Part shown: in pieces, positions 1-64,000 of the stretch
How the letters are laid out: each line of letters begins with the position of its first letter
Numbering within the stretch: the stretch's first letter is position 1
NCBI RefSeq assembly: GCF_003427025.1
Contig: NZ_QVAI01000010.1
Span: forward strand, 62,001-126,000
Source of the DNA: Jiangella endophytica
Lineage (GTDB): Bacteria; Actinomycetota; Actinomycetes; Jiangellales; Jiangellaceae
Length of the DNA stretch: 64,000 nucleotides
Direction: 5' to 3'
Made by a program: the position numbers and the translations under genes
Notes under the pieces: generated by a model
The model's database searches: none
What the model saw: only the letters and a program-made list of their open reading frames with translations
What the model was told of the DNA's origin: nothing

Positions 1-598
1 CGCCGCGCGGTGCCTCCGGCTCCGACGGCGGGAGCGCCGGCAACCGGAGCAGCAGCAGCGCCGACAGCAGGAACGTCGCCGCGTCGACCAGCAGCACGCC
101 CTGCACCCCGGCCAGCGGGAACAGCGCGGCCGCGACCAGCGGGCCGGCCGCCTCGCCGCCGTTCGTCGCCAGCCCGAGCGCCGAGTTCGCCGCCGCCTGC
201 CGGCGGGGCGGCACCAGTGTCGCCATCGCGGCACGCGACGCGGGCAGGAACACCTGCCCGGCCACCGCCCGCGCGCCGACCAGCACCAGCAGCAGCGGCA
301 ACGGCGGGAGTGCCAGCGCGATCGCGGCCAGCAGCCCGGCCTGCACCAGCTCGCAGCCGATCATCACCCGGCGCCGGTCCCAGCGGTCGCTGACCGCACC
401 GGCGAGCGGGCTGAGCAACGCCGGTGCGAGCTCGCCGACCAGCAGGAGCAGCGCGACCGCGAGCGCTTGGCCGGCGGTGTCGGCGACGTGCAGCATCAGA
501 GCGACCAGGCTGAGGGAGTCGCCGAGGAACGAGATCGTGCGGGCCGCGAACAGCGACCGGAACGCGGCGTCGCTCCGCAGCGAGCCGGTGCGCGCCAC
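1..598 (-). CDS. MFS transporter, C-terminus cut by window edge
   Basis: Integral-membrane major facilitator superfamily exporter; the substrate is not predictable. Read on the minus strand from a GTG at 598, the protein begins VARTGSLRSDAAFRSLF, then a first helix with FLGDSLSLVALML, then LLLLVGELAPALLSPLAGAVSDRWDRRRV. The SDRWDRRRV loop is the conserved G-x3-D-R-x-x-RR motif between helices 2 and 3 of MFS proteins. An in-frame TGA lies 12 codons before the GTG, so little further N-terminal extension is possible. About 199 residues are visible, roughly half a usual MFS protein; the remainder lies left of the window. Confidence 0.8.
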   Translation of the reverse strand, partial: MARTGSLRSDAAFRSLFAARTISFLGDSLSLVALMLHVADTAGQALAVALLLLVGELAPALLSPLAGAVSDRWDRRRVMIGCELVQAGLLAAIALALPPLPLLLVLVGARAVAGQVFLPASRAAMATLVPPRRQAAANSALGLATNGGEAAGPLVAAALFPLAGVQGVLLVDAATFLLSALLLLRLPALPPSEPEAPRG

Positions 599-669
599 GA
601 TGACGAGGATCGCCCATCCGGTCGCACCGGCTCAAGGGGTTTCCACGCGGCGGGCCGGCCGCGGCGGCG

Positions 670-1137
670 TCAACGTTCGGTGAGCCGGACGACCGGGTAC
701 AGGCGGTCGTTCTTGGTCTGGTACTTCGCGAACCGCGGGTTGGCGGCGACGATGCGCTGCCACGCCTCGTCGCGGTCGGCGCCGTCCAGCGTGTGCGGTG
801 TGACCGGCCGCGGCTTCTCGCCGGGCAGCTCGGCCGATGCGCGGTCCGGGTGCGCCGTCAGGTTGAGGTACCAGTTCGGGTCGGCGCTGCCGCCGCCGGA
901 CGCGACGACCAGGCGCCCGCCGTCGTCGTCGGCGTACCACGCGATCGGCGTCAGGAACGGCTGCCCGGACCGGCGCCCGGCCGTGTGCAGGATCAGCACG
1001 TCCATGCCCATCATCCGGCCCTTGCCCTTGCGGCGCATCTTCGCGACCGTCTTGGTGTTCGTGCGGCGCTGGAACCACAGCGACAGGCGTCCGGGGGTGC
1101 CCTTCTTGCGGGTCTGGTCCGTCGTCTCGTTCTCCAT
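670..1137 (-). CDS. Ddn-like nitroreductase-family deazaflavin (F420)-dependent protein
   Basis: Small split-barrel protein of the deazaflavin-dependent nitroreductase (Ddn) family, expected to bind F420 and reduce an unknown substrate. Seen in the 155-residue product: basic N-terminus (RRTNTKTVAKMRRKGKGR), MMGMDVLILHTAGRRSG, PIAWYADDDGGRLVVASGGG and WYLNLTAHPDRA, all characteristic of the family. ATG codons exist at 1143 and 1137. The second is preferred because a TACCGT box ends 7 nt before it, as in other probable leaderless genes here. The gene stands alone, facing away from the MFS gene only in function, not strand. Confidence 0.85.
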   Translation of the reverse strand: MENETTDQTRKKGTPGRLSLWFQRRTNTKTVAKMRRKGKGRMMGMDVLILHTAGRRSGQPFLTPIAWYADDDGGRLVVASGGGSADPNWYLNLTAHPDRASAELPGEKPRPVTPHTLDGADRDEAWQRIVAANPRFAKYQTKNDRLYPVVRLTER

Positions 1138-1144
1138 GCTCATC

Positions 1145-1150
1145 ACGGTA
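1145..1150 (-). promoter_or_regulatory. -10-like box TACCGT of the Ddn-like gene
   Basis: TACCGT on the minus strand ends 7 nt before the ATG at 1137 with no Shine-Dalgarno between, which is the geometry expected of a leaderless transcript. Confidence 0.4.
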
Positions 1151-1254
1151 GAAGGGGCGGACCGGGGCCGCTTCTCGATTCCTGACCGATCGGCCGCCTC
1201 ACTCCTGGTTCGGTTGCAGGATGGAGGCACGTGCCGACCGAACGGAGATCGACG

Positions 1255-1626
1255 ATGACCGCCGACGCGCAGACGCTGCGGGCCAGGCTCCGCGCCGACC
1301 TCGCCGCCGCGATGAAGGAGCGCCGGCGCGAGGCCGTCACCGCGCTGCGGACCGCTCTCGCGGCCGTCGATGACGCCGAGGCGGTCGACCCGGCGGCGCA
1401 GCCCCCACCGGCGACCAGCGAACACGTCGCCGGCGCCCACGCCGGGCTCGGCGCGGCCGAGGTGCGGCGCCGCGAGCTGACCGCCGACGACGTGCGGGCG
1501 ATCCTGCGGACTCAGGTCGCCGAGCGTCGCGCCGAGGCCGGCCGGTACGACGCCCACGGGCGCCACGACGCCGCCGACCGGCTCCGCCGCGAGGCTGACG
1601 TCCTCGGGTCCTACCTCGGGCCCTAG
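1255..1626 (+). CDS. GatB/YqeY-domain protein
   Basis: Helical protein of about 123 residues resembling the YqeY/GatB C-terminal domain (tRNA amidotransferase-like; function of stand-alone members unknown). The N-terminal LRARLRADLAAAMKERRREAVTALRTALAAVDDAEAV matches the family's opening helices, and the C-terminal half (VRAILRTQVAERRAEAGRYDAHGRHDAADRLRREADVLGSYL) matches its end. The ATG at 1255 is chosen because a GGAG-type ribosome site lies just upstream; an in-frame GTG exists at 1231. It is shorter than the usual YqeY of about 150 residues. Confidence 0.75.
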   Translation: MTADAQTLRARLRADLAAAMKERRREAVTALRTALAAVDDAEAVDPAAQPPPATSEHVAGAHAGLGAAEVRRRELTADDVRAILRTQVAERRAEAGRYDAHGRHDAADRLRREADVLGSYLGP

Positions 1627-1641
1627 CGGGCCGCGCGGGCG

Positions 1642-1647
1642 TAGCGT
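1642..1647 (+). promoter_or_regulatory. -10-like box TAGCGT of the MoxR-family gene
   Basis: TAGCGT is followed by exactly six bases and then the ATG at 1654, with no ribosome site, so a leaderless start for the maturation operon is likely. Confidence 0.45.
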
Positions 1648-1653
1648 TGGGTC

Positions 1654-2541
1654 ATGGCGGACATTGACAGCGCCGCGACCACGCCGGGCGAACTGGCCCG
1701 GCGGCTCGACGCCGCGGGGTACCTGGCCGACGAGGGACTGGCGACGGCGGCGTTCCTGGCGGTGCGCATGGGCCGGCCGCTGTTCCTCGAGGGCGAGGCC
1801 GGCGTCGGCAAGACGGCGCTCGCCCAGGCCCTGGCCGAGGTCCTCGGCGCGCCGCTCATCCGGCTGCAGTGCTACGAGGGCGTCGACGCCGCGCAGGCGC
1901 TGTACGACTGGGACTTCCCGCGCCAGCTGCTGCACCTGCGTGCCGCCGAGGCCGCCGGTGTCACCGACGTCGACCGCCTCGAGCACGAGCTGTACGACCG
2001 CCGGTTCCTGCTGGCCCGGCCGCTGCTGCGCGCGCTGGAGACGACGCCGTCGGTGCTGCTGGTCGACGAGGTCGACCGCGCCGACGACGAGTTCGAGGCG
2101 TTCCTGCTCGAGGTGCTGTCCGACTTCACCATCTCGATCCCGGAGTTGGGCACCGTCCGCGCCGAGACCCCGCCGGTCGTCGTCGTGACCAGCAACCGCA
2201 CCCGCGAGGTGCACGACGCGCTCAAGCGGCGCTGCCTCTACCACTGGCTGGCCCACCCGACGTTCGAGCGTGAGGTCGCGGTCATCCGGCGGCATCTTCC
2301 GGGTGTCAGCGAACGGCTGGCCGACGACGTCGCCCGCACGGTGCAGCGGCTGCGCGCCGCCGACCTGCTGAAACCGCCCGGACTGGCGGAGTCGATCGAC
2401 TGGGTGACGGCGCTGACGGCACTCGGCGCGACCGAGCTGTCGGCCGACCTCGCGACCCGGACGCTGGGCGCGGTGCTCAAGTACCAGGAGGACACCGAGC
2501 GCATCATGGGCGAGGTCGCGGAGCTGGTCGGCCGGCCATGA
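1654..2541 (+). CDS. MoxR-family AAA+ ATPase (CoxD-like)
   Basis: AAA+ ATPase of 295 residues thought to act as a chaperone in molybdenum hydroxylase assembly, working with the VWA protein encoded next. Visible motifs: Walker A GEAGVGKTALAQAL (about residue 50), Walker B VLLVDEVDRADDEFEAFLLEVL (about 135), sensor 1 VVVVTSNRTREVHDALKRRC with the arginine-finger-like ALKRRCLYHWL. Members of this family occur beside coxMSL or xdh genes as CoxD. Its stop overlaps the ATG of the VWA gene (ATGA), so the two are translationally coupled. No catalytic subunit genes lie nearby. Confidence 0.88.
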   Translation: MADIDSAATTPGELARRLDAAGYLADEGLATAAFLAVRMGRPLFLEGEAGVGKTALAQALAEVLGAPLIRLQCYEGVDAAQALYDWDFPRQLLHLRAAEAAGVTDVDRLEHELYDRRFLLARPLLRALETTPSVLLVDEVDRADDEFEAFLLEVLSDFTISIPELGTVRAETPPVVVVTSNRTREVHDALKRRCLYHWLAHPTFEREVAVIRRHLPGVSERLADDVARTVQRLRAADLLKPPGLAESIDWVTALTALGATELSADLATRTLGAVLKYQEDTERIMGEVAELVGRP

Positions 2542-3686
2542 ACATCGAGGTCGACGCCGAGGTGGTCGGGTTCGCCCGGCGGCTGGCCGCGGCCGGCGTC
2601 GATGTCCCGCCCACGCGGGTGCACGCGATGCTCGAGGCACTCGACGTGCTCGGCGCGGGGTCGCTGCGGTCGGTCTACTGGTCCGGCCGCGTGACACTGT
2701 GCGCGTCACCGGAGGACGTCGAGCGGTACGACCGCGTGTTCGCCGCCCACTTCGGCCGCCGCCCGGACCGTCCGCCGCGGCGGGTCACCGTCCCGCCGGT
2801 CACCCGGTTGATCGCGCTGCCGGACGGCTCCGGCGACGGCGCCCGCGACGGCCACGACGCCGACCCCGAGCGGCAGCGCATCGCCACCGCCAGTCGCCTC
2901 GAGGTGCTCCGGAACCGCGACGTGACGACCCTCGGCCCGGCCGACCGCGCCGAGGTCGGCCGCTACATCAGCGCGCTGCTCCCGGCCGCCCCGGACCGCG
3001 TCACCCGCCGGCTGCGCCCGTCGCCGTCCGGGCCGGTCGACGCGCGCCGGACGGTCCGTAGCATGCTGCGCCACGGCGGAGAGCCGGTCGACCTGCGGCG
3101 GCAGCGGCACGGACGCCGGCAGCGGCGGCTGGTCTTCCTCGTCGACGTCAGCGGATCGATGGCGCCGTACGCCGAGACGCTGCTCCGCTTCGCCCACGCC
3201 GCCTGCCGGGTGCGGCCGGCGACCGAGGTGTTCACCGTCGGCACCCGGCTCACCCGGGTGACGCGTGAACTGCGCCGGCGCGATCCGGTGGCGGCGCTGA
3301 CGGCGGCGTCGGCGGCCATCGACGACTGGAGCGGCGGCACCCGGCTGGGCGACGAGCTGAAGGAGTTCCTCGACCGCTGGGGGCAGCGCGGCACCGCCCG
3401 CGGCGCCGTCGTCGTCATCGGCAGCGACGGCTGGGAGCGCGGCGACCCGGCGCTGCTGGCCGACCAGATGGCCCGGCTGGCGCGGCTGGCCCGGCGCATC
3501 GTGTGGGTCAACCCACACCGAGGATATAAAGGATACAGTCCAAGTACCGGTGGGATGCGCGCGGCGCTGCCGTACGTCGACCGGCTCGTCGCCGGTCACT
3601 CGCTGGGCGCGATGCAGGAGCTGGCCGCGCTGCTCGGCGGACGCGAGCCGTTGGGGCGGGCGCGACCCGCCCGGGAGGGGTGGTGA
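2538..3686 (+). CDS. VWA-domain protein, CoxE-like
   Basis: Von Willebrand factor A protein (382 residues) of the CoxE type, partner of the MoxR ATPase in maturation of molybdenum hydroxylases. An N-terminal helical part (about 1-190) precedes the VWA domain, whose metal-ion site is visible as LVFLVDVSGSMAPYAETLLRFAHAACR (DxSxS, near residue 202), followed by WSGGTRLGDELKEFL and VVVIGSDGWERGD. The tail YKGYSPSTGGMRAALPYVD fits CoxE. It overlaps the genes before (ATGA) and after (GTGA). Confidence 0.87.
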   Translation: MNIEVDAEVVGFARRLAAAGVDVPPTRVHAMLEALDVLGAGSLRSVYWSGRVTLCASPEDVERYDRVFAAHFGRRPDRPPRRVTVPPVTRLIALPDGSGDGARDGHDADPERQRIATASRLEVLRNRDVTTLGPADRAEVGRYISALLPAAPDRVTRRLRPSPSGPVDARRTVRSMLRHGGEPVDLRRQRHGRRQRRLVFLVDVSGSMAPYAETLLRFAHAACRVRPATEVFTVGTRLTRVTRELRRRDPVAALTAASAAIDDWSGGTRLGDELKEFLDRWGQRGTARGAVVVIGSDGWERGDPALLADQMARLARLARRIVWVNPHRGYKGYSPSTGGMRAALPYVDRLVAGHSLGAMQELAALLGGREPLGRARPAREGW

Positions 3687-4807
3687 CGGTGCAAGAGGTC
3701 ATGCGTGAGCTGGTGGCCGCCGTCGGCGACGGCGGGCGGACCGGTCTGGTCACCGTCGTCAGTACGTTCAAGTCCGCGCCGCGCCAGCCCGGCGCGTCGA
3801 TGGCCGTCACCCAGGCCGGCGAGGCGGTCGGCAGCGTGTCCGGCGGCTGCATCGAGGGCGCGGTGTACGAGCTGGCGCAGGAGGTCATGGCCGGCCGGCC
3901 GCCGGTGCTGCAGCGCTACGGCATCAGCGACGACGACGCGTTCGCCGTCGGGTTGACCTGCGGAGGCATCATCGACGTGTTCGTCGAGGCGGTCGACCAC
4001 GAGACGTTCCCGACACTCGTGGACGTCGCGGGGAGCGTCGACGCCGCCGAGCCGGTCGCCGTCGCCACCGTCGTCGCCGGGCCGGGCGACATCGGCGCGC
4101 ACCTGGTCGTCTGGCCCGACCGCACGGCCGGGACGCTCGGCGGCCGGCGGCTCGACGACGCCGTCGCCGACGACGCCCGCGGCATGCTCGACCAGGGCAT
4201 GACCGCCATCCGCCGCTACGGCGCCTCCGGCGAGCGTCGCCTCGACGACCTCGAGGTGTTCGTGCAGTCGTTCGCGCCGCGGCCGCGCATGCTGGTGTTC
4301 GGCGCCATCGACTTCGCCGCCGCGCTCGTCCGGGTCGGCCGGTTCCTCGGCTACCACGTCACGGTGTGCGACGCACGGCCGGTGTTCGCGACGCGGCGCC
4401 GGTTCCCCGACGCCGACGAGGTCGTGGTCAAGTGGCCGCACGACTACCTCGCATCGACGCCGGTCGATTCGCGCACCGTGATCTGCGTGCTTACCCACGA
4501 CCCCAAGTTCGACGTGCCGCTGCTGGCCGCCGCGGTCGGCACGCCGGCCGCGTACATCGGGGTGATGGGGTCGCGGCGCACCCACCACGACCGGCTGGCC
4601 CGGCTGCGCGCCGAAGGCCTGACCGACGCCGAGCTGGCCCGGCTCGCGTCGCCGCTGGGACTCGACATCGGCGCCCGCACACCCGAGGAGACGGCCGTGT
4701 CGATCGCCGCGGAGATCATCGCGGCGCGGTGGGGCGGGTCCGGCCGCCGGCTCAGCGACACCAGCGGGCCGATCCACCGAGAACCGCTCGCCGCCGATGC
4801 CGTCTGA
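3683..4807 (+). CDS. XdhC/CoxF-family molybdoenzyme maturation factor
   Basis: XdhC-type protein (374 residues), which binds molybdenum cofactor and promotes its sulfuration or insertion into xanthine or CO dehydrogenase. The N-terminal domain holds the family signature SVSGGCIEGAVYELAQE and LTCGGIIDVFVE (about residues 50-105). The C-terminal Rossmann-like domain holds PRMLVFGAIDFAAALVRVGRFLGYHVTVCDAR and GVMGSRRTHHDRLARL, ending in LDIGARTPEETAVSIAAEIIAARWGG, all diagnostic. The GTG at 3683 overlaps the upstream TGA; GTG codons at 3680 and 3689 are alternatives. The 3' end overlaps the next gene by 11 bp. Confidence 0.9.
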   Translation: MTVQEVMRELVAAVGDGGRTGLVTVVSTFKSAPRQPGASMAVTQAGEAVGSVSGGCIEGAVYELAQEVMAGRPPVLQRYGISDDDAFAVGLTCGGIIDVFVEAVDHETFPTLVDVAGSVDAAEPVAVATVVAGPGDIGAHLVVWPDRTAGTLGGRRLDDAVADDARGMLDQGMTAIRRYGASGERRLDDLEVFVQSFAPRPRMLVFGAIDFAAALVRVGRFLGYHVTVCDARPVFATRRRFPDADEVVVKWPHDYLASTPVDSRTVICVLTHDPKFDVPLLAAAVGTPAAYIGVMGSRRTHHDRLARLRAEGLTDAELARLASPLGLDIGARTPEETAVSIAAEIIAARWGGSGRRLSDTSGPIHREPLAADAV

Positions 4808-5390
4808 CGTCGCGGGTCTCGTGCTCGCCGCCGGGTCGGGCTCCCGGTACGGCGGGCCGAAGGCGCTGGTCCGGTACGAGGGGTCGCGGCTGGTCGACCG
4901 CGCGGTGCGGCTGCTGTCCGGCGGCGGCTGCGCCCCGGTCGTCGTGGTGTCCGGCGCGGTGTCGCTGAGCGTGCCGGGCGCGATCGTCGTGCACAACCCG
5001 GACTGGGCGACGGGCATGGGGTCGTCGCTGCGGGCCGGCCTGCGTGCGCTGAGCTGGTCGGTGACGGCCGATGCCGTGGTGGTGGCGCTGGTGGACCAGC
5101 CGTGGGTCGGCGTCGAGGCCGTGAAGAGGCTGCGTCAGGTCTGGTCGTCCGCGGCCGGGGAGGTCTCCGTCGCCGTCGCGACCTACGAGGGCCGCCGCGG
5201 CAACCCCGTCCTGCTGGCTCGTCCGGTCTGGCCGGAGGTCGCCGCTCTCGCCGACGGCGACGTCGGCGCCCGCCCCTTCCTGCGGGCGCACCCCGAGCTC
5301 GTCACGGCCGTCGACTGCACCGGCACCGGCACCTCCGCCGACGTCGACACCCCCGCCGACCTCCCCCCTTTGAATGATCACGTTCAGTAG
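4797..5390 (+). CDS. MobA-like nucleotidyltransferase (MocA/CoxI type)
   Basis: Nucleotidyltransferase of the MobA-like group (197 residues), probably adding CMP or GMP to molybdopterin for the hydroxylase served by this operon. Visible: VLAAGSGSRYGGPKALVRYEG (nucleotide-binding loop with the conserved K), NPDWATGMGSSLRAGL, VVVALVDQPWVG (metal-site D), RGNPVLLARPVWPEV and DVDTPADL. The last codons (N-D-H-V-Q-stop) come from the outer arm of the palindromic repeat at 5372-5550, so the C-terminal tail is repeat-encoded. Which nucleotide it uses cannot be told from sequence. Confidence 0.87.
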   Translation: MPSDVAGLVLAAGSGSRYGGPKALVRYEGSRLVDRAVRLLSGGGCAPVVVVSGAVSLSVPGAIVVHNPDWATGMGSSLRAGLRALSWSVTADAVVVALVDQPWVGVEAVKRLRQVWSSAAGEVSVAVATYEGRRGNPVLLARPVWPEVAALADGDVGARPFLRAHPELVTAVDCTGTGTSADVDTPADLPPLNDHVQ

Positions 5391-5550
5391 GGCCGTGACC
5401 GCTTCGGCAGGCATGCATGCCTGGTGAGGCGTGAACTCGCCTATGCCGAGCCCGGTAAGCGGTTGCCGGCCACTCCACCAGGCGTCCTACCGGATCACCA
5501 GGAATGCGTGCCTCGCAGAGCGTGAGCACCCCTGCTGAACGTGATCATTC
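5372..5550. repeat. Palindromic intergenic repeat, copy A (two-hairpin form)
   Basis: Perfect 16-bp inverted arms, GAATGATCACGTTCAG at 5372-5387 and its complement at 5535-5550, enclose two core elements: CAGGCATGCATGCCTG (5408-5423) and a diverged copy, CCAGGAATGCGTGCCTCG (5498-5515). The repeat lies between the convergent MobA-like and AllG genes. The AllG stop codon (5545-5547) is inside the right arm, and the MobA-like gene ends just after the left arm. Likely role: bidirectional transcription termination, or a non-autonomous mobile palindrome; neither is shown. It shares arms and core with copies at 37335 and 58190. Confidence 0.8.
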
Positions 5551-6954
5551 CAAGGCGGGTGGGGGAGCGGTGGCGGCCAGGGCGGAGAGGGCCGACGTGA
5601 AGCACTCCATGGGCGGCTGGACGAGGCCGGCGCCGACCTGGCCGGTGCCGGCGATCCGGCCGGCGATGCCGGTGTTGATCTGCGGCAGCACCCCGGTGCG
5701 GGTCACCAGCGTGACGTCGATGCCGGTCGGCGCGCCGCGGAACTCCAGGATCGGGATGGCGTACGCCGGGTTCTCGCCGACGGTGATCTCGTACATGAGG
5801 CGGCTGGTCGCCAGCGCGTCCGGCACCGAGCCGCCGACGAACCGGACGATCGCCGGGGCGGCCGCCATCGCGAACCCGCCGAGCCCCATGGTCTCGGTGA
5901 TCGCGGAGTCGCCGATGTCGGGGTTGGCGTCGTCGGGGCCGTACGCACCCAGGTAGAGCCCGGCCGGCGTGTTGGCGGGCGCGGTGAACCACTGCCGCCC
6001 GGTCCCGGACACCTGGATCCCGAAGTCGGTGCCGTTGCGGGCCATCGTGGTGACGACGGAGCAGCCGGGCAGGTCCGCGGCGGCGGCCGTCTGCAGCTTG
6101 CCGGCCGGCATGACCAGGTTCAGGAAGAAGTGGTCGTTGCCGCCGACGAACTCCGCCACGGCCGCCACCTGCGCCGACGGCGCGCCGCTGTCGACCAGCG
6201 AGGGCAGCAGGTCGCGCAGGAGCATGAGCGTGCCGGCCCGGTTGCGGTTGTGGCCCTCGTCGCCCATCTGGACCATCTGCGCGACGATCCCCTTGACGTC
6301 CACCCGCCCGCGCCGGCGGACGGCGGCCTGCAGCAGCGGCCCGAGCACGGACGACATCCAGCGCAGCCGGTCGATGACGGGCGGGCCGTAGGCGCCGTAG
6401 CGCAGCACCGTCCCGAGGCCCTCGTTCAGCGAGCACCACGCGGTGCGTCCGCCGGCGTCGTCGACCAGCTCGAACAGCCACATCGACGGCGACACGACGC
6501 CGGCCATCGGCCCGACGCCGCCGCGGTCGTGACACGGCGCCCATTCGACGCCGTCGCCCGAGGCCAGCAGCGCCTCGGCCGCGGACGGCGTCGCCGCCAG
6601 GCCCTCGAACAGCGCCGCCCCGATCAGCGCGCCGCGCAGCGGCCCGGACGCCCGCTCCCACGTGATCGGCGGCCCGGCGTGCAGGAACTGTCCTGGCTGC
6701 AGTCCGAGCACCTCACCGGCCGGCCGGACGTCGACCAGGTCGGCGCCCGCGGCCAGCATCGCGGCCAGCGCCTGCTCGTTCGCCGCCGGTCGTCGCGGGT
6801 CGGCCAGCACCCGGGCGAGATCGTCCTCCGTCCCGGCCACCGGCGGCCGCCAGTCGACCGTCGTCACCGGCACCGCCTGCGCGGCCAGTGCGGCCGCGAA
6901 CAGGTCGACGCCGGCACTGACGACGCGCGGCTCGTCGCGCAGCAGGTCGCTCAC
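5545..6954 (-). CDS. allG: AllG-like (YlbE, DUF1116) subunit of oxamate carbamoyltransferase
   Basis: DUF1116 protein of 469 residues, homologous to E. coli YlbE/AllG. AllF, AllG and AllH have been linked to the oxamate carbamoyltransferase step of allantoin breakdown. Visible family segments: WERASGPLRGALIGAALFEG, PCHDRGGVGPMAGVVSPSMW, CSLNEGLGTVLRYGAYGP, GDEGHNRNRAGTLMLLRDL and NGTDFGIQVSGTGRQWFTAPA. The GTG at 6954 overlaps the stop of the upstream fdrA-like gene (GTGA), fixing the start and implying coupling. Family assignment is firm; the reaction is transferred from E. coli. Confidence 0.85.
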   Translation of the reverse strand: MSDLLRDEPRVVSAGVDLFAAALAAQAVPVTTVDWRPPVAGTEDDLARVLADPRRPAANEQALAAMLAAGADLVDVRPAGEVLGLQPGQFLHAGPPITWERASGPLRGALIGAALFEGLAATPSAAEALLASGDGVEWAPCHDRGGVGPMAGVVSPSMWLFELVDDAGGRTAWCSLNEGLGTVLRYGAYGPPVIDRLRWMSSVLGPLLQAAVRRRGRVDVKGIVAQMVQMGDEGHNRNRAGTLMLLRDLLPSLVDSGAPSAQVAAVAEFVGGNDHFFLNLVMPAGKLQTAAAADLPGCSVVTTMARNGTDFGIQVSGTGRQWFTAPANTPAGLYLGAYGPDDANPDIGDSAITETMGLGGFAMAAAPAIVRFVGGSVPDALATSRLMYEITVGENPAYAIPILEFRGAPTGIDVTLVTRTGVLPQINTGIAGRIAGTGQVGAGLVQPPMECFTSALSALAATAPPPALE

Positions 6955-8438
6955 TCCGGACCCCCGTCGACCAGGGCGATCGCGGCTCGCGCCGCCGCCG
7001 CGTCGGACAGATGCACTGACGCGCCCGACTCGCGCAGCGCCCGCGCCTGATCCTCCAGCCCTTGCGGGTCGTCGGCCGTGCCGACCAGCGCGACGACGAC
7101 GGCGAGGTCGCGGCCGCGCGCACCGGCGACGTTGCGGGCCCGGACGATCGCCGGCGCCAGCTCCGCGGCCGGGTCCGGGTGCGCGCCGTGTCCCAGGACG
7201 ACGTCGAGCAGGACGACGCCGCAGGACGGGTCGCGGGCCTCGGCCAGCAGCCGTTCGATGCGCAGCGAGTTGTCGATCATCGGATGCGGCCGGCCGCGGG
7301 TCAGCGTGTCGTCGCCGAAGTCGATGAACGTGTGTCCTTCGGCCTCCAGTCCGGGTCCGAGCGCCCACGCCGGCTCCAGTGCGATGTTCGACCGCACCGG
7401 CCCGAACGCGGCGCTGACCAGCAGCATGGCCTCGTCGCAGAGGGTGCCGCCGGCGTAGAGGCCGCGGATGTAGGGGTACCGGCCGGTCGCGGGGGCCGTC
7501 GACGGCCACGACCGCGGCGGCTGCCACTCAGCGCCGGCCGTGGTGACGACGGTCTCGGCGACGTCGGTGAGGTCGGGCAGGCCGGGCCCGAGCAGCGCGA
7601 GGACGACCGGTTTGCCGAGCTTCTCGGCCCGCTCCCGGACGGCGTCGGCCACCTCCGGCGCGGGCGGCTTGCTGACGACGACCACCACCTCGGTGGCGTC
7701 GTCGTCGGCCAGCAGGTCCAGCGCCGCAAGGGTCGACGCGCCGCCCACCGCGGCGGACAGGTCGCGGCCGCCGACGCCGAGGCAGTGGCTGATGCCGACG
7801 CCCGCGCCGTCGAGCAGGCTGAGCAGTTGCTGCGCGCCCGTGCCGGACGCCGCGACGACGCCGACCGGCCCCGGCCGCACGACGTTGGCGAACCCGAAGC
7901 CGACGCCGCCGACCACCGCGGTCCCGCAGTCGGGCCCCATGACCAGCAGGCCGCGGTCGCCGGCCTCCTGCTTGAGCCGGACCTCCTGCTCGACCGGCAC
8001 GTTGTCGGAGAACACGACGACGTGCAGACCGTGCTGCAGCGCGTCCATCGCGTCGGCGAACGCGTACCGGCCCGGGGTGGAGACGAACGCGACGGTGCCG
8101 CCGTCGCGACGGGCGGCGGAGCCGACGGTGCGCGGGGCCGCCGCGGCGCCGAAGCCTCCGCCGCTGTCGGATGGACGGGCCGCCAGCGCGGTCTCGACCC
8201 GGGCCAGCGCCCGGCCGAGTGCGGCGTCGTCGTCCGCCGTCACGCCGATGACCAGGTCGTTCGGGCTGGCGGCGGGGACCTCGAAGCCCATGCCGCCGAG
8301 CAGGTCGAGGTTCAGCTCGGTGGCCATGGCGACCAGCGCGCCCTCGACCCCGTCCTCGCCCTGGACCGCCTGGCTGACCTGCATCAACGTCACGGAGTCG
8401 TGATAGGCGCCGGCACGCACCTCGACGTGCCGGATCAC
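6951..8438 (-). CDS. fdrA: FdrA/AllF-like acyl-CoA-synthetase-fold protein
   Basis: FdrA-family protein (495 residues) with a succinyl-CoA synthetase-like fold, the AllF component of the oxamate carbamoyltransferase set. Visible: GLLVMGPDCGTAVVGGVGFGFANVV, GVVAASGTGAQQLLSLLDGAG with GISHCLGVGGRDLSAAVGG, RGLYAGGTLCDEAMLL, and FIDFGDDTLTRGRPHPMIDN followed by VVLLDVVLGHGAHPDPA. The GTG at 8438 overlaps the stop of the AllH-like gene, and its own TGA overlaps the next GTG, so the three genes are tightly coupled. No carbamate kinase gene is nearby. Confidence 0.87.
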   Translation of the reverse strand: MIRHVEVRAGAYHDSVTLMQVSQAVQGEDGVEGALVAMATELNLDLLGGMGFEVPAASPNDLVIGVTADDDAALGRALARVETALAARPSDSGGGFGAAAAPRTVGSAARRDGGTVAFVSTPGRYAFADAMDALQHGLHVVVFSDNVPVEQEVRLKQEAGDRGLLVMGPDCGTAVVGGVGFGFANVVRPGPVGVVAASGTGAQQLLSLLDGAGVGISHCLGVGGRDLSAAVGGASTLAALDLLADDDATEVVVVVSKPPAPEVADAVRERAEKLGKPVVLALLGPGLPDLTDVAETVVTTAGAEWQPPRSWPSTAPATGRYPYIRGLYAGGTLCDEAMLLVSAAFGPVRSNIALEPAWALGPGLEAEGHTFIDFGDDTLTRGRPHPMIDNSLRIERLLAEARDPSCGVVLLDVVLGHGAHPDPAAELAPAIVRARNVAGARGRDLAVVVALVGTADDPQGLEDQARALRESGASVHLSDAAAARAAIALVDGGPE

Positions 8439-9307
8439 CGAGCGGCCCCCGCGAGTGCGGCGAGCGCGACGCGGGCGCCCAGGCGCAGCGCCGCGCCGGA
8501 CGTGTGCCCGACGGCGAGCAGCTTGCGCTCGGCCCCGCCGGCGTCGCCGCGGGTGGCGCCGAGCGCGGCGAGGTACGTGGTGAGCTGCGGAACCGCCAGC
8601 CCGCGGGCGGCGTAGGGGAGTAGTCCGGCGGAGACGGCGGTCGTGCGGCGCAGCGGGTCGGCGGCCTCGACGGCGGCGGCCAGCCGCGCGGCGGCACGTG
8701 GTCCCACGGCGGCGCCGACCACCAGCGCGCCGGCCAGGACGTCGTCGCCGGCCGGGGTGAGGCCGGGGCCCAGCCCCAGCAACCCGGCGACGGCGTCGGC
8801 GATCTCGTCGTCGTCGCCGCACAGCAGCGCCAGCCCGAGCCGTCCCGCGGCCGCGACGACCGAGCCGTCCAGCCCGGGACTGTCCTCCTGCCCGGCGGTG
8901 CGCCGACGGGCCAGCGCGACGTCGCCGATGACGGCCGGCCGCATCCTCCACCAGCGTCCGACGGTGACGACCGCGCCGTCGGCGTCGTCGCCGATGCGCA
9001 GTTCGCCCTCGCCCACCAGTGCGCGCTGGCCGGGCCGCAGCCCGGACACCGGCCACGGCGTGACGACGGCGCACGGCAGGCGCACGGCGGCCGGGCCGGT
9101 GAGGCACAGGAGCACCGGCCCGGTGCCGTGGTCGACCAGGACGGCGGTCATCGTGCGGGTGGCGGCCACGACCTCCCCGGCGAGCCGTGGACCTCCCACG
9201 AGAGCGGCGACGGCGGTGCTGGCAGCGCCCGGCAGGACCTGCCGGGACACGTCACCCGGCCATGGCCGGGTGGCCCGGACCCCGGTCGGGACCGTCGGTG
9301 CCGGCAC
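8435..9307 (-). CDS. allH: AllH-like (YlbF, DUF2877) protein
   Basis: DUF2877 protein of 290 residues, first gene of the AllH-AllF-AllG transcript. The family signature GLGPGLTPAGDDVLAGALV (about residue 190) is clear, as is the C-terminal KLLAVGHTSGAALRLGARVALAAL. The GTG at 9307 has a good ribosome site (GGAGG) upstream. The gene is divergent from the PucR regulator across a 76-bp gap, which suggests PucR controls it. In E. coli the orthologue is needed for oxamate carbamoyltransferase activity; the function here is inferred from that. Confidence 0.83.
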   Translation of the reverse strand: MPAPTVPTGVRATRPWPGDVSRQVLPGAASTAVAALVGGPRLAGEVVAATRTMTAVLVDHGTGPVLLCLTGPAAVRLPCAVVTPWPVSGLRPGQRALVGEGELRIGDDADGAVVTVGRWWRMRPAVIGDVALARRRTAGQEDSPGLDGSVVAAAGRLGLALLCGDDDEIADAVAGLLGLGPGLTPAGDDVLAGALVVGAAVGPRAAARLAAAVEAADPLRRTTAVSAGLLPYAARGLAVPQLTTYLAALGATRGDAGGAERKLLAVGHTSGAALRLGARVALAALAGAAR

Positions 9308-9371
9308 TCGCGACCTCCGTTCCGTCCAAGATCACCTGAACTGGGACTGCCACGAACGTAGCCGGGACCGC

Positions 9372-9377
9372 TACGGT
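9372..9377 (+). promoter_or_regulatory. -10-like box TACGGT of the pucR-like gene
   Basis: TACGGT is followed by six bases and then the ATG at 9384, with no ribosome site, matching the leaderless pattern. It lies inside the 76-bp divergent gap shared with the AllH-like gene, so a PucR operator is expected in 9308-9383, but I see no clear palindrome. Confidence 0.45.
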
Positions 9378-9383
9378 CATCGC

Positions 9384-11096
9384 ATGGGCAAACTTGCCAA
9401 CGATCCGGCCCCGGGTTCGCCGGAGTTGCCAGCGGCCGGTGGCAAGTGGCCGCCCCGCGCGGTGGCGGGGCTGACGGTGCGCAAGGCGATGGAGATCCCG
9501 TCGCTGGCGGGCGCGCGGCTGCTCGCGGGGGAGGACGGCCTGGACCGCGTCGTCCAGCGCGCCAACATCATGGAGGTGCCCGACATCCTGCCGTGGGTCA
9601 AGCCGCACGAGCTGCTGCTCACGACCGGTTACCCGCTGCGCAACACGCCGCAGGGCCTGCCCGGGTTGGTCGCCGAGCTGGACGCCCGCGGCCTGGCCGC
9701 GCTCGGCGTCAAGCTGCATCGCTACCTCGACGCGCTGCCCGAGGAGATGATCCACGAGGCGGACCGCCTCGGCCTGCCGCTCTTGCTGCTGCCCGACGCC
9801 GTCGGGTTCGACGACATCCTCAACCAGGTGCTCACCGGCGTGCTGAACAAGCAGGCGGCGGCGCTGGAGCGGTCGTGGGAGGTGCACCACGCGCTGCTGT
9901 CGGTGGTGCTCGACGGCGGCGGGCTGACCGAGCTGGTCACGAAGACGTCCGCGGTCCTCGGCGTGCCGGTCATGGTGACGACGGCCGACGGCCGGGTGCT
10001 CGCCGAGGGCGGCAACGTCGACGACTTCTCGTCGTGGCGGCACACGCCGTGCTTCGACACGTCCGGCCGGTTCCGCACCGAGTACGAGCCGGGCGGCGTC
10101 CACTCCCACGTCGACGTGCCCGGCTGGCACGCCGTCGTGTCGATCGTCGCCGGGCGGGTCGACCACGGGCGCATCGTCGCCTTCGCCCGGCACCGCGCGC
10201 TGGACGACGCCGACGTCAACGTGCTGGAACGGGCCGCGACGGTGGCCGCTCTGGCGGTGAACAAGCAGCTCGCCGTCACCGCCGTCGAGAGCAAGTACCG
10301 CGGCGACTTCCTGCGCGACGTGCTGTCCGGGCGGGCCGGCGACCGCGAGCGCATCGTGGCGCACTGCGAGTCCCTCGGCTGGGACGTCGGCCGCGACCTC
10401 GTCGTCGTCGTGGCCGAGCTCGACCCGGAGGCCGGGCCGGCCGCGTCGTCGGGGCTGCAGCTGCGGCCGGTGCAGGAGCGGTTCACCGTCGCCTGGCAGT
10501 CGGTCGTGGGGCGGCGCGACCCGCGCGCCGCCGTCGTCGGGTTCGCGCAGGAGGTCGTCGCGCTGCTGCCCGTGGGCGCCCGCCCCGACCCCGAGTCCGC
10601 TGTCCGCGACGTCGTCCGCCAGGTCTCCGGCGACGGCGGCGGCGGGCGCCGTTCGTTCTCCACCGGCGTCAGCCGCATCGTCGACGACCCCTCGCGCCTC
10701 CCGGTGGGGTACGAGCAGGCCCGGCGCGCCGTCGACGTCGGGCGGCAGATGAACGGCCGCGGCTCGCTCGCCCATTTCGACAGCCTCGGCTCGTTCCGCC
10801 TGCTCAGCCAGATCGAGGACCGCGAGGAGCTGCGCGGCTTCGTGCGCGAGACCCTGCACGGCCTCGCGGCCGAGGACGACCCCGAGATGGAGGACCTGCG
10901 GCACACCCTGAAGGTGCTGCTCGACACCAACCTCAACGTCGCCGAGGCCGCGCGGCAGCTGCACTTCCACTACAACACGCTGCGCTACCGCATCAGCAAG
11001 CTGGAGCGCATGCTCGGCCCGTTCACCACCGACCCCGAGCTGCGGCTCGACCTCGCGCTGGCGCTCAAGGTGCTGCAGATGCGCGGCCTCAGCTGA
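9384..11096 (+). CDS. PucR-family transcriptional regulator
   Basis: Regulator of 570 residues with the standard PucR layout: N-terminal PucR ligand domain (about 30-150; LTVRKAMEIPSLAGARLLAGEDGLDR, PWVKPHELLLTTGYPLRN), a GAF/GGDEF-like middle, and a C-terminal helix-turn-helix (LLDTNLNVAEAARQLHFHYNTLRYRISKLERMLG). Family members often control purine or ureide catabolism and respond to allantoin-like ligands. The divergent oxamate carbamoyltransferase genes are the natural target. Its 3' end overlaps the convergent sigma factor gene by 8 bp. Confidence 0.9.
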   Translation: MGKLANDPAPGSPELPAAGGKWPPRAVAGLTVRKAMEIPSLAGARLLAGEDGLDRVVQRANIMEVPDILPWVKPHELLLTTGYPLRNTPQGLPGLVAELDARGLAALGVKLHRYLDALPEEMIHEADRLGLPLLLLPDAVGFDDILNQVLTGVLNKQAAALERSWEVHHALLSVVLDGGGLTELVTKTSAVLGVPVMVTTADGRVLAEGGNVDDFSSWRHTPCFDTSGRFRTEYEPGGVHSHVDVPGWHAVVSIVAGRVDHGRIVAFARHRALDDADVNVLERAATVAALAVNKQLAVTAVESKYRGDFLRDVLSGRAGDRERIVAHCESLGWDVGRDLVVVVAELDPEAGPAASSGLQLRPVQERFTVAWQSVVGRRDPRAAVVGFAQEVVALLPVGARPDPESAVRDVVRQVSGDGGGGRRSFSTGVSRIVDDPSRLPVGYEQARRAVDVGRQMNGRGSLAHFDSLGSFRLLSQIEDREELRGFVRETLHGLAAEDDPEMEDLRHTLKVLLDTNLNVAEAARQLHFHYNTLRYRISKLERMLGPFTTDPELRLDLALALKVLQMRGLS

Positions 11097-12045
11097 GCTC
11101 TCCCGGCAGCTCGAACCAGGGGTAGAGCGTGTCGTCCATGAAGCGGGTGACGCCGGCGACGTGGTCGCCGTCGAGGGTGAGGACGACGAGACCGGCGGGC
11201 GCCGCGTCGAGGTAGAGGCCGAACGCGGGCTGGCCGTTCGCCCGCGTCGCCAGCCGCGTGTACCGGCGGCCGGCCCGCCAGCCGGCGCTGGCCCGGAGGA
11301 ACCCGGCGACGGCCGCCGCCCCGAGGTACTGGTGCGGCGCCGGCGGCATCGCCAGCCAGGCGTCGTCGGTGAGCAGGGCGATCACGGCCTCGACATCGTC
11401 GGCGACGAACGCCGCGGCGAACCGCTCGGTGAGGTCGCGTTCGGCGGGAGAGTCCGCGGCCGGCGGCGCGCCCCGGCCGGACGCCGTCGTCCGCAGCGTC
11501 GACCGGGCCCGTTGCAGCGTCCCCTTCACCGCCGTCGCCGACGTGTCCAGCAGCCGCGCCGCCTCCGCGAGTGGGAAGCCGAGCACGTCGCACAGCACCA
11601 GGGCGGCGCTCTGCCTGGGCGGCAGCAGCTGCAGCGCCTCGACGAAGGCCAGCTCGACCTGTTCGCGCAGCAGAAGGGCGGGCTCGGGGAGCAGTGCGTC
11701 GGGGAACGGCTGCACCCAGGGGGTCTCGTGGTGCCGGGTCGGCTCCGGAGCGTCGAACGGCGGCACCGGGGCGAGGGGCGGCCGTCGCCCGGCGTCGCGG
11801 ATCGCGTTCAGGCAGCGGTGCGTCGCGATGCGGTACAGCCAGCCCCGCAGCGACGCCCGTCCCTCGAACTCCGGCAGCCCGCGCCAGGCCGCGAGCAGCG
11901 TCTCCTGCACCGCGTCCTCGGCGTCGGGCAGCCGGCCGAGCAGCCGATAGCAGTGCAGCCGCAGCTCCCGCCGGAACGGCTCGACGAGCTCGGCGAACGC
12001 GTCGGGGTCGCCGGCCCGGGCCCGGGTCAGGAGCGCCGAGGTCAC
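11089..12045 (-). CDS. ECF sigma factor with C-terminal SnoaL-like domain
   Basis: Extracytoplasmic-function sigma factor of about 318 residues. Region 2 (DAFAELVEPFRRELRLHCYRLLG, DAEDAVQETLLAAWRGL, RGWLYRIATHRCLNAIRD) and region 4 (LLPPRQSAALVLCDVLGFPLAEAARLLDTSATAVKGTLQRAR) are clear. A SnoaL-like tail of about 110 residues follows (RFAAAFVADDVEAVIALLTDD). Such tails replace an anti-sigma factor as the regulatory part in SigX5/SigG-type proteins. The start is uncertain: GTG at 12045 gives the usual domain start, while ATGs at 12111 and beyond would run into the divergent gene's promoter. Confidence 0.87.
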   Translation of the reverse strand: MTSALLTRARAGDPDAFAELVEPFRRELRLHCYRLLGRLPDAEDAVQETLLAAWRGLPEFEGRASLRGWLYRIATHRCLNAIRDAGRRPPLAPVPPFDAPEPTRHHETPWVQPFPDALLPEPALLLREQVELAFVEALQLLPPRQSAALVLCDVLGFPLAEAARLLDTSATAVKGTLQRARSTLRTTASGRGAPPAADSPAERDLTERFAAAFVADDVEAVIALLTDDAWLAMPPAPHQYLGAAAVAGFLRASAGWRAGRRYTRLATRANGQPAFGLYLDAAPAGLVVLTLDGDHVAGVTRFMDDTLYPWFELPGELS

Positions 12046-12127
12046 CGACGCATCGTCGCACGACCGTTCCGTCGCGCGCGGCGCCGGTGTCTGCACTCGT
12101 GAAGGACTCATCGAGAAGGGAACGATC

Positions 12128-12520
12128 ATGACTCGTGCCGCCCTGGACGTCGCGCTCGCCTACCACCACGCGTGGGCCGGCGGCGACCTGGAGGCCGCGC
12201 TGCGCCACGTCGCCGACGACGTCGTCTGCGAGGCCCCGCCCGGCCGCCTGGAGGGGATCGCCGCCTACCGGGCGTTCCTGGAGCCGTACGTGACGCAGCT
12301 GGTCAGCGCCACGTTGATCGCCGCGTTCGGCGACGACGACACCGCCCTCGTCATGTACGACTCGGTCACCCAGCTGGTCGCCCGGGCGCCGGGCGCCGAA
12401 TGCGTCCGTGTCGCCGACGGCCGCATCGTCCACAGCTGGTTCGTCTTCGACCGCGCGCCGTTCATGGCGGCCCGAGCGGCCGTGGTTGGATCGGGGGATG
12501 CCGAAGGCACCCCTTCCTGA
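12128..12520 (+). CDS. NTF2/SnoaL-like protein
   Basis: Single-domain SnoaL-like fold protein (130 residues): ALDVALAYHHAWAGGDLEAALRHVADDVVCEAPPGRLEGIAAYRAFL at the N-terminus and RVADGRIVHSWFVFDRAPF near the end are typical of the family. Role unknown. It is divergent from an ECF sigma factor that carries the same fold as its tail, so a regulatory partnership is possible but unproven. An AAGGGA ribosome site precedes the ATG. Its 3' end overlaps the next gene by 23 bp. Confidence 0.75.
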   Translation: MTRAALDVALAYHHAWAGGDLEAALRHVADDVVCEAPPGRLEGIAAYRAFLEPYVTQLVSATLIAAFGDDDTALVMYDSVTQLVARAPGAECVRVADGRIVHSWFVFDRAPFMAARAAVVGSGDAEGTPS

Positions 12521-12926
12521 CGACGTCAGCGCGTTCCTCGCCCGGCCCAACCCGGCCGTCATGGCGACCATCGGGCCGGGCGGCCCGGTCTCCGTCGCGA
12601 CCTGGTACCTGTGGGAGGACGGGCGCGTCCTGGTCAACCTCGACGAGTCGCGCAAGCGGCTGGAGCACCTGGCGGCCGACCCGCGGGTCAGCCTCACCGC
12701 GCTCGCCGACGGCGACTGGTACACGCATGTCAGCCTCCAGGGCCGCGTCGTCGACGTGCACGACGACGTCGACCTGGCCGACATCGACCGGCTCGCGCGG
12801 CACTACACGGGCGGGCCGTACCGCCGGCGCGACCGGGGCCGCGTCAGCGTCTGGATCGAGGTCGACCGCTGGCACGGCTGGGGCCGCATGGAGAACACCG
12901 ACGTCGACCACCACCGCCGCGCCTAA
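12498..12926 (+). CDS. PPOX-class F420/flavin-dependent protein
   Basis: Split-barrel pyridoxamine 5'-phosphate oxidase-like protein (142 residues), of the actinobacterial F420- or FMN-binding PPOX class. Visible: FLARPNPAVMATIGPGGPVSVATWYLWEDGRVLVNLDESRKRLEHLAADPRVSLTAL, then DVDLADIDRLARHYTGGPY and a final RVSVWIEVDRWHGWG. The substrate is unknown. The ATG at 12498 lies inside the upstream gene; a TTGGAT box six bases before it may allow independent leaderless expression. Confidence 0.85.
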   Translation: MPKAPLPDDVSAFLARPNPAVMATIGPGGPVSVATWYLWEDGRVLVNLDESRKRLEHLAADPRVSLTALADGDWYTHVSLQGRVVDVHDDVDLADIDRLARHYTGGPYRRRDRGRVSVWIEVDRWHGWGRMENTDVDHHRRA

Positions 12927-12976
12927 GGCATCTCCCGGGCCCGTGGCCTACCGCGCGACGCCCCAGGCGGCGCCTC

Positions 12977-13054
12977 GCGGCGTTCTCGTCAGTCGTCAGA
13001 GCACCCCGCTATGACTCCTTCCTCGGCCTTGCGAGGCATCCACCCGAACGCCGC
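12977..13054. terminator. Possible bidirectional terminator region
   Basis: A 9-bp inverted repeat (GCGGCGTTC at 12977-12985, complement at 13046-13054) encloses a smaller CCTCG/CGAGG stem. It sits in the 131-bp gap between the convergent PPOX and GNAT genes. The loop is long and there is no T-tract, so the call is weak. Confidence 0.3.
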
Positions 13055-13057
13055 TCG

Positions 13058-13627
13058 CTACGGCCGAGGCTCGGGAGGCACGCCCTGGACCTGGCGCAGG
13101 CCGACGGCGTCGTGGCGCCAGAAGATCTCCGAGTACACGAGGGTGCCGGTCATCCACGGCTCGTGCCGGCCGAGCAGCCGCACCTGGAACGCGGCCTCGG
13201 GGATGCGCAGCGACGGCCTGCGGAAGCCGAGCGGCTCGCCGGGCCGGAACCCGAACCGCGGGTAGTAGCCCGGCGAGCCCTCGAGGAACACCGCGGGCGC
13301 CCCCTGCTCGTCGGCCAGTTCGAGGCCGCGGGCGACGAGCGCCGTGCCGACGCCGCTCCGCTGGTGCGCGGGGAGCACCCCGACCGGGCTCAGCACCAGC
13401 ACGTCGACCAGCCGCTCCGGCGCGTCGAGGACACTGCGCGTGAACAGCACGTGCCCGACGACCTGGTCGCCCTCGGCGGCGACCAGGGACAGGCCGCTGG
13501 TGGGGGAGAGCAGGCCGCGCAGGTCGCGCGTGAGACCGGCCACGTGCTCGCCGTCGTCGCCGAACGCCCGCCGATGGACCTCCTCGACGGCGGCGTGGTC
13601 GGCGGGTCGCTCCGGGCGCAGCTCCAT
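13058..13627 (-). CDS. GNAT-family N-acetyltransferase
   Basis: Acetyltransferase of 189 residues, YhbS-like. Visible: LRPERPADHAAVEEVHRRAF, motif A around LSPVGVLPAHQRSGVGTALVARGLELADEQGA (acetyl-CoA loop QRSGVG, about residue 90), then VFLEGSPGYYPRFGFRPGEPLGF, typical of this subfamily. The substrate is unknown. The ATG at 13627 is preferred over an in-frame GTG at 13636, because a TACGGT box ends 7 nt before the ATG. It is convergent with the PPOX gene. Confidence 0.85.
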   Translation of the reverse strand: MELRPERPADHAAVEEVHRRAFGDDGEHVAGLTRDLRGLLSPTSGLSLVAAEGDQVVGHVLFTRSVLDAPERLVDVLVLSPVGVLPAHQRSGVGTALVARGLELADEQGAPAVFLEGSPGYYPRFGFRPGEPLGFRRPSLRIPEAAFQVRLLGRHEPWMTGTLVYSEIFWRHDAVGLRQVQGVPPEPRP

Positions 13628-13634
13628 GACCGTC

Positions 13635-13640
13635 ACCGTA
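13635..13640 (-). promoter_or_regulatory. -10-like box TACGGT of the GNAT gene
   Basis: TACGGT on the minus strand ends 7 nt before the ATG at 13627, with no ribosome site, suggesting a leaderless mRNA. Confidence 0.4.
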
Positions 13641-13837
13641 GGCGGCGCGGCCGGCCGGTCGCACGGCGTTTTCGCCCGGTGAGTTCACCCCGCTCTGTCA
13701 CGAGCGAGCTCGTCGCCTACGACCACCGGCGGGCCGATGCCGCCAGGGCCGCAGGGCTGCGCGTCGTCGCGCCGGTCGGCCGCGACGACATGTGACGGGG
13801 CCGACAGCGCGCCGCCCGCGGTTCCGTCCGAGCCCGC

Positions 13838-13846
13838 TGATATTCT
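13838..13846 (+). promoter_or_regulatory. Extended -10 promoter element of the pyr operon
   Basis: TGATATTCT is an extended -10 (TGn plus TATTCT) in an otherwise GC-rich gap. Transcription from it would start near 13853 and give a leader of about 56 nt that contains the PyrR site. No convincing -35 is seen. The 280-bp gap before pyrR holds no other gene I can support. Confidence 0.45.
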
Positions 13847-13861
13847 CGCAACCGACCGACG

Positions 13862-13898
13862 TCCTTTAAGTCCCGTCCCGTGAGGCGGGGAAGGAGGT
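13862..13898 (+). promoter_or_regulatory. PyrR-binding leader element upstream of pyrR
   Basis: The stretch contains TCCTTTAAG, the hairpin core CCCGTCCCGTGAGGCGGGG and the ribosome site AAGGAGG, ten bases before the pyrR ATG. The CCGTGAGGC-type loop is the conserved PyrR-binding element of pyr leaders. In mycobacteria this arrangement gives PyrR-dependent translational repression when UMP is plentiful. The same mechanism is inferred here, since the hairpin abuts the ribosome site. Confidence 0.8.
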
Positions 13899-13908
13899 CC
13901 TGCGAAGC

Positions 13909-14493
13909 ATGTCTCGCGACCTTTCCGGCGCGCGCGAAGTGCTCGACGGCGACGATGTCGCCCGGGCGCTCACGCGTATCGCCCACGAGGTGGTGGAGCG
14001 CAACAAGGGCGCCGCCGACCTCGTCCTCCTCGGCATCCCGAAACGCGGCGTCCCGCTCGCGTACCGGCTCGCCGAACGCATCTCCGCGGTCGAAGGCACC
14101 GAGGTCCCGGTCGGGGCCCTCGACGTCACGATGTACCGCGACGATCTGCGGCTGCGCCCGGCCCGAGCGCTCGAGCGCACCGACATCCCGAACGGCGGGG
14201 TCGACGACCGCATCGTGGTCCTGGTCGACGACGTGTTGTTCTCGGGACGGACCATCCGGGCGGCGCTGACGGCGCTGGAGGACGTCGGGCGGCCGCGCGC
14301 CGTCCGGCTGGTCGTCCTCGTCGACCGCGGGCACCGCCAGCTGCCGATCCGCGCCGACCACGTCGGCAAGAACATCCCGACCTCGCTGGCCGAGAGCGTG
14401 AAGGTCCGGCTCGCCGAGATCGACGGCCACGACGGCGTCGTCCTCGGCAGGTCGGCGCCGGAGGCCGAGGCGGAGCGGGAGGCCACGCCATGA
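13909..14493 (+). CDS. pyrR: Bifunctional pyr operon regulator / uracil phosphoribosyltransferase PyrR
   Basis: PyrR (194 residues) binds pyr leader RNA in response to UMP and has weak uracil phosphoribosyltransferase activity. Visible: [47 protein letters not shown] and the PRPP-binding loop [18 protein letters not shown], then [30 protein letters not shown]. First gene of the pyrimidine operon; its stop overlaps the pyrB ATG (ATGA). The leader hairpin immediately upstream is its expected target. Confidence 0.96.
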
Positions 14494-15440
14494 TCCGTCA
14501 CCTGCTGTCCGCCGGCGACCTCTCGCTCGACGACGCGACGCTGGTGCTCGACACCGCGGACGAGATGGCCCGGCTGACCGAGGGCCGCGCCGTGAAGAAG
14601 CTGCCGACGCTGCGCGGGCGCACCGTGGTCAACCTGTTCTTCGAGGACTCCACCCGCACCCGCACGTCCTTCGAGCTGGCGGCGAAGCGGCTGTCCGCCG
14701 ACGTCGTCAACTTCTCGGCGAAGGGGTCGAGCCTGTCCAAGGGCGAGAGCCTCAAGGACACCGCACTGACGCTCGAGGCCATGGGCGCCGACGGCGTCGT
14801 CGTCCGGCATTCCGCCAGCGGCGCGCCCTACCGGCTGGCGACGTCGGGCTGGATCAACGCCTGCGTCGTCAACGCCGGCGACGGCACGCACGAGCACCCG
14901 ACCCAGGCGCTGCTCGACGCGTTCACCATGCGCCGCCACCTCGGCGACCTGGCCGGCAAGCAGATCGTCATCGTCGGCGACGTGCTGCACAGCCGGGTGG
15001 CCCGCAGCAACGTCCTGCTGCTGGCGACGCTCGGGGCCGAGGTCACGCTGGTCGCCCCGCCGACGCTGCTGCCGAACGGCATCGAGCACTGGCCCTGCGC
15101 CACGAGCTACGACCTCGACGACGCGCTGAGCGGGGCCGACGCGGTCATGATGCTCCGCGTCCAGAGCGAGCGCATGAACGCCGCGTTCTTCCCGTCGGCC
15201 CGCGAGTACAGCCGCCGCTACGGCCTCGACGCCCGCCGGCAGGCGCTGATGCCGCCCGAGGCGCTCGTGCTGCACCCCGGCCCGATGAACCGCGGCATGG
15301 AGATCACCGCCGAAGTCGCCGACAGCGCCCGCTCGGTCATCGTCGAGCAGGTCACGAACGGCGTCTACGTCCGCATGGCGGTCCTGTACCTGATGCTGGC
15401 CGGCACGAACACCGGCCCGACCCCTGAGGAGGCGGCATGA
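14490..15440 (+). CDS. pyrB: Aspartate carbamoyltransferase catalytic subunit
   Basis: PyrB (316 residues) joins carbamoyl phosphate and aspartate, the first committed pyrimidine step. Visible: carbamoyl-phosphate loop [36 protein letters not shown] (the catalytic S/K loop), [35 protein letters not shown] and [13 protein letters not shown]. The length is normal for the catalytic chain, and no regulatory pyrI gene follows, as in other actinobacteria. It overlaps pyrR and pyrC by 4 bp each. Confidence 0.97.
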
Positions 15441-16747
15441 GCGGCACCCTGATCACCGGCGCGCGCGTCCTCGGCGGCGACCCGCAGGACGTGCTGATCG
15501 ACGACGGCGTCATCGTCGCGCTCGGCGCCGGCGCGCGGGAGCAGGCCGGCGACGACGCCACGACCATCGATGCCACCGGGCTGATCGCGCTGCCCGGCCT
15601 GGTCGACCTCCACACCCACCTGCGCGAACCCGGCCGCGAGGATGCCGAGACGGTCGAGACCGGCACGAGGGCCGCGGCCAGGGGCGGGTTCACCGCGGTC
15701 CACGCCATGGCCAACACCGACCCGGTCGCCGACACCGCGGGCGTCGTCGAGCAGGTGTGGCGGCTGGGCCGCGAGGCCGGTCACGCCGACGTCCGCCCGG
15801 TCGGCGCCGTCACGATCGGCCTGAAGGGCGAGCGGCTGGCGGAGCTCGGCGCCATGGCCGAGTCGGCCGCCGGCGTGCGGGTCTTCTCCGACGACGGCGT
15901 CTGCGTGCACGACGCGATGCTGATGCGCCGGGCGCTCGAGTACGTGAAGGCGTTCGACGGCGTCATCGCGCAGCACGCGCAGGAGCCGCGGCTCACCGAG
16001 GGCGCGCAGATGAACGAGGGCGAGCTGTCCGGACGCCTCGGGCTGCGCGGCTGGCCGAGCGTCGCCGAGGAGGCCATCGTCGCGCGCGACGTGCTGCTGG
16101 CGGCGCACGTCGGCTCGCGGGTGCACATCTGCCACCTGTCGACGAAGGGCTCGGTCGAGATCGTCCGGCTGGCGAAGGAACGCGGCCTGCCGGTGACGGC
16201 CGAGGTGACGCCGCACCACCTGCTGCTCACCGACGAGCTGGTGGCCGGCTACGACCCGCGCTACAAGGTCAACCCGCCGCTGCGCTCGGCCGCCGACGTC
16301 GCCGCGCTGCGCGAGGCGCTGGCCGACGGCACCATCGACATCGTCGCCACCGACCACGCGCCGCACCCGGTCGAGGCGAAGGACTGCGAGTGGGACGCCG
16401 CGGCGTTCGGCATGCTCGGGCTCGAGACCGCGCTGTCGGTCGTCCAGCACACCATGGTCGACACCGGGCTGCTCGACTGGGCCGGCGTCGCCGACCGCAT
16501 GTCGTTCGCGCCGGCCCGCATCGGCCGCTGCGACACCGGCGACCAGCCGCACGGCCGGCCCGTCGCCGTCGGCGAACCGGCCAACCTCACCCTCGTCGAC
16601 GCGAGCACCACCACCACGGTCGACCCGTCGGCATCGGCGTCGCTGTCGCGGAACACGCCGTACGAGGGGATGAAACTGCCGGGCACCGTCGTCGCGACGT
16701 TCCTGCGCGGCCGGCCCACGCACCACACGACAGGGGGAACCGCATGA
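15437..16747 (+). CDS. pyrC: Dihydroorotase
   Basis: PyrC (436 residues) cyclises carbamoyl aspartate to dihydroorotate. Type I metal-dependent amidohydrolase: [21 protein letters not shown] carries the HxH metal ligands, [19 protein letters not shown] and [19 protein letters not shown] follow, [15 protein letters not shown] gives another histidine pair, and the catalytic aspartate is in [15 protein letters not shown]. It sits between pyrB and carA with 4-bp overlaps at both ends, as in M. tuberculosis. Confidence 0.97.
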
Positions 16748-17888
16748 CGACGAGCGCACCGGCGCTGCTCGTGCTGGAGGACGGCCGCACGTTCCGCGGC
16801 CGCTCGTACGGCGCGTCCGGCGAGACGTTCGGCGAGGCCGTCTTCTCGACCGGCATGACCGGCTACCAGGAGACGCTGACCGACCCGTCCTACCACCGCC
16901 AGGTCGTGGTGCAGACGGCGCCGCACATCGGCAACACCGGGGTCAACGACGACGACCCCGAGTCCGGCCGCATCTGGGTCGCCGGCTACGTCGTCCGCGA
17001 CCCCGCCCGCCGCGCGTCCTCCTGGCGCAGCGTGCGCAGCCTCGACGAAGAGCTGGCCGCCCAGGGCGTCGTCGGCATCAGCGGCATCGACACCCGCGCG
17101 CTCACCCGTCACCTGCGCGAACGCGGCGCCATGCGGGTCGGCATCTCCACGGTCGAGACCGACGCCGACGCGCTGCGCCGGCGGGTCCTCGACAGCCCGG
17201 AGATGCTCGGCGCCGACCTCGCCGCCGAGGTCAGCACGCAGGAGCCCTACGTGGTGCCGGCCGACGGCGAGCGCCGGTTCACCGTCGTCGCGCTCGACCT
17301 GGGCATCAAGACGATGACGCCGCGGCGCATGGCCGAGCGCGGCATCGAGGTGCACGTGCTCCCGGCCACGGCGACCATCGACGACGTGCTGGCCCGCGAT
17401 CCGGACGGGCTGTTCCTGTCCAACGGCCCGGGCGACCCGGCGACCGCCGACGGCCCCATGCACGTGGTGCGGCAGGCGCTCGAACGCGGCCTGCCGTTCT
17501 TCGGCATCTGCTTCGGCAACCAGGTGTTCGGCCGTGCGCTGGGCTTCGGCACCTACAAGCTCGGCTACGGCCACCGCGGCATCAACCAGCCGGTCCAGGA
17601 CCGCACCACGGGCAAGGTCGAGGTGACGGCGCACAACCACGGCTTCGCGGTCGACGCGCCGCTGGATCGCGCGACGGACACGCCGTACGGACGCGCCGAG
17701 GTCAGCCACGTCTGCCTCAACGACGACGTCGTCGAGGGCCTGGCCCTGCGCGACGAGAACGGCCGGCTCAAGGGCTTCTCCGTCCAGTACCACCCCGAGG
17801 CCGCCGCCGGCCCGCACGACGCCGCCTACCTGTTCGACCGGTTCACCGAGGTCATGTCGGCGGCGCCGCAGACCCAGAAGGAGGCCTG

Positions 17889-17889
<1 letters not shown>
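16744..17889 (+). CDS. carA: Carbamoyl phosphate synthase small subunit
   Basis: CarA (381 residues) supplies ammonia from glutamine to CarB. The N-terminal CPSase domain begins [15 protein letters not shown] and has [17 protein letters not shown]. The class I amidotransferase domain shows [13 protein letters not shown], the nucleophile cysteine in [18 protein letters not shown], and the histidine-glutamate pair in [20 protein letters not shown]. The TGA overlaps the carB ATG by one base (TGATG), consistent with coupled synthesis of the two subunits. Confidence 0.97.
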
Positions 17890-21172
<3,283 letters not shown>

Positions 21173-21176
<4 letters not shown>

Positions 21177-22246
21177 CGGCGTACGACCTGCTGTTCCGGC
21201 GGGTGCTGTCGAGGCTCGACGCCGAGACGGCACACAGGGGGGCGTTCGCCGCCATGCGGCTGGCGGCCCGGGTGCCGGGGCTGGCGGCGTACGGACGGCG
21301 CCGGCTCGGCCCGCCGGCCGGGTCGCCCGCGGCCGTCGAGGCGTTCGGGCTGCACTTCCCGGGCCCGCTGGGGCTGGCCGCCGGGTTCGACAAGAACGCC
21401 GTCGGCATCGACGCCCTGGCGGCGCTCGGCTTCGGGTTCGTCGAGGTCGGGACGGTCACCGGGCGGCCGCAGCCGGGCAACCCGAAACCGCGCCTGCACC
21501 GCCTGGTCGCCGACCGCGCCGTCGTCAACCGCATGGGCTTCAACAACGACGGCGCGGCCGTGGTGGCCGCCCGGCTGGCCCGGCGACGCCGCCGTCGCGG
21601 CGCGCTGCCGGTCGTCGTCGGCGTCAACATCGGCAAGTCCAAGGTGGTGCCGGAGGCCCGCGCCGTCGGCGACTACGAGGCCAGCACCAGGCTGCTCGCC
21701 CCGTATGCCGACTACCTGGTGGTCAACGTCAGCTCGCCGAACACCCCCGGCCTGCGCGACCTGCAGGCCGTCGAGCTGCTCCGGCCATTGCTCAGCGCCG
21801 TGCGCACGCAGGCCGACGCCGTCACGACCCGCCGGGTGCCGCTGCTGGTGAAGATCGCGCCCGACCTCGGCGACGACGACGTCCTGGCGGTCGCGAAGCT
21901 CGCCCTCGAACTGGAGCTCGACGGCATCATCGCGACCAACACCACCATCGGCCGCGACGGCCTGCGCTCCACGCCGCTGGCGGTCGAGCGGGCCGGGGCC
22001 GGCGGGCTGTCCGGCGGGCCGCTCGCCGACCGGTCGCTGGAGGTGCTGCGGCTGCTCCGCGGCGCCGTCGGCGACCGGCTCACGCTGGTCGCCGCCGGTG
22101 GCATCACGACCGCCGAGGACGCGCACGATCGGCTGCGGGCCGGCGCGACGCTGGTTCAGGCGTACACCGCGTTCATCTACGGCGGGCCGTTCTGGCCGGC
22201 GCGCGTGCAGCGCGAGTTGGCTCACCTGATCGAGGAGGCCCCGTGA
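21173..22246 (+). CDS. pyrD: Dihydroorotate dehydrogenase, quinone-dependent (class 2)
   Basis: PyrD (357 residues) oxidises dihydroorotate using membrane quinone. Class 2 features: an N-terminal helical segment ([19 protein letters not shown]), [48 protein letters not shown] and [14 protein letters not shown] with the catalytic serine. FMN contacts are in ATNTTI and [12 protein letters not shown]. The GTG at 21173 overlaps the carB stop (GTGA). A 100-bp gap holding a palindrome separates it from pyrF. Confidence 0.96.
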
Positions 22247-22260
22247 CCCCCCAGACCGAA

Positions 22261-22332
22261 GTTGATCTTGGAGTTGTTCGGCAATCGTGGGGTGAAATGT
22301 CCGATAGATGGCCGAACAACTCCAAGATCAAC
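22261..22332. repeat. 22-bp perfect inverted repeat between pyrD and pyrF
   Basis: The arms at 22261-22282 and 22311-22332 are exact complements beginning GTTGATCTTGGAGTTG. The 28-nt loop contains no T-tract. It lies 14 bp after the pyrD stop and ends just before the pyrF ribosome site (GGAGGGG). It could attenuate or process the pyr transcript, or be a dispersed palindrome: shorter GTTGATCTTGG copies lie at 34929 and 35008. Confidence 0.8.
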
Positions 22333-22346
22333 CGGAGGGGGGCAGC

Positions 22347-23213
22347 ATGACCGCGCCAGAGTCGTTCGGGCGGCGGCTGCACGCCGCGATGCGGGACCGC
22401 GGGCAGTTCTGCGCGGGCATCGACCCGCACCCGGGCCTGCTCAGCGCCTGGGGGCTGGCCGACGACGCCGCCGGGCTGGAGCGGTTCGCCCGCACGGCCG
22501 TCGAGGCGCTCGGCGAGACGGTCGCGCTGCTCAAGCCGCAGTCGGCGTTCTTCGAGCGGCACGGGTCGCGCGGCGTCGCCGTGCTGGAGCGGGTCATCGC
22601 CGACGCGAGGGCCGCGGGTGCGCTGGTGCTGCTGGACGTCAAGCGCGGCGACATCGGCTCGACCATGCAGGCCTACGCCGACGCCTACTGCGACCCCGCG
22701 TCGCCGCTGTGCGCCGACGCGGTCACCGTCTCGCCGTACCTGGGCTTCGAGTCGCTGCGCCCGGTGCTCGACACCGCCGCAGTCCACGGCAACGGCGTCT
22801 TCGTGCTGGCGCTGACGTCCAACCCGGAGGGCCCGGAGGTCCAGCACGCGACGACCACCGGCGGGCGCACCGTCGCCGGGACCATGCTCGAGCACGTCCG
22901 TGCCGCCAACGCCGCCGCGCTGGCCGCGGGCGATCCGCTGGGCAGCGTCGGCGTCGTCGTCGGCGCCACGACCGGCGCGTCCGGTGAGCAGCTCGCCGTC
23001 GGGGGGCCGCTACTGGCGCCGGGCATCGGGGCTCAGGGGGCCACCGTCGCGGACCTCGCGACGGTCTTCGGGACCGCTTTGCCGCAGGTCGTGCCGTCGG
23101 CGTCGCGCGAGGTGCTGTCCGCCGGACCGGACCCCGCGGCGCTGCGCGCGGCCGCCGTCCGGACCATCGAGGACGTCCGTGACCTGCTGTTTCGTGCCTC
23201 CACCGGGGCATGA
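22347..23213 (+). CDS. pyrF: Orotidine 5'-phosphate decarboxylase (type 2)
   Basis: PyrF (288 residues) converts OMP to UMP. The long mycobacterial-type form is evident: FCAGIDPHPGLLSAWGL at the N-terminus, ALLKPQSAFFERHGSRGVAVLERV, and the catalytic K-D block VLLDVKRGDIGSTMQAYADAY (about residues 93-113), then LAPGIGAQGAT near the phosphate site. The ATG at 22347 has a strong GGAGGGGGG site; an upstream in-frame ATG at 22308 would lie inside the palindrome. Last gene of the pyrimidine run. Confidence 0.95.
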   Translation: MTAPESFGRRLHAAMRDRGQFCAGIDPHPGLLSAWGLADDAAGLERFARTAVEALGETVALLKPQSAFFERHGSRGVAVLERVIADARAAGALVLLDVKRGDIGSTMQAYADAYCDPASPLCADAVTVSPYLGFESLRPVLDTAAVHGNGVFVLALTSNPEGPEVQHATTTGGRTVAGTMLEHVRAANAAALAAGDPLGSVGVVVGATTGASGEQLAVGGPLLAPGIGAQGATVADLATVFGTALPQVVPSASREVLSAGPDPAALRAAAVRTIEDVRDLLFRASTGA

Positions 23214-23296
23214 CCAGTCCAGATCCGCGGACTTCCAGCGCGACACGCGGGGGACCTCGTACCGTGGATTCATCCGGACAGGTACGGTGGATTGCG

Positions 23297-23326
23297 TTGC
23301 TGACCTGGTGCTTCACTCGCTAGGTT
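23297..23326 (+). promoter_or_regulatory. Candidate promoter of the mihF-gmk-rpoZ run
   Basis: TTGCTG (23297-23302) and TAGGTT (23321-23326) are separated by 18 bp, resembling the actinobacterial vegetative consensus TTGAC-18-TAGRRT. It lies 72 bp before the mihF start in the 185-bp gap after pyrF. Confidence 0.4.
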
Positions 23327-23398
23327 CCTGAAACAAGGCCATCGGAAGCGGTGGTCGGACCCACATCCACACAACGACACAACAGAGGTGACCCGCTC

Positions 23399-23713
23399 GT
23401 GGCGCTCCCTAATCTGACTCCCGAACAGCGCGCGGCCGCTCTCGAGAAGGCTGCCGAAGCTCGCCGGGAGCGTGCGGAGGTCAAGAACCGCCTGAAGAAT
23501 GCCGGAGCACGCCTTGGCGACGTGCTCAAGGAAGGCGCGAACAATGAGGTCATCGGCAAGATGAAGGTTTCTGCCCTCCTCGAGTCGATGCCCGGCGTTG
23601 GCAAGGTCCGCGCCAAGCAGATCATGGAGGAGATCGGCATCGCCGAGACCCGTCGCGTGCGCGGTCTGGGCGCCAACCAGTCGGCGGCGCTGATCGAGCG
23701 TTTCGGCGGTTGA
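23399..23713 (+). CDS. mihF: Actinobacterial integration host factor (mIHF)
   Basis: Small nucleoid-associated DNA-binding protein (104 residues), specific to actinobacteria and unrelated to enterobacterial IHF. Visible: [40 protein letters not shown] (basic N-terminal helices), then [40 protein letters not shown], a helix-two-turn-helix with the GVGKVRA DNA-backbone loop. The GTG at 23399 gives the family's usual start. The position between pyrF and gmk is the conserved one. Confidence 0.95.
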
Positions 23714-24312
23714 GCCTGCACACGTCCCATCCGCTGTCGGCCCCGCGGGTCATCGTCCTGTCGGGGCCGACGGCGGTCGGAAAGACGACCGTCGTCAAGA
23801 AGCTGCGCGCCGCCCATCCGGAGTTGTGGATCTCGGTGTCCACGACGACCCGGCCGCCGCGGCCGCGAGAGGTCGACGGCGAGCATTACCACTTCGTCGA
23901 CGACGCCACGTTCGACAAGATGATCGAGCAGGGCGAGTTCCTCGAGTGGGCCGTGGTGCACAAGCGGGCGAAGTACGGCACGCCGCGCACTCCGGTCGAG
24001 CGTGCGCTCGCGGGCGGCAACTCGGTGTTGCTGGAGATCGACCTGCAGGGTGCCCGCCAGGTCAGGGAGACCATCCCCGACGCGCTGTTCGTGTTCCTCG
24101 CACCACCGAGCTGGGACGAGTTGGTCCGCCGGCTCATCGGCCGGGGCACCGAGACGGAGGCCGAGCGCGAGCGCCGGTTGACCACCGCCCGCGAGGAACT
24201 GGCCTCGGAGGCCGAGTTCGACGTCACGCTCGTGAACACCGACGTCGAGACGGTTTGCGAAGAGTTGGTAACCTTGATGCGTACACCCCACTTGACAAGC
24301 CCGGAGGCATGA
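23710..24312 (+). CDS. gmk: Guanylate kinase
   Basis: Phosphorylates GMP to GDP (200 residues). P-loop [17 protein letters not shown]-binding [42 protein letters not shown], and [15 protein letters not shown] are all standard. Translation appears to start at a TTG (23710) overlapping the mihF stop as TTGA; no later start keeps the P-loop region in normal position. The stop overlaps the rpoZ ATG, so mihF, gmk and rpoZ form one coupled unit. Confidence 0.95.
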
Positions 24313-24644
24313 GCGTGGCCGGAACCCAAGGCGTTGCCGAGGGCATCACCTTCCCACCCATCGACGACCTGCTGGCCAAGACCGACTCCAAGTACGGCCT
24401 GGTCATCTACGCGGCCAAGCGGGCGCGGCAGATCAACGCCTACTACTCGCAGCTGGGCGAGGGCCTGCTCGAGTACGTCGGGCCGCTCGTCGAGACGCAC
24501 GTGCAGGAGAAGCCGCTGTCCATCGCGCTGCGCGAGATCGACGCGGGCCTGCTCACGGCCGAGCACATCGACCCCAACGACATCGACGCCGAGGAGCCGG
24601 TCGCGCCGGTCGCCAAGGCGGAGCCCGCGTCCGAGCAGAGCTGA
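24309..24644 (+). CDS. rpoZ: RNA polymerase omega subunit
   Basis: Omega (111 residues) promotes RNA polymerase assembly. Visible: [38 protein letters not shown], the conserved omega core with KRARQIN, then [22 protein letters not shown], followed by an acidic, alanine-proline-rich tail. The ATG overlaps the gmk stop. The gmk-rpoZ-coaBC order is widespread in actinobacteria. Confidence 0.96.
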
Positions 24645-24660
24645 CGGCCGGTCCCGGCTG

Positions 24661-25866
24661 ATGGCCGAGATCGTTCTCGGGGTCGGGGGCGGCATCGCCG
24701 CCTACAAGGTCGCCGACGTCCTGCGCCGGCTCACCGAGTCCGGCCACGGCGTCACCGTCGTACCCACCAGGTCGGCCCTCCGTTTCGTCGGGGAGCCGAC
24801 CTGGGCGGCGTTGTCGGGTCGTCCGGTGCGCACCGAGGTCTTCGACGACGTCCACGAGGTGCCGCACGTACGCATCGGCCGGCACGCCGACCTCGTGCTG
24901 GTCGCGCCGGCCACGGCCGACCTCATGGCCAAGGCCGCCGCGGGGCTGGCCGACGACCTGCTGACGTCGACGCTGCTCACCGCGCGTGGTCCGGTGGTGT
25001 TCGTGCCGGCCATGCACACCGAGATGTGGGAGCACCCGGCCACGGTCGCCAACGTCGAGACGCTGCGCCGGCGCGGCGCCCTGGTCGTCGAGCCCGCGGT
25101 CGGGCGGCTGACCGGAGCCGACACCGGCAAGGGCCGGCTGCCCGAGCCGGCCGACATCTTCGCCTACGTCTCCGACGTGCTGACCCGCGGCGACGCCGGC
25201 CCGGACCTCGCCGGCCGGCACGTCGTCGTGTCCGCCGGCGGCACCCGCGAGCACCTCGACCCGGTCCGGTTCCTGGGCAATCGCTCGTCCGGCCGGCAGG
25301 GCTACGCGCTGGCCCGCGCCGCGGCCGCCCGCGGCGCCCGGGTCACTCTGGTGGCGGCGAACGTGGCGCTGCCCGATCCCGCAGGCGTCGACCTCGTGCG
25401 GGTCGGCTCCGCGGCGCAGCTGTACGACGCCATGGTCGAGGCCTCGGCCGGCGCCGACGCGGTCGTCATGGCCGCCGCCGTCGCCGACTTCCGCCCGGCC
25501 GCGTACACCGGCACCAAGATCAAGAAGTCCGCCGACGGGACGTCGCCGGTCATCGAGCTGGAACGCACCTCCGACATCCTGGCCCATCTGGCCGCGCACC
25601 GGCCGAGCCCGAAGCAGGTCGTCGTCGGGTTCGCCGCCGAGACCGGCGACGCGTCCGGCAGCGTGCTCGACCACGGCCGGGCCAAGCTGGCCGCGAAGGG
25701 CTGCGACCTCCTGGTCGTCAACGAGGTGGGCGCCGATCGCGGGTTCGAGACCGAGGACAACGCGGCGGTCGTGCTGGGCGCCGACGGCAGCTCCGTCACC
25801 GTCGAGAGCGGCCCGAAGTCCGCGCTCGCGCACGTCGTCTGGGACCTCGTCCGCGCCCGGCTCTGA
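24661..25866 (+). CDS. coaBC: Bifunctional phosphopantothenoylcysteine decarboxylase/synthetase
   Basis: CoaBC (401 residues) carries out two steps of coenzyme A synthesis. The N-terminal CoaC flavoprotein domain (1-180) shows VLGVGGGIAAYKVADVLRRL, VRIGRHADLVLVAPATADLMAKAA and the PAMHTEMWEHP substrate loop. The C-terminal CoaB domain shows VVSAGGTREHLDPVRFLGNRSSGRQG, MAAAVADFRP, the catalytic K in KIKKS, and NEVGADRGFETEDN. It begins 16 bp after rpoZ, so it is probably co-transcribed. Confidence 0.96.
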   Translation: MAEIVLGVGGGIAAYKVADVLRRLTESGHGVTVVPTRSALRFVGEPTWAALSGRPVRTEVFDDVHEVPHVRIGRHADLVLVAPATADLMAKAAAGLADDLLTSTLLTARGPVVFVPAMHTEMWEHPATVANVETLRRRGALVVEPAVGRLTGADTGKGRLPEPADIFAYVSDVLTRGDAGPDLAGRHVVVSAGGTREHLDPVRFLGNRSSGRQGYALARAAAARGARVTLVAANVALPDPAGVDLVRVGSAAQLYDAMVEASAGADAVVMAAAVADFRPAAYTGTKIKKSADGTSPVIELERTSDILAHLAAHRPSPKQVVVGFAAETGDASGSVLDHGRAKLAAKGCDLLVVNEVGADRGFETEDNAAVVLGADGSSVTVESGPKSALAHVVWDLVRARL

Positions 25867-25869
25867 CCA

Positions 25870-25927
25870 GCAGGTGAACCACCTGCGTCTCAGGATGCGG
25901 GTGAAAACTGTCCACTACGTGGACGTT
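25870..25927 (+). terminator. Two hairpins between coaBC and metK
   Basis: GCAGGTGAACCACCTGC (25870-25886) forms a 7-bp stem 4 bp after the coaBC stop. A second hairpin at 25906-25927 has a 10-bp stem including one G-U pair (GTCCACtacGTGGAC core). Neither has a T-tract. They may terminate the coaBC transcript; the second could also be part of metK control. No SAM riboswitch of a class I can recognise is present. Confidence 0.4.
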
Positions 25928-26002
25928 CCGCCGTAGAGGTCGGGACATTACCCTACAGTTGGGCTTCCTGGGAGAAGTCCGCGTCATGAGAGGGGGCATG
26001 GG

Positions 26003-27193
26003 TTGTCTCTACGTCTGTTCACGTCCGAATCCGTCACCGAGGGTCATCCGGACAAGATCTGCGACCAGATCAGTGACGCCGTGCTGGACGCGCTGCTCAA
26101 GGACGACCCCAACAGCCGTGTCGCGGTCGAGTCCATGGTGACCACCGGCCTCGTCCACGTGGCCGGTGAGGTGACCACCCGCGGCTACGCCGACATCCCG
26201 GGCATCGTGCGCGACACCATCCTCGGCATCGGGTACGACTCCTCGACCAAGGGCTTCGACGGCTACTCCTGCGGCGTGTCGGTGTCCATCGGCTCGCAGT
26301 CGCAGGACATCGCGCAGGGCGTCGACTCCGCGTACGAGCGCCGCGTCGAGGGCGACCTCGACCCGCTGGACCTCCAGGGGGCCGGCGACCAGGGCCTGAT
26401 GTTCGGCTACGCCAGCGACGAGACGCCCGAGCTCATGCCGCTGCCCATCCTCGTCGCGCACCGGCTGGCGCAGCGGCTGGCCGAGGTCCGCCGGTCCGGC
26501 GCCGTGCCGTACCTGCGTCCCGACGGCAAGACCCAGGTCACCATCGAGTACGACGGCGACCGCCCGGTCCGCCTCGACACCGTCGTCGTGTCGACGCAGC
26601 ACGCGGCCAACATCGACCTCGAGCAGCTGCTCACCCCCGACATCGCCAACCAGGTGGTCAAGCCGGTCCTCGAGACGTTCGAGCTCGACGGCCACGACTT
26701 CCGGCTGCTGGTGAACCCGACCGGCCGGTTCGAGATCGGCGGCCCCATGGGCGACGCCGGCCTCACCGGGCGGAAGATCATCATCGACACCTACGGCGGC
26801 ATGGCCCGGCACGGCGGCGGCGCGTTCAGCGGCAAGGACCCGTCGAAGGTCGACCGCTCCGGCGCCTACGCCATGCGCTGGGTCGCGAAGAACGTCGTCG
26901 CGGCCGGGCTGGCCAGCCGCTGCGAGGTGCAGGTCGCCTACGCCATCGGCAAGGCCGAGCCGGTCGGCCTGTTCCTCGAGTGCTTCGGCACCGAGACGGT
27001 CCCGGTCGAGCGCATCGAGAACGCCGTCAGCGAGGTCTTCGACCTGCGGCCCGCGGCCATCATCCGCGACCTCGACCTCAAGCGGCCGATCTACGCCCAG
27101 ACCGCCGCCTACGGGCACTTCGGCCGCGAGCTGCCGGACTTCACCTGGGAGCGCACGGATCGGGTCGATGCCCTAAGGGCCGCCGCCGGCTGA
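26003..27193 (+). CDS. metK: S-adenosylmethionine synthetase
   Basis: Makes SAM from methionine and ATP (396 residues). Visible: [28 protein letters not shown] (ATP- and metal-binding start), [49 protein letters not shown] and [20 protein letters not shown]. Translation starts at a TTG (26003) after a GAGAGGGGG site; a nearby ATG at 25999 is out of frame. Its order after coaBC and before priA is conserved. Confidence 0.96.
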
Positions 27194-27268
27194 TCGTCCG
27201 CGCGGCGGAGGCGAAGATCGTCCCCGGGTCCCAGCGGGCGGCCCGGCGGCGTCCGTAGCGTGGTGGTC

Positions 27269-28501
27269 ATGCGCCGCCTGTTGCCGATCGCCGCCCTGTC
27301 CACCGCCGCCCTGCTGACCGCCACCACGGCCGCCGCGGCCGTCCCCGCCGGTGCCACCGGCGACGGGATCGACGTGCCCGCGCTCGAGCGGGCCCTCGAC
27401 GCCGTCGTGGCGGCCGGCGCGCCGGGCGCCCTCGTCGAGGTCCGCGACGGCAACGCGGTGTGGTCCGCCGCGGCCGGCGACCGCGATCCGCTCGACCAGC
27501 GTCCCGAGCCGGTCGAACCCACCGACCGGGTCCGCATCGGCAGCGTCACCAAGGCCATGCTGACCACCGTCGTGCTGCAACTCGTCGACGAGGGCCGGCT
27601 GGGCCTCGACGACACCGTCGCCGAGCACCTGCCCGGCGTGCTGCCGTACGACGAGCCGATCACGGTGCGCCAGCTGCTCAGCCACACCGGCGGCGTCCCC
27701 GACTATTTCCTCGACCTGTTCCCGTCGCTGGCCGAGGGCTCGCCGGCGGACGTCGAGAGCGGGCGGTTGCAGGTCCTGCGGCCGCAGCGGCTGATCGACA
27801 TCGCCACCTCGCGGCCGCTCGACTTCGTCCCCGGCGACTCCATGAGCTACTCGAACACCGGCTTCTACGTCGCCGGCCTGCTGGTCGAGGAGCTCACCGG
27901 CAACGCCGTCGAGGACGAGTTGAAGCGGCGGGTGTTCGAGCCGGCCGGCCTGGCGCAGACGTCCATCCCGCGGCTCAGCCCGGTCATCCGGGGCGAGCAC
28001 CCGCACGCGTTCCTCGCGACCAACGACCCGGACCGGCCGCTGCTCGACACCACCCGCATCTCGCCGACGCTGCTGTGGGCGGCCGGCGCCGTCATCTCGA
28101 CGACGGCCGACGTGAACACGTTCTTCCGGGCGATGTTCGACGGCACGCTGCTGCCGGCCGAGCTGCTGGCGCAGGCGCGGGAGCTGACGCCGCAGTCGGA
28201 GGGTTCCTACGGGCTGGGCATCCAGGCGCTGCCCGCCGAGTGCGCGCCGGTCGAGGGCGGCGTCGCCTACGGCCACACCGGCAGCACGCTCGGCTTCGTC
28301 ACGTACGCGTTCTCCTCGCCCGACGGCGAGCGGCAGGTCAGCGTGGCGCTCACCGTCGAGGACCTGATCGCGCGCAACGACGAGCTGGCGGCCGCGCTCA
28401 ACGTGCTGCTCGGCACGGGGCTGTGCGCGACGCCGGCGGCGCCGGCCGCACGAGGCGCTCAGGTGGGCGTCGTGGAGAATCTGGACCGCATCCCCGGGTG
28501 A
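27269..28501 (+). CDS. Secreted serine hydrolase, class C beta-lactamase/D-Ala-D-Ala carboxypeptidase family
   Basis: Exported protein of 410 residues. A signal peptide (MRRLLPIAALSTAALLTATTAAAAV) precedes a penicillin-binding-type domain with the SxxK motif in RIGSVTKAMLTTVVL (about residue 92), YxN as SYSNTGFYVAGLL (about 193), and the HTG triad-equivalent in YGHTGSTLGF (about 335). It probably hydrolyses D-alanyl peptides or esters; the substrate is unknown. A TAGCGT box ends 7 nt before the ATG. It is inserted between metK and priA, which are closer in other genomes. Confidence 0.87.
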   Translation: MRRLLPIAALSTAALLTATTAAAAVPAGATGDGIDVPALERALDAVVAAGAPGALVEVRDGNAVWSAAAGDRDPLDQRPEPVEPTDRVRIGSVTKAMLTTVVLQLVDEGRLGLDDTVAEHLPGVLPYDEPITVRQLLSHTGGVPDYFLDLFPSLAEGSPADVESGRLQVLRPQRLIDIATSRPLDFVPGDSMSYSNTGFYVAGLLVEELTGNAVEDELKRRVFEPAGLAQTSIPRLSPVIRGEHPHAFLATNDPDRPLLDTTRISPTLLWAAGAVISTTADVNTFFRAMFDGTLLPAELLAQARELTPQSEGSYGLGIQALPAECAPVEGGVAYGHTGSTLGFVTYAFSSPDGERQVSVALTVEDLIARNDELAAALNVLLGTGLCATPAAPAARGAQVGVVENLDRIPG

Positions 28502-28550
28502 GCCTGTGGACAACGCGAGGTCGGCGCCGCCAGTGCGGTAGAAACGGTCT

Positions 28551-30572
28551 GTGAGCGCATCCGAGCCGGCCGAGCCCGACCAGCTGGCCCTGGTCGCCGC
28601 GCCCGGCAAGCGCCGGTTCCGCACCCGCGAGCCTGAGCCGGTCGCTGACGAGCACCCCGTGGCCGCCGTGCTGGTCGACGTCGGCCTGCCGCACCTCGAC
28701 CGGCCGTTCGACTACCTCGTGCCCGCCTCCATGGCCGACGACGCCGTCGTGGGCGCTCGCGTGTCGGTGCGGTTCGCCGGCACCGACCACGACGGCTTCG
28801 TCGTCGCTCGCAAGGACTCCAGCGACCACGGCGGCAAGCTCGCGCGGCTGCGCCGGGTGGTGTCGCCGGAGCCGGTGCTGGCGCCTGAGATCGCCGCGCT
28901 GGCCCGCGCCGTCGCCGACCGCTACGCCGGCACCGTCTCCGACGTCCTGCGGCTGGCCGTCCCGCCCCGGCACGCCACCGCCGAGAAGGCCGCGTCGCCC
29001 GAGCCGCCGGCCCTGCCGGAGCGGCCCGATCCCGGCGGGTGGGCACAGCACACCGACGGCGTCGCGCTCCTCGACGCGCTGGCCGCCGGAGGCACTCCGC
29101 GTGCCGTCTGGAACCCCGGCCCGGCCGCCGACTGGCCCGGCCTCCTGGCCCGACTGGTCGCCACGGCACTGTCCGGCCAGCGGGGCGCGCTGGTGGTGGT
29201 GCCCGACGGCCGCGACGTCGCGCTGGTGTCGTCGGCGCTGACCCAGCTGCTGGGGGAGGGCCGGCACGTCGAGCTGGAAGCCGACGCCGGGCCGTCCGCG
29301 CGCTACAAGCGCTGGCTGGCGGTGCGCCGCGGCGCCGTGAAGGCCGTCGTCGGAACCCGGTCGGCGGCGTTCGCGCCGGTGCACGACCTCGGGCTGGTCG
29401 TCGTCTGGGACGACGGCGACGACCTGCACGCCGAGCCGCGGGCGCCGTACCCGCACGCGCGCGAGGTGCTGCTGCTGCGCGCCCACCAGTCCGGTGCGGC
29501 CGCCGTCGTGGGCGGGTTCGCCCGAACCGCCGAAGCCGAGCAGCTGCTCGTCACCGGCTGGGCCCGGCCGGTGACGCCGTCGCGGCAGACCGTGCGGGCC
29601 GCGTCGCCGCGGGTGCACACCAGCGGCGACGACCACGAGCAGGCCCGCGACGAAGCCGCCCGCACCGCCCGGCTGCCGTCGCTGGCCTGGCGCACGGCGC
29701 GGGCCGGGCTCGGCCGCGGGCCGGTGCTGGTGCAGGTGCCGCGGGCCGGCTACCTGCCGGGCGTCGCCTGCGCCAGGTGCCGCACTCCGGCGCGCTGTGC
29801 GGCCTGCTCCGGGCCGCTGGTGCTCGGTCAGGCCGATCGGCCGCCGAGGTGCGCCTGGTGCGCCACGGAGCACCCGTCGTGGCGGTGCGCGGAGTGCGGG
29901 CACGGAGCGTTGCGCGCGACCGTCGTCGGGGTGCGGCGGACGGCTGAGGAGCTGGGCCGGGCGTTTCCGGGCGTCCCGGTGCTGCTGTCCCGCGGCGACG
30001 CCGTCCGCTCCACGGTGGGCGCCGAGCCGGCGCTGGTGGTGGCGACGCCCGGCGCCGAGCCGGTCGCCGACGACGGCTACACCGCGGCACTGCTGCTCGA
30101 CGGCACGGCGCTGCTGGCCCGGACCGGGCTGCGCGCCGCCGAGGAGGCGCTGCGGCGCTGGCTGCGGGCGGCCGCCCTGGTCCGTCCCGGCCCCATGGGC
30201 GGCGAGATCGTCGTCGTGGCCGACTCCGGCGCCCCGGCCGTCCAGGCGCTGGTCCGCTGGGACCCGGCCGGCTTCGCGGGTCGCGAACTGGCCGAGCGGA
30301 CGTCCCTGCACCTGCCGCCCGCCGCCCGCGTCGCCGAGCTCACCGGCGCCCCCGCCGACGTCGACGACCTCCTCATGCACCTCGAGCTGCCGACCGGCGC
30401 CGAAGTCATCGGCCCCGTCCCGGTCGACGACGCCGCGCGGGCGATGATCCGCGCGCCCCGAGCCGCGGGGACGGCGCTCGCGGCGGCGCTGCGGTCGGCG
30501 GCCGGCATCCGCTCGGCGCGGCGTACCGGGGGGTCGGTGCGCGTGCGCATCGATCCGGTCGACTTCGGCTGA
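28551..30572 (+). CDS. priA: PriA-like primosomal protein, helicase motifs degenerate
   Basis: Primosomal protein N' (673 residues), needed for replication restart. The N-terminal 3'-DNA-binding domain (VLVDVGLPHLDRPFDYLVPASM) and zinc-binding cysteines (VACARCRTPARCAACSGPL, RCAWCATEHPSWRCAECGHG) are kept. The Walker A lysine loop is absent, and the DEEH box reads VVWDDGDDLHAEPRAPYPHARE. The loss of helicase residues is known for actinobacterial PriA proteins, so it probably acts as a loading scaffold rather than a motor. The GTG at 28551 follows a TAGAAA box by six bases. Confidence 0.88.
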   Translation: MSASEPAEPDQLALVAAPGKRRFRTREPEPVADEHPVAAVLVDVGLPHLDRPFDYLVPASMADDAVVGARVSVRFAGTDHDGFVVARKDSSDHGGKLARLRRVVSPEPVLAPEIAALARAVADRYAGTVSDVLRLAVPPRHATAEKAASPEPPALPERPDPGGWAQHTDGVALLDALAAGGTPRAVWNPGPAADWPGLLARLVATALSGQRGALVVVPDGRDVALVSSALTQLLGEGRHVELEADAGPSARYKRWLAVRRGAVKAVVGTRSAAFAPVHDLGLVVVWDDGDDLHAEPRAPYPHAREVLLLRAHQSGAAAVVGGFARTAEAEQLLVTGWARPVTPSRQTVRAASPRVHTSGDDHEQARDEAARTARLPSLAWRTARAGLGRGPVLVQVPRAGYLPGVACARCRTPARCAACSGPLVLGQADRPPRCAWCATEHPSWRCAECGHGALRATVVGVRRTAEELGRAFPGVPVLLSRGDAVRSTVGAEPALVVATPGAEPVADDGYTAALLLDGTALLARTGLRAAEEALRRWLRAAALVRPGPMGGEIVVVADSGAPAVQALVRWDPAGFAGRELAERTSLHLPPAARVAELTGAPADVDDLLMHLELPTGAEVIGPVPVDDAARAMIRAPRAAGTALAAALRSAAGIRSARRTGGSVRVRIDPVDFG

Positions 30573-31086
30573 GTTCGCCCAGCTCGCCGTCCCGCTCGCC
30601 GTCTCGTTCGCCAGGAGGTGGGGTTCGCCGGGGGAGTGGCGACAGTGGGTCGTCCCCCTGCTGCCGATTGTCTTGGCCGCGGGGGCGCGCCTCGAGTCCG
30701 CGGCCTCTGCTGGGTGCGCTTGGTGCCTGGTTGGGGGCCTTGGACTTGACCCGCGCCCCCACGGCCCAAGAACGGGCAGCTATCAGGGGGACGGGGGAGT
30801 GCGGGCACGCTCGCTCGGGTGCACCGTCGCCTGGGCTGGCGGCGGTTCGCCGTCGTGTGCCGTTGGCCGCGGTACGGCGTTTGGTCTCGCAGCCGCCGCC
30901 GCGGGTGGCGGCCGTGATCTGGGGCTATGCCCAGGACTGTGTTCGCTCTGCGAGGCATGCATGCCTCGAAGAGGGGGAGAACGCCTGGTGATGTGGACGG
31001 GATCGTCGATGATCATCGCTGGTTGCGCGGCCGAGGGAATGGGCAGGAGGGGACGGCGAACTGTCACCCAACGGCGAGCGGCACAG
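30573..31086. other. 514-bp intergenic region without a supported gene
   Basis: Lies between priA and the convergent ABC ATPase gene. Open frames here are G/P/R-rich shadows with no family resemblance. It begins with short near-repeats of CTCGCCGTCCCG and contains the palindromic core described at 30941-30982, plus a separate 12-bp palindrome CGATGATCATCG at 31007-31018. Confidence 0.6.
30941..30982. repeat. Palindromic repeat, partial copy D (core only)
   Basis: The 18-bp perfect palindrome CGAGGCATGCATGCCTCG (30951-30968) is flanked by GTTC..CTCT and AGAG..GAAC, so the hairpin extends outward with bulges. The 14-mer CGCTCTGCGAGGCA (30944-30957) recurs in complement at 5509-5522 inside copy A, tying the two together. 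The TGATCACGT outer arms are missing. Confidence 0.7.
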
Positions 31087-31761
31087 TCAACGCGACACCA
31101 GATCGACGTAGAACTCGACAGCCTCCTGAGGCCGGCCGTCGAACACCAGGCGGCCGTCGTCGAACACCAGGACGCGGTCCATGGCCAGGACGGCGTCGAG
31201 GTCGTGAGTGACCAGCACGACCCGTTGCGGCAGCTCGGCCAGCAGTGTCAGCACCTTGCGGGTGTTGCGCAGGTCCAGCAGCGTCGTCGGCTCGTCGCAG
31301 ACGAGGACCTTCGGCTCCGTCGCCAGCACCGAGCAGATCGCCAGCAGCTGCTTCTGCCCGCCGGACAGCAGATGCGCCGGGTGATCGGCGTGCCCGGCCA
31401 GCCCGAACGACGCGAGGGCCTCGGCGACCCGCGCGGGGACCTCGGACCGCGGCAGGTCGCGCAGCCCGAACGCGACGTCCTCGGCGACCGTCGGCATGAG
31501 GATCTGCGCGTCCGGGTCGGTGAACACGAACCCCACCGACCGCCGCACCTCCGCGCCGGATCGCCGCGTCGACAGGCCGTCGACCGTCACCGACCCCGAC
31601 GACGGCAGCACCAGCCCGTTGAGCAGCCGCGCGAACGTCGACTTGCCCGATCCGTTGGCCCCGATGACGCCGACCCGCTGCTCGGTCAGCGTCACCGTGA
31701 CGTCGCGCAGAACCGTCCGCTCGCCGTACCGATGCGTGACGGCGTCGACCTCGATCACCAC
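31087..31761 (-). CDS. ECF-type (CbiO/BioM-like) ABC transporter ATPase
   Basis: ATP-binding subunit (224 residues) of an energy-coupling-factor importer for a vitamin or metal. Visible: Walker A GANGSGKSTFARLLNGL, Q-loop region GFVFTDPDAQILMPTVAEDVAFGL (the DPDxQ motif typical of CbiO/EcfA), signature LLSGGQKQLLAICSVLA, Walker B VLVCDEPTTLLDLRNT. No transmembrane T component or substrate-binding S component is adjacent, so its partners must be elsewhere. It starts 4 bp after the metallopeptidase gene ends, so the two are probably co-transcribed. Confidence 0.85.
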   Translation of the reverse strand: MVIEVDAVTHRYGERTVLRDVTVTLTEQRVGVIGANGSGKSTFARLLNGLVLPSSGSVTVDGLSTRRSGAEVRRSVGFVFTDPDAQILMPTVAEDVAFGLRDLPRSEVPARVAEALASFGLAGHADHPAHLLSGGQKQLLAICSVLATEPKVLVCDEPTTLLDLRNTRKVLTLLAELPQRVVLVTHDLDAVLAMDRVLVFDDGRLVFDGRPQEAVEFYVDLVSR

Positions 31762-31765
31762 GGCG

Positions 31766-32665
31766 TCACAGGGACGACGCGGCGAAGGTGTCGCAGGCCG
31801 CGAAGTCGCCGGTCTGGAAGCCCGTGGTGAACCAGCGCTGCCGCTGCTCGCTGGAGCCGTGCGTCCACGACTCCGGCGTGACGGTGCCCTGGAACCGTTC
31901 CTGGATGTAGTCGTCGCCGACGGTCTCGGCGGCGGCCAGCGCGTCGGCGACGTCCTGGTCGGTCAGGTCGGTGATCAGCGGCTGCCCGGTCTCGTCCTCG
32001 GCGGTGGTGGCGGCGTGCGCCCACATGCCGGCGTAGCAGTCGGCCTGCAGCTCGAGGCGGACGGCGTCGGAGTCGGGCCCGGACTGGGTGCGGACCCGAT
32101 TCATCTGGCCGGTGAGGTTCTGCACGTGATGACCGTACTCGTGGGCCAGCACGTACGCCTCGGCGAACTGGCCGCCGGGACCGCCGTACGTGGTGCGCAG
32201 CTGGTCGAAGAAGCCGAGATCGAGGTAGACCTTCTGATCGCCGGGGCAGTAGAACGGCCCGACCTGCGACGACGCCGTGCCGCAGCGCGTGGTGACCGAC
32301 GAGGTGAAGAACGTCGTCGTCGACGGCGTGTACTGCTGGCCGGCCGCGGTGAAGTAGTCGTCCCAGAACGCCTGCACGGAGTTGACGTAGAGCACGAACC
32401 GGCAGTCGGGGTTCTCGTCGATGTCGGAGACGACCTGGCACTCGCGCTCCAGCTCGCCCTCGGACCCCGGCTCGGCCTGGACCTGCGGCGTGCCGTCGTC
32501 GCCGCCGATGAGGTCGGCCGGGTTGGTGCCGGTCAGCAGCGCGAGCAACGCGAGGATGACCACCCCGATGCCTCCGCCGGCCGCCGCCGTGCGGCCGGCG
32601 GGGCGCCGGCCACGCTGGTCGGACACCTGGGAAGGATCCAGGCGTGCCCGCCGGTTGAACTTCAT
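31766..32665 (-). CDS. Neutral zinc metallopeptidase (YpfJ family)
   Basis: Membrane-anchored putative zinc peptidase (299 residues). A basic N-terminus (MKFNRRARLDPSQVSDQRGR) and one transmembrane segment (GGGIGVVILALLALLTG) precede the catalytic domain. The zinc motif is AYVLAHEYGHHVQNLTGQMNRV (HExxH, about residue 180), followed by LELQADCYAGMWAH with the third ligand, and TDQDVADALAAAETVGDD. The natural substrate is unknown. A good ribosome site (GGGAGGTG) precedes the ATG; it is divergent from the ABC-F gene. Confidence 0.9.
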   Translation of the reverse strand: MKFNRRARLDPSQVSDQRGRRPAGRTAAAGGGIGVVILALLALLTGTNPADLIGGDDGTPQVQAEPGSEGELERECQVVSDIDENPDCRFVLYVNSVQAFWDDYFTAAGQQYTPSTTTFFTSSVTTRCGTASSQVGPFYCPGDQKVYLDLGFFDQLRTTYGGPGGQFAEAYVLAHEYGHHVQNLTGQMNRVRTQSGPDSDAVRLELQADCYAGMWAHAATTAEDETGQPLITDLTDQDVADALAAAETVGDDYIQERFQGTVTPESWTHGSSEQRQRWFTTGFQTGDFAACDTFAASSL

Positions 32666-32772
32666 GGCCGATTCACCTCCCGCGTAGACTGCACACCATG
32701 ATGCCCGTGGCGGACTGATCGTGCTGGACCGATCGCCCACCCATTCCGAGGCCACGGAGAGTTCACCCTGAC

Positions 32773-34371
32773 ATGATCACCGCTCATCAGCTCGAAGTGC
32801 GCGCAGGCGCGCAGATCCTGCTCGAGGACGCCAGCTTCCGCATCGGTCCCGGCGACAAGGTCGGCCTCGTGGGCCGCAACGGCGCCGGCAAGACCACGCT
32901 CACCCGCATCCTGGCCGACGAGGGGCAGCCGGCGTCCGGGTCGGTGGTCCGCACCGGCCCGATCGGCTACCTGCCGCAGGACCCGCGCGCCGGCGACCCC
33001 GAGATCATCGCCCGCGACCGCATCCTGAGCGTCCGCGGGCTCGACGTCGTCGTCGCGAGCATGCGCAAGGCCGAGAAGCAGATGGCCTCCAGCGACCTCG
33101 ACGAGCACGAGCGCGGCATGCGCCGCTACGCCCGGCTCGAGGCCGAGTTCCTCGCGGCCGGCGGCTACGCCGTCGAGAGCGAGGCGGCCAGCATCGCCGC
33201 CAGCCTGGGGCTGCCCGACCGCGTGCTCTCGCAGCCGCTGAAGACGCTCTCCGGCGGTCAGCGACGCCGGGTCGAGCTGGCCCGCATCCTGTTCTCCGAC
33301 GCCGAGACGCTGCTCCTGGACGAGCCGACGAACCACCTGGACGCCGACTCCATCGTCTGGCTGCGCGACTTCCTGCGCGCCTACAAGGGCGGCCTGGTGG
33401 TCATCAGCCACGACGTCGCGCTGCTCGACAAGACCGTCAACCGGGTCTTCCACCTCGACGCCAACCGCGCCACCATCGACGTCTACAACATCGGCTGGAC
33501 GGCCTACCTCGCCCAGCGCGAGACCGACGAGCGTCGCCGGCACCGCGAGCGGGCCAACGCGGAGAAGAAGGCCGCCGCGCTCAAGGCGCAGGCCGACCGC
33601 ATGCGCTACAAGGCCACCAAGGCCACCGCGGCGCAGAACATGGACCGCAGGGCCCAGCGGCTGCTGTCCGGCCTGGAGGAGCAGCGCCGCTCGGACAAGG
33701 TGGCCAAGCTGCGCTTCCCGGACCCCGCGCCGTGCGGCAAGACGCCGCTCACGGCCTCCGGGCTGTCCAAGTCGTACGGGTCGCTCGAGATCTTCACCGA
33801 CGTCGACCTCGCCATCGACCGCGGCAGCCGGGTCGTCATCCTGGGCCTCAACGGCGCCGGGAAGACGACGTTGCTGCGGCTGCTGGCCGGCATCGAGACG
33901 GCCGACACCGGTGCTGTGGAGCCCGGACACGGCCTGCGGCTGGGCTACTACGCCCAGGAGCACGAGACGCTCGACACCTCGCGCACGGTGCTCGAGAACC
34001 TGCGCAGCACCGCGCCTGACCTCCCGGAACTGGAGGCGCGGCGCGTGCTCGGCTCGTTCCTGTTCTCCGGCGACGCCGTCGACAAGCCGGCCGGCGTGCT
34101 GTCCGGCGGCGAGAAGACCCGGCTGGCGCTGGCGTCGCTGGTCGTGTCCAGCGCGAACGTGCTGCTCCTGGACGAGCCGACGAACAACCTCGACCCCGCC
34201 TCCCGCGAGGAGGTGCTGGCCGCGCTGCGCTCGTTCGCCGGCGCGATCGTCCTGGTGACCCACGACGAAGGCGCCGTCGAGGCGCTCGGCCCGGAGCGGG
34301 TCGTGCTGCTTCCCGACGGAGTCGAAGATCTGTGGAACCCCGACTATGCGGAGCTCGTCTCACTCGCATAG
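32773..34371 (+). CDS. ABC-F family ATPase (ribosome-associated)
   Basis: Soluble protein of 532 residues with two ABC domains and no membrane segments, the ABC-F layout of translation factors and ribosome-protection proteins. Domain 1: GRNGAGKTTLTRIL, LSGGQRRRVELARILF, LLLDEPTNHLD. Linker (P-site tether region): RRRHRERANAEKKAAALKAQADRMRYKATKATAAQ. Domain 2: GLNGAGKTTLLRLL, LSGGEKTRLALASLV, LLLDEPTNNLD. The start is ATG 32773. Housekeeping EttA-like function or antibiotic protection cannot be told apart here. Confidence 0.92.
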   Translation: MITAHQLEVRAGAQILLEDASFRIGPGDKVGLVGRNGAGKTTLTRILADEGQPASGSVVRTGPIGYLPQDPRAGDPEIIARDRILSVRGLDVVVASMRKAEKQMASSDLDEHERGMRRYARLEAEFLAAGGYAVESEAASIAASLGLPDRVLSQPLKTLSGGQRRRVELARILFSDAETLLLDEPTNHLDADSIVWLRDFLRAYKGGLVVISHDVALLDKTVNRVFHLDANRATIDVYNIGWTAYLAQRETDERRRHRERANAEKKAAALKAQADRMRYKATKATAAQNMDRRAQRLLSGLEEQRRSDKVAKLRFPDPAPCGKTPLTASGLSKSYGSLEIFTDVDLAIDRGSRVVILGLNGAGKTTLLRLLAGIETADTGAVEPGHGLRLGYYAQEHETLDTSRTVLENLRSTAPDLPELEARRVLGSFLFSGDAVDKPAGVLSGGEKTRLALASLVVSSANVLLLDEPTNNLDPASREEVLAALRSFAGAIVLVTHDEGAVEALGPERVVLLPDGVEDLWNPDYAELVSLA

Positions 34372-34389
34372 AGAGGTCGATCTGCCCTG

Positions 34390-34441
34390 CGCTTTTTCGT
34401 TCCCTGGAGGGACGATCGAGCCTTCGAGTGGCGAAAAAGCG
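34390..34441. repeat. Inverted repeat between ABC-F and HTH genes
   Basis: Perfect 10-bp arms CGCTTTTTCG (34390-34399) and CGAAAAAGCG (34432-34441) enclose two smaller hairpins (TCCCTGGAGGGA and TCGAGCCTTCGA). It lies 18 bp after the ABC-F stop and 54 bp before the HTH gene, and could be a terminator, attenuator or operator. Confidence 0.6.
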
Positions 34442-34495
34442 TAATGGAGCGGATCATTGTCCTCTGTCATGCAGGACAACGAAACGGGAGGACGC

Positions 34496-34717
34496 GTGGC
34501 CGAGAAGTTGGTAAAAGGCGCGCGGATCAGTGGGGGGCAGCGTGACAAGCTCGCCTCTGACCTGAAGAAGAAGTACGAAGGTGGCCGGAGCATCCGCGAG
34601 CTCGCCACGGAAACCGGGCGTTCCTACGGGTTCGTCCACCGGGTTCTGTCTGAATCCGGTGTCAACCTACGAGGCCGTGGAGGGGCCACACGAGGCAAGG
34701 CGAAGAAGCAGGCCTGA
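34496..34717 (+). CDS. Small helix-turn-helix protein
   Basis: DNA-binding protein of 73 residues, of an actinobacteria-wide small HTH family: VAEKLVKGARISGGQRDKLASDLKKKYEGG, then the helix-turn-helix SIRELATETGRSYGFVHRVLSESG, and a basic tail (NLRGRGGATRGKAKKQA). Its specific target is unknown. The GTG at 34496 follows a GGGAGGA site and matches the usual MAEKLVKG start; an upstream in-frame ATG at 34457 would add 13 unlikely residues. Confidence 0.85.
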   Translation: MAEKLVKGARISGGQRDKLASDLKKKYEGGRSIRELATETGRSYGFVHRVLSESGVNLRGRGGATRGKAKKQA

Positions 34718-35380
34718 ATCTAGCCCCAGTTGGTCGAGATGCCGGAGGAGGGTGGCCTCCAGCAGCTCGATCACCCCGACAAACGCTTCGTCACCCATTG
34801 CGCGGTCCCCGGCGCGCACGCCTGCAGAGGCGATGCGGCGGCGAGTCACCGAGCCAGCCCGGCCGGTGAATCGTTCGGCGGAATCTCGAGTCGTCGTACT
34901 CGAACCCGAGGGGCCTTCTTTCAGTTCAGTTGATCTTGGTCAGAGTCGGTAGCACTGTTCGGCGAGTCCGACATATCGGGCAGCCCTAAACCGTCGCACT
35001 CCGCACTGTTGATCTTGGATCACGTCATTGCCTGAGTATTCGGTGTGCTTTCACGCAGAGTGACGTGAAGGCAGTGTCGGTGCTAGTTCGCGTTCTTTGC
35101 GTGGAGCACCATCGGCGTGTTCAGTGCGCCCGGAATCGCTGCCACACAGCCGGTCGGGGTCACTCCGGCCGGTCTGTCGGCATGTCCCGGTACGGACCGG
35201 TTCTGTCACCGTGTGTAACGAATTCACCGGTGCCGGCGGGGGCGAGATCGATTACGGTGCGTGACGATTCGCCGGAGATCGGCACGCTCAGAGCGAACGG
35301 GGGAAGAACCACCCGCCGGGTGGCGTTGTCGGCGCCAGGTCGCATGATGGTCGGCAGCAGACGTGAGGAGGTCGACGCCG
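34718..35380. other. 663-bp intergenic region, unusually AT-rich for this genome
   Basis: No supported gene. A minus-strand frame ending at 34718 would encode about 43 residues from an ATG (MGDEAFVGVIELLEATLLRH...), helical in look but without family or ribosome site. Two copies of GTTGATCTTGG occur at 34929-34939 and 35008-35018, the same 11-mer that opens the pyrD-pyrF palindrome. Probably holds the ABC exporter promoter and a decayed repeat. Confidence 0.5.
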
Positions 35381-37273
35381 GTGTCGATGGGGATGGGTCA
35401 GGCGTGGCGCGCCTCCAGGTCGTTCTCCGGCGACCAGTCGGTCACCCACAAGCGGCTGGCCCGGGGCACCGTGAAGCGCATCGCGGGGTACGGCCGGCCC
35501 TACCGCCTCCAGCTGGCGGTGTTCCTCGCCACCACGGTCGCCGCCGCGGCGTCCGCGGCGGCCGTGCCGCTGCTGCTGAAGGTGCTCATCGACAGCGGCG
35601 TCAGCGCCGGCAACCGGTCGGTCGTCGTCTGGGCCGCCCTCGCGGTGGCCGCACTGGCCGTGGTCGACGTCATCCTGGGCCTGGTCGGCCGGTGGATGTC
35701 GGCGCGGGTCGGCGAAGGGCTGATCTTCGACCTGCGTCGCCAGGTCTTCGACCATGTGCAGCGCCAGCCGGTCGCGTTCTTCACCCGCACGCAGACCGGC
35801 TCGCTCGTGTCGCGGCTCAACAGCGACGTCATCGGCGCCCAGCAGGCGTTCACCGGCACGCTGTCGCAGGTGGTCAGCAACGCCGTGACCCTGGTGCTGG
35901 CGCTCGGCGCGATGATCGTGCTGTCGTGGCAGATCACCCTGATCGTGCTGGTCCTGGTGCCGCTGTTCCTGCTGCCGGCCCGGTTCATCGGCCGCAAGCT
36001 GGCCGACATCAGCCGCGAGTCCATGCAGCTCAACGCCGCGATGAGCCAGACCATGACGGAGCGGTTCAACGTCTCCGGCGCGCTGCTGGTGAAGATCTTC
36101 GGCCGCTACCAGAACGAGAACGCCGACTTCGGGCAGGCCGCGGGCCGGGTCCGCGACATCGGCGTCGTGCAGGCGCTGTACGCGCGCTACTTCTTCCTCG
36201 GTCTCACCTTCCTCGCCTCGCTCGCCACGGCGGTCGTCTACGGCGTCGGCGGCTGGCTGGCCATCGGCGGCACCCTCGAGGTGGGCACGCTGGTGGCGCT
36301 GGCCGCGTTGCTGACCCGCCTCTACGGGCCGCTGACCGCCCTGTCGAACGTCCAGGTCGACATCATGACGGCGCTGGTCAGCTTCGAGCGGGTCTTCGAA
36401 GTGCTGGACCTGTCGCCGATGGTGCGCGACGCGCCCGGCGCCCGGCCGCTGCCCGGTGGCGACGAGCAGCTGTCCGTCCAGCTCGAAGACGTCCATTTCA
36501 CCTACCCGGGCAACGAGGTCTCGCTGGCCTCGCTGGAAGCGGTGGCCCGGCCGGTCACGGCGTCACCGGAGCCGGTGCTGAAGGGCGTCTCGTTCGACGT
36601 CGCGCCGGGGGAGCTGGTCGCGCTGGTCGGCCCGTCCGGCGCCGGCAAGTCGACCATCACGCACCTGGTGGCGCGGCTCTACGACCCGACCTCGGGCGTG
36701 GTGCGCGTCGGCGGTCACGACGTGCGCGACGTCACACTGGAGTCGCTGCACGAGGCCGTGGGCATCGTCACGCAGGACGCGCACATGTTCCACGACACCA
36801 TCCGCTACAACCTCGCCTACGCGCGTCCCGGCGCCACCGACGACGAGCTGTGGGCGGCCCTCGAGGCGGCGCAGATCGCCGGGCTGGTCCGGTCGCTGTC
36901 CGAGGGCCTCGACACCGTCGTCGGCGACCGCGGTTACCGGCTCTCCGGCGGCGAGAAGCAGCGCCTGGCCATCGCCAGGCTGCTGCTCAAGGCGCCCCGC
37001 GTGGTCGTGCTCGACGAGGCGACGGCCCACCTGGACTCCGAGTCCGAGGTGGCCGTCCAGCGGGCGCTCGAGACCGCGCTCGCCGGGCGGACGTCACTGG
37101 TCATCGCGCACCGCCTGTCGACCATCCGCGGCGCCGACCAGATCCTCGTCGTCGACGACGGCCGCATCGTCGAGCGCGGCACCCACGAGCAGTTGCTGGC
37201 CGCCGACGGCGCCTACGCCGAGCTGTACCGCACCCAGTTCGCCCTGCAGGACGTCTCGGCCCGCACGGCCTGA
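35381..37273 (+). CDS. ABC exporter, fused permease-ATPase
   Basis: Half-size multidrug/lipid-type ABC exporter (630 residues). The membrane domain (about 35-330) has six segments, starting LQLAVFLATTVAAAASAAAVPLLLKVLIDSG and including FFTRTQTGSLVSRLNSDV. The ATPase domain has VGPSGAGKSTITHLVARLYDPTSG, LSGGEKQRLAIARLLLKAP, VVLDEATAHLDSESE and the switch histidine in SLVIAHRLSTI. The GTG at 35381 follows a GAGGAGG site. It works as a dimer; the substrate is unknown. Confidence 0.92.
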   Translation: MSMGMGQAWRASRSFSGDQSVTHKRLARGTVKRIAGYGRPYRLQLAVFLATTVAAAASAAAVPLLLKVLIDSGVSAGNRSVVVWAALAVAALAVVDVILGLVGRWMSARVGEGLIFDLRRQVFDHVQRQPVAFFTRTQTGSLVSRLNSDVIGAQQAFTGTLSQVVSNAVTLVLALGAMIVLSWQITLIVLVLVPLFLLPARFIGRKLADISRESMQLNAAMSQTMTERFNVSGALLVKIFGRYQNENADFGQAAGRVRDIGVVQALYARYFFLGLTFLASLATAVVYGVGGWLAIGGTLEVGTLVALAALLTRLYGPLTALSNVQVDIMTALVSFERVFEVLDLSPMVRDAPGARPLPGGDEQLSVQLEDVHFTYPGNEVSLASLEAVARPVTASPEPVLKGVSFDVAPGELVALVGPSGAGKSTITHLVARLYDPTSGVVRVGGHDVRDVTLESLHEAVGIVTQDAHMFHDTIRYNLAYARPGATDDELWAALEAAQIAGLVRSLSEGLDTVVGDRGYRLSGGEKQRLAIARLLLKAPRVVVLDEATAHLDSESEVAVQRALETALAGRTSLVIAHRLSTIRGADQILVVDDGRIVERGTHEQLLAADGAYAELYRTQFALQDVSARTA

Positions 37274-37334
37274 CCGCCGCTCTCGCGCCCGCCCGCCCGC
37301 CGGTCCCGCGTCGGTCCGCCGCTCCGGCCCCCGG

Positions 37335-37426
37335 GGAGTTGATCACGTGAAGTAGGGGTGCTCCCGCTTCCACAGGCATGCATTCCTGGGGAAGCGGGAG
37401 CACCCCTACTTCACGTGATCAACTCC
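37335..37426. repeat. Palindromic intergenic repeat, copy B (37-bp perfect arms)
   Basis: The arms at 37335-37371 and 37390-37426 are exact 37-bp complements, containing GTTGATCACGTGAAGTAGGG and GTGCTCCCGCTTCC. The 18-nt loop contains CAGGCATGCATTCCTG. The transcript of either strand would form a very stable hairpin. It lies between the convergent ABC exporter and SDR genes, 61 bp and 14 bp from their stops. Arms and core match copies A and C. Confidence 0.88.
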
Positions 37427-37440
37427 GCCGAGCGGAGGCG

Positions 37441-38199
37441 TCAGAGGGAGCGGATCGAGCCGCCGTCGACGGCGATCATCGAGCCGGTGAGGTAGGACGC
37501 GGCGGGGGAGAGGACGAACGCGGCCACCCGGCCGAACTCCTCGGGCCGGCCGTACCGCCGCAGCGGGATGGTCCGCGACGCCGCCTCCTTGACCTCCTCG
37601 GGGTCGCGGCCGGACATCGCGGCCAGTTCGCGCAGGCGGTCGGTCTCGATGCTGCCGGGCAGCAGGCCGACCGTTCGGACGCCGTCGGGCCCCAGCTCGT
37701 CGGAGAGCTGCTTGATCACCATGGCGAGGCCCGGCCGCAGCCCGTTCGACGCGGCCAGCCCGGCGATGGGCGCCTTCACCGAGCTGGACAGCACGAACGC
37801 CAGTGCGCCGCCGCCGGACAGCCGTGCGGCGACGACGCGGGCCACCCGGACGGCGCCGAGGAAGACGCTGTCGAAGGCGGCGCGCCACTGGTCGTCGGTG
37901 AGATCGGTGACCTTGCCGGCGGGCGGCCCGCCGACGCTGACGAGGGCGCCGTCGAGCCGTCCGAAGCGGTCCAGCGCGGTGTCGGCCAGCCGCTCCGGCG
38001 TGCCCGGGTCGGCGTTGTCGGCCGCGACGCCGACGACGGAGTCGCCCAGCTCGCGGACGGCGGCGTCGACCGCCTCCTGCGAGCGCGACGTGAGCACGAG
38101 CCGGGCGCCGTCGGCGACCAGGGCCTCCGCCCCCGCCCGGCCGAGCCCGCGGGTGCCGCCGGTGACGATGTAGACGCGATCCTTCAGGCCGAGATCCAT
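37441..38199 (-). CDS. SDR-family oxidoreductase
   Basis: Short-chain dehydrogenase/reductase (252 residues). Cofactor loop VTGGTRGLGRAGAEAL (TGxxxGxG), SVGGPPAG in place of the usual NNAG, and a C-terminal VLSPAASYLTGSMIAVDGGSIRSL. The active-site region reads FVLSSSVKAPIAGLAASNGLRPGLAM, so the usual Y-x3-K appears changed to a non-tyrosine position, as in some atypical SDRs. The substrate is unknown. It is followed on the same strand, with opposite order, by the GH15 gene upstream. Confidence 0.82.
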   Translation of the reverse strand: MDLGLKDRVYIVTGGTRGLGRAGAEALVADGARLVLTSRSQEAVDAAVRELGDSVVGVAADNADPGTPERLADTALDRFGRLDGALVSVGGPPAGKVTDLTDDQWRAAFDSVFLGAVRVARVVAARLSGGGALAFVLSSSVKAPIAGLAASNGLRPGLAMVIKQLSDELGPDGVRTVGLLPGSIETDRLRELAAMSGRDPEEVKEAASRTIPLRRYGRPEEFGRVAAFVLSPAASYLTGSMIAVDGGSIRSL

Positions 38200-38224
38200 G
38201 GTCGTCGATCCTAGGGCCCGTCCC

Positions 38225-40012
38225 TCAGGCGTGTCCGGTGGCCGGGCCGGCGAGATCGGACAGCAGGTAGGCCGCCGTCACCAGCGGGATGTGGCTGAGC
38301 GCCTGCGGGAAGTTGCCGACCATGCGGCCGATGCGCGGGTCGTACTCCTCGGCCAGCAGCCCGAGGTCGTTGCGCAGGCTCAGCAGCTGCTCGAACAGCT
38401 CCCGCGCCCGCTCCGTGCGCCCGGTCAGGTGCAGCGCCTCGACCAGCCAGAACGAGCAGGCCAGGAACGCGCCTTCGTCGCCGGGCAGGCCGTCGACGTC
38501 GTGCTCGGTGCGGTAGCGCAGCACCAGCCCGCTGTCGGTGCACAGCTCCTTCGCGACGGCGTCGACGGTGCCGACGACGCGCGGGTCGTCCGGCGGCAGG
38601 AAGCCGACGATCGGGATCTGCAGCAGCGCGGCGTCGAGCGCGGGGTGGCCGTAGGACTGGGTGAACGTGTTGCGGTCCGGGTCGTAGCCGTGGTCGAGGA
38701 CGTCCTTCATGATCGTCGCCCGCAGCGCCTTCCATCGGTCCGGGTGGCCGGTGGCGCCGTCGGTCTCCAGCGCAGCGACGCCGCGATCGGCGGCCACCCA
38801 CGCCATGACCTTGGAGTGGACGAAGTGCCGGCGCTCGCCGCGGATCTCCCAGATGCCCTCGTCGGGCTGGGACCAGGCCTGCTCGAGGTGCTGCAGCAGC
38901 TTCTCCTGCAGCGCCCACACGTGCCGCTCCAGCGTCAGCCCCTGTTGGTGCGCGCGGGCCAGCGTGTCGATGACCTCGCCGTAGACGTCGATCTGCAGCT
39001 GTTCGGCGGCGGCGTTGCCGACCCGCACCGGGCCGGACCCCTCGTAGCCGGCCAGCCAGTCGATCTCGTACTCCGGCAGCCGCCGCTCGCCGCTGAGGCC
39101 GTACATGATCTGCAGGTCGGCGGGGCTGCCGCCGATGGCCCGGATCAGCCAGTCGCGCCACGCCCGCGCTTCGTCGACGTAGCCGCTGCGGATCAGCGCG
39201 TCCAGCGTGAACGCGGAGTCGCGCAGCCAGCAGTACCGGTAGTCCCAGTTGCGCACGCCGCCGATCGACTCGGGCAGCGACGTCGTGGGCGCGGCGACGA
39301 TGCCGCCGGTGGGCTCGTACGTCAACGCCTTCAGGGTGATCAGCGACCGCATGACGGCGTCGCGGTACGGGCCGTCGTACTTGCACCGGGCCGCCCAGTC
39401 GGTCCAGAACCGTTCGGTGGCCTCCAGCGCCCGCAGGGCGTCGACCGGCTCGCTCGGCGGGCGGTGCGACGGCCCCCAGGCCAGCACGAAACTGACCCGC
39501 TCGCCCTGGCTGACGGCGAAGTCGGAGTGCGTCGTCAGCGACCGGCCGTACGTCGGCACCTCCGTGTGCAGCGCGACGGAGTCGGGCCCGGCGACGCCGA
39601 CGATGAGGCCGTCCTCGCGGTGCATCCACGGCACCGAGCGCCCGTAGTCGAAGCGCAGCCGCAGCTCGCTGTGCATCGGCACCCGGCCGGACAGTCCTTC
39701 GACGACGCGGACGACGTCGTGCTCGCCGGTGCTCTCGGGCATGAAGTCGATGACCTTGACGCTGCCGTCGGGGGTGTCCCAGATGTGCTCGAGGATCAGG
39801 GTGTCGCCGCGGTAGGAGCGCCGGTCGGCCGGGCCGGCACCCATCGGCGCGATGCGCCAGAAGCCGTTCTTGGCACTGCCGAGCAGCGAGGCGAAGCAGG
39901 CGGCGGAGTCGAAGCGGGGCAGGCAGAGCCAGTCGATCGTGCCGTCGCGGTCGACCAGGGCGGCGGTGTGCAGGTCGCCGATGATGCCGTGATCCTCGAT
40001 CAGACCCGTCAT
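38225..40012 (-). CDS. Glycoside hydrolase family 15 protein (trehalase/glucoamylase-like)
   Basis: Cytosolic GH15 enzyme of 595 residues, the family that includes mycobacterial trehalase. Visible: MTGLIEDHGIIGDLHTAALVDRDGTIDWLCLPRFDS, RNWDYRYCWLRDSAFTLDALIRSG (substrate pocket), IMYGLSGERRLPEYEIDWL, GSGPVRVGNAAAEQLQIDVYGEV and EEYDPRIGRMVGNFPQALSH. Hydrolysis of trehalose or another alpha-glucoside is expected. The ATG at 40012 lies 7 nt after a TAGACA box, inside the gap to the surf1 gene. Function within the family is not settled. Confidence 0.9.
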   Translation of the reverse strand: MTGLIEDHGIIGDLHTAALVDRDGTIDWLCLPRFDSAACFASLLGSAKNGFWRIAPMGAGPADRRSYRGDTLILEHIWDTPDGSVKVIDFMPESTGEHDVVRVVEGLSGRVPMHSELRLRFDYGRSVPWMHREDGLIVGVAGPDSVALHTEVPTYGRSLTTHSDFAVSQGERVSFVLAWGPSHRPPSEPVDALRALEATERFWTDWAARCKYDGPYRDAVMRSLITLKALTYEPTGGIVAAPTTSLPESIGGVRNWDYRYCWLRDSAFTLDALIRSGYVDEARAWRDWLIRAIGGSPADLQIMYGLSGERRLPEYEIDWLAGYEGSGPVRVGNAAAEQLQIDVYGEVIDTLARAHQQGLTLERHVWALQEKLLQHLEQAWSQPDEGIWEIRGERRHFVHSKVMAWVAADRGVAALETDGATGHPDRWKALRATIMKDVLDHGYDPDRNTFTQSYGHPALDAALLQIPIVGFLPPDDPRVVGTVDAVAKELCTDSGLVLRYRTEHDVDGLPGDEGAFLACSFWLVEALHLTGRTERARELFEQLLSLRNDLGLLAEEYDPRIGRMVGNFPQALSHIPLVTAAYLLSDLAGPATGHA

Positions 40013-40022
40013 GTCTCCATGT

Positions 40023-40799
40023 CTACCCGACGGACTCCGTCGGCGCCGGGGTGTCGCTGCCGGAGTCGTCGTGCGGCTCGTCACGGCCGCGCGCCTCGCC
40101 GCGGATCAGCAGCACGAACCCGCCCACGCCGACGACGGCGAACAGGAACCACTGGATCGCGTAGGACAGGTGCGGCCCGGACTCGGTGGCGGGCGGGTCG
40201 ATCAGCTGCAGCGACGTCGCCGGTTCCGGGTCCTGGGTGATCAGCTCGCCCCAGGCGCCGTAGAACGAGTAGGGGAGGCCGGCGGCGATCGCCTCGACGT
40301 CGACGAACCGCACCGAGCGCGACGACGGGTCGACGTCGTGGCCGGTCTCGCTGTGCCGGACCCGTGCGGTGACGGTGACCTCGCCGTCCGGCGGGGGCGG
40401 CAGCTCGATCTCGTCGTCGTCGCGGCCGTCGGCGGCGACGAATCCGCGGTCGACCAGCAGCGCGGTGCCGTCGTCGCCCACCAGCGGGGTCAGCGCGTGC
40501 ACGCCGCGGGTGCCGTCGACCGGGCGCAGCCGCAGCCGCAGCTCGTTGTCGACGTCCCATCGGCCGGTGATCTGGACGGTGCTCCACTCGTCGCCCTCGG
40601 CCAGCGGCCGGCCCGGCGGCGCGAGGTCGGCGGCCGGCACAGGGTCGCCGCCCTCGTTCGCCTCGATGACGGCGTTGCGGTCCTGCCGCTGCTCGTTGCG
40701 GTCGAGCTGCCAGAGCCCGAGCCGTACGCACAACAGCACCAGCAGCACTCCGGCGAGCGTGCGCACCAGCCAGCGCCGCGACGCCAGGAACTTGTACAC
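40023..40799 (-). CDS. SURF1-family cytochrome oxidase assembly protein
   Basis: Membrane protein (258 residues) aiding cytochrome c oxidase (aa3) assembly. Two membrane segments frame the external domain: LVRTLAGVLLVLLCVRLGLWQLDRNEQR near the N-terminus, carrying the conserved G-x-W-Q-L-x-R, and SYAIQWFLFAVVGVGGFVLLIRGE near the end. LLVDRGFVAADG in between is also typical. The GTG at 40799 lies six bases after a TACCGT box. Divergent from moaA across 67 bp. Confidence 0.92.
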   Translation of the reverse strand: MYKFLASRRWLVRTLAGVLLVLLCVRLGLWQLDRNEQRQDRNAVIEANEGGDPVPAADLAPPGRPLAEGDEWSTVQITGRWDVDNELRLRLRPVDGTRGVHALTPLVGDDGTALLVDRGFVAADGRDDDEIELPPPPDGEVTVTARVRHSETGHDVDPSSRSVRFVDVEAIAAGLPYSFYGAWGELITQDPEPATSLQLIDPPATESGPHLSYAIQWFLFAVVGVGGFVLLIRGEARGRDEPHDDSGSDTPAPTESVG

Positions 40800-40805
40800 G
40801 CCACG

Positions 40806-40811
40806 ACGGTA
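40806..40811 (-). promoter_or_regulatory. -10-like box TACCGT of the surf1 gene
   Basis: On the minus strand, TACCGT is followed by CGTGGC and then the GTG at 40799, giving a leaderless layout. Confidence 0.45.
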
Positions 40812-40854
40812 CGCCGGGCGGCCATGGGCGTCGGCACCGGGGCGCGCGCGGGCT

Positions 40855-40860
40855 TAGGCT
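40855..40860 (+). promoter_or_regulatory. -10-like box TAGGCT of moaA
   Basis: TAGGCT, six bases (GGAACG), then the moaA GTG at 40867. The same hexamer and spacing precede metF (49351). Confidence 0.5.
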
Positions 40861-40866
40861 GGAACG

Positions 40867-41856
40867 GTGCTGGTTGACCGATATGGACGTGTGGCCACCG
40901 ACCTGCGGGTGTCGCTGACCGATCGCTGCAACCTGCGCTGTACGTACTGCATGCCCGAGGAGGGGCTGGCGTGGCTGCCGCGCCAGGACATCCTCACCGA
41001 CGACGAGGTGGTGCGGCTGGTCCGCATCGGCGTCGAGCGGCTGGGCGTGCGCGAGGTCCGGTTCACCGGCGGCGAGCCGCTGCTGCGCCGCGGGCTGGTC
41101 GACATCGTCGCCGCCTGCGCCCGGCTGGAGCCGCGGCCCGAGCTGTCGCTGACGACCAACGCCGTCGGCCTGGCCCGGGTGGCCGGCGCGCTGGCCGAGG
41201 CCGGGCTCGACCGCGTCAACGGCTCCCTCGACACCCTGCGGCCGGATCGCTTCGAGGCGCTGACGCACCGGCGCCGGCTCGACGACGTCCTCGCCGGGCT
41301 GGCCGCGGCCCGCGAGGCCGGGCTCACCCCGGTCAAGATCAACGCCGTGCTCATGCGCGGCCTCAACGACGACGAGGCGCCCGAGCTGCTGGCCTGGGCA
41401 CTCGAGCACGGCTACGAGCTGCGCTTCATCGAGCAGATGCCGCTCGACGCCCAGCACGGCTGGGACCGCGCCACCATGGTGACGGCCGAAGAGATCCTGG
41501 CGTCACTGCAGGCGGTGTTCACGCTGACCCCGCTGGGCGACGTCGAGCGCGGCAGCGCACCGGCCGAGGCCTGGCTGGTCGGCGACGGACCGGCCCGCGT
41601 CGGCGTCATCGCGTCGGTGACCCGCCCGTTCTGCGGCAGCTGCGACCGCACCCGGCTCACGGCCGAGGGCGAGGTGCGCAACTGCTTGTTCGCACGCGAG
41701 GAGTCCGACCTGCGTGGCCCCATGCGTTCCGGCGCCGACGACGCGGAACTGGCGCGCCGCTGGGAGATCGCCATGGCGGGCAAGGCGGCCGGTCACGGCA
41801 TCGATGACCCCGGGTTTCTGCAGCCGTCGCGACCGATGTCGGCGATCGGCGGCTGA
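40867..41856 (+). CDS. moaA: GTP 3',8-cyclase MoaA
   Basis: Radical-SAM enzyme (329 residues) for the first step of molybdopterin synthesis. Visible: the N-terminal cluster [18 protein letters not shown] (CxxxCxxC), [31 protein letters not shown], and the C-terminal cluster [21 protein letters not shown]. The protein ends SAIGG, the C-terminal di-glycine important for activity. The cofactor would serve, among others, the enzyme matured by the operon at 1.6-5.4 kb. The start is GTG without a ribosome site. Confidence 0.95.
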
Positions 41857-41937
41857 TTCCGTCGAAAGGCGGGCGAAGCGGGCTCTGTGCCGTTGATCAG
41901 CAGGTGACGTGCGGCAACCCGGCCGCGAGATGAAGAC

Positions 41938-41973
41938 GACGCCGGGCAGCCACGGGGGAAGCCGCCCGGCGTC
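41938..41973. terminator. Hairpin downstream of moaA
   Basis: Perfect 10-bp stem GACGCCGGGC / GCCCGGCGTC with a 16-nt loop, 81 bp after the moaA stop and inside the convergent gap with the DUF3099 gene. Probably a terminator, although no T-tract follows. Confidence 0.5.
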
Positions 41974-42004
41974 GCCGGTACGCAACGCACCGACGGGGGA
42001 ATAC

Positions 42005-42036
42005 GGAACGTGCGCCTGGGGAGTATTGCACGTTCC
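42005..42036. terminator. Second hairpin between moaA and DUF3099 genes
   Basis: Perfect 9-bp stem GGAACGTGC / GCACGTTCC with a 14-nt loop, 22 bp beyond the DUF3099 stop on the minus strand, so it is best read as that gene's terminator. Confidence 0.45.
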
Positions 42037-42058
42037 ACAACCACTTCGGAAGGCCCAG

Positions 42059-42394
42059 TCAATGTTCGATTCGATCTTTGGCCACCGGGGCCGGGGGAAG
42101 CTCGAGACGCGGTGCCGGAGCCACGGGTGAGAGGGCGCTGTGGCGTGGCTGGCGGGCCGCGTTGGCGATGACGACGGCGATGTACGGCAGCACGACCGCC
42201 CCCAGGATGAACACGATGCGCAGCCAGCCCTGGCTGATGACTGCCAGTGGCAGACATGCGACACGGATGCCCATCATGATCAGGTAGCGGCGCTGCCGGC
42301 TGGCGAGGTCGTCACTGCGCGGCGCCGCGGCCGTCGTGACCGACGGCACAGGATCGCTGCGGCGCGCGCCGTTGTGTCGACCTGACCCGTTCAC
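42059..42394 (-). CDS. DUF3099 membrane protein
   Basis: Small membrane protein (111 residues) of the actinobacterial DUF3099 family; function unknown. Visible: a short N-terminal tail, SRQRRYLIMMGIRVACLPLAVISQG (the RxYLxxMxIRxxCxxLA pattern of the family), WLRIVFILGAVVLPYIAVVIANAARQ (second segment), then a proline-rich tail. The GTG at 42394 gives the expected start. Linkage with moaA, fabG and fabI resembles the streptomycete order. Confidence 0.85.
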   Translation of the reverse strand: MNGSGRHNGARRSDPVPSVTTAAAPRSDDLASRQRRYLIMMGIRVACLPLAVISQGWLRIVFILGAVVLPYIAVVIANAARQPRHSALSPVAPAPRLELPPAPVAKDRIEH

Positions 42395-42475
42395 ACTCCA
42401 ACGGTAGGCCAGAATCGAGCGATCAGCGCAGCCGGGCCGCCCAACGGCCCGGCGACAAGACAGAGGAGAAACGGT

Positions 42476-42685
42476 ATGAACCGCACCTACCGGGTGACCG
42501 AGATCGTCGGGACGTCGGCGGAGGGGGTGGACGCCGCGGTGCGCAACGGCATCGGCCGGGCCGCGCAGACGCTGCGTCACCTCGACTGGTTCGAGGTCAC
42601 CGAGATCCGCGGCCAGATCGTCGACGGCGAGGTCCAGCACGTCCAGGTCGGCATGAAGGTCGGCTTCCGACTCGAGGACGCCTGA
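42476..42685 (+). CDS. Dodecin
   Basis: Flavin- or CoA-storage dodecamer subunit (69 residues). The whole protein fits: YRVTEIVGTSAEGVDAAVRNGIGRAAQTLRHLDWFEVTEIRG with the flavin-stacking tryptophan, and DGEVQHVQVGMKVGFRLED with the conserved Q-V-x-x-K-V-G-F-R-L-E end. A GAGGAG ribosome site precedes the ATG. Probably binds FMN/riboflavin. Confidence 0.95.
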   Translation: MNRTYRVTEIVGTSAEGVDAAVRNGIGRAAQTLRHLDWFEVTEIRGQIVDGEVQHVQVGMKVGFRLEDA

Positions 42686-42736
42686 CGGTAGCGTCGGCGC
42701 GGACATCTGCATACCCGACACGAAGGAGAGCCCGAC

Positions 42737-43441
42737 GTGGGTCGGTCCGTACTGGTGACCGGTGGCAATCGAGGGATCGGGCTGGCCATCGCGCGCTCGT
42801 TCGCGCAGGCCGGTGACGACGTCACCATCACCTACCGCAGCGGCGAGCCGCCCGAGGGACTGGCCGGGGTGCGCTGCGACGTCACCGACAGCGAGTCGGT
42901 CGACGCGGCGTTCACCGAGGTCGAGGCCGCGCAGGGGCCGGTCGAGGTGCTGGTGGCCAACGCCGGCATCACCCGCGACACACTGCTGCTGCGGATGAGC
43001 GAGTCCGACTTCACCGACGTCGTCGACACCAACCTGACCGGCGCGTTCCGGGTGGCCAAGCGCGCCGCGAGGGGAATGCTGCGGGCCCGCAAGGGCCGGG
43101 TCGTGTTCATCTCCAGCGTCGTGGGCCTGCTCGGCTCGCCGGGGCAGATGAACTACGCCGCCAGCAAGGCCGGCCTGGTCGGGCTGGCCCGGTCCATGGC
43201 GCGTGAGCTGGGCAGCCGCAACATCACCGCCAACGTCGTCGCGCCGGGGTTCGTCGAGTCCGACATGACGGCCGAACTCACCGACGAGCGGCGCGAGGAG
43301 ATCCTCGGCGGCATCCCGCTGGGCCGCTACGCCGGCGCCGACGAGATCGCCCGTGTGGTGCGCTGGGTGGCCAGCGACGACGCGGCATACGTGACGGGAG
43401 CCGTCATTCCGGTCGACGGCGGATTGGGGATGGGTCACTGA
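42737..43441 (+). CDS. fabG: Beta-ketoacyl-ACP reductase
   Basis: SDR enzyme (234 residues) of fatty acid or mycolate-type elongation. Visible: VLVTGGNRGIGLAIARSF, VANAGITRDTLLLRMSE (NAG), the active-site serine in VVFISSVVGLLGSPGQMNYAASKAGLVGLARSMARE with Y-x3-K, and GAVIPVDGGLGMGH. Its one-base overlap with the enoyl reductase gene is the pairing seen as mabA-inhA in mycobacteria and SCO1815-SCO1814 in Streptomyces. An AAGGAGAG site precedes the GTG. Confidence 0.94.
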   Translation: MGRSVLVTGGNRGIGLAIARSFAQAGDDVTITYRSGEPPEGLAGVRCDVTDSESVDAAFTEVEAAQGPVEVLVANAGITRDTLLLRMSESDFTDVVDTNLTGAFRVAKRAARGMLRARKGRVVFISSVVGLLGSPGQMNYAASKAGLVGLARSMARELGSRNITANVVAPGFVESDMTAELTDERREEILGGIPLGRYAGADEIARVVRWVASDDAAYVTGAVIPVDGGLGMGH

Positions 43442-44205
43442 TGGGCATTCTGGAGGGCAAGCGGATCCTGGTCACCGGGGTCCTGACGGAGGCGTCGTTC
43501 GCGTTCCACGTGGCCCGGCTCGCGCAGGAGCAGGGCGCCACCGTCGTGCTCACCGGGTTCGGCCGGATGAGCCTGGTCGAGCGCATCGCCAAGCGGCTGC
43601 CCACGCCGGCGCCGGTCCTCGAGCTGGACGTCACGAGCACCGAGCAGCTCGACTCGCTGGCCGACCGGGTCCGCGAGCACGTCGACGGGCTCGACGGCGT
43701 CGTGCACTCGGTCGGGTTCGCCCCGCAGACGGCGCTCGGCGGGAGCTTCCTCGAGACTCCCTTCGAGGACGTCTCGACCGCCGTGCACGCGTCGACGTAC
43801 TCGCTGAAGTCGCTGACCATGGCCACTCTGCCGCTGATGCCCGGCGGCGGCTCCGTCGTCGGCATGGACTTCGACGCCCAGGTGGCCTGGCCCGGCTACG
43901 ACTGGATGGGGGTCGCGAAGGCCGGTCTCGAGGCGACGGCGCGCTACCTGGCCAAGTACCTGGGTGAGAAGAACATCCGGGTCAACCTCATCTCGGCCGG
44001 CCCGGTGAAGACGATGGCGGCCCGGTCCATCCCCGGCTTCTCCGACTTCGAGGGCGTCTGGAACGACCGCGCGCCGCTCGGCTGGGACCTGTCCGACCCC
44101 GAACCCGGCGCCCGCGGCGTCATCGCGCTGCTGTCCGACTGGTTCCCCAAGACCACGGGAGAGGTCATCCACGTCGACGGCGGCGTGCACGCGGTGGGCG
44201 CGTGA
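43441..44205 (+). CDS. fabI: Enoyl-ACP reductase, InhA/FabI type
   Basis: NADH-dependent enoyl-ACP reductase (254 residues), last step of the elongation cycle. Visible: MGILEGKRILVTGVLTEASFAFHVARLAQEQGA (the InhA-like start), DGVVHSVGFAP, VGMDFDAQVAWPGYDWMGVAKAGLEATARYLAKYLG with Y-x6-K, and NLISAGPVKTMAARSIPGF. Of the two FabI groups it is nearer to mycobacterial InhA, so isoniazid/triclosan-type inhibitors act on this family. Its stop overlaps the next GTG. Confidence 0.94.
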   Translation: MGILEGKRILVTGVLTEASFAFHVARLAQEQGATVVLTGFGRMSLVERIAKRLPTPAPVLELDVTSTEQLDSLADRVREHVDGLDGVVHSVGFAPQTALGGSFLETPFEDVSTAVHASTYSLKSLTMATLPLMPGGGSVVGMDFDAQVAWPGYDWMGVAKAGLEATARYLAKYLGEKNIRVNLISAGPVKTMAARSIPGFSDFEGVWNDRAPLGWDLSDPEPGARGVIALLSDWFPKTTGEVIHVDGGVHAVGA

Positions 44206-45485
44206 TCCCGGCCGGTCGCGACGGTTCCGTCCGGCTGGGCGGGCTGGTCCTGCGGGACCACTGGTTCGACGCGCCGCTGGACCACTCCGCGACCGGCGGC
44301 GAGACGATCCGGCTCTACGCGCGGGAGGTCGTGTCGGCGGCCGATCCCGATCGCGACCTGCCGTGGCTGCTGTTCCTGCAAGGTGGGCCGGGCGGGAAGG
44401 CGACCCGTCCGGCCGGCGCGTCGGGCTGGGTGGGCCGGGCGGTCAAGGACTTCCGGGTGCTGCTGCTGGACCAGCGCGGCACCGGCCGGTCGACGCCCGC
44501 CACCGCGGCGACGCTGGCCGGGCGCGGTGACGCCGCGGCGCAGGCCGAGTATCTCGCGCACTTCCGCGCCGACGCGATCGTGGCCGACTCCGAGCTGATC
44601 CGCCGGCAGCTGGCCGGCGACTCGCCGTGGCACGTGCTGGGTCAGTCCTTCGGCGGATTCTGCTCGCTGACCTACCTGTCGTTCGCGCCGGACGGCCTGG
44701 CGTCGGTCATGCTCACCGGCGGCCTGGCCCCGATCGCCGTGGCCGTCGACGACGTCTATGCCGCCACCTATCCCGCCGTCGAGCGGAAGAACGAGCGGTT
44801 CCACGCGGCGTTCCCGCAGGCTCGGGACCAGCTCGAGGCGGTGGCCGCGTTCCTGCGGGCGAACGACGTCGTGCTGCCGGACGGCTCGCGGCTCACCGTC
44901 CCGCGGCTGCAGGCGCTGGGGCTCGCCCTCGGCGCGAAGTCGGCGATCCCCGGCCTGGCCTACCTTCTGGAGGAGGCGTTCGCCGCCGACGGCGTGCTGT
45001 CCGACACCTTCCTCGTCGGCGCCTGGCAGGCGCTCTCGTTCGCCACCCAGCCGTTGTACGCCGTCGTGCACGAGGCCTGCTACGCGCACAACGCGGCGAC
45101 CCGGTGGTCGGCGCAGCGGGTCGGCGCCGGGCTGGAGCGATTCGCGCCGGACGCCGATCCGCTGCTGTTCACCGGCGAGATGATCTACCCCTGGATGTTC
45201 GAGCACGACCCCGCGCTGGCGCCGTTGCGCGAGACGGCCGACCTGCTGGCCGAGCGCGAGTGGGGGCCGCTGTACGACCTCGACCGCCTGGCGGCCAACG
45301 AGGTGCCCGTCGCGGCCGCGCTCTACGCCGAGGACATGTACGTCGACGCCGGCCTGTCGCGCGACACCGCCGCGCGGGTGCGCGGGCTGCGGGCCTGGGA
45401 GACCAACGCCCACGAGCACGACGGCCTGCGCGAGACCGAGGACGTCGTCGACCGCCTGATCCGGATGAACCGGGGCGAGCTGTGA
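44202..45485 (+). CDS. Alpha/beta hydrolase, prolyl aminopeptidase (S33) family
   Basis: Cytosolic hydrolase of 427 residues. Visible: the oxyanion loop LLFLQGGPGGKATRPAG, VLLLDQRGTGRSTPA, the nucleophile elbow LGQSFGGFCSLTYLSF (serine about residue 149), and a C-terminal AHEHDGLRET region carrying the catalytic histidine. This matches the proline iminopeptidase branch with a cap domain. It is coupled by GTGA overlaps to fabI upstream and the DivIVA-repeat gene downstream. Confidence 0.88.
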   Translation: MIPAGRDGSVRLGGLVLRDHWFDAPLDHSATGGETIRLYAREVVSAADPDRDLPWLLFLQGGPGGKATRPAGASGWVGRAVKDFRVLLLDQRGTGRSTPATAATLAGRGDAAAQAEYLAHFRADAIVADSELIRRQLAGDSPWHVLGQSFGGFCSLTYLSFAPDGLASVMLTGGLAPIAVAVDDVYAATYPAVERKNERFHAAFPQARDQLEAVAAFLRANDVVLPDGSRLTVPRLQALGLALGAKSAIPGLAYLLEEAFAADGVLSDTFLVGAWQALSFATQPLYAVVHEACYAHNAATRWSAQRVGAGLERFAPDADPLLFTGEMIYPWMFEHDPALAPLRETADLLAEREWGPLYDLDRLAANEVPVAAALYAEDMYVDAGLSRDTAARVRGLRAWETNAHEHDGLRETEDVVDRLIRMNRGEL

Positions 45486-46312
45486 GCGGCCCCCGCTTCA
45501 CCGTCGCGATGCGCGGCTACGACCGCACCCAGGTCGACGCCCACTGCAGCCGCATCGAGGCGACGCTGGCCGGTACGGCGGGCACCCTCGCGATCACCGC
45601 CGAGGAGGCGGTGAACCCGGTGTTCACCATCGTCCTGCGCGGCTACGACCCGCGCGAGGTCGAGGCGTGGGTGCGCGCCCAGGCGGCGCTGCTCTCCGGC
45701 GGCACGGGCGCGGCGCCGCTGGTCCGCCACTCGGAGGTACTGCGGGTGGCCGAGCGGCCGGCGGGGGAGCGGTTCACCGTCGTGCGGCTGGCCGAGGGAT
45801 ACGACATCGGCGACGTCGACGCGTTCCTCGACCGCGTCCGCACCACCGTAGGGACGACGCTGAGTGCCGACGAGGTCCAGCGGGTGCAGTTCACCACGGT
45901 CCGGCTGCGGGCCGGGTACGACATGCGCGCCGTCGACGACTACCTCGACGAGGTCGTCGCGGAGTTGCAGCAGCCGCCGGGTGCGCCGGCTCCCGCCGCG
46001 CCCGTCGCCGCCGAACCGGAGCCGGAGCCGGAGCCGAGCACGACGCAATGGCGCGAGTCGCTGAGCGAGCGGTACGAGCTGCTGCGGGTCGCCGAGCGGC
46101 CACGCGGCGAACGGTTCGGGCGCACCGGGCTGACGAAGGGCTACGACGCCGACCAGGTCGACGCGTTCGTCGACGAGGTGCGCGGAACCCTGACATCGAC
46201 GCTCACCCGCGACGACGTCGTGAACGTGCACTTCGACGACGCACGCGGCGGCTACCGCCACCGCGAGGTCGACGCGTGGCTGGTGGCGCTCGAAGAGCAC
46301 ACCCGCAGCTGA
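45482..46312 (+). CDS. DivIVA-motif repeat protein
   Basis: Protein of 276 residues built from six copies of the short DivIVA N-terminal motif (RFTxxRxGYDxxxVDAFL), near residues 5, 40, 95, 135, 215 and 245. They fall into three pairs; the second and third pairs each begin with VLRVAERPxGERF or close to it. A proline/glutamate-rich linker (PAAPVAAEPEPEPEP) separates pairs 2 and 3. Long coiled coils of true DivIVA/Wag31 are absent. The family is known as DivIVA domain repeat proteins; a role at the membrane or septum is a guess. Confidence 0.8.
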   Translation: MSGPRFTVAMRGYDRTQVDAHCSRIEATLAGTAGTLAITAEEAVNPVFTIVLRGYDPREVEAWVRAQAALLSGGTGAAPLVRHSEVLRVAERPAGERFTVVRLAEGYDIGDVDAFLDRVRTTVGTTLSADEVQRVQFTTVRLRAGYDMRAVDDYLDEVVAELQQPPGAPAPAAPVAAEPEPEPEPSTTQWRESLSERYELLRVAERPRGERFGRTGLTKGYDADQVDAFVDEVRGTLTSTLTRDDVVNVHFDDARGGYRHREVDAWLVALEEHTRS

Positions 46313-46322
46313 TCATGGAGAA

Positions 46323-46340
46323 GCAGCGGCCGACCGCTGC
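46323..46340. terminator. Terminator hairpin between convergent genes
   Basis: GCAGCGG-CCGA-CCGCTGC is a perfect 7-bp stem with a 4-nt loop in the 36-bp gap between the DivIVA-repeat gene and the polyprenyl synthase gene, suited to bidirectional use. Confidence 0.5.
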
Positions 46341-46348
46341 GCGGGCCG

Positions 46349-47449
46349 TCAGTGGGTGCGCTCGGTGGTCAGCTCGATGAGCTGGGTCAGTGCCTTGCGG
46401 CCGTCGTCGGTGACGTCGGCGGCGTCCAGAGCCGCGTGGGCGTCGCCGACCAGCTCGGTGACCAGCGCTTCGACCCGGTCCAGTGCTGCAGTGTCGATCA
46501 GCACCTCGCGCAGTGCCGTCACTCCGTCGAGGTCCAGGGCCGGGTCGCCGAGCAGCGACCCCACCAGCGCCGCCTGCGACGCCGTCGCCCGTTCCAGCGC
46601 GTACGCGATGAGCAGCGTCCGCTTGCCCTCGCGCAGGTCGTCGCCCGTGGGCTTGCCGGTCCGGGCGGGATCGCCGAAGACGCCGAGCACGTCGTCGCGC
46701 AGCTGGAACGCCTCGCCGAGGGCCGCGCCGAACCGGCGGTACGACGCCAGCAGCGGCTCCGGCGCTCCGGCCAGCGCACCGCCGATGACCAGCGGGTGCT
46801 CGACGGAGTAGCGGGCGGACTTGTACCGGATGACCGTCCGGGCGCGGTCGGCCTGCCCAGACGGCGCGCCGCCGCCGCTGACCTGTTCGAGCATGTCGAG
46901 GTACTGGCCGCCGCCGACCTCGGTGCGCATGCGGTCGAACACCGCCCGCGCGGGACGCAGCCGGTGCGCCTCGACGGCGGCCCGGTCGAACAGCTCGGCG
47001 CTCCAGGCCAGCAGCATGTCGCCGAGCAGGATCGCCGCCGCCGCGCCGAACGCGTCGGCGGCGCCCTGCCAGCCGGAGTCGCGGTGCAGCGTCGCGAACC
47101 GGCGATGGACCGACGGCAGTCCGCGCCGTGTGTCGGACGCGTCGATCAGGTCGTCGTGGACCAGCGCCGACGCCTGGAACAGCTCCAGCGCCGCGCCGAT
47201 CGTCACCATCGCCTCGTCGGCCGGGTCGCCGCCGGCCGCCCGCCAGCCCCAGTAGCAGAACGTCGGGCGCAGCCGCTTGCCGCCGGACAGGAACGCCGCC
47301 GCGGCGTCGACCAGCGGCACCGTGTGCGGGCTGGCCGCGCCGAGCAGCTCGCGCTGCTCGCCCAGGAACGCGTCGAGGGCGTGCTGGATGCGCGGCCGCA
47401 GGAGGCCGACCGGGTCGTCGGGGCCCGCGAGGGGCACTGGGGTCACCAC
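46349..47449 (-). CDS. Polyprenyl diphosphate synthase
   Basis: Trans-isoprenyl diphosphate synthase (366 residues) making a chain such as GGPP or a menaquinone side chain. Visible: FLSGGKRLRPTFCYWGWRAAGG, first Asp-rich motif ALVHDDLIDASDTRRGLPSVHRRF, second motif AFQLRDDVLGVFGDPARTGKPTGDDLREGKRTLL, which includes the G-K-x-x-x-D-D-L segment. Product length is not predictable here. The GTG at 47449 lies 10 bp after the lipoprotein gene ends; an adjacent GTG at 47446 is an alternative. Confidence 0.9.
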   Translation of the reverse strand: MVTPVPLAGPDDPVGLLRPRIQHALDAFLGEQRELLGAASPHTVPLVDAAAAFLSGGKRLRPTFCYWGWRAAGGDPADEAMVTIGAALELFQASALVHDDLIDASDTRRGLPSVHRRFATLHRDSGWQGAADAFGAAAAILLGDMLLAWSAELFDRAAVEAHRLRPARAVFDRMRTEVGGGQYLDMLEQVSGGGAPSGQADRARTVIRYKSARYSVEHPLVIGGALAGAPEPLLASYRRFGAALGEAFQLRDDVLGVFGDPARTGKPTGDDLREGKRTLLIAYALERATASQAALVGSLLGDPALDLDGVTALREVLIDTAALDRVEALVTELVGDAHAALDAADVTDDGRKALTQLIELTTERTH

Positions 47450-47459
47450 GCCAGCAAGG

Positions 47460-48437
47460 CTAGGGGGTGGACGTCCCGCCGGTGTCTGCCAGGGCGGCTT
47501 GCAGGTCGTCGAGGATCGCGTGCGCACCGCGGTAGGTCGAGCTGCCCCACACGGCGTAGTCGGCGTCGACGACGTCGCCGGCCTGCGCGGCGGGCAGGTT
47601 CTGCCAGAGCGCCGACGAGGTGATGGTCTCGCGCGCGCCGGTGTTCTCGCCGTTGGCCAGGACGAAGATCGCGTCGCCGTTCGCCTCGGGGATCAGCTCC
47701 AGGCTGATCTCGATGAAGTCGCGGTCCGGGTCCGGCTCCAGCTGGCCGGCCGGGCGGGCGAAGCCGACGTCGTCGAGCACCTGGCCGGGGAACGAGGCCG
47801 GTGTCTCCAGCCGCAGCACGTCGGCCGCCTGCACCCGGACCAGCGACACCTCGACGGCGCCCGGGTCGCCGACGGCGTCGCGGACCTCCTGGACGTGCGC
47901 GTCGTACTCGGCGACGACCTCGTCGGCCCGCTCCGGCACGCCGAGCGCCTCGGCCAGCTCGGTGACGTGCGAGCGCCAGCTGCCCGTGCCCTCCCAGGCC
48001 AGCGACACGGTCGGCGCGATCTGCGAGAGGGAGTCGTAGGCCTCCGCGAACCCGGCGACGTCCACGGACAGGATGAGGTCCGGGTCGGCGACGGCCAGCG
48101 CCTCGATGTCGGGCTCGCGGGAGCCACCCACCAGCTCGAGGTCACTAACGGGGAAGTCGGCGGGCAGGAACGTGGCGAGGTCGGAGCCGTCCGCCGTCTC
48201 GGCCGAGGCGGCGACCGGCTCGAACCCGAGGTCCACCAGCGCCGACAGCGTCGGCCGCCACAGGACGGCGATGCGCTGCGGGTCGTCGGGCACCTCGGTC
48301 TCGCCCTGGGCGTGGACGACGGTGTGCGTGGCGGCGGCCGCCCCGCCGTCGCCGGAGGCGGGTTCGTCGTCTCCGCCGCCGCACGCGGCGAGAACGAGCA
48401 GGGCGGCCAGGGGCAGAGAAGCGGCGAGGCGGCGCAT
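47460..48437 (-). CDS. Iron-siderophore ABC transporter substrate-binding lipoprotein
   Basis: Exported lipoprotein (325 residues) of the FecB/FepB class. Signal peptide MRRLAASLPLAALLVLAACGGG carries the lipobox LAAC. The mature part has HAQGETEVPDDPQRIAVLWRPTLSALVDLGFEPVAA, EPDIEALAVADPDLILSVD and QIAPTVSLAWEGTGSWRSHVTELAEALG, typical of siderophore binding. No permease or ATPase is adjacent. It lies 20 bp after the FhuF-like gene, so both should share the iron box. Confidence 0.9.
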   Translation of the reverse strand: MRRLAASLPLAALLVLAACGGGDDEPASGDGGAAAATHTVVHAQGETEVPDDPQRIAVLWRPTLSALVDLGFEPVAASAETADGSDLATFLPADFPVSDLELVGGSREPDIEALAVADPDLILSVDVAGFAEAYDSLSQIAPTVSLAWEGTGSWRSHVTELAEALGVPERADEVVAEYDAHVQEVRDAVGDPGAVEVSLVRVQAADVLRLETPASFPGQVLDDVGFARPAGQLEPDPDRDFIEISLELIPEANGDAIFVLANGENTGARETITSSALWQNLPAAQAGDVVDADYAVWGSSTYRGAHAILDDLQAALADTGGTSTP

Positions 48438-48457
48438 GGGTCTCCGGGGGTTCGTGA

Positions 48458-49264
48458 TCAGGACGGACGGCGTTCCAGCGCGGCCCGGCGCTTGGCGACG
48501 CGGACCTCGTCGTCGACGTACGGGCAGCCGCCGCAGAACGCCGCGGGCTCCTGCCGGGCGTCGCGCGGGCGGAGGTCGTCGACCACGTACTTGAGGCAGC
48601 AGGTGCCCTTGACGCTGCCGGCCGCGACACCGCCGGACCACGGCACGTGCAGCAGCCGGGGCCGGCGGCGCACCGGTGCGCCCAGCGCGACCAGCTCGTC
48701 GACGACCGCGTGGGTGCGCTGCCAGGTCTCGTCCGGGTCCAGGCCGGCGGCGTTGGCCGCGAGCACGGCGGGGCCGCCGAGGCGGTCGGCGACCGAGTTC
48801 CACATGGTGCGCACGCCGTACGGCGCCAGCTCTGCGACGGCGTCGACGACCGGCGCGAGGACGACGTGCAACCGCCGAGCCACCTCGTCGGCGCTGATGT
48901 CGTCGTCGATGGTCCCGCCGGTGAGCGCCAGCCGGTCGAACTGCGCGCCGTCGACGTGCACGCGCGTGGTGGCCGGGTCCAGCGGCAGGCCTCGGCGTTC
49001 GACCAGGTAGCTCGCCAGCAGAGCCGTCGCGACCCGGCCGGTCAGCCGGAGCACCAGGTAGGACGCGGCGACGTTGCGGTGGCCGCCGGCGGCATCGTCG
49101 AGGCGGTCCAGCCACGCGGCGACGACGCCGGGGCCGGCTGCCGCGTCGGCGAGTGTGGTCCAGCCGTCGCCGTCGGCCGACGTGACGAACCCGAAGGACG
49201 GATGGAGCCGCTCCAGGCGGCGCGCGGCGGCGTCGAGGGGCTCGGTGGCGGTGGCGGCGAACAT
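48458..49264 (-). CDS. FhuF-like ferric siderophore reductase
   Basis: Cytosolic 2Fe-2S protein (268 residues) that likely releases iron from siderophores by reduction. The N-terminal domain has LERLHPSFGFVTSADGDGWTTLADAA; the middle has RTMWNSVADRLGGPAVLAANAAGL. The C-terminus carries the FhuF cluster ligands as GTCCLKYVV and FCGGCPYVDDEVRVAKRRAALE (CC-x18-C-x2-C type). The ATG at 49264 sits inside the iron box, suggesting a leaderless iron-regulated transcript. Confidence 0.88.
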   Translation of the reverse strand: MFAATATEPLDAAARRLERLHPSFGFVTSADGDGWTTLADAAAGPGVVAAWLDRLDDAAGGHRNVAASYLVLRLTGRVATALLASYLVERRGLPLDPATTRVHVDGAQFDRLALTGGTIDDDISADEVARRLHVVLAPVVDAVAELAPYGVRTMWNSVADRLGGPAVLAANAAGLDPDETWQRTHAVVDELVALGAPVRRRPRLLHVPWSGGVAAGSVKGTCCLKYVVDDLRPRDARQEPAAFCGGCPYVDDEVRVAKRRAALERRPS

Positions 49265-49281
49265 AGGTATGACTAACCTAA
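49263..49281 (-). promoter_or_regulatory. Iron box (IdeR/DmdR-type operator)
   Basis: On the minus strand the site reads TTAGGTTAGTCATACCTAT, matching 15 of 19 positions of the IdeR/DmdR consensus TTAGGTTAGSCTAACCTAA. It overlaps the likely -10 and the FhuF start codon, so iron-loaded repressor would block initiation. The divergent metF gene begins 82 bp away and is less likely to be affected. Confidence 0.8.
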
Positions 49282-49350
49282 GTCTTGGCGACGAAGATCG
49301 CCAATCGTTCGTACGCTGAGACGATCTGTCCGAAAGGCGGACGTCGTCGG

Positions 49351-49356
49351 TAGGCT
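49351..49356 (+). promoter_or_regulatory. -10-like box TAGGCT of metF
   Basis: TAGGCT, six bases (GGGCGA), then the metF ATG at 49363; no ribosome site. Identical hexamer and spacing to moaA. Confidence 0.5.
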
Positions 49357-49362
49357 GGGCGA

Positions 49363-50280
49363 ATGGCTCTGGGACTTCCGTCGACGATGCCCGGTGGTTC
49401 GCGCACCATCCGGGAGTTGCTGGCCGCCGGCGGAAGATCGTTCTCGTTCGAGTTCTTCGCGCCGAAGAGCGAGGCCGCCGAGGTCGTCTTCTGGCAGACC
49501 ATGCGCGAGCTCGAGCGGCTGCAGCCGACGTTCGTCTCGGTCACGTACGGGGCGGGCGGCACCACGCGCGACAGCACGGTGCGCGTCACCGAGGGCATCG
49601 CCCGCGACACCACGTTGACCGTCGTCGGGCACCTGGCCGCGGTGAACCACTCGGTGGCCGAGCTGCGCAACGTCATCGGCCAGTACGCCGACGCCGGCGT
49701 GCGCAACTTCCTCGCGCTGCGCGGCGACCCGCCCGGCGACCCGCGGGGCGAGTGGGTGAAGCACCCGGAGGGCTTCGAGTACTCCGAAGAGCTGGTGCGG
49801 CTCATCCGCGCCAGCGGTGACTTCTGCGTCGGCGTCGCGGCGTTCCCGGACAAGCACCCTCGCTCGCCCGACCTCGAGACCGATGCCCGGTTCCTGGCCC
49901 GCAAGTTCCAGGCCGGCGCCGACTACGCGATCACCCAGATGTTCTTCCACGCCGACGACTACCTGCGGCTGCGCGACCGGGTCGCGGCGGCCGGGGGAGA
50001 CGCGCCGATCATCCCGGGCATCATGCCGGTGACGAACGTGCGGCAGATCCAGCACTTCGCCGTGCTCACGGGCGCCGTGTTCCCGGCCGCGCTCGCGCAG
50101 CGGCTGCTCGCCGTCGAGGGCGACCCCGAGGCCGTGCGCGCCATCGGCGTCGAGGTGGCGACCGAGCTGTGCGAGCGCCTGCTCGCCGAGGGCGTGCCCG
50201 GCCTGCACTTCATCACGCTCAACAGGTCGACGGCGACCCGCGAGATCTATCAGAACCTCGGGGTCGGCGCGCTGTCCTGA
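49363..50280 (+). CDS. metF: 5,10-methylenetetrahydrofolate reductase
   Basis: Flavoenzyme (305 residues) supplying methyl-THF for methionine synthesis. TIM-barrel features: [45 protein letters not shown] (catalytic E in EFF), [61 protein letters not shown] and [10 protein letters not shown]. The length is normal for the bacterial single-domain form. Divergent from the iron-regulated genes and convergent with the FAD oxidoreductase. Confidence 0.95.
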
Positions 50281-50287
50281 ACCGCCC

Positions 50288-51421
50288 TCAGGCCCGGCCG
50301 ATGTGGTCGGTGACGATCGCCGCCGACTCCGCGACCAGCGCGATCCCCGGCCCGGGATGGGCGCCGGCGCCGGCCAGGTAGAGGCCGCGGACGCGGGTGA
50401 CGTTGGCCGGGCGCTGGAAGATCGCGGTGACGCGGCCGGCGGCGGCGCCGTGGACGGCGGTCGGGGCGACGTGCTGGACGCGGCCGTCGGCGGTGTCGTA
50501 CGTGATGGTCGCCGGGCCGCCGTCCGCCGGGAAGCGGATCTGCGGAGTCGGGGCGGGCTGCGTGTGCGCCTCGGTGACGACGGTGCGCACCTGGCCGGGT
50601 TCCGGCTCGGCGTGGTCGAGCCGGCGCCGGAACGGGCCGCGGCGGTCGTCGGCGAGGCCGCCCGGGGGAGCCGTCCACACCACCGCGTCGGCGTCCACGG
50701 TGCCGCCGGCGGCCAGCGTCACGCCGGTGAGCCGCTTGCCGTCCAGCGCCGGGCCGGTCACCGGCGCCTCGTACCGGAACGTCGCGCCGCGCTCGGCCGC
50801 CCGCCCCGCCAGTACGTCGATGAGCTGCGCAAGCTCGGCCGTCCACACGCCGAAGGTCTGCTCCAGGTACGGCAGCACGGTGAGCGCGGCCGGAGCGGTC
50901 GCCGGGTCGGCCCCGAAGCGGGTCGCGTAGGACTCCAGCGCGGTCCTCAGGCGCGGCTCCCGCAGTGACGTCGCGACGTCGCGCAGTGTGCCGCCGGACG
51001 GCGCGGGCTTGGCGCCGGCGTGGCCGAGGACGAGCGGCCGCAGCGCGCGCCACGCTCGGTCGCCGTGCGCGACGACCGCATCCCACTGCGCGCCCGCGCC
51101 CCGGCCGAACGCCTCGTCGAGGGCTCGCCGAGTGCCGGACGGGCTCGCGTTCGGGACGGCGACCTCGGCTCCGTCGGCGAACACCCACCGGGCCGCGGGG
51201 TCGACCGGGACGACGTCGAGCTCCCGCTCCAGCGGGCGGCCGGTCTTGCGGAACAGGTCGCGCAGGACCGCCGGCAGGGTGAAGGGTTGCGGGCCGTACC
51301 TCAGCTGGCCGCCCGGTGCCGGGCCGGACTCCAGCACCGTGACGTCGTGGGCGAAGTCGGCGAGGGCGAGCGCGGAGCAGAGCCCCGCCAGCCCCGCCCC
51401 CACGACGACGACGCGTGCCAC
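50288..51421 (-). CDS. FAD-dependent amine oxidase/phytoene desaturase-like protein
   Basis: Oxidoreductase of 377 residues with an N-terminal Rossmann fold: VVVVGAGLAGLCSALALADFAHDVTVLESGPAPGGQLRYG (GxGxxG and the GGQ segment). A substrate domain follows, and the end reads GLYLAGAGAHPGPGIALVAESAAIVTDHI, the usual C-terminal FAD contact. The layout fits the phytoene desaturase/protoporphyrinogen oxidase superfamily, though it is shorter than a typical CrtI. The substrate is unknown. It starts 3 bp after the YbaK-like gene ends, so the two are coupled. Confidence 0.83.
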   Translation of the reverse strand: MARVVVVGAGLAGLCSALALADFAHDVTVLESGPAPGGQLRYGPQPFTLPAVLRDLFRKTGRPLERELDVVPVDPAARWVFADGAEVAVPNASPSGTRRALDEAFGRGAGAQWDAVVAHGDRAWRALRPLVLGHAGAKPAPSGGTLRDVATSLREPRLRTALESYATRFGADPATAPAALTVLPYLEQTFGVWTAELAQLIDVLAGRAAERGATFRYEAPVTGPALDGKRLTGVTLAAGGTVDADAVVWTAPPGGLADDRRGPFRRRLDHAEPEPGQVRTVVTEAHTQPAPTPQIRFPADGGPATITYDTADGRVQHVAPTAVHGAAAGRVTAIFQRPANVTRVRGLYLAGAGAHPGPGIALVAESAAIVTDHIGRA

Positions 51422-51424
51422 GCC

Positions 51425-51925
51425 TCAGCCGGCGACGTCGACGGGGGTGCCGCCGGTGACCCGGACCAGCTCGTCGAACGTCGTCGGGAAGACCGTGTGC
51501 GGGTGGCCGGCCGCGGCCCAGACCTGGTCGTGCTTCTCCAGCCAGACATCGACCAGCGTGCGCACCTGAGCCGGGTGCCCGACCGGGGCGACGCCGCCGA
51601 TCGGCTGGCCGGTGTGCGTGCGGACGAACGTCGGATCGGCCCGCCCGACCGAGGTGGCGCCCGCCGCGCGGGCCAGCGCCGCGACGTCGGCCCGGTGCGC
51701 TCCGCTGGTGAGGACGAGCAGGGGAGCGCCGTCGCAGTCGAAGATCAGCGAGTTGGCGATGGCGCCGACCTCGCAGCCGAGCTGCTCCGCCGCGGCGGCC
51801 GCCGTCGGCGCGGAGTCCGAGAGGGCGACGATCTCGGGGGTGGCGCCGGCTGCCGTGAGCGCCTCGCGGACGCGCTGGACGTTCGGATGAGCGAGGACCT
51901 TGTCGGCACTGTCAGGGCTGGTCAC
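51425..51925 (-). CDS. YbaK/EbsC-family aminoacyl-tRNA deacylase
   Basis: Editing-domain protein (166 residues) that removes misacylated amino acids, probably Cys or Ala from tRNA-Pro. Visible: VQRVREALTAAGATPEIVALSDSAPTAAAAAEQLGCEVGAIANSLIFDCDGAPLLVLTSGAHRADVAAL (with the core A-x-x-x-x-S-L-I-F), then ADPTFVRTHTGQPIGGVAPVGHP, where GGV-x-P-x-G-H-P is the family signature, and VWAAAGHPHTVFPTTFDELVRVTGG. The GTG at 51925 follows a TAGGGT box by eight bases. Confidence 0.92.
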   Translation of the reverse strand: MTSPDSADKVLAHPNVQRVREALTAAGATPEIVALSDSAPTAAAAAEQLGCEVGAIANSLIFDCDGAPLLVLTSGAHRADVAALARAAGATSVGRADPTFVRTHTGQPIGGVAPVGHPAQVRTLVDVWLEKHDQVWAAAGHPHTVFPTTFDELVRVTGGTPVDVAG

Positions 51926-52033
51926 AGGGGTCGACCCTACCGCCTCCGCCCTCATCCCCGACACGTTGTCGGTGCCGGGGTGTACATTTCTCCATAGGTC
52001 GAACAGTCGTTCGAACATGATGCGGAGGCGGCC

Positions 52034-52549
52034 ATGACTGTCGAGATTCAGGAGTCCAGCAGGGTGGCGGGCGGCCACGGCCTGCCGGTCCCGCGCACGC
52101 GGCCGCCCATGGGTCACGCCGCCCTCGATCTCATCGAGCACGCGCGGCTGTGCCTCGCCGAAGCCGCCTCGACCGGCCACGCGGGCGACCGCTTCGCCGC
52201 GGCCCACCTCGCGGCCCTGCGCGCTGCGGCCGCCGTCCTGGCCGCGAAGGCCCGGCCGGCCGCGTCCGGGCGGGGCCGTGGGCGGCGTGGGCACGGTCCC
52301 CGCAACGTGTGGGAGCTGCTGCCCGGCGTCGCGCCGGAGCTGGCCGAGTGGGCCGCGTTCTTCGGCGCCAACGCCGGCAAGCGAGCCGCCGCCCAGGCCG
52401 GCCTGCCGGGCGCCGTCACCCCGCGCGAGGCCGACGACCTCCTCCGCGAGGCCGACGTGTTCCTCGGGATGGTCAGCGTGCTGCTGGGTCTGCCGTACCA
52501 GGAGCCGCTCGACGGCCCGGTGGTCGCGCTGGTCCCCGGGGCGGCCTGA
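52034..52549 (+). CDS. SAV_6107-family HEPN-domain protein
   Basis: Helical protein of 171 residues belonging to an actinobacterial family named after SAV_6107, related to HEPN domains; function unknown. Visible: ALDLIEHARLCLAEAASTGHAGDRFAAAHLAALRAAAAVLAAKARP, then NVWELLPGVAPELAEWAAFFGANAGKRAAAQAGL and READDLLREADVFLGMVSVLLGL. A ribosome site (GCGGAGGCGG) precedes the ATG. The following 600 bp contain no gene. Confidence 0.83.
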   Translation: MTVEIQESSRVAGGHGLPVPRTRPPMGHAALDLIEHARLCLAEAASTGHAGDRFAAAHLAALRAAAAVLAAKARPAASGRGRGRRGHGPRNVWELLPGVAPELAEWAAFFGANAGKRAAAQAGLPGAVTPREADDLLREADVFLGMVSVLLGLPYQEPLDGPVVALVPGAA

Positions 52550-53150
52550 CCGGCGCGGCTCGCGGTGGCCGGGGCTGCGCGGTCCGGGTGGCGTGCCTCG
52601 CGTGGCGTGGTCCGGCTGCGACGAGCGGTGCAACTGTGGTGGCCGGGGCTGCGTGCTTCGGTTGGTCGCGGTGATCTGTGCCGACCGGCGCGACCTGGCA
52701 ACGGCCTGACCCGGGCGGCTGGCTCACCTGTCCCGGTCGACGTCGCTGGGGTGGCTGACGTGGCCGATGTAGCTGAACCGGCATCGGCTGGCGGACGTGA
52801 GCCGACCGGCGTAGGGCTTTTTCGGACTGGCCCGACCCGGGCGCTGTGGCCCAGCAAGCCCCCAGCATCGCCTAGCCGCCGGCGTGCCTCCGGCCTCCAA
52901 GGTGCCAGTGGCGTCGGGCACGTCAGAGCACGGCGGCGTCACCCGCTCAGCGCCGGCGCCGCCCCTCGCATCCAACGTCACGCCGCCGCCGCGCCAGCCC
53001 ATCACGCGAGCCGCCGCGCGGCAGGTCACCCGTCCGCCCCTCCCGCTCGCCGCCGCACCCGAAGTGCGCTCGGGGCCTCGGGAAGTCCTGAGGCGGCCGC
53101 CGCGTTATGTCAGTTGTCTTGTAAGTAAGTCTGATGTCGGGAGAGCCGCC
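52550..53150. other. 601-bp intergenic region without a supported gene
   Basis: Frames here are arginine/proline-rich shadows. A 16-bp direct repeat GGTGGCCGGGGCTGCG occurs at 52564-52579 and 52638-52653, 74 bp apart. The last 60 bp become AT-richer and end in the ribosome site of the PAC2 gene (GGGAGAG). Confidence 0.55.
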
Positions 53151-54104
53151 ATGCCGAGCCGCAGTGAGCTGTACGAGCTCGTCGAGGAGCCGTCCGAGCT
53201 GGAGTCCCCAGTTCTGGTCTACTGGTTCGACGGTTTCGTGGACGCGGGCCGAGCCGGCGGCGGTCTGGTCGACCACCTTCTCGCGACCCTCGACACCGAG
53301 GTCGTGGCGCGCTTCGACGTCGATTCGCTGATCGACTACCGGTCCCGTCGTCCGGAGATGCGCTTCTCCGACGGCGCGTTCCAGGACTACGACGCGCCCG
53401 AGCTGACGCTGCGGCTGGTCCGCGACGACGTCGGCGCGCCGTTCCTGCTGCTGTCGGGCCCGGAGCCGGACGTGCGGTGGGAGGCCTTCGTCTCCGCCGT
53501 CACCGACCTCATCGAGCGGCTCGGCGTGCGCCTGGCGATCGGCGTGCACGGCATCCCGAACCCGGTGCCGCACACCCGCCCCCTGAGCGTCCTCACCCAC
53601 GCCAACCGTCCAGGCCTGCTCGACGAAGCGGCGCTGGTCGACGTCGAGCTGAGGGTGCCGGGCAACGTCGCGTCGCTGCTCGAGTACCGGCTCGGCCAGA
53701 CCGGCCACGACGCCATCGGGCTGGTCGCCCGCGTCCCGCACTACCTCGCCGAATCCGAGTACCCGCAGTCGTCGCTGACGTTGCTGCGGGCGCTGAGCGC
53801 CACCACCGGGCTGCTGCTGCCGTCCGGTGAACTGGCCGAGGCCGCCCGCCGCACCGACGAGCTGGTCCGCGAGCAGGTCGAGGGCAACGATCAGGTCGCC
53901 AAGGTCGTCCACGCGCTGGAGAACCAGTACGACGCGTTCGCCGGCGGCGACGCTCGCGGCAGCCTCATCGCCGAGCAGCGGGCCGTGCCCAGCGCCGACG
54001 AGATCGGCGCCGAGCTCGAGCAGTTCCTCGCCGACCTCGACGACCGGGCCGATGACGACGAGGACGGCGACGACCTCGGCGACGAGGACCGCGGCGACCG
54101 CTGA
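53151..54104 (+). CDS. PAC2-family protein
   Basis: Protein of 317 residues in the PAC2 (proteasome assembly chaperone 2-like) family; in actinobacteria its partner and role are unsettled. Visible: LESPVLVYWFDGFVDAGRAGGGLVDHLL at the start, IDYRSRRPEMRFSDGAFQDYDAPELTLRLVRDDVGAPFLLLSGPEPDVRWEAF, and GLVARVPHYLAESEYPQSSLTLLRALSATTGL, all characteristic. The C-terminus is strongly acidic (DLDDRADDDEDGDDLGDEDRGD). It converges on the M48 gene with only 3 bp between. Confidence 0.88.
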   Translation: MPSRSELYELVEEPSELESPVLVYWFDGFVDAGRAGGGLVDHLLATLDTEVVARFDVDSLIDYRSRRPEMRFSDGAFQDYDAPELTLRLVRDDVGAPFLLLSGPEPDVRWEAFVSAVTDLIERLGVRLAIGVHGIPNPVPHTRPLSVLTHANRPGLLDEAALVDVELRVPGNVASLLEYRLGQTGHDAIGLVARVPHYLAESEYPQSSLTLLRALSATTGLLLPSGELAEAARRTDELVREQVEGNDQVAKVVHALENQYDAFAGGDARGSLIAEQRAVPSADEIGAELEQFLADLDDRADDDEDGDDLGDEDRGDR

Positions 54105-54107
54105 GCG

Positions 54108-55136
54108 CTACTCGCCGTCCGACGGGCGGCGCATGCGGTTGGCGATGTTGTCGAACAGCTTGCCGCCGGCGTCGCCCACGCCGTTGACGATGTCGCGCAG
54201 CGAGCTGATCAGCGGGTCGGACGTGCGGGTCCACGACTCCTGGTACGACTTCGCCGCGTTGCGGACCTCTTGGCTGATGGAGGCGTCGCGGTCGTCGGAG
54301 CGGCGCGGATAGTCGCCGGCGAGGATGCGGCTGTACTCGCCCGACGCCGCCCAGCGGTCCAGCTCAGCCAGCCGCACCACGGACTGCGGGTGCGTGCGGC
54401 CCATCAGGCTCATCAGCTTGATGAGGCCGTCGCGGGCGTCCTCGCCGGCGTCGTACTCGCGGGCCTGCTGCAGGAACGCGTCGACGTCCATCTCGGCGAG
54501 CCGCGAGCCGCCGGCCAGCTTCATCAGCGAGCGCTTCGCGGCGTCGGGGTCCTGCGACGACAGCAGGCCGGCGCGGTCGGCGGACAGCTCGGACTTGCGC
54601 TGCCACTCCTCGAGCGCGAACACGATGGCCCGCAGCCCGACGTAGCCGAGCGGGATCCACGCGACCCGCAGCGCCAGCTGGGTCAGCATGAGGAGCAGCG
54701 TGCGGTAGACGGCGTGCCCGGACAGGATGTGCCCGACCTCGTGGCCGACGGCGAACCGCCGCTCCTCGGCATCGAGCAGATCGAACAGCCCGGTGGTGAC
54801 CACGATGAACGGCTTGTCGGTGCCGATGGCCATCGCCCGCGGCTGCGCGTCCTGGATGACGTAGAGCTCCGGCCGCTGGACGTCGAGGATGTGGGCGGCG
54901 TCGACGACGTCCTGGTAGACGTCGCGGAACTGGGTCTCGCCGACCCGCACCGCGCTGGACAGGTAGTGCAGCCGCAGACTGCGCTCGTTGAACAGGCCGG
55001 ACATCTTGCGCAGCACGGTGTCGAACCCGCGCAGCGACCGCATGGCGACCAGCGCTCCGCGATCGGCCGGGTGCTCGTACGCACGCGAGCTGATATCGGG
55101 GAAGCGGACGCGGCTACGGTCGGGCTCAGTCGTCAT
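54108..55136 (-). CDS. M48-family membrane zinc peptidase
   Basis: HtpX-like metallopeptidase (342 residues). Zinc motif AVGHEVGHILSGHAVYRTLLLMLTQLALRVAWIPLGYVG (HExxH about residue 138, followed by two membrane segments), and the third ligand in EEWQRKSELSADRAGLLSSQDP. Probably degrades or matures membrane proteins. The ATG at 55136 is favoured over 55145, because a TACGAT box ends 7 nt before it and overlaps the other. Divergent from the HlyD-like gene. Confidence 0.88.
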   Translation of the reverse strand: MTTEPDRSRVRFPDISSRAYEHPADRGALVAMRSLRGFDTVLRKMSGLFNERSLRLHYLSSAVRVGETQFRDVYQDVVDAAHILDVQRPELYVIQDAQPRAMAIGTDKPFIVVTTGLFDLLDAEERRFAVGHEVGHILSGHAVYRTLLLMLTQLALRVAWIPLGYVGLRAIVFALEEWQRKSELSADRAGLLSSQDPDAAKRSLMKLAGGSRLAEMDVDAFLQQAREYDAGEDARDGLIKLMSLMGRTHPQSVVRLAELDRWAASGEYSRILAGDYPRRSDDRDASISQEVRNAAKSYQESWTRTSDPLISSLRDIVNGVGDAGGKLFDNIANRMRRPSDGE

Positions 55137-55143
55137 GCTGTCC

Positions 55144-55149
55144 ATCGTA
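55144..55149 (-). promoter_or_regulatory. -10-like box TACGAT of the M48 gene
   Basis: On the minus strand TACGAT is followed by seven bases and the ATG at 55136. On the opposite strand of the same gap, TTGACA (55160-55165) and TATACA (55180-55185) may serve the HlyD-like operon, though their 14-bp spacing is short. Confidence 0.35.
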
Positions 55150-55229
55150 GACCGCCCTATTGACAATGCACATACTCGGTATACATGCTGTGCTCCCACC
55201 GTCATCGGAGCCCGAGAGGGAGCACGTTC

Positions 55230-56276
55230 GTGGGCGTCACGCGCCGCATCGTCCTGCCGACGATCAAAGTCCTGCTGCTGGCCGTCATCGCCGTGGCGGC
55301 GGTTCGCCTCGCCTTCGGCGGCGACGAGCAGTCCACCGCCGACGACGACCCGGCGATGCCGTCCGTCGACATCGTCCAGCCGGAGATTCCCGCCAGCATC
55401 GGCACCGTCGTCAACACCGTCGAGGTCGAGGCCACCATCACGGCCGACGCTCCGACGGCGGTGCGCGCGACCGACGCCGGCGAGGTGACGGTGTTCCTGG
55501 CCGACCCCGGCGACGTCGTCGAGGAGGGCGACCCGCTGGTCGAGGTCGTCTTCGAGGAGGAGGGCGAACCGACCACCGAGACCGACGACGAGGGCAACGA
55601 GGTCGAGGTGCCGGGCGAGCCGGTCCGCCGGTTCCGCACCATCGAGGCGCCCGCCCCCGGAACGGTCGGCGAGTACGACGTGCTGGCCGGCGAGACCGTC
55701 GCGGTCGGCGACACCCTCGGCAGCATCGCCACCGGCGGTTTCACGGTCTCCGGATCGCTGTCCGCGGAGCAGCAGTACCGGCTGGTCAGCGGCCCGACGT
55801 CGGCCGAGGTGCAGGCTCGCGGCGGCCCGGCCCCGTTCGCCTGCACCGAGCTGCGCACCGGCCGGTCCGCCTCCGGGAGCGGCGAGGACGGCGGCGGCGC
55901 CGTGTCCCAGGACCCGATGATGCCGCCCGACCAGAGCGGTGGCGGCTCCAGCACCGCCATCTCGTGCACCGTCCCGCCGGGCGTGACGGTGTTCGACGGG
56001 CTGGCCGCGACGATGGTCATCGAGGCCGGCCGGGCCGAGAACGTGCTGGTCGTTCCGGTGACGGCGGTCGAGGGTGCGTTCGAGTCCGGCAACGTGTGGA
56101 AGGTCGGCCCGGACGGCGCGCCGGTGGAGACGCCGGTGACCCTGGGGCTCACCGACGGCGAACTGGTCGAGATCCGCGAGGGCCTGGCCGAGGGCGACGC
56201 CGTCCTGGAGTTCGTTCCCGGCGGCTCGCCCGACGAGGAACTGCTCGGTCCCGACATGATCGGCGAGGCCGGATGA
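55230..56276 (+). CDS. HlyD/MacA-like periplasmic adaptor of an ABC system
   Basis: Membrane-anchored adaptor (348 residues). One N-terminal membrane segment (TIKVLLLAVIAVAAVRLAF) precedes a lipoyl-type domain: VRATDAGEVTVFLADPGDVVEEGDPLVEV and, after an acidic insertion (EEEGEPTTETDDEGNEVEV), IEAPAPGTVGEYDVLAGETVAVGDTLG. The C-terminal part has VVPVTAVEGAFESGNVWKVGPDGAPVETPVTLGLTDG. Two cysteines (ACTEL, ISCTV) flank a Gly/Ser-rich loop. It overlaps the ATPase gene by 4 bp and clearly belongs to the ABC system that follows. Confidence 0.85.
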   Translation: MGVTRRIVLPTIKVLLLAVIAVAAVRLAFGGDEQSTADDDPAMPSVDIVQPEIPASIGTVVNTVEVEATITADAPTAVRATDAGEVTVFLADPGDVVEEGDPLVEVVFEEEGEPTTETDDEGNEVEVPGEPVRRFRTIEAPAPGTVGEYDVLAGETVAVGDTLGSIATGGFTVSGSLSAEQQYRLVSGPTSAEVQARGGPAPFACTELRTGRSASGSGEDGGGAVSQDPMMPPDQSGGGSSTAISCTVPPGVTVFDGLAATMVIEAGRAENVLVVPVTAVEGAFESGNVWKVGPDGAPVETPVTLGLTDGELVEIREGLAEGDAVLEFVPGGSPDEELLGPDMIGEAG

Positions 56277-56995
56277 GCCTCATCGAGCTCGACGGCGTCG
56301 GCCGGACGGTGCTCCTGCCCGACGGCGACCGCCTCGAGATCCTCCGCGACGTCACCCTGACCATCGAGGTGGGCGAGCACGTGTCGATCGTCGGCCGGTC
56401 CGGGTCGGGCAAGTCGACGCTGCTCAACCTCATGGGCCTGCTCGACACCCCGACCGAGGGGGAGTACCTGCTGCAGGACCGGCCCACTCGCGGGCTGTCG
56501 CAGCGGCAGCGGGCCAAGCTGCGCGGCGCCGGGTTCGGCTTCGTGTTCCAGCAGTTCAACCTGCTGCCCGGGCGCACGGCGCTGCAGAACGTCGCCGCGC
56601 CGCTGCTGTATTCGGGCGGCCGCGACTTCTGGCGCCGGAACAGGCTGGCGGCGGACATGCTCGAGCGGGTCGGCCTCGGCGAGCGCGCCGGCACCATGCC
56701 GGAGAAGCTGTCCGGTGGCGAGCAGCAGCGGGTCGCCATCGCGCGCAGCCTGATCCGCTCGCCCCGGGTCATTCTCTGCGACGAGCCCACCGGCGCGCTG
56801 GACGTGCAGACCGGCACCGAGATCATGGACCTGCTCGACACCGTGGCCGCCGAGTCCGGCGCGACGCTGGTCACCATCACGCACGACACGATGGTCGCCG
56901 CGCGGGCGCATCGGCACTACCGCCTCGACGCGGGTCTGCTCGGCCCGCTGGACCCCGCCACGCTGCCCGCGCCCCGTCCGGTGGTCGCGTCGTGA
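56273..56995 (+). CDS. MacB/LolD-type ABC transporter ATPase
   Basis: ATP-binding subunit (240 residues). Visible: Walker A VGRSGSGKSTLLNLMGLLDTPTEG, Q-loop GFGFVFQQFNLLPGRTALQNVAAPLLY (typical of the MacB/FtsE group), signature LSGGEQQRVAIARSLIRSP, Walker B VILCDEPTGALD and the H-loop in TLVTITHDT. Overlaps the adaptor and permease genes by 4 bp each, so adaptor, ATPase and permease form one machine. The exported substrate is unknown. Confidence 0.92.
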   Translation: MSLIELDGVGRTVLLPDGDRLEILRDVTLTIEVGEHVSIVGRSGSGKSTLLNLMGLLDTPTEGEYLLQDRPTRGLSQRQRAKLRGAGFGFVFQQFNLLPGRTALQNVAAPLLYSGGRDFWRRNRLAADMLERVGLGERAGTMPEKLSGGEQQRVAIARSLIRSPRVILCDEPTGALDVQTGTEIMDLLDTVAAESGATLVTITHDTMVAARAHRHYRLDAGLLGPLDPATLPAPRPVVAS

Positions 56996-58191
56996 CGGGA
57001 CTGGTCGCGGCATTCGCCGAGGCGTGGGACGAGGTCCGCATCCACAAGGTCCGCGTCATCGTGTCGCTGATCGGCGTCCTGATCGCCGTCGCCGCGATGA
57101 CGGTGATCACCGCACTGGGCGACATGGCCCGGCAGGCCAACGCCGAGCACTCCGAGCGCACCAGCGGCCGCCCGGCGACGCTGCAGGTCAGCGCGTGGAG
57201 CATGGACGGCTCGTTGGTCGCCTCGGACACGCTGACCGGCGCCTACGCCGAGATCGTCGAGCGGCACTCCGTCACGTACTCGTCGGTGCTCAGCACGAAC
57301 GAGCAGTTGTTCCGGTTCACCGACGGCGTCGAGCCGGTGTGGACGACCTACATCGACCGGTCCTACGGCGAGATGCACCGCATCGAGCCGCGGGAGGGCC
57401 GTTGGTTCACCGCCGCCGACGAGCGCCGGTTCGCGCCGGCGGTCGTCGTCAACGAGGCCTTCCACCAGCGGATGGGCGCGCCGGACCTGCGTACGAACCC
57501 GACGGTGGTGATCGGCGGCGAACGGCCGGTCCGCGCGACGGTCATCGGCGTCACGCCGGACGCGTACAGCGACGAGTCGCCGTCGGCGTTCCTGCTCAAC
57601 TCCCACCAGGCGCAGTGGGGGATCCAGGGCGCCTATCCCGGCGCGCCGATCCTGGAGCTGTGGGTGCCGCCGGAGGCCGCCGACGAGCTCACCGGCGTCG
57701 TCACGTCCGACCTCGCCAGCCTGGTCGGCGTCGACCTGCAGGTCGACGTCTACCGCATCGACCCGTCCGACTTCGACGTCATCGACGGCCAACTGCAGTG
57801 GGTGATCCGCGGCGTCAGCGTCATCGCGCTGGGCATGGGTGCGCTGGGTCTGGTGAACATCGCTCTGGTGACGGTGCGGTACCGGGTCCGCGAGATCGGC
57901 GTGCGGCGCAGCTTCGGCGCGACGTCGGGCCGGGTGTTCTTCTCGGTGATGATGGAGAGCGTGTTCGCGACGGCGGTCGCCGGGCTGGCCGGCGTGGTGC
58001 TGGCCGTCGCGATCGTGAAGAACGTGCCGATCGAGGAGCTGATCGGCGGCAGCGTCACCGACGTGCCGGCGTTCCCGGTCCGGGCCGCCGTCGAGGGTCT
58101 GGTCGCGGCGACGGCGATCGGCGCCCTGGCCGGGATCGTCCCGGCCACCGTCGCCGTCCGCGTCAAGGTGATCGACGCGATCCGCTTCTGA
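56992..58191 (+). CDS. MacB-like FtsX-domain ABC permease
   Basis: Permease (399 residues) with the MacB layout. An N-terminal membrane segment (VRVIVSLIGVLIAVAAMTVITAL) is followed by a large external domain (about 50-280), which includes ATVIGVTPDAY and FLLNSHQAQWG. Three C-terminal membrane segments (VSVIALGMGALGLVNIALVTV, ESVFATAVAGLAGVVLAVAIV, AAVEGLVAATAIGALAGIVPA) end with VREIGVRRSFGAT between the first two, as in FtsX proteins. The TGA stop overlaps the first bases of repeat copy C. Confidence 0.9.
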   Translation: MTGLVAAFAEAWDEVRIHKVRVIVSLIGVLIAVAAMTVITALGDMARQANAEHSERTSGRPATLQVSAWSMDGSLVASDTLTGAYAEIVERHSVTYSSVLSTNEQLFRFTDGVEPVWTTYIDRSYGEMHRIEPREGRWFTAADERRFAPAVVVNEAFHQRMGAPDLRTNPTVVIGGERPVRATVIGVTPDAYSDESPSAFLLNSHQAQWGIQGAYPGAPILELWVPPEAADELTGVVTSDLASLVGVDLQVDVYRIDPSDFDVIDGQLQWVIRGVSVIALGMGALGLVNIALVTVRYRVREIGVRRSFGATSGRVFFSVMMESVFATAVAGLAGVVLAVAIVKNVPIEELIGGSVTDVPAFPVRAAVEGLVAATAIGALAGIVPATVAVRVKVIDAIRF

Positions 58192-58347
58192 ATGATCACG
58201 TTCAGTTGGCGTGTTCACGCTCACCCAGGCATGCATGCCTGGTGAAGCGAGTACACGCCGGCCCGACGCCGAACACAGGACTCCTCCCGCTTACCCAGGC
58301 ATGCATTCCTGGGTGAGCGGGAGTAACCCCACTGAACGTGATCATTC
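58190..58347. repeat. Palindromic intergenic repeat, copy C (two-hairpin form)
   Basis: Outer 16-bp perfect arms GAATGATCACGTTCAG (58190-58205) and complement (58332-58347) are identical to those of copy A. Inside are the 18-bp palindrome CCAGGCATGCATGCCTGG (58225-58242) and a 16-bp stem with one G-U pair (CTCCCGCTTACCCAGG at 58284-58299, partner at 58308-58323) around CATGCATT. It fills the gap between the convergent permease and subtilase genes; the permease stop lies at its left edge. Confidence 0.88.
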
Positions 58348-58362
58348 CGGGGCGGGCGCGGG

Positions 58363-61300
58363 TCAGTCGACGGCGACCACCGTCGTGCTGGTGGTGGCGG
58401 CGTAGCCGACCAGCCCGAGGTACGGCACGCCCGCGCCGAGGCCGCTCCACGAGACCGTCACCTCGGCGGGGTCGCCGGCTCGGGCGGGCAGCGGATCGGG
58501 CGCGACCGTCGCGTTGCCGGCCGAGTCGGCCCCGACGGCGAAGTCGCGCAGGCTGAAGTCGACCGCCGACCCGTCCGGGCTGGAGAACAGGTGCACCAGT
58601 ACCTGGTACGTCCCCGGTTCGGGCGCGGTCAGGTCGACCCGCTCGCTGGCCGCGCCGGTCGCGCCGTTCACCGGCAGCTCGGCGCCGTCGGGGCCGTAGA
58701 CGTAGAGGTCGTAGTCGGCCGATTCCTGACCCGCGACCAGGTCGAACCGGGCCAGTGACGTCCCCTCGGGCACCTCGAACGACACCAGCCGCGACGACGT
58801 GTTGCCGGCGGGGTCCGGTGCCTCGCCCGGCGTCAGCGCACCGTCGGTGACCTCGCCCGGCGCCAGGCCGCGCAGCGTGAGGTCGACGTCGCCGGTCGTC
58901 GACGTCGTCACCGAGTACGTTGCCGAGCCGTCCGCGGCCGTCGCTGCCACCTCGGAAGGCGCGGCGACGGCGACCGGGCGGGCCACGATCGGGCTGCGCA
59001 CCGTGGTTCCCGCGCCGCTCCAGGTCAGCGTGCCGTGCGCGTACTCGTCCAGGGCCGCACGCGTCCGGGTGAGCGTCACCTCGAACGTCTTGCTCTGCCC
59101 GGGCCGGCCGAAGTACAGCACCGACGGGGTGACCCGCGCGGTGAAGCCGGGCACCGAGATCGACGCGCGGTACAGCCCCGGCGTGACGGCGGTGACGGTG
59201 CGGGTGACGGTCTGCCGCCCGGCCAGCGCGCCGACGGCGATGGAGGGCTGGTTGAGGTCGGACGGGTCGATCGGCTCGACGCCCGGGACGCCGGTGTCCT
59301 CGCCGGTGCCTTCGAGGAACGCCAGCCAGTCGGCGGTGCCGGACTCGTACACCAGACCGGGGTCGAGGAACCGGGCCGGGTCGACGTGCCCGGCGCCGGC
59401 GTGGAAGCGGTCGCGGTCCGGCTCGCCCGACGCGACGAGCAGGTCGTAGGCGGTCGTCATCATCGCCGACCTGATCGCCGCCGCCGACCACTCGGGGTGC
59501 TCGGCGCGGACCAGCGCGGCCAGCCCGGCGATGTGCGGCGCCGCCATCGACGTGCCGGAGAGGAAGTCGAAGTCGTTGCCGTCGTGCGGCCCGGGCGCGA
59601 CGGCCGCGAGCACGTCGACGCCCGGCGCCGAGATGTCCGGCTTGAGCAGGTCACCGCCGTTGGCCAGCGCGGGGCCGCGGGACGAGAACCCGGCCAGCAC
59701 CGGCTTCGGCGTCGGCGGCAGTTCCGTCTGGTCGCCGGGCAGCAGCGCCGCGGTGGCGCCGTCGCCCGCCGCGTACTCCCGGATCGCCTCGGCGTCCTCG
59801 GCCCCGACGTGCGTCGCCGGGAGGACGTGGAAGTCGGCGTTCAGCGTCTCGGCCGGGTCCAGGTTACCCAGCACGACGCCGACGCCGCCCGCCCGCCGCA
59901 CCTCGGCCGACTTCGCGACGCGGTCGTAGACGCCGCGGTCGCAGATGACGACGGCACCCGCGGCGGCCGCGTCGTCCAGCGACGACGGCCCGCACAGCGC
60001 CGCCTCGCCCGGTTCGACGCCGGACGCCGCGATGTCGCGGGCGTACACCAGCGGGGTCTGTTCCGGGACGCCCGCGTCGTTGATCATCGACCCGCGGAAG
60101 AGCCTGCCGTCGCCCAGTTCGACGGTGCCCTCGTAGATCTGGTGCGTGCTGGCCGCGACCGTCGTGACCCACGGGCTGTTGTGCGCGACGGTCGACTCGC
60201 CCGGCCCGGAGTTGCCGGCCGACGCCGACACGAAGATGTTCGCCGACGCCGCCGAGAGGAAGGCCAGCTCCACCGGGTCGACCAGCGTGTCGGTGGCGCC
60301 GGAGATCGAGTAGTTGATGACGTCGACGCCGTCGAGGATCGCCTGGTCGACGGCGGCCACGGAGTCCGACGGATAGCAGCCGCCGGTGTTCTCGTCGTCG
60401 TCCTGCCAGCACACCTTGTACGCCGCGACCGACGCGCCCGGCGCCATGCCCGACCCGTCGCCGAACGCGCGGCCGTTCACCGTCATCGGCACGCCGTGGT
60501 TCCCGGCCGCCGTGCTGGCGGTGTGGCTGCCGTGGCCGTCGCCGTCGCGCGTGGACAGGTGCTCGTTCGGGTCGCGATGCTCCGGCGGCACGTTGGCGAC
60601 GAAGCCGTCGTCGAAGTAGCGGGCCGAGACGAGCTTGCCGTTGCACAGGTCGGCGGTCCAGTTCTCGCCGGTCTCGCACTCGCCGGTGAACGTGTCGCCG
60701 TTCGCCTTCAGTACCGCCGTGCCGGTGTCCGACGTCCGGTAGGCGGCGCCCGGCTCGCCGGTGGGGCCGTCGGCCAGGTCGGGGCCGGCGAACGACGCGC
60801 TCTCCGGCCAGATGCCGGTGTCGATGACGCCGACGACGACGCCGCGCCCGGCCTCGGCCGTCCCGCCCAGCGCGGCCCACACGCCGTCGTCGCCGGTCAG
60901 GCCGAGGAACTCGGGCGACGCGACGGTGTCGACGGCGCGCGGCACGTCCGGCACGACGGCGAGCACCTGCGGGTCGGCGGACAGCTCGGCCGCCTGCTCC
61001 GCGGTGAGCTCGGCGGCGAACCCGTTCACCGCGACGGTGTACTGGTACCGCGGCTCGGCGCCGACCTCGCCGGCCACCTCGCGCTGCCGCTGGTCGAGGT
61101 GCGTGCGGTAGTCGCGGACGGCGTGATCGCCGGCCCGCAACCGCTCACCGTCGCCCGGAGCCGTCGCGTCGAGGCCGCGCACCCCGCCCTCGTAGGTGGC
61201 CGCGGGCGCCCCCGTCAGGACGACGACGTAGGAGCCGTCGGCGAAGTCGCGCGGCGCGGGCGCCGCCGGTGCGGACGGAGTGGCGCCGGCGACGACGGTC

Positions 61301-61377
61301 GAGGCCGCGGCCGTCGCGACGACGCCGGCCAGCGCGACGAGCAGACGGGTGCGTGGACGGCGGATCGGGTGCGGCAC
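58363..61377 (-). CDS. Secreted S8 subtilisin-like peptidase
   Basis: Large exported serine protease (1004 residues). Order: signal peptide (RTRLLVALAGVVATAAASTVVAGA), I9 propeptide (about 45-150), catalytic domain with Asp in VVGVIDTGIWPES (about 182), His in DGDGHGSHTASTAAGN (about 280), a PA insert (about 430-540), Ser in FLSGTSMAAPHIAGLAALV (about 605). Then come an Fn3-like domain and a C-terminal PPC-like domain (FDLVAGQESADYDLYVYGPDG). The layout resembles plant-type subtilases. The GTG at 61377 follows a GGAGGA site. Confidence 0.93.
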   Translation of the reverse strand: MPHPIRRPRTRLLVALAGVVATAAASTVVAGATPSAPAAPAPRDFADGSYVVVLTGAPAATYEGGVRGLDATAPGDGERLRAGDHAVRDYRTHLDQRQREVAGEVGAEPRYQYTVAVNGFAAELTAEQAAELSADPQVLAVVPDVPRAVDTVASPEFLGLTGDDGVWAALGGTAEAGRGVVVGVIDTGIWPESASFAGPDLADGPTGEPGAAYRTSDTGTAVLKANGDTFTGECETGENWTADLCNGKLVSARYFDDGFVANVPPEHRDPNEHLSTRDGDGHGSHTASTAAGNHGVPMTVNGRAFGDGSGMAPGASVAAYKVCWQDDDENTGGCYPSDSVAAVDQAILDGVDVINYSISGATDTLVDPVELAFLSAASANIFVSASAGNSGPGESTVAHNSPWVTTVAASTHQIYEGTVELGDGRLFRGSMINDAGVPEQTPLVYARDIAASGVEPGEAALCGPSSLDDAAAAGAVVICDRGVYDRVAKSAEVRRAGGVGVVLGNLDPAETLNADFHVLPATHVGAEDAEAIREYAAGDGATAALLPGDQTELPPTPKPVLAGFSSRGPALANGGDLLKPDISAPGVDVLAAVAPGPHDGNDFDFLSGTSMAAPHIAGLAALVRAEHPEWSAAAIRSAMMTTAYDLLVASGEPDRDRFHAGAGHVDPARFLDPGLVYESGTADWLAFLEGTGEDTGVPGVEPIDPSDLNQPSIAVGALAGRQTVTRTVTAVTPGLYRASISVPGFTARVTPSVLYFGRPGQSKTFEVTLTRTRAALDEYAHGTLTWSGAGTTVRSPIVARPVAVAAPSEVAATAADGSATYSVTTSTTGDVDLTLRGLAPGEVTDGALTPGEAPDPAGNTSSRLVSFEVPEGTSLARFDLVAGQESADYDLYVYGPDGAELPVNGATGAASERVDLTAPEPGTYQVLVHLFSSPDGSAVDFSLRDFAVGADSAGNATVAPDPLPARAGDPAEVTVSWSGLGAGVPYLGLVGYAATTSTTVVAVD

Positions 61378-61555
61378 AGGCGGTCCTCCGGGTGAGCTGG
61401 GCCGGGCACAGGCGTGCCCGTGACATTCGTCATGGCCGGGCCCCGCATCGGTCATCGAGGCCGGTGACATCGCCCACCGGGTCCGGCCGCGTGCCCCGGC
61501 CACGATGGGGTCATGGCAGACATCGAACCATTCCCGGCGGCTCGAGGAGGCGGAC

Positions 61556-62491
61556 ATGGCTGAGGTCGTCGAGGTCTCCGACGTGCGCCGCAGCTACGGC
61601 GACTACGAGGCCGTGCGCGGCGTGACGTTCTCCGTCGCGCGCGGCGAGCTGTTCGCGCTGCTCGGCACGAACGGCGCCGGCAAGACGTCCACCCTGGAGG
61701 TGGTCGAAGGGCTGGCCCGGCCCAGCGGCGGCCTGGTCCGGGTGCTCGGCCGCGACCCCTATGCCGACCGCGCCGCCGTCCGGCCGCGTATCGGCGTCAT
61801 GCTGCAGCAGGGCGGGTTCCCGGCCGACCTCACGGTGACGGAGACGGCGGCGATGTGGGCGGGGACGCTCACCGCGCCGCGCCCGGTCGCCGAGGCGCTG
61901 GACCTGGTCGACCTCGCCCATCGCACGAACGTCCCGGTCAAGCAGCTCTCCGGCGGCGAGCGGCGCCGGCTCGACCTCGCGCTCGCCGTCCTGGGACGGC
62001 CGGACGTGCTGTTCCTGGACGAGCCGACCACCGGGCTGGACCCGGAGAGCCGGCGCAACACCTGGGAGCTGGTCCGCACGCTGCTGGACGACGGCGCCAC
62101 GGTGCTGCTGACCACCCACTACCTGGACGAGGCGGAGGAGCTGGCCGACCGGCTGGCGATCATGCACCAGGGCCGGATCGTCCGCACCGGCACGGTCGCG
62201 GAGGTGGTCGCCTCGCAGCCTGCGACGGTGTCGTTCGCGCTGCCGCCGTCGGTGCCGCGGGACCGCCTGCCCGACCTGGCAGGGACGCTCGTCGTCGACG
62301 ACGGCGACCGGCTGGAGATGCACACGGACACCATGCAGGCGACGTTGACCGGCCTGCTGGTGTGGGCCCGTGACCACGGCGTCGAGCTGCGGGAGCTGTC
62401 GGCCCGGCCGGCGTCGCTGGAGCAGGCGTTCCTGGCGGTGGCGTCGTCGCCGTCGTCCCCGGAGCCGGAACGAGCGGAGGTGGCGGCATGA
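61556..62491 (+). CDS. ABC-2 type exporter ATPase
   Basis: ATP-binding subunit (311 residues) of a drug/antibiotic-type exporter. Visible: GTNGAGKTSTLEVVEGLARPSGG, RIGVMLQQGGFPADLTVTETAAMWAG, LSGGERRRLDLALAVLGRPDVLFLDEPTTGLDPESR and TTHYLDEAEELADRLAIMHQGRIV. The C-terminal extension (about 225-300) is the usual accessory domain. ATG 61556 follows CGAGGAGG. It overlaps the permease gene by 4 bp. Confidence 0.92.
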   Translation: MAEVVEVSDVRRSYGDYEAVRGVTFSVARGELFALLGTNGAGKTSTLEVVEGLARPSGGLVRVLGRDPYADRAAVRPRIGVMLQQGGFPADLTVTETAAMWAGTLTAPRPVAEALDLVDLAHRTNVPVKQLSGGERRRLDLALAVLGRPDVLFLDEPTTGLDPESRRNTWELVRTLLDDGATVLLTTHYLDEAEELADRLAIMHQGRIVRTGTVAEVVASQPATVSFALPPSVPRDRLPDLAGTLVVDDGDRLEMHTDTMQATLTGLLVWARDHGVELRELSARPASLEQAFLAVASSPSSPEPERAEVAA

Positions 62492-63297
62492 GTGCCGTGA
62501 TGACGGCCGGATCGGTGCGCCGGGTGCGCGCGCTGGCGACGGCGGAGGTGCGGCTGCTGGTGCGCAACCGCACGGCGATGTTCACGGCGCTGGCGCTGCC
62601 GGTGCTCACCGTCGCGGTGCTCAGCTCGATCGGGTTCGGCGAGGAGACCGACCTGCCGCTCGGCGCGGTCGTCGTGACGATGCTGGCCGGGTTCGCGCTG
62701 CTCTACGTCGTCTACTACAACCTGGTGTCGGCGTACGTGGCCAGGCGCGAGGAGCTGGTGCTCAAGCGGCTGCGGGTCGGTGAGCTGCGCGACGGCGAGA
62801 TCCTGGCGGGGACGGCGCTCCCGTCGATCGTCGTGGCGGTCGCGCAGGTCGTGCTGACCGCCGTCGTCTCCGCCATCGTGTTCGGGCTGGACGCGCCCCC
62901 GAACGTGGTGGTCGCGGTGCTGGCGATCGTCGCCGGTGTGGTCATGTTCGTGCTGCTGGCCGCCGCGTCGACCGCGTTCACCCGCAACGTCGAGATGGCG
63001 CAGGTCAGCACGCTGCCGGTGCTGTTCCTCTGCATGGGCAGCCTGATCTTCTCCGGCGTCGTGGTCCCGGCCGACTCGGTGCCGGACCGCGTACGCGAGG
63101 TCGCGCAGTTCATCCCGCTGACGCCGGTCGTCGATCTCGTGCAGCTCGGCCTGACCGGGCAGACGCCCGACGGCGACACCGTCGGGTTCGGGGCCAGCTG
63201 GGCCGAGGCCGTCAGCCCGGCGGCCATCCTGGTCGCCTGGATCGCGATCGGCGTGTGGGCGTTGCGTCGCTGGTTCCGCTGGGAGCCGCGAGGCTGA
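62488..63297 (+). CDS. ABC-2 type exporter permease
   Basis: Membrane subunit (269 residues) with six hydrophobic segments: MFTALALPVLTVAVLSSIGF, VVVTMLAGFALLYVVYYNLVSAYV, PSIVVAVAQVVLTAVVSAIVFGL, VVVAVLAIVAGVVMFVLLAAAS, STLPVLFLCMGSLIFSGVVVP and PAAILVAWIAIGVWALRRWF. YVARREELVLKRLRVGELRDGEI is the cytoplasmic coupling loop. Forms a heteromeric exporter with the ATPase encoded just before; the following kinase gene suggests two-component control, as in DesK-type or LiaS-type loci. Confidence 0.88.
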   Translation: MSAVMTAGSVRRVRALATAEVRLLVRNRTAMFTALALPVLTVAVLSSIGFGEETDLPLGAVVVTMLAGFALLYVVYYNLVSAYVARREELVLKRLRVGELRDGEILAGTALPSIVVAVAQVVLTAVVSAIVFGLDAPPNVVVAVLAIVAGVVMFVLLAAASTAFTRNVEMAQVSTLPVLFLCMGSLIFSGVVVPADSVPDRVREVAQFIPLTPVVDLVQLGLTGQTPDGDTVGFGASWAEAVSPAAILVAWIAIGVWALRRWFRWEPRG

Positions 63298-63318
63298 TGC
63301 CGGCGGCGTGACAAGCTG

Positions 63319-64000
63319 ATGTCCGTGTCGATGGTGAGCCGGTGGTGGGAGGAGCGCAGCGCGCCGCAGCGTTTCGACCTCTACACCCGCGGCACCCTCT
63401 ACTCCATGCTGGCGGCCGAGCCGCTGCTGGCCCTGCTGGTGGCGTCGTCCAGCGAGGACCTCGGATCGGGCGCCGCGCTCGCCGTCTTCGTCGGCCTGGC
63501 CACCGCGCACGCCGTGCTCGGTCTCGTCGTCGTGCGGGGCGGGGTGGAGTGGTACCTCGGCCGCGGCTCCTGGCCGTACCGGTGGACGGTGGTGCTGCTG
63601 GTGGTGACGGTGTGCGCGGCGGCATCGGCGGTGTGGGCGTTCGGCTGGGAGCCCCCGTCGGAGCCGGGCGTCATCAGCGGCGCCGTGGCCACGCAGTTCG
63701 CCGTCATCATGCTGTGCGGCTTCACCGTCGGAGCGCTGACGCCGCGGCTGGACAGCCCGCGGCTGGCGCTGCTCGCGCTGGTGCTCGGCGGGGGCGCGGC
63801 GGTCGTCGGGCTCCTCAGCGACTGGCCGCAACCCAGCGCCGTCGGCACCGGGTTGGCCGGGGTGTTCGCCTACCTCGGCGGCTGGTCGGCCTTCCGGGCG
63901 TCGATCTGGATGCTCGGCATCGTGTGGGAGCTGGACCGGTCGCGACAGGTGCAGGCCGACCTCGCCGTCGCCGAGGAACGGCTGCGCTTCGCCCGCGACC
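63319..64000 (+). CDS. Sensor histidine kinase (NarL/DesK class), cut by window edge
   Basis: The start of a membrane histidine kinase; 227 residues are visible. After MSVSMVSRWWEERSAPQRFDLYTRG come about five membrane segments (LYSMLAAEPLLALLVAS, AALAVFVGLATAHAVLGLVVV, WTVVLLVVTVCAAASAVWAF, ISGAVATQFAVIMLCGFTVG, LALLALVLGGGAAVVGLL). The last residues, VQADLAVAEERLRFARD, are the classic lead-in to the HisKA_3 phospho-acceptor helix of DesK-type kinases. An ATG at 63331 is an alternative start. A response regulator is expected to follow outside the window. Confidence 0.82.
   Translation, partial: MSVSMVSRWWEERSAPQRFDLYTRGTLYSMLAAEPLLALLVASSSEDLGSGAALAVFVGLATAHAVLGLVVVRGGVEWYLGRGSWPYRWTVVLLVVTVCAAASAVWAFGWEPPSEPGVISGAVATQFAVIMLCGFTVGALTPRLDSPRLALLALVLGGGAAVVGLLSDWPQPSAVGTGLAGVFAYLGGWSAFRASIWMLGIVWELDRSRQVQADLAVAEERLRFARD

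Follow-up and report, generated by a model that had tools for sequence, protein, structure and literature searches.

A dispersed palindromic repeat family at convergent gene ends in Jiangella

We describe here a family of palindromic repeats known in Jiangella and in at least one other genus of the Jiangellaceae. The spread of this family is well supported by its copy number, its placement, its stop-codon register, empty orthologous sites, apparent loss scars and stems that are species-specific while the arms are conserved. We favour, with a probability of about 0.55, the reading that these are dispersed palindromic repeats that spread by copying and are tolerated or kept at convergent gene ends for the two-way stop, and the termination or stabilisation of transcripts, that they would provide. 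The analysis started from a 64,000-nt stretch of the 7.85-Mb, 89-contig genome of Jiangella endophytica (hereafter the window; G000:C2:62001-126000, G000 being this genome), which contains the following features:

5372..5550, no strand assigned: copy A, a two-hairpin armed element of 173 nt from TGATCA to TGATCA, between a MobA-like gene and AllG
5372..5387, + strand: left arm GAATGATCACGTTCAG of copy A, in sense behind the MobA-like frame and encoding NDHVQ
5388..5390, + strand: stop codon TAG of the MobA-like gene, within copy A
5410..5421, no strand assigned: first core of copy A, GGCATGCATGCC
5454..5467, no strand assigned: middle motif of copy A, GGTAAGCGGTTGCC, at the dyad
5501..5512, no strand assigned: second core of copy A, degenerate, GGAATGCGTGCC
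5535..5550, - strand: right arm of copy A, whose minus-strand TGA (5545-5547) is the AllG stop codon
30941..30982, no strand assigned: class II (core-only) copy belonging to a larger modular non-coding repeat; the convergent gap around it (30572-31087) is 514 nt long
37335..37426, no strand assigned: copy C, a fused one-hairpin armed element of 82 nt from TGATCA to TGATCA
58190..58347, no strand assigned: copy B, a two-hairpin armed element of 152 nt in the gap between a MacB/FtsX-type permease gene and a subtilase gene

The cores and the middle motif of copy A were read directly, as were its 16-nt arms (5372-5387 and 5535-5550), which are perfect, as the sequence-only reading of this DNA had stated; its wording of two GGCATGCATGCC-type cores was slightly generous, the first being exact and the second degenerate. 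Copy A does supply the ends of both neighbouring genes: the AllG stop codon lies inside the right arm, and the MobA-like frame enters the left arm, takes its last residues from it (NDHVQ) and then meets the TAG. The arms and cores recur, as had been proposed, in copy B (perfect arms at 58190-58205 and 58332-58347, two cores), where the permease stop TGA (58189-58191) overlaps the arm and the subtilase gene has its 3' end at 58363. Copy C, between an ABC transporter gene (ending at 37273) and a short-chain dehydrogenase gene (ending at 37441), is indeed one long hairpin, with 46-bp arms that are 96% complementary, but its outer arm is the variant GGAGTTGATCACGTGAAG and not the same arm, and the lone core described at 30941-30982 is present with different outer ends, which places it in class II. 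All four window copies (4/4) lie in convergent gaps, and the RNA folds of the three armed ones, A, B and C, have z values of -9.8, -9.8 and -15.8, with 0/200 shuffles as stable in each case.

The middle motif is of a GG-AA-CG-TT-CC type, which we take to resemble a LacI-family operator; it lies near the dyad of several two-hairpin elements, and a similar motif precedes a gene near G000 C1:131.8 kb. A separate palindrome family, GTTGATCTTGGAGTTGTTCGGC...GCCGAACAACTCCAAGATCAAC, is represented in the window at 22261-22332, ~15 nt past a stop in a tandem gap; the G000 tiles have seven more such hairpins in convergent gaps, and at one orthologous site G002, another Jiangella genome, has a related hairpin in the place of a class I element. 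Longer mosaic non-coding repeats of the AATGGGCAGCAGGGGGACG type accompany class II cores at 30980-31090 of the window and at G000 C1:130489-131927.

The family extends well past these few copies: with up to 2 mismatches, the arm GAATGATCACGTTCAG has 83 matches in the 7.85-Mb genome and its backwards control 0. The core GGCATGCATKCCT, with up to 1 mismatch, has 310 matches (control 10), many of them counted twice because the core is palindromic, and exact arm-plus-core half-elements number 59 genome-wide. The anatomy, read from core-centred copies in 1.63 Mb of G000, is that of a half-element of ~75-80 nt, consisting of the outer arm (A)ATGATCACGTTNANNA, a hairpin and the end CCTGGTGATG; class I halves typically start (G/A)AATGATCACGTTNAG, followed by a hairpin around GGCATGCATGCC. 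Two halves set tail to tail between convergent genes form the two-hairpin palindrome of 151-173 nt or longer, and the fused form is one long hairpin of 82 nt. The 31 two-armed G000 copies, a set that requires exact TGATCACGT arms and misses decayed copies, measure from TGATCA to TGATCA 82 nt (n=14), 151-152 nt (n=6), 172-173 nt (n=7) or 204-225 nt (n=4), none but the 82-nt form being shorter than 151 nt. By eye, the one-hairpin and the 151-152-nt copies are without the middle motif, and GTAG is present just inside the arm in some copies only. Class II copies have the core hairpin in common with class I, have other ends and lie within larger mosaic non-coding repeats; mixed class I/class II copies also occur. 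Two elements (G000 C56:286441-286664 and C56:313162-313365) contain tandem ~20-nt half-hairpin repeats (CACCAGGTGTCCGTTCGCTT), which suggests slippage or unequal exchange within them.

A search for the arm pattern ATGATCACGTTNANNA in 118 genomes, twelve of them Jiangella (G000-G011), gave very uneven counts: 277 matches in G006, 46 in G002, 42 in G000, 36 in G011, 34 in G001, 24 in G007, 11 in G005, 9 in G003, 1 in G008 and 0 in G004, G009 and G010. G018, a genome of another genus that matches Haloactinopolyspora alba, has 25 and every other genome 0-2, with a backwards control of 0 throughout, and 0 viral contigs carry arm plus core. In a midpoint-rooted tree of three loci G000 falls among G004, G008, G009 and G010, which have 0-1 arm matches, a nesting that requires repeated loss or regain. 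The other species follow the same plan with other stems; 8/9 arm pairs in the G006 tiles have the equivalent of the fused length with a different stem sequence, and the G018 tiles hold single halves only.

Placement was scored with gene calls from a home-made dicodon gene finder in an 861-kb set of G000, made up of C1:1-400000 and C1:600001-985357 (785 kb) and of the window with a 12-kb extension, the window having come with the finding itself; forty other G000 tiles, picked for arm or core matches, were excluded from the enrichment test, and the register counts use all tiles. The set contains 744 gene pairs (133 convergent, 477 tandem and 134 divergent), and its 19 gaps with an armed element divide into 14 convergent, 5 tandem and 0 divergent (Fisher P 1e-7), so that placement is not random with respect to gene orientation. 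Convergent gaps make up only 15.5% of element-free intergenic bases (binomial P 2e-8), and core-only gaps follow the same direction (5 convergent, 1 tandem; P 9e-4). Two of the five tandem gaps are 1.25-1.44-kb stretches without a called gene and may be gene-calling errors. Over all G000 tiles, many of them chosen for copies, armed gaps number 34 convergent, 16 tandem and 1 divergent; divergent placement is therefore rare, not absent.

The arms are also oriented with respect to the genes. Of 101 arms in all G000 tiles, 7 are in genes and 94 intergenic; 83 of the 94 lie sense-downstream of a gene, with the stop no more than 30 nt away in 66 cases, and in 11/94 the arm TGA is the stop codon itself, so that the supply of gene ends, which had been noted for copy A, is not special to it. 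Tiles of other species were chosen for arm matches, save 60 kb of G010 taken as the orthologous region. Those of G018 contain 9 arms, one in a gene, and the intergenic ones are all sense-downstream (8/8; 4 convergent, 4 tandem), and for 6 the stop is at most 18 nt away. In G006 placement is less strict: 8 of 20 arms are in convergent gaps, 13 follow the 3' end of a gene, most at a greater distance from its stop, and tandem gaps hold 5/9 arm pairs; in the G001 tiles only 3/5 arms are sense-downstream.

Orthologous sites show where the element comes and goes. At 10/14 element sites it is missing in at least one other species, and at 5/14 (A, B, C, 4 and 7) another species is armed, mostly with other stems, the elements of G007 at sites C and 7 being of the same type as those of G000. 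Site A is occupied in G001, G002, G003 and G011, and in G006 an arm stands at the contig edge; the arm is kept across species, with 4 nt missing from the left arm of G011, while the stems differ, and the two-hairpin elements of G000, G001, G002 and G011 keep the GG-AA-CG-TT-CC-type middle motif. The stops at this site overlap in G010, where no element is present; G005 carries an unrelated ATGATCATCAATGATCC hairpin instead, the ~170 bp of G007 do not contain the arm, and in G004, G008 and G009 the sequence is unrelated. By eye, the MobA-like frame ends at the arm TGA in G001, G002, G003 and G011 and at an upstream TAG in G007 and G010. Site B has an element in G002, is empty in G005, G007 and G009, and in G003 and G006 has an armed half that adjoins the right-hand gene, the left flank having no match. 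Site C holds a two-hairpin element in G001 and a half in G007, and none in G003, G005, G008 and G010.

For eleven further sites the two flanks were joined and searched for in four species; ten of these sites were read, no locus having been read for the sixth, and the 30 retained loci do not cover every species at every site. At sites 2, 3, 4, 5, 7, 8 and 9 the flanks lie no more than 26 nt apart, without the element, in at least one species. The element is present in G002 at sites 4 and 7 and in G007 at site 7, unrelated hairpins take its place at sites 1, 9 and 11, and G007 has apparent deletion scars (GGAAT at site 4, TGATCGTTCAG at site 10). The site A hairpins of six species, the unrelated one of G005 included, differ in their stems, yet both strands fold strongly, at z from -7 to -19 against 60 shuffles each. 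Of the two origins proposed for copy A, insertion at gene ends or co-evolution with them, the second may hold at site A, where the arm is at the same place in 6/12 species. At the AllG end, Haloactinopolyspora alba and G005 have a third hairpin type, with foot ATGATCATCAAYGATC, and Phytoactinopolyspora halophila has one with foot TGATGATCATGAAC; a TGATC foot is common to several unrelated hairpin types in these genomes, including those in convergent gaps of G000.

What the hairpins do is a separate question, for which two-way termination is the most likely answer, as judged from the letters of the DNA. Copies A, B and C form long hairpins that can fold on both strands and are G+C-rich, as intrinsic terminators are; no U-tract follows the hairpin in these three copies, where direct reading of the right arm after TGAT gives CATTCCAAGG, CATTCCGGGG or CAACTCCGCC. 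Once the 64 element-bearing gaps and those beyond set length limits had been left out, strong hairpins were found in 19/114 convergent gaps, against 12/490 tandem and 3/245 divergent ones (15/735 together), a concentration of non-family hairpins that terminators would be expected to show. In the 60 kb of G010, 7/9 convergent gaps are no longer than 19 nt and have no substitute hairpin; such nearly gapless pairs mean that the element is not needed there, which, like the missing U-tract, counts against termination. TGATCA, a six-base palindrome with TGA on both strands, would be well suited as the foot of a gene end that works in both directions. A specific association of GATC feet with convergent hairpins was unsupported (8/19 vs 5/15, P 0.73).

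Within G000, the two arms of two-hairpin copies covary, 11/17 being identical over the 4 nt after TGATCACG (expected 4.5; P 0.0009), and those of one-hairpin copies do so weakly (6/14; expected 2.7; P 0.03). In the inner stems of two-armed G000 copies, own halves pair no better than shuffled ones, so that the stems are conserved within the genome mainly as a consensus and not through covariation. We also considered far flank complementarity beyond the arm, where own flanks beat shuffled ones for ~4-6 nt only.

Since the element is present or absent at orthologous sites and arm counts run from 0 to 277 per species, the family spreads or is replaced in place, and is not a fixed gene part. The proposal of a dispersed palindrome that settles between convergent genes accordingly gains from copy number, convergent enrichment, empty orthologous sites and bursts in particular species. 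Under the reading that we favour, copies would be made by some trans-acting enzyme or by gene conversion between copies (we found no mobilising enzyme), and would be tolerated or kept where convergent genes end, since TGATCA puts a stop codon on either strand and the transcribed hairpin would stop or stabilise both converging mRNAs. A stronger version, which we put forward only tentatively, makes the repeat a mobile 3'-end module of the Jiangellaceae: an oriented hairpin would be set in register behind stops by a non-RAYT route, its TGATCA foot giving stop and termination signal to both genes, with stems rewritten in each species and the arm fixed as recognition site. It is also possible, if rather improbable, that the copies are selfish MITE-like hairpins that insert widely and have no termination function, the convergent, stop-adjacent pattern being that of survivors which break neither promoters nor genes. 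Bursts in some species beside near-total absence in others, empty sites without a substitute hairpin and the missing U-tract all fit such elements, as do the 0/134 divergent gaps with armed copies in the 861 kb, which purifying selection would give; yet the single halves of G018 are all in sense behind a stop even in tandem gaps (4/8), a register of -3 and +12 nt is not easily given by selection alone, and at site A arms and middle motif are kept in several species while the stems change.

Immobile descent is the more doubtful course. Were the repeats ancestral bidirectional terminators that evolve in place, are homogenised per genome by concerted evolution and are kept or deleted, the site A arm in G000, G001, G002, G003, G006 and G011, across the deepest split of the midpoint-rooted tree, and the apparent deletion scars of G007 at sites 4 and 10 would follow readily. 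This is nevertheless unlikely, given that site C is empty in G003 and filled in G000, G001 and, by a half, G007, that 277 arm matches in G006 and 25 in G018 stand against 0 in G004, G009 and G010, and that the position of G000 among species with 0-1 arm matches would call for several independent near-total losses. We regard as very improbable a role at the level of DNA rather than RNA, as a protein-binding or cruciform site centred, for example, on the operator-like dyad motif or the TGATCACG arms: the quantised lengths of 82 (14), 151-152 (6) and 172-173 nt (7) among 31 two-armed copies and the middle-motif type in the site A elements of four species agree with it, but placement tracks the direction of transcription, which a DNA-only site does not require, and the motif is wanting, by eye, from one-hairpin and 151-152-nt copies.

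If the favoured reading is correct, new gene ends arise from a selfish or semi-selfish repeat, which resets stop codons and C-termini. It would also bring two-way termination signals into a genus in which most convergent stops, in the armless species examined, nearly touch or overlap. The many matched empty and filled sites make the effect of a spreading palindrome on transcript ends directly testable, and a genus with 0 and 277 arm matches per species offers a route to the missing mobilising factor.

How does this family compare with known systems? That it could not be matched to a named class was a fair statement, as Rfam, a search for RAYT genes and the literature gave no name. At gathering score Rfam has 0 matches in the window. 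A cutoff of E up to 1 over 5300-5620 yields MIR839 alone; its 30.5 bits fall far below the gathering score of 200, and we read it as a coincidental match of a long hairpin. MITEs and composite repeats such as ERIC, Correia/NEMIS, BOX and MIRU are short, non-coding, intergenic and modular, with inverted ends and presence or absence at orthologous sites, and MIRU repeats touch stop codons. The Jiangella family shares with MITEs its terminal inverted repeats (perfect over 16 nt in copies A and B, with both arms present in 31 copies from the tiles). What sets it apart from all of these is a unit in the form of an oriented half-element placed at the 3' ends of genes, with no target-site duplication seen and no autonomous partner recognised among the three arm pairs opened. 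No duplicated flank was seen at the cleanest empty/filled pairs (site B and site 3), few pairs aligning cleanly enough to judge, and TGATCA was rejected as such a duplication because the clean empty sites (B, 3) are without it. Arm pairs 1.2-1.3 kb apart were opened in G000 C34, G003 C1 and G007 C93; they enclose AbiEi/DUF559-like or glycosyltransferase-like genes (named by eye) and no recognised transposase. The idea of a 1.2-kb autonomous element in G003 thereby found no backing, the arms flanking, by reading, a glycosyltransferase-like gene between MurJ-like and CTP-synthase-like genes. In L128 (G000:C34:34859-36065) and L262 (G007:C93:3950-5154) armed halves flank an AbiEi/DUF559-type-looking gene, seemingly with the same upstream gene; possibly this gene is cargo inside an element. 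Class II copies were also considered as tails of one mobile gene family, an idea dropped because their neighbour genes are diverse by eye. Bidirectional intrinsic terminators are strong hairpins in convergent gaps that fold on both strands; unlike them, the Jiangella family has a shared primary sequence, copy bursts, no U-tract and lengths of up to 225 nt.

Judged from titles and listings, the literature search found no paper on this palindrome family, and the passages of the J. gansuensis genome paper on repeats, palindromes, CRISPR and terminators do not mention such a repeat (PMC5292007). The nearest relatives in behaviour are the GTAG- and CGTC-tagged REP/BIME repeats, which are dispersed palindromes located mostly between convergent or unidirectional genes and downstream of coding regions, with units often paired in opposite orientation and GTAG termini that often give the flanking ORFs their stop codon (PMC3733652). 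The Jiangella family resembles them in two respects: (i) it is dispersed and gene-downstream, in convergent and unidirectional gaps; and (ii) it pairs its halves oppositely and supplies stop codons. It departs from them in three: (iii) in place of a 20-40 bp GTAG/CGTC-tagged unit it has one that starts ATGATCACG, with a half of ~77 nt and a paired length of 82-225 nt; (iv) the arm TGATCACG replaces the tag and the stop is TGA, not TAG; and (v) RAYT (Y1_Tnp, PF01797) was found in 0/23 genomes, a set with all 12 Jiangella and without G018, the control being found in 5/14 known genomes, and a RAYT-driven REP was rejected for this reason. Although the family thus fails the tag and RAYT tests, it behaves like the REP/BIME repeats.
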